Assembly: GCA_001799195.1 (NCBI GenBank)
Contig: MGSU01000223.1
Span: 1 to 6,978 of the forward strand
DNA: 6,978 nt
Direction: 5' to 3'
DNA from: Deltaproteobacteria bacterium RIFOXYA12_FULL_61_11
Lineage (GTDB): Bacteria; Bdellovibrionota_F; JAHFAK01; YA12-FULL-61-11
Below are positions 1-6,978 of this stretch, in pieces. How positions within the stretch are numbered: position 1 is the first letter of the stretch; each line of letters starts with the position of its first letter. The position numbers and the translations under genes are program-made. The notes under the pieces were generated by a model that saw nothing but the letters and a program-made list of their open reading frames with translations, made no database searches and had not been told where the DNA came from.

Positions 1-582
1 CATGGACCAGGTTTCCTCTCCGATGTTCTCGCAGCCATGACCGTGGCCCGAGAACTGGGAGTTACGTTCCCGGAGTTGGCCGAGGCCCTGCGCCGTCCCT
101 TCGAACTCCCGATGCGCATGCAACGCATCCAAGGGGCTGCAGGTCGGACCATTCTGCTGGACTGCTACAACTCCAGTCCCGAAGCAGCCCGTAACGCCTT
201 GTGGACCTTCGTCGAACTCAAACAAGGGCAACCGGGCCTGGCCATCCTCGGTGACATGCGGGAACTCGGCAACCATGCCCATGACCTCCACCGGGAGTTG
301 GGGCTCATCCTCGCGGGACTCGAACTCCAAGGCTGCCTTGCCGTGGGAGAGTATGCGGAAGCCTTGGTCGACGGCGCGGCCGAAGGAGGTTTTCGCGGGA
401 GTCTTCGTAGCGTCACGAGCCTGGAAGAAGCCTCGGCCATCCTCCCCGAACTCGTTACCGGTTTTCAGTGGGTTCTGCTCAAAGCCTCCCGGAGCATGCG
501 TCTCGAACAACTCTTACCGGGACTTGCGCCGGAGTATCGCCTCGCCTCTTCCGACCATTCCCACGGCCACGCAGGAGCCTGA
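1..582 (+). CDS. murF: UDP-N-acetylmuramoyl-tripeptide--D-alanyl-D-alanine ligase MurF, C-terminal part (5' end outside the window)
   Basis: MurF is the cytoplasmic ATP-dependent ligase that adds D-Ala-D-Ala to UDP-MurNAc-tripeptide, the last soluble step of peptidoglycan precursor synthesis. The frame is open from base 1 and ends in TGA, giving 193 visible residues, about the last 40% of a usual 450-residue MurF. Visible are the end of the central domain and the whole C-terminal ligase domain: DCYNSSP (residues 54-60 of the visible part; family form D-S-YNANP), LGDMRELG (83-90) followed by a conserved-type His (97), and KASRSMRLE (161-169; family form K-G/A-SRSM). A short His-containing tail (SSDHSHGHAGA) closes the protein. 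The stretch aligned to the usual G-x-HN-x-x-NALAA motif reads GPGFLSDVLAA, so the typical Asn residues are replaced. An ATG at 37 is internal to the domain and is not the real start. The mraY gene follows after 3 bp. Confidence 0.93.
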   Translation, partial: HGPGFLSDVLAAMTVARELGVTFPELAEALRRPFELPMRMQRIQGAAGRTILLDCYNSSPEAARNALWTFVELKQGQPGLAILGDMRELGNHAHDLHRELGLILAGLELQGCLAVGEYAEALVDGAAEGGFRGSLRSVTSLEEASAILPELVTGFQWVLLKASRSMRLEQLLPGLAPEYRLASSDHSHGHAGA

Positions 583-585
583 ACC

Positions 586-1656
586 ATGCTGTATTACCTG
601 TACGAATGGTTCGGCGCCCAAACGATTACCAATGTTTTCAAATATATTTCCTTCCGCACTTTAATGGCGGCCTCGACCTCCTTCTTGGTTGCCCTGATCG
701 CCGGCCGCTGGTTCATTTCCGCCCTAACCCATCGTCACATCGGCCAGGAGATCCGCACCGACGGGCCCCAGAGCCATTTGAAGAAAAAAGGTACTCCGAC
801 CATGGGCGGGCTGATGATCCTCGGCACCATCATCATCTCGGTCCTACTCTGGGCCCGCTGGGACAATCGTTTCGTCTGGAACGCTCTGGCCGTGTGCTTC
901 GGATTTGGCGCGCTCGGTCTGATGGACGACTACCGCAAGGTCGCCAGGCACAACTCCAAGGGGTTATCCCCTCGCGGCAAAATACTGCTGCAAACCCTGC
1001 TTGCGTTGGGCATCGGGGCCAGCCTCTTCTTCTACGGCTTCGACAGCACCTTGCATTTCCCGTTCTTCAAGGGACTGCAACTCGACCTCGGAGGGTGGTT
1101 CATCCCCTTCGCCGCCCTGGTCATCATCAGCACCTCGAACGCCGTCAACCTCACCGACGGCCTGGACGGTCTGGCCATCGGACCGATGATGATCGCGGCC
1201 GCTTCCTACCTGATCTTCGCCTATATCGCCGGGCACTTCTTCTTCAGTACCTATCTCATGGTTCCCCACGTCCCCGGGGCGGGAGAACTGTCCGTGGTCT
1301 GTGCGGCCGTGCTCGGATCGGGCCTGGGTTTCCTCTGGTACAACACCTACCCTGCGCAAGTCTTCATGGGCGATGTTGGTTCCCTCTCCCTCGGAGCCCT
1401 ACTCGGGTATATCGCCGTGGTGACCAAGCAGGAAATCCTGCTCATCCTCGTCGGTCTGGTCTTCGTACTGGAAACCCTCAGCGTGGTAATCCAGGTCGCC
1501 AGCTTCAAGATGCTGGGACGCCGCTTCTTCAAAATGGCGCCCCTCCACCACCACTTCGAACTCAAAGGGTGGGCCGAGCCTAAGATCATCGTGCGTTTCT
1601 GGATCATTTCGATCATCGCAACGCTGCTGTCTCTCAGCGCGTTGAAATTGAGGTAA
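586..1656 (+). CDS. mraY: Phospho-N-acetylmuramoyl-pentapeptide-transferase MraY
   Basis: MraY is the integral membrane enzyme that transfers phospho-MurNAc-pentapeptide from UDP to undecaprenyl phosphate, forming lipid I at the cytoplasmic face. The 356-residue product has the normal full length. Family motifs are all present: KKGTPTMGG (67-75), the catalytic Asp pair in MDDYRK (D114, D115), [13 protein letters not shown] (185-197), FMGDVGS with the third essential Asp (D263), and the triple-His motif [11 protein letters not shown] (319-329) near the C-terminus. Hydrophobic segments run through the length, fitting the ten-helix fold known for the family. The start is supported by AGGAG at 573-577, 8 bases before the ATG and inside the end of murF, and by the typical N-terminus MLYYLYEW. 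Only 3 bp separate it from murF and 3 bp from ftsW. In the classical cluster murD would follow mraY; here it does not. Confidence 0.98.
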
Positions 1657-1659
1657 GCG

Positions 1660-2799
1660 ATGAAGAAGACCTCGTCGCTACCTTTCCTGGGGCATCAATC
1701 GATCGACTACGTGATCTTCTTCGGCGCGATCCTTGTCGGAGTCTTCGGCTCGGTTGCCGTCTTCAGCTCCAGTGCGGTGTATTCGGAGTTGCGCTACCAG
1801 GATGCCTATCTGCTCTTCAAGAAACAATTGATCTTCCTGGTACTCGGCGTCGGCCTGATGACCTTTTTCGCCCATCTGCGCACGGACCTCATCCGGCACC
1901 TCGTCTATCCGATGCTCGTTCTCGGCTTCCTCCTGCTCGTATTCCTCTTCATCCCTGGCCTCGGTACCAAGGTGAACGCGGCCCAACGGTGGTTCCGCCT
2001 CGGGTTCCTCAGCATCCAACCGGCGGAATTGGCCAAGGTCGGTCTCATGCTCTACCTGGCTCACATCCTGGCAAAGAAAGGCGACAAGGTACGCGAGTTG
2101 GTCCACGGCGTGTTCCCGATCCTCTCCGTCGTCCTGTGCATGATGGTGCTGCTCATCCTACAACCCGATTTCGGCTCCACGGTCCTCGTCGGACTCCTGG
2201 CCCTGCTCATGTTGTTCCTCGCCGGCACCCGTATCTCCTACCTGCTCGGCCTCGTCGCGGTAACGTACCCCTTGCTGCACTATTCCATCATGGGAGTCGA
2301 CTATCGGCGCAAACGTCTGCTCTCCTTCCTCGATCCCTGGGCAGACCCCCAGAACTCCGGCTTCCAGATGATCCAGTCCTTCCTCGGTTTTCATCGCGGC
2401 GGCCTGTTCGGCGTCGGGTTCGGCGATGGGAAACAAAAGCTGCTCTATCTTCCCGAAGCCCATACCGACTTCGTCTTCACCTCGATCGGAGAAGAATTCG
2501 GCTTCCTCGGCGCACTCACCGTCGTGCTCATGTTCCTGGTCCTGATCATCAGGGCCTGGTTCGGGGCAAAATCCCAGGAGGACGATTTCCGCAGACTGGC
2601 CGGTTTCGGCCTGGTACTGCTCCTGGCCTTCCAGACCCTGTTTAATCTCGGGGTCGTGATCGGTCTCTTGCCGACCAAAGGTCTCGCTCTGCCCTTCATA
2701 AGCTACGGAGGCAGCTCCCTCGTGTGCAGCTATCTCCTTGTTGGTCTTCTCTTGAACGTTACTGCGGTGGAACATGGTGGAACGAAACCTCGAACATAA
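1660..2799 (+). CDS. ftsW: Septal peptidoglycan glycosyltransferase FtsW (SEDS family)
   Basis: FtsW is the SEDS-family membrane enzyme that polymerises lipid II into glycan strands at the division septum, working with a class B penicillin-binding protein. The 379-residue product is multi-spanning and of normal length. Seen motifs: WFRLGFLSIQPAELAK (111-126), the segment LPEAHTDFVFTSIGEEFG (264-281), whose Asp270 aligns with the catalytic Asp of E. coli FtsW (D297), and the C-terminal SEDS signature GLLPTKGLALPFISYGGSS (335-353). RodA is a close relative, but the dcw location and the LPEAHTDF text favour FtsW. The region before the catalytic loop reads QSFLGFHRGGLFGVGFGDGKQK, where many relatives have A-x-x-S/N-GG. 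The start is supported by GAGG at 1650-1653, 6 bases before the ATG and inside mraY. The 3' end overlaps murG by 26 bp, which suggests translational coupling. Confidence 0.96.
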   Translation: MKKTSSLPFLGHQSIDYVIFFGAILVGVFGSVAVFSSSAVYSELRYQDAYLLFKKQLIFLVLGVGLMTFFAHLRTDLIRHLVYPMLVLGFLLLVFLFIPGLGTKVNAAQRWFRLGFLSIQPAELAKVGLMLYLAHILAKKGDKVRELVHGVFPILSVVLCMMVLLILQPDFGSTVLVGLLALLMLFLAGTRISYLLGLVAVTYPLLHYSIMGVDYRRKRLLSFLDPWADPQNSGFQMIQSFLGFHRGGLFGVGFGDGKQKLLYLPEAHTDFVFTSIGEEFGFLGALTVVLMFLVLIIRAWFGAKSQEDDFRRLAGFGLVLLLAFQTLFNLGVVIGLLPTKGLALPFISYGGSSLVCSYLLVGLLLNVTAVEHGGTKPRT

Positions 2800-3898
2800 C
2801 ACCGTGCTGTTCACCGGCGGCGGCACCGGCGGGCACCTCTTCCCCGCCCTCAGTGTGGCCGAGGAATTCGTCCGAGCCTGCCGGGCCAAGGTAGTGTTCG
2901 TCGGTACCCCTCGCGGGATAGAGAGTCGAGAGGTTCCTCGCGCCGGGTACCCCCTCCATCTCCTCCCGGTCGTGCGTCTCAAACGGGTCTCTTGGGCCGA
3001 ACGGGTGCGCGCCCTCCTGGCCTTGCCGGTCTCCCTGTTCCTTGCCCTCTGGCTCATCCTCAGGCACCGGCCCATCGTGGTCATCGGTTTCGGCGGTTAT
3101 GCCAGTTTCGCCGTGGGCGCCGTGGCTGCGCTACTCGGTCGCACCCTGGTGCTCATGGAACAGAACAGCATCCCCGGACTCGCCAATCGCCTCCTCGCAC
3201 GATTGGCAAAGCGCATTTTCGTCAGCTTCGCCGAGGCAGCGGCCTGGTTTCCACAACCGGAACGCGTACTTTGGAGCGGCAATCCTCTTCGTCGCAGTTT
3301 CATTCAGGACGTGGCTCGCGGCACTGCTGAGCGGGACGAAACCCATTACACCATCACCATTTTCGGCGGCAGTCAGGGTTCGGCCCTCCTCAATCGGGTC
3401 GTGCCGTCGGCTCTCGGACAACTCGCCTCGGTCCAACGCGAAACCTTGCGGGTTATCCATCAGACCGGCGAGACCGACTTCACCGCCGTGACCAAGGTCT
3501 ACGAAGAAGTGGGGCTCACCGCGGAAACCAGAGCCTTTTTCGACGACCTCGGCTATCACCTCGGCCGCAGCAACTTGGTCATCGCGCGCGCGGGGAGTTC
3601 GGTGTTCGAGCTATCCTATTGCGGGCTGCCGGCCATCGTCATTCCCTTCGCTGGAGCCGCCGACGATCACCAGCGCCATAATGCCAGAGCCTTCGAACGG
3701 ACCGGCGCAGCCTTGGTCGTCGACGAGGCTGACTGCACCCCGGACTTCCTCCGCCGCACGGTGGCGGAAATGATCGAGCACCGTGAAGAATGGTCCCGGC
3801 GCGCCGTAGAAGCCTCGGCCCTGGGGCGGGAGGACTCGGCCCAATTCATCGTCCAAGCGTGCCTGCAGTTGGTCGCACAAGAGGCAGCGCAGCCATGA
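2774..3898 (+). CDS. murG: UDP-N-acetylglucosamine--lipid I N-acetylglucosaminyltransferase MurG
   Basis: MurG is the peripheral inner-membrane GT-B (family GT28) transferase that adds GlcNAc to lipid I to make lipid II, the substrate of FtsW encoded just upstream. The 374-residue product is slightly longer than usual. Motifs in order: glycine-rich loop TGGGTGGHLFPALSVA (14-29), IGFGGYAS (104-111), MEQNSIPGLANR (128-139), SGNPLR (168-173), second glycine-rich loop FGGSQGS (197-203), and the UDP-GlcNAc-binding segment ARAGSSVFELSYCGLPAIVIPF (271-292) followed by DDHQRHNA (297-304). About nine residues precede the usual start of the first strand. The ATG at 2774 lies inside ftsW and has only a weak GGTGG at 2766-2770, so initiation probably depends on coupling to ftsW. 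GTG codons at 2777 and 2804 are less likely starts. The stop overlaps the next gene's ATG as ATGA. Confidence 0.97.
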   Translation: MVERNLEHNTVLFTGGGTGGHLFPALSVAEEFVRACRAKVVFVGTPRGIESREVPRAGYPLHLLPVVRLKRVSWAERVRALLALPVSLFLALWLILRHRPIVVIGFGGYASFAVGAVAALLGRTLVLMEQNSIPGLANRLLARLAKRIFVSFAEAAAWFPQPERVLWSGNPLRRSFIQDVARGTAERDETHYTITIFGGSQGSALLNRVVPSALGQLASVQRETLRVIHQTGETDFTAVTKVYEEVGLTAETRAFFDDLGYHLGRSNLVIARAGSSVFELSYCGLPAIVIPFAGAADDHQRHNARAFERTGAALVVDEADCTPDFLRRTVAEMIEHREEWSRRAVEASALGREDSAQFIVQACLQLVAQEAAQP

Positions 3899-4722
3899 CC
3901 GCGACCATGCTCACCACCCAACGCGTGCGCAAACGCACCTCTCGACCTCGGCCTCGCACGAACTCCAACGCTCGCGGTTCGATACGGCGCTGGCTCCGTC
4001 GCCTGACCCTCGGCTTGCTGCTCGCGGCTTCGACAACGGGGGTCTTTCTCGGTGGGTACGCTGTGTTTACCTCCAACTTCTTCGCCCTCCACGAACCGGT
4101 CTTCTGCTTCGACCAACCCTGTAGCGCGAACCTCGAAAAGGTCCGCCGCTTCGGCTTGCACCATGTGCTCCAACCCTGGTTGGGTCAGAATATCTACTTC
4201 CTCGATACCGCGGCGTTGAGGGCCAGCCTCGAACAACATCCGGACCTGGCTCACACCACGATCCGTCGGGTCTTCCCGAACACCCTGGTAATCCACATCG
4301 TCGAAGAACAGCCCGTCGCGCTCCTGCTGCAAGACGGGGCGCTGTACCTGGTCAATGCCCAGGGCAAAGCCTATAAGAAGGCCAAGCCCAGCAGTGGGAA
4401 AGACCTTCCCGTGATCTCGGCCTGCGCTTCTACCCTCGAACGAGGTGAATGTCTGAGGAAGGCGCTCGAGGCCGTGACCGTTTTCAAGGCTGCGCGCATC
4501 GTTCATCTGGTCTCTGAACTCGGGGTCGAGGCAGAACGTCTGCGCATCGTGTTCACGGACCTCGAGTATCCCGTCTACTTCGCGCTACCTCTCCCGGCGG
4601 ACAGCATCACCCGGCTGAACGCCTCGAGGTCGTACCTAGGAACCCAGAAAACGAGAGTTTTCACCGTCGACCTGTCGTATCCGGGCAAGGCCGTAGCCCG
4701 CACCGACAGAGCATATTTCTAG
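3895..4722 (+). CDS. ftsQ: Cell division protein FtsQ (single-pass membrane protein with POTRA domain)
   Basis: FtsQ is a bitopic divisome protein that binds FtsB/FtsL in the periplasm and connects the cytoplasmic ring to septal wall synthesis. The 275-residue product has the family layout: an Arg-rich cytoplasmic tail (about 1-36), one membrane helix (about 37-58), a POTRA-like region (about 66-143) ending in the typical RRVFPNTLVIHIVEEQPVAL (124-143), then the FtsQ beta domain with YLVNAQGKAYK (151-161) and DLPVIS (170-175). Four cysteines (71, 76, 177, 186) all lie on the periplasmic side; CFDQPC sits where relatives usually have a V-x-G-N type strand. The ATG at 3895 is chosen because it overlaps the murG stop as ATGA and has AAGAGG at 3879-3884, 10 bases upstream; an open frame extends back to 3790 within murG but lacks family similarity. 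MurC, murB and ddl, usually found just before ftsQ, are absent. The family call rests on layout, a few motifs and position. Confidence 0.9.
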   Translation: MTATMLTTQRVRKRTSRPRPRTNSNARGSIRRWLRRLTLGLLLAASTTGVFLGGYAVFTSNFFALHEPVFCFDQPCSANLEKVRRFGLHHVLQPWLGQNIYFLDTAALRASLEQHPDLAHTTIRRVFPNTLVIHIVEEQPVALLLQDGALYLVNAQGKAYKKAKPSSGKDLPVISACASTLERGECLRKALEAVTVFKAARIVHLVSELGVEAERLRIVFTDLEYPVYFALPLPADSITRLNASRSYLGTQKTRVFTVDLSYPGKAVARTDRAYF

Positions 4723-4739
4723 AAGAGGGGGAACATTCT
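4721..4739 (+). promoter_or_regulatory. Strong ribosome binding site of ftsA
   Basis: The sequence AGAAGAGGGGG (4721-4731) begins within the ftsQ stop codon and ends 8 bases before the ftsA ATG. It is a better Shine-Dalgarno match than those of ftsW or murG, and suggests that ftsA is initiated independently rather than only by coupling. Confidence 0.7.
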
Positions 4740-5984
4740 ATGCGCCAAAACAAATCGATCGTCGCCGCGCTCGACATCGGCTCGTCGAAAACCTGTTGCG
4801 TCATCGCGGCACAGCAGGACCGAGCCCTGGAGATCGTGGGTCTCGGAACCACTGTTACCCAAGGCTATCGCCGCGGTGCATTGGTTGACCTCGACAAGAC
4901 GGTCGCCGGGATCCAAGTCGCCATCGAGGAAGCGGAGACCATGGCCGGTGTGGAGATTTCCTCGGTCTATGCAGGGGTCGGAGGTTGTGGGGCAAAAGGG
5001 TTCAACAGCCACGGCGTTGTCGGCATCAAGGGCCGTGAAATCACCCGGACCGACATCGGCCGAGTTATCGAGGCCGCGACCGCGGTAGCCATGCCTCCTG
5101 ACAGGGAGGTCCTCCATATCTTGGTCAACGAGTACCAGGTCGATGATCAGGGGGAGATCCGAGACCCGGTCGGCATTTGCGGCGTGCGACTCGAAGCCAG
5201 GGTTCACCTCGTTACCACTTTGGCCAGCGCGGCCCAGAATGTCATCCGTTGTACCAACCAATGCGGTCTCAAGGTCGAAGACCTCGTGCTCAACCCCATG
5301 GCCTCAGCAGAAGCGGTGCTCGGTCTGGACGAACGCAAGCTCGGAGTCGCCTTGGTCGACATCGGCGGCGGCACCTCCGATCTCGTCATCTACGTCAACG
5401 GCCAGGTCGTCCATACGACCTCGGTCCCAGTCGGCGGAGCCAACATCAGCAATGACATCGCCGTGGGGCTCCGCACACCAACTGCCGAGGCCGACAGACT
5501 GAAGGAGTTGTTCGGGTTGGCGTCGAGTAGCCTGGTGCACAAGGACGAGACGGTCGAAGTCCCCTCCGTCGGCGGCCGGAGCCCGCGGATGATCTCCCGT
5601 AAGATCCTCTGCGACATCATCGAGCCCCGACTCAAAGAACTCCTGCAGATGATCCACCAGGAGCTCGTTGCCTCGGGTTACGAGGGTGAACTCAACTCAG
5701 GGGTTGTCCTGACAGGAGGGGCAGCGCTCATGGAAGGTTTTCCCGAGATGGCCGAGCAGATCTTCGGCTGTCCGGTGCGGAGAGCCTATCCGTCCGTGGG
5801 CGGAGGCTTGTCCGACCTCGTCCACAGTCCTGTTTACAGCACGGTTCTGGGCCTCTTGGTCCACGATCACGCTCAACCGGGGATCAGTGCCGGAAACCGC
5901 ACCAGGAGCCGCGAGCGGAACACCGAGGGAATGTATTTCCGGATGAGGAATCGCATGAGCGGTTTCTTCAAGGAATTCTTCTGA
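4740..5984 (+). CDS. ftsA: Cell division protein FtsA (actin-like membrane tether for FtsZ)
   Basis: FtsA is the actin-family ATPase that anchors FtsZ filaments to the inner membrane through a C-terminal amphipathic helix and recruits later divisome proteins. The 414-residue product is of normal length. Seen: phosphate-1 motif ALDIGSSKTC (10-19), domain 1C text KGFNSHGVVGIKGRE (86-100), QNVIRCTNQCGL (166-177), phosphate-2 motif VDIGGGTSDLVIY (206-218), adenosine motif VVLTGGAALMEGF (322-334), and a C-terminal tail ending YFRMRNRMSGFFKEFF (399-414), which fits the membrane-targeting helix. The segment between about 376 and 398 is polar and probably a flexible linker. The start is fixed by the strong ribosome binding site ending 8 bases upstream and by the family-like N-terminus. 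Spacing is 17 bp from ftsQ, and ftsZ follows, the usual pairing. Confidence 0.97.
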   Translation: MRQNKSIVAALDIGSSKTCCVIAAQQDRALEIVGLGTTVTQGYRRGALVDLDKTVAGIQVAIEEAETMAGVEISSVYAGVGGCGAKGFNSHGVVGIKGREITRTDIGRVIEAATAVAMPPDREVLHILVNEYQVDDQGEIRDPVGICGVRLEARVHLVTTLASAAQNVIRCTNQCGLKVEDLVLNPMASAEAVLGLDERKLGVALVDIGGGTSDLVIYVNGQVVHTTSVPVGGANISNDIAVGLRTPTAEADRLKELFGLASSSLVHKDETVEVPSVGGRSPRMISRKILCDIIEPRLKELLQMIHQELVASGYEGELNSGVVLTGGAALMEGFPEMAEQIFGCPVRRAYPSVGGGLSDLVHSPVYSTVLGLLVHDHAQPGISAGNRTRSRERNTEGMYFRMRNRMSGFFKEFF

Positions 5985-6054
5985 GAGAACGGAGCATGAC
6001 CTACAACACCATTGAGAATCATAGGGGGGTAGCATGGTAGAGAGGGGGGGTAGC
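5985..6054 (+). promoter_or_regulatory. ftsA-ftsZ intergenic leader with duplicated translation-start module
   Basis: This 70-bp gap is the only sizeable non-coding stretch in the window. I see no terminator hairpin and no convincing sigma-70 promoter. It holds a short possible reading frame (ATG at 5996, 14 codons, stop TAG at 6038-6040) and two copies of a G-rich Shine-Dalgarno sequence, each followed by TAGC and ATG. The second ATG (6055) matches the expected FtsZ N-terminus; the first (6034) is in the same frame. Its likely role is control of ftsZ translation, inferred from position only. Confidence 0.6.
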
Positions 6055-6058
6055 ATGG
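6023..6058 (+). repeat. Direct repeat of ribosome binding site plus start codon before ftsZ
   Basis: Copy 1 (6023-6037) is A, six G, then TAGCATGG. Copy 2 (6043-6058) is A, seven G, then TAGCATGG. They are identical except for one G in the run, and are separated by TAGAG (6038-6042). The two ATGs (6034 and 6055) are 21 bp apart and therefore in frame. Each ATG has its own Shine-Dalgarno sequence AGGGG, 6 bases (copy 1) and 7 bases (copy 2) upstream. Confidence 0.85.
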
Positions 6059-6978
6059 GGGCATTCGAAGAAATCACCGAGAATCGCATCAAGATCCGAG
6101 CCATCGGGGTCGGCGGCGGTGGCAACAACGCGATCAATCACATGGTCGCCAGGGGTATTCGCGGGGTCGAACTCATCGCGGCAAATACCGACTACCAAGC
6201 GCTCACCAACTGTGCGGTGGATGCAAAACTGCAGCTCGGCACCCGACTCACCAAGGGCCTGGGCGCGGGTTCGGACCCGAGCATCGGCCGCGACAGCGCC
6301 ATGGAGGATAACGCCCGCATCGTCCAGTTGATCGAAGGCAGCGACATGGTCTTCGTCACCGCGGGCATGGGGGGCGGCACCGGCACCGGAGCGGCGCCGG
6401 TTATTGCCAATATTGCCAAGGAAATGGGCATCTTGACCGTCGGCGTGGTGACCAAACCCTTCCTGTTCGAGGGCAAGAAGCGCCAACGCGTGGCGGAGGA
6501 AGGAGTCCAGGCCCTGCGCAAGGTGGTCGACACCCTGATCGTCATTCCCAACGAGCGCCTCATGACCATGGCCGAGACCAAGGTCTCGTTCGCCAAGAGT
6601 TTCTCGCTGGCCGACGATATCCTCTTCCAGGCCGTGCAGAGTATTTGCGATATCATCAACCACAACGGCTATATCAACGTCGACTTCGCCGATGTACGTT
6701 CGGTGATGGTCAACCGCGGCATGGCCCTGATGGGTACGGGCCTCAGCAAGGGCGAGAACGCGCTGGTCGACGCCACCCACAAGGCTATTTCCAGTCCCTT
6801 GCTCGAGGATGTCTCGATCTCCGGCGCTACGGGCATCCTGATGACCGTCATGGGTGCTTCCGAGAACATCTCCCTGGTCGACGTCAACAAGGCGGCCACC
6901 ATTGTCAACGAGGAGGCCCACGAGGACGTCAACTTCAAGTTCGGCTTCGTCATCGACGAGGACATGGGGGAGGAGGTC
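6055..6978 (+). CDS. ftsZ: Cell division protein FtsZ (tubulin-like GTPase), N-terminal part (3' end outside the window)
   Basis: FtsZ is the tubulin-family GTPase that polymerises into the cytoplasmic division ring and is held at the membrane by FtsA, encoded just upstream. The frame is open to the end of the window, giving 308 residues: the GTPase domain and most of the second domain, without the variable linker and the C-terminal peptide. Seen: IGVGGGGNNAI (17-27), ANTDYQAL (43-50), tubulin signature GGGTGTG (106-112), TKPFLFEGKKR (133-143), the T7 catalytic loop with N208, D210 and D213 in NVDFADV, and AISSPLLED (244-252). The start at 6055 gives MGAFEEITEN, a usual FtsZ N-terminus, and has a Shine-Dalgarno sequence AGGGG 7 bases away. 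An in-frame ATG at 6034 with its own similar site would add MVERGGS; both may be used. No residues of the active site appear altered. Confidence 0.97.
   Translation, partial: MGAFEEITENRIKIRAIGVGGGGNNAINHMVARGIRGVELIAANTDYQALTNCAVDAKLQLGTRLTKGLGAGSDPSIGRDSAMEDNARIVQLIEGSDMVFVTAGMGGGTGTGAAPVIANIAKEMGILTVGVVTKPFLFEGKKRQRVAEEGVQALRKVVDTLIVIPNERLMTMAETKVSFAKSFSLADDILFQAVQSICDIINHNGYINVDFADVRSVMVNRGMALMGTGLSKGENALVDATHKAISSPLLEDVSISGATGILMTVMGASENISLVDVNKAATIVNEEAHEDVNFKFGFVIDEDMGEEV

Follow-up and report, generated by a model that had tools for sequence, protein, structure and literature searches.

Short tandem duplications arise through replication slippage, which in its clean form leaves a unit repeated head to tail. 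Bacteria are known to make pairs of N-terminal proteoforms by starting translation at neighbouring sites, and the two starts are often less than 15 residues apart (PMC13245402, PMC11005335); in Escherichia coli, infB (IF2 alpha/beta) and the gene for the long and short forms of CheA each have two in-frame starts (PMC11005335). At ribosome standby sites, such as that of tisB, ribosomes bind upstream of the main start; such a site is reported to feed a sequestered ribosome-binding site from a distance, about 100 nt in tisB (PMC7708055). The start region of ftsZ in Deltaproteobacteria bacterium RIFOXYA12_FULL_61_11 resembles each of these in part. Like infB and the CheA gene it has two in-frame starts for one gene, but here the sites are near-identical copies separated by 21 nt, the products would differ by only 7 residues and the upstream start is putative. 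It shares with standby sites the ribosome-binding stretch upstream of the main start, but here a complete Shine-Dalgarno sequence (SD) with its own ATG lies just 21 nt upstream, and the predicted folding includes no strong sequestering structure. As in slippage duplications, 15-16 nt are copied almost exactly, at an offset of 20-21 bp and with a one-base homopolymer difference, although five unduplicated bases separate the copies. Dual start sites of this sort are known in kind; no report of an FtsZ with two translation starts was found in the literature searched, most subscription journals lying outside its coverage.

The window, i.e. the whole stretch of 6,978 nt that was analysed, is an entire contig (C223) of a 4.64-Mb assembly in 342 contigs that is 87% complete. 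Around the ftsZ start it contains the following features:

4740 to 5984, forward strand: ftsA, the upstream neighbour (TIGR01174, E = 7.6e-126), ending in the membrane-helix-like SGFFKEFF
5985 to 6054, forward strand: gap between ftsA and ftsZ, 70 nt up to the putative conserved start
5996 to 6040, forward strand: 14-codon open reading frame, MTYNTIENHRGVAW plus stop, with a weak SD energy (-2.9)
6023 to 6037, forward strand: first copy of the module, A-G6-TAGCATGG, i.e. A (6023), G6 (6024-6029), TAGC, ATG (6034-6036) and G, with the upstream start at 6034
6038 to 6042, forward strand: TAGAG, the unduplicated bases separating the copies
6043 to 6058, forward strand: second copy of the module, A-G7-TAGCATGG, i.e. 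A (6043), G7 (6044-6050), TAGC, ATG (6055-6057) and G, with the putative conserved FtsZ start at 6055
6055 to 6978, forward strand: ftsZ (TIGR00065, E = 1.2e-110), its 3' end lost at the contig end

The two ATGs (6034 and 6055) are 21 nt apart and both stand in the FtsZ frame, so that a start at 6034 adds MVERGGS to the N-terminus of FtsZ; nearly all of this extension is encoded by the duplicated SD region together with the unduplicated bases that separate the copies. The offset between the copies is 20 bp at the leading A and 21 bp at the ATG because the second copy has one extra G, and the exact string common to both, GGGGGGTAGCATGG, is 14 nt long with an offset of 21. The five bases on either side are unlike (ATCAT and TAGAG flank the first copy, TAGAG and GGGCA the second), so that the copied part extends no further than the SD and its spacer, the ATG and a single G. 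Beyond the two ftsZ modules, no further copy of GGGGTAGCATGG was found in the assembly. The 14-codon frame, which begins just after the ftsA stop, overlaps the upstream ATG and ends 2 nt before the second module, is probably incidental; its SD is weak, and a role as a coupling leader was rejected as lacking support. Neither a promoter nor a terminator was found in the ftsA-ftsZ gap, nor an Rfam family in the window.

The window as a whole shows part of a division and cell-wall cluster, with the order murF-mraY-ftsW-murG-ftsQ-ftsA-ftsZ (586-4722 for the part upstream of ftsA), in which murF, mraY, ftsW and murG were named by eye from their translations. Within this part murD is absent between mraY and ftsW, as are murC, murB and ddl between murG and ftsQ; the Mur ligase C-terminal domain has only three matches in the 87%-complete assembly. 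No second FtsZ was found in the genome. A weak DNA match on another contig (C247) is unrelated, being a short stretch in what reads as the gene for a VWA-type protein.

In sequences simulated with an order-1 Markov model, exact direct repeats of 14 nt or longer within 45 nt turned up in 2 of 20,000 leaders, and in 1 of the 300 windows simulated in full; the chance of such a repeat in a leader is about 1e-4. A repeat this rare in the simulations is therefore not base-composition noise, and the near-identical neighbouring copies exceed chance, as is characteristic of a tandem micro-duplication. A G-rich SD and an ATG could come to resemble their counterparts through function, but an identical TAGC spacer is not needed for function; since this functionally loose spacer is repeated along with them, copying is indicated rather than convergence. 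Genome statistics were drawn from about 1.14 Mb of contig stretches of the same genome, where runs of N swell the repeat count, from which only named non-N repeats and the numbers of G runs were taken. One such repeat, at 733-806 of a stretch on contig C11 (L125), is an exact direct repeat of 37 nt at offset 37, GTATTTGTTACGAGATTTTACCTCCGGGATGAGGTTT. Of 711 non-overlapping open reading frames of at least 150 codons from this sample, none has a pair of in-frame ATGs, spaced 9-45 nt, with SD pairing of -7 kcal/mol or better at each; this absence could alternatively mean that ftsZ is in some way special. Dual ATG starts at a weaker limit (-5 or better) number 22 of 711, and the control codons ATC and AAG are not far below, with 14 and 12. 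This genome does use G-rich SDs: of 525 first ATGs, 15 have GGGGG in the interval -15 to -4, versus 20 of 3,218 internal ones; GGAGG is the most enriched 5-mer, and ftsA itself carries GAGGGGG.

We compared the locus with the sole other genome of the same phylum (G001), a distant one with an FtsZ 56% identical, and with 64 other distinct ftsZ leaders. The lineage is poorly sampled, with only that one other genome of its phylum in the comparison set. The ftsZ of G001 has a single module, AAAGGAGG-TTTTGT-ATG, and its protein begins with 13 residues, MFEFDATKESTAK, ahead of the motif IKVLGVGG. The start at 6055 likewise leaves 13 residues ahead of the corresponding IRAIGVGG, and in the other bacteria the start with the best SD leaves 13 residues in 19 of 64 (the commonest length) and 12-16 in 55 of 64. 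The start at 6034, by comparison, would leave 20, a length seen in 2 of 64. These lengths point to 6055 as the conserved start. None of the 64 leaders of other bacteria contains the duplicated module; one of them (L026) has two strong SD-ATG pairs in frame, 15 nt apart, that do not form a repeat. Conservation among relatives, which would be supportive of a proteoform pair though not strictly required for one, is thus seen neither in G001 nor in the 64 leaders. That the duplication is recent would follow from the identity of its copies and from relatives that are all distant, with FtsZ at most 56% identical, the sole genome of the same phylum included.

No 16S rRNA gene was found in the assembly, and hence the anti-SD sequence had to be assumed. 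With a spacing of at least 3 nt required, the predicted pairing is -10.2 kcal/mol for the first SD and -10.9 kcal/mol for the second. Each ATG would accordingly have its own ribosome-binding sequence, as had been proposed in the preliminary description; its coordinates for the module, and the FtsZ frame that it assigned to both ATGs, likewise agree with the sequence and with the open reading frame and its TIGR00065 match. The gene thus has two start codons in the same frame, as N-terminal proteoform pairs do, and each is predicted to have the SD that a dual in-frame start needs. With a Bacillus subtilis-type tail the second SD pairs better (-16.2 versus -11.3), whereas with the shortest anti-SD and unlimited spacing the first is slightly better (-12.3 versus -11.6). 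The predicted unpaired fraction is 0.44 for the second copy and 0.31 for the first in the wider ensemble. Taken alone, the 76-nt segment 6015-6090 has a weak predicted fold (-9.5 kcal/mol), and there is no clear sequestering hairpin at the second copy, which is predicted to be partially paired (44% unpaired). A G-quadruplex over the G6, G7 and G5 runs was not formed in ViennaRNA with G4 energies, with which a positive control does form one.

We consider it probable that the feature is a recent, lineage-specific micro-duplication that has been tolerated because a working FtsZ would result from either start, and that it is more a curiosity than an established control device. A tandem micro-duplication with a unit of about 20 bp would have copied the ribosome-binding site and start codon of ftsZ once in this lineage. 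It would have stayed in frame because a strong out-of-frame start before an essential gene would divert ribosomes, probably at a cost to the cell. By frame bookkeeping, with one G fewer in the second run (G6) the start at 6034 would read a long wrong frame, and with one more (G8) it would stop after MVERGG, just before the ATG at 6055. Given these outcomes, in-frame retention is expected without any regulatory role, and a frame match with one-in-three odds is not evidence of selection. The footprint of the 30S ribosome is about 30 nt and the starts are 21 nt apart; hence they should be mutually exclusive, competing rather than assisting, such that a ribosome would start at 6034 or 6055 but never at both at once. 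This makes less likely the suggestion of the preliminary description that the upstream module boosts the downstream start, as footprints at this distance should overlap; its third reading, a recent neutral duplication, is favoured by G001 and the 64 leaders, which lack the duplicate, and by the length of the protein from 6055. Either start would give FtsZ, with or without MVERGGS. The start at 6055 probably supplies most of the protein, since its SD pairs better under the spacing limit or with the longer tail and is predicted to be less paired, but this dominance is not firm, the differences being modest and one scoring favouring the first SD. The SD and ATG at 6034 make some initiation there likely, and two forms of FtsZ may exist. 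We infer, then, a recent duplication with both starts in use, 6055 dominant and a net effect on the cell that is probably small.

Other explanations assign a role to the upstream copy. It could be part of a functional dual start, by which the cell would keep two FtsZ proteoforms at a regulated ratio, one of them extended by MVERGGS at the flexible N-terminus. Both sites do have an in-frame ATG with a strong predicted SD, and such pairs do occur in bacteria, often with a difference of under 15 residues (PMC13245402, PMC11005335), so that some longer FtsZ would not surprise; but the arrangement is conserved neither in the single relative from the phylum nor among the 64 other leaders, the extension comes nearly all from the duplicated SD region and the inter-copy bases, and a regulated pair seems unlikely. 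The module might instead tune dosage if ribosomes loaded or competed there, with more or less FtsZ made from 6055 as a result. Upstream ribosome-binding regions can influence downstream initiation, as is reported for standby sites (PMC3936740); however, with overlapping 30S footprints competition is likelier than help, no G-quadruplex, Rfam element or strong local structure is predicted that standby binding could relieve, and such tuning appears quite improbable. That selection maintains the module as a device in this poorly sampled phylum, either to set FtsZ dosage or to provide a second proteoform extended by seven residues at its N-terminus, is rather unlikely.

Under phase variation at the poly-G tract, a changing length of the G7 run would move the upstream start among the FtsZ frame, a wrong-frame product and a six-codon minigene. 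The frame bookkeeping yields exactly these outcomes for G7, G6 and G8, but phase variation usually involves longer tracts than 6-7 G, this genome has many runs of at least 6 G (500 in 1.14 Mb, both strands counted), a single assembled state is seen, and such switching is scarcely credible. That 20 bp were falsely duplicated, or the G count is wrong, might be suspected in an assembly fragmented into 342 contigs. The 36-bp feature nevertheless fits well within one short read and lies about 920 bp from the contig end, and the remaining ftsA and ftsZ frames are intact, making a sequencing or assembly artefact very improbable.

The doubled module is thus a real, locally rare sequence feature and most likely a neutral or nearly neutral duplication. 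Gene callers often choose the longest frame (PMC11005335), and if the upstream start is unused they may here give FtsZ seven residues too many at its N-terminus. Should both starts be used, the locus would be a natural example of an essential division gene with copied start sites in competition, and a neat way to test the choice that ribosomes make between nearly equal starts.
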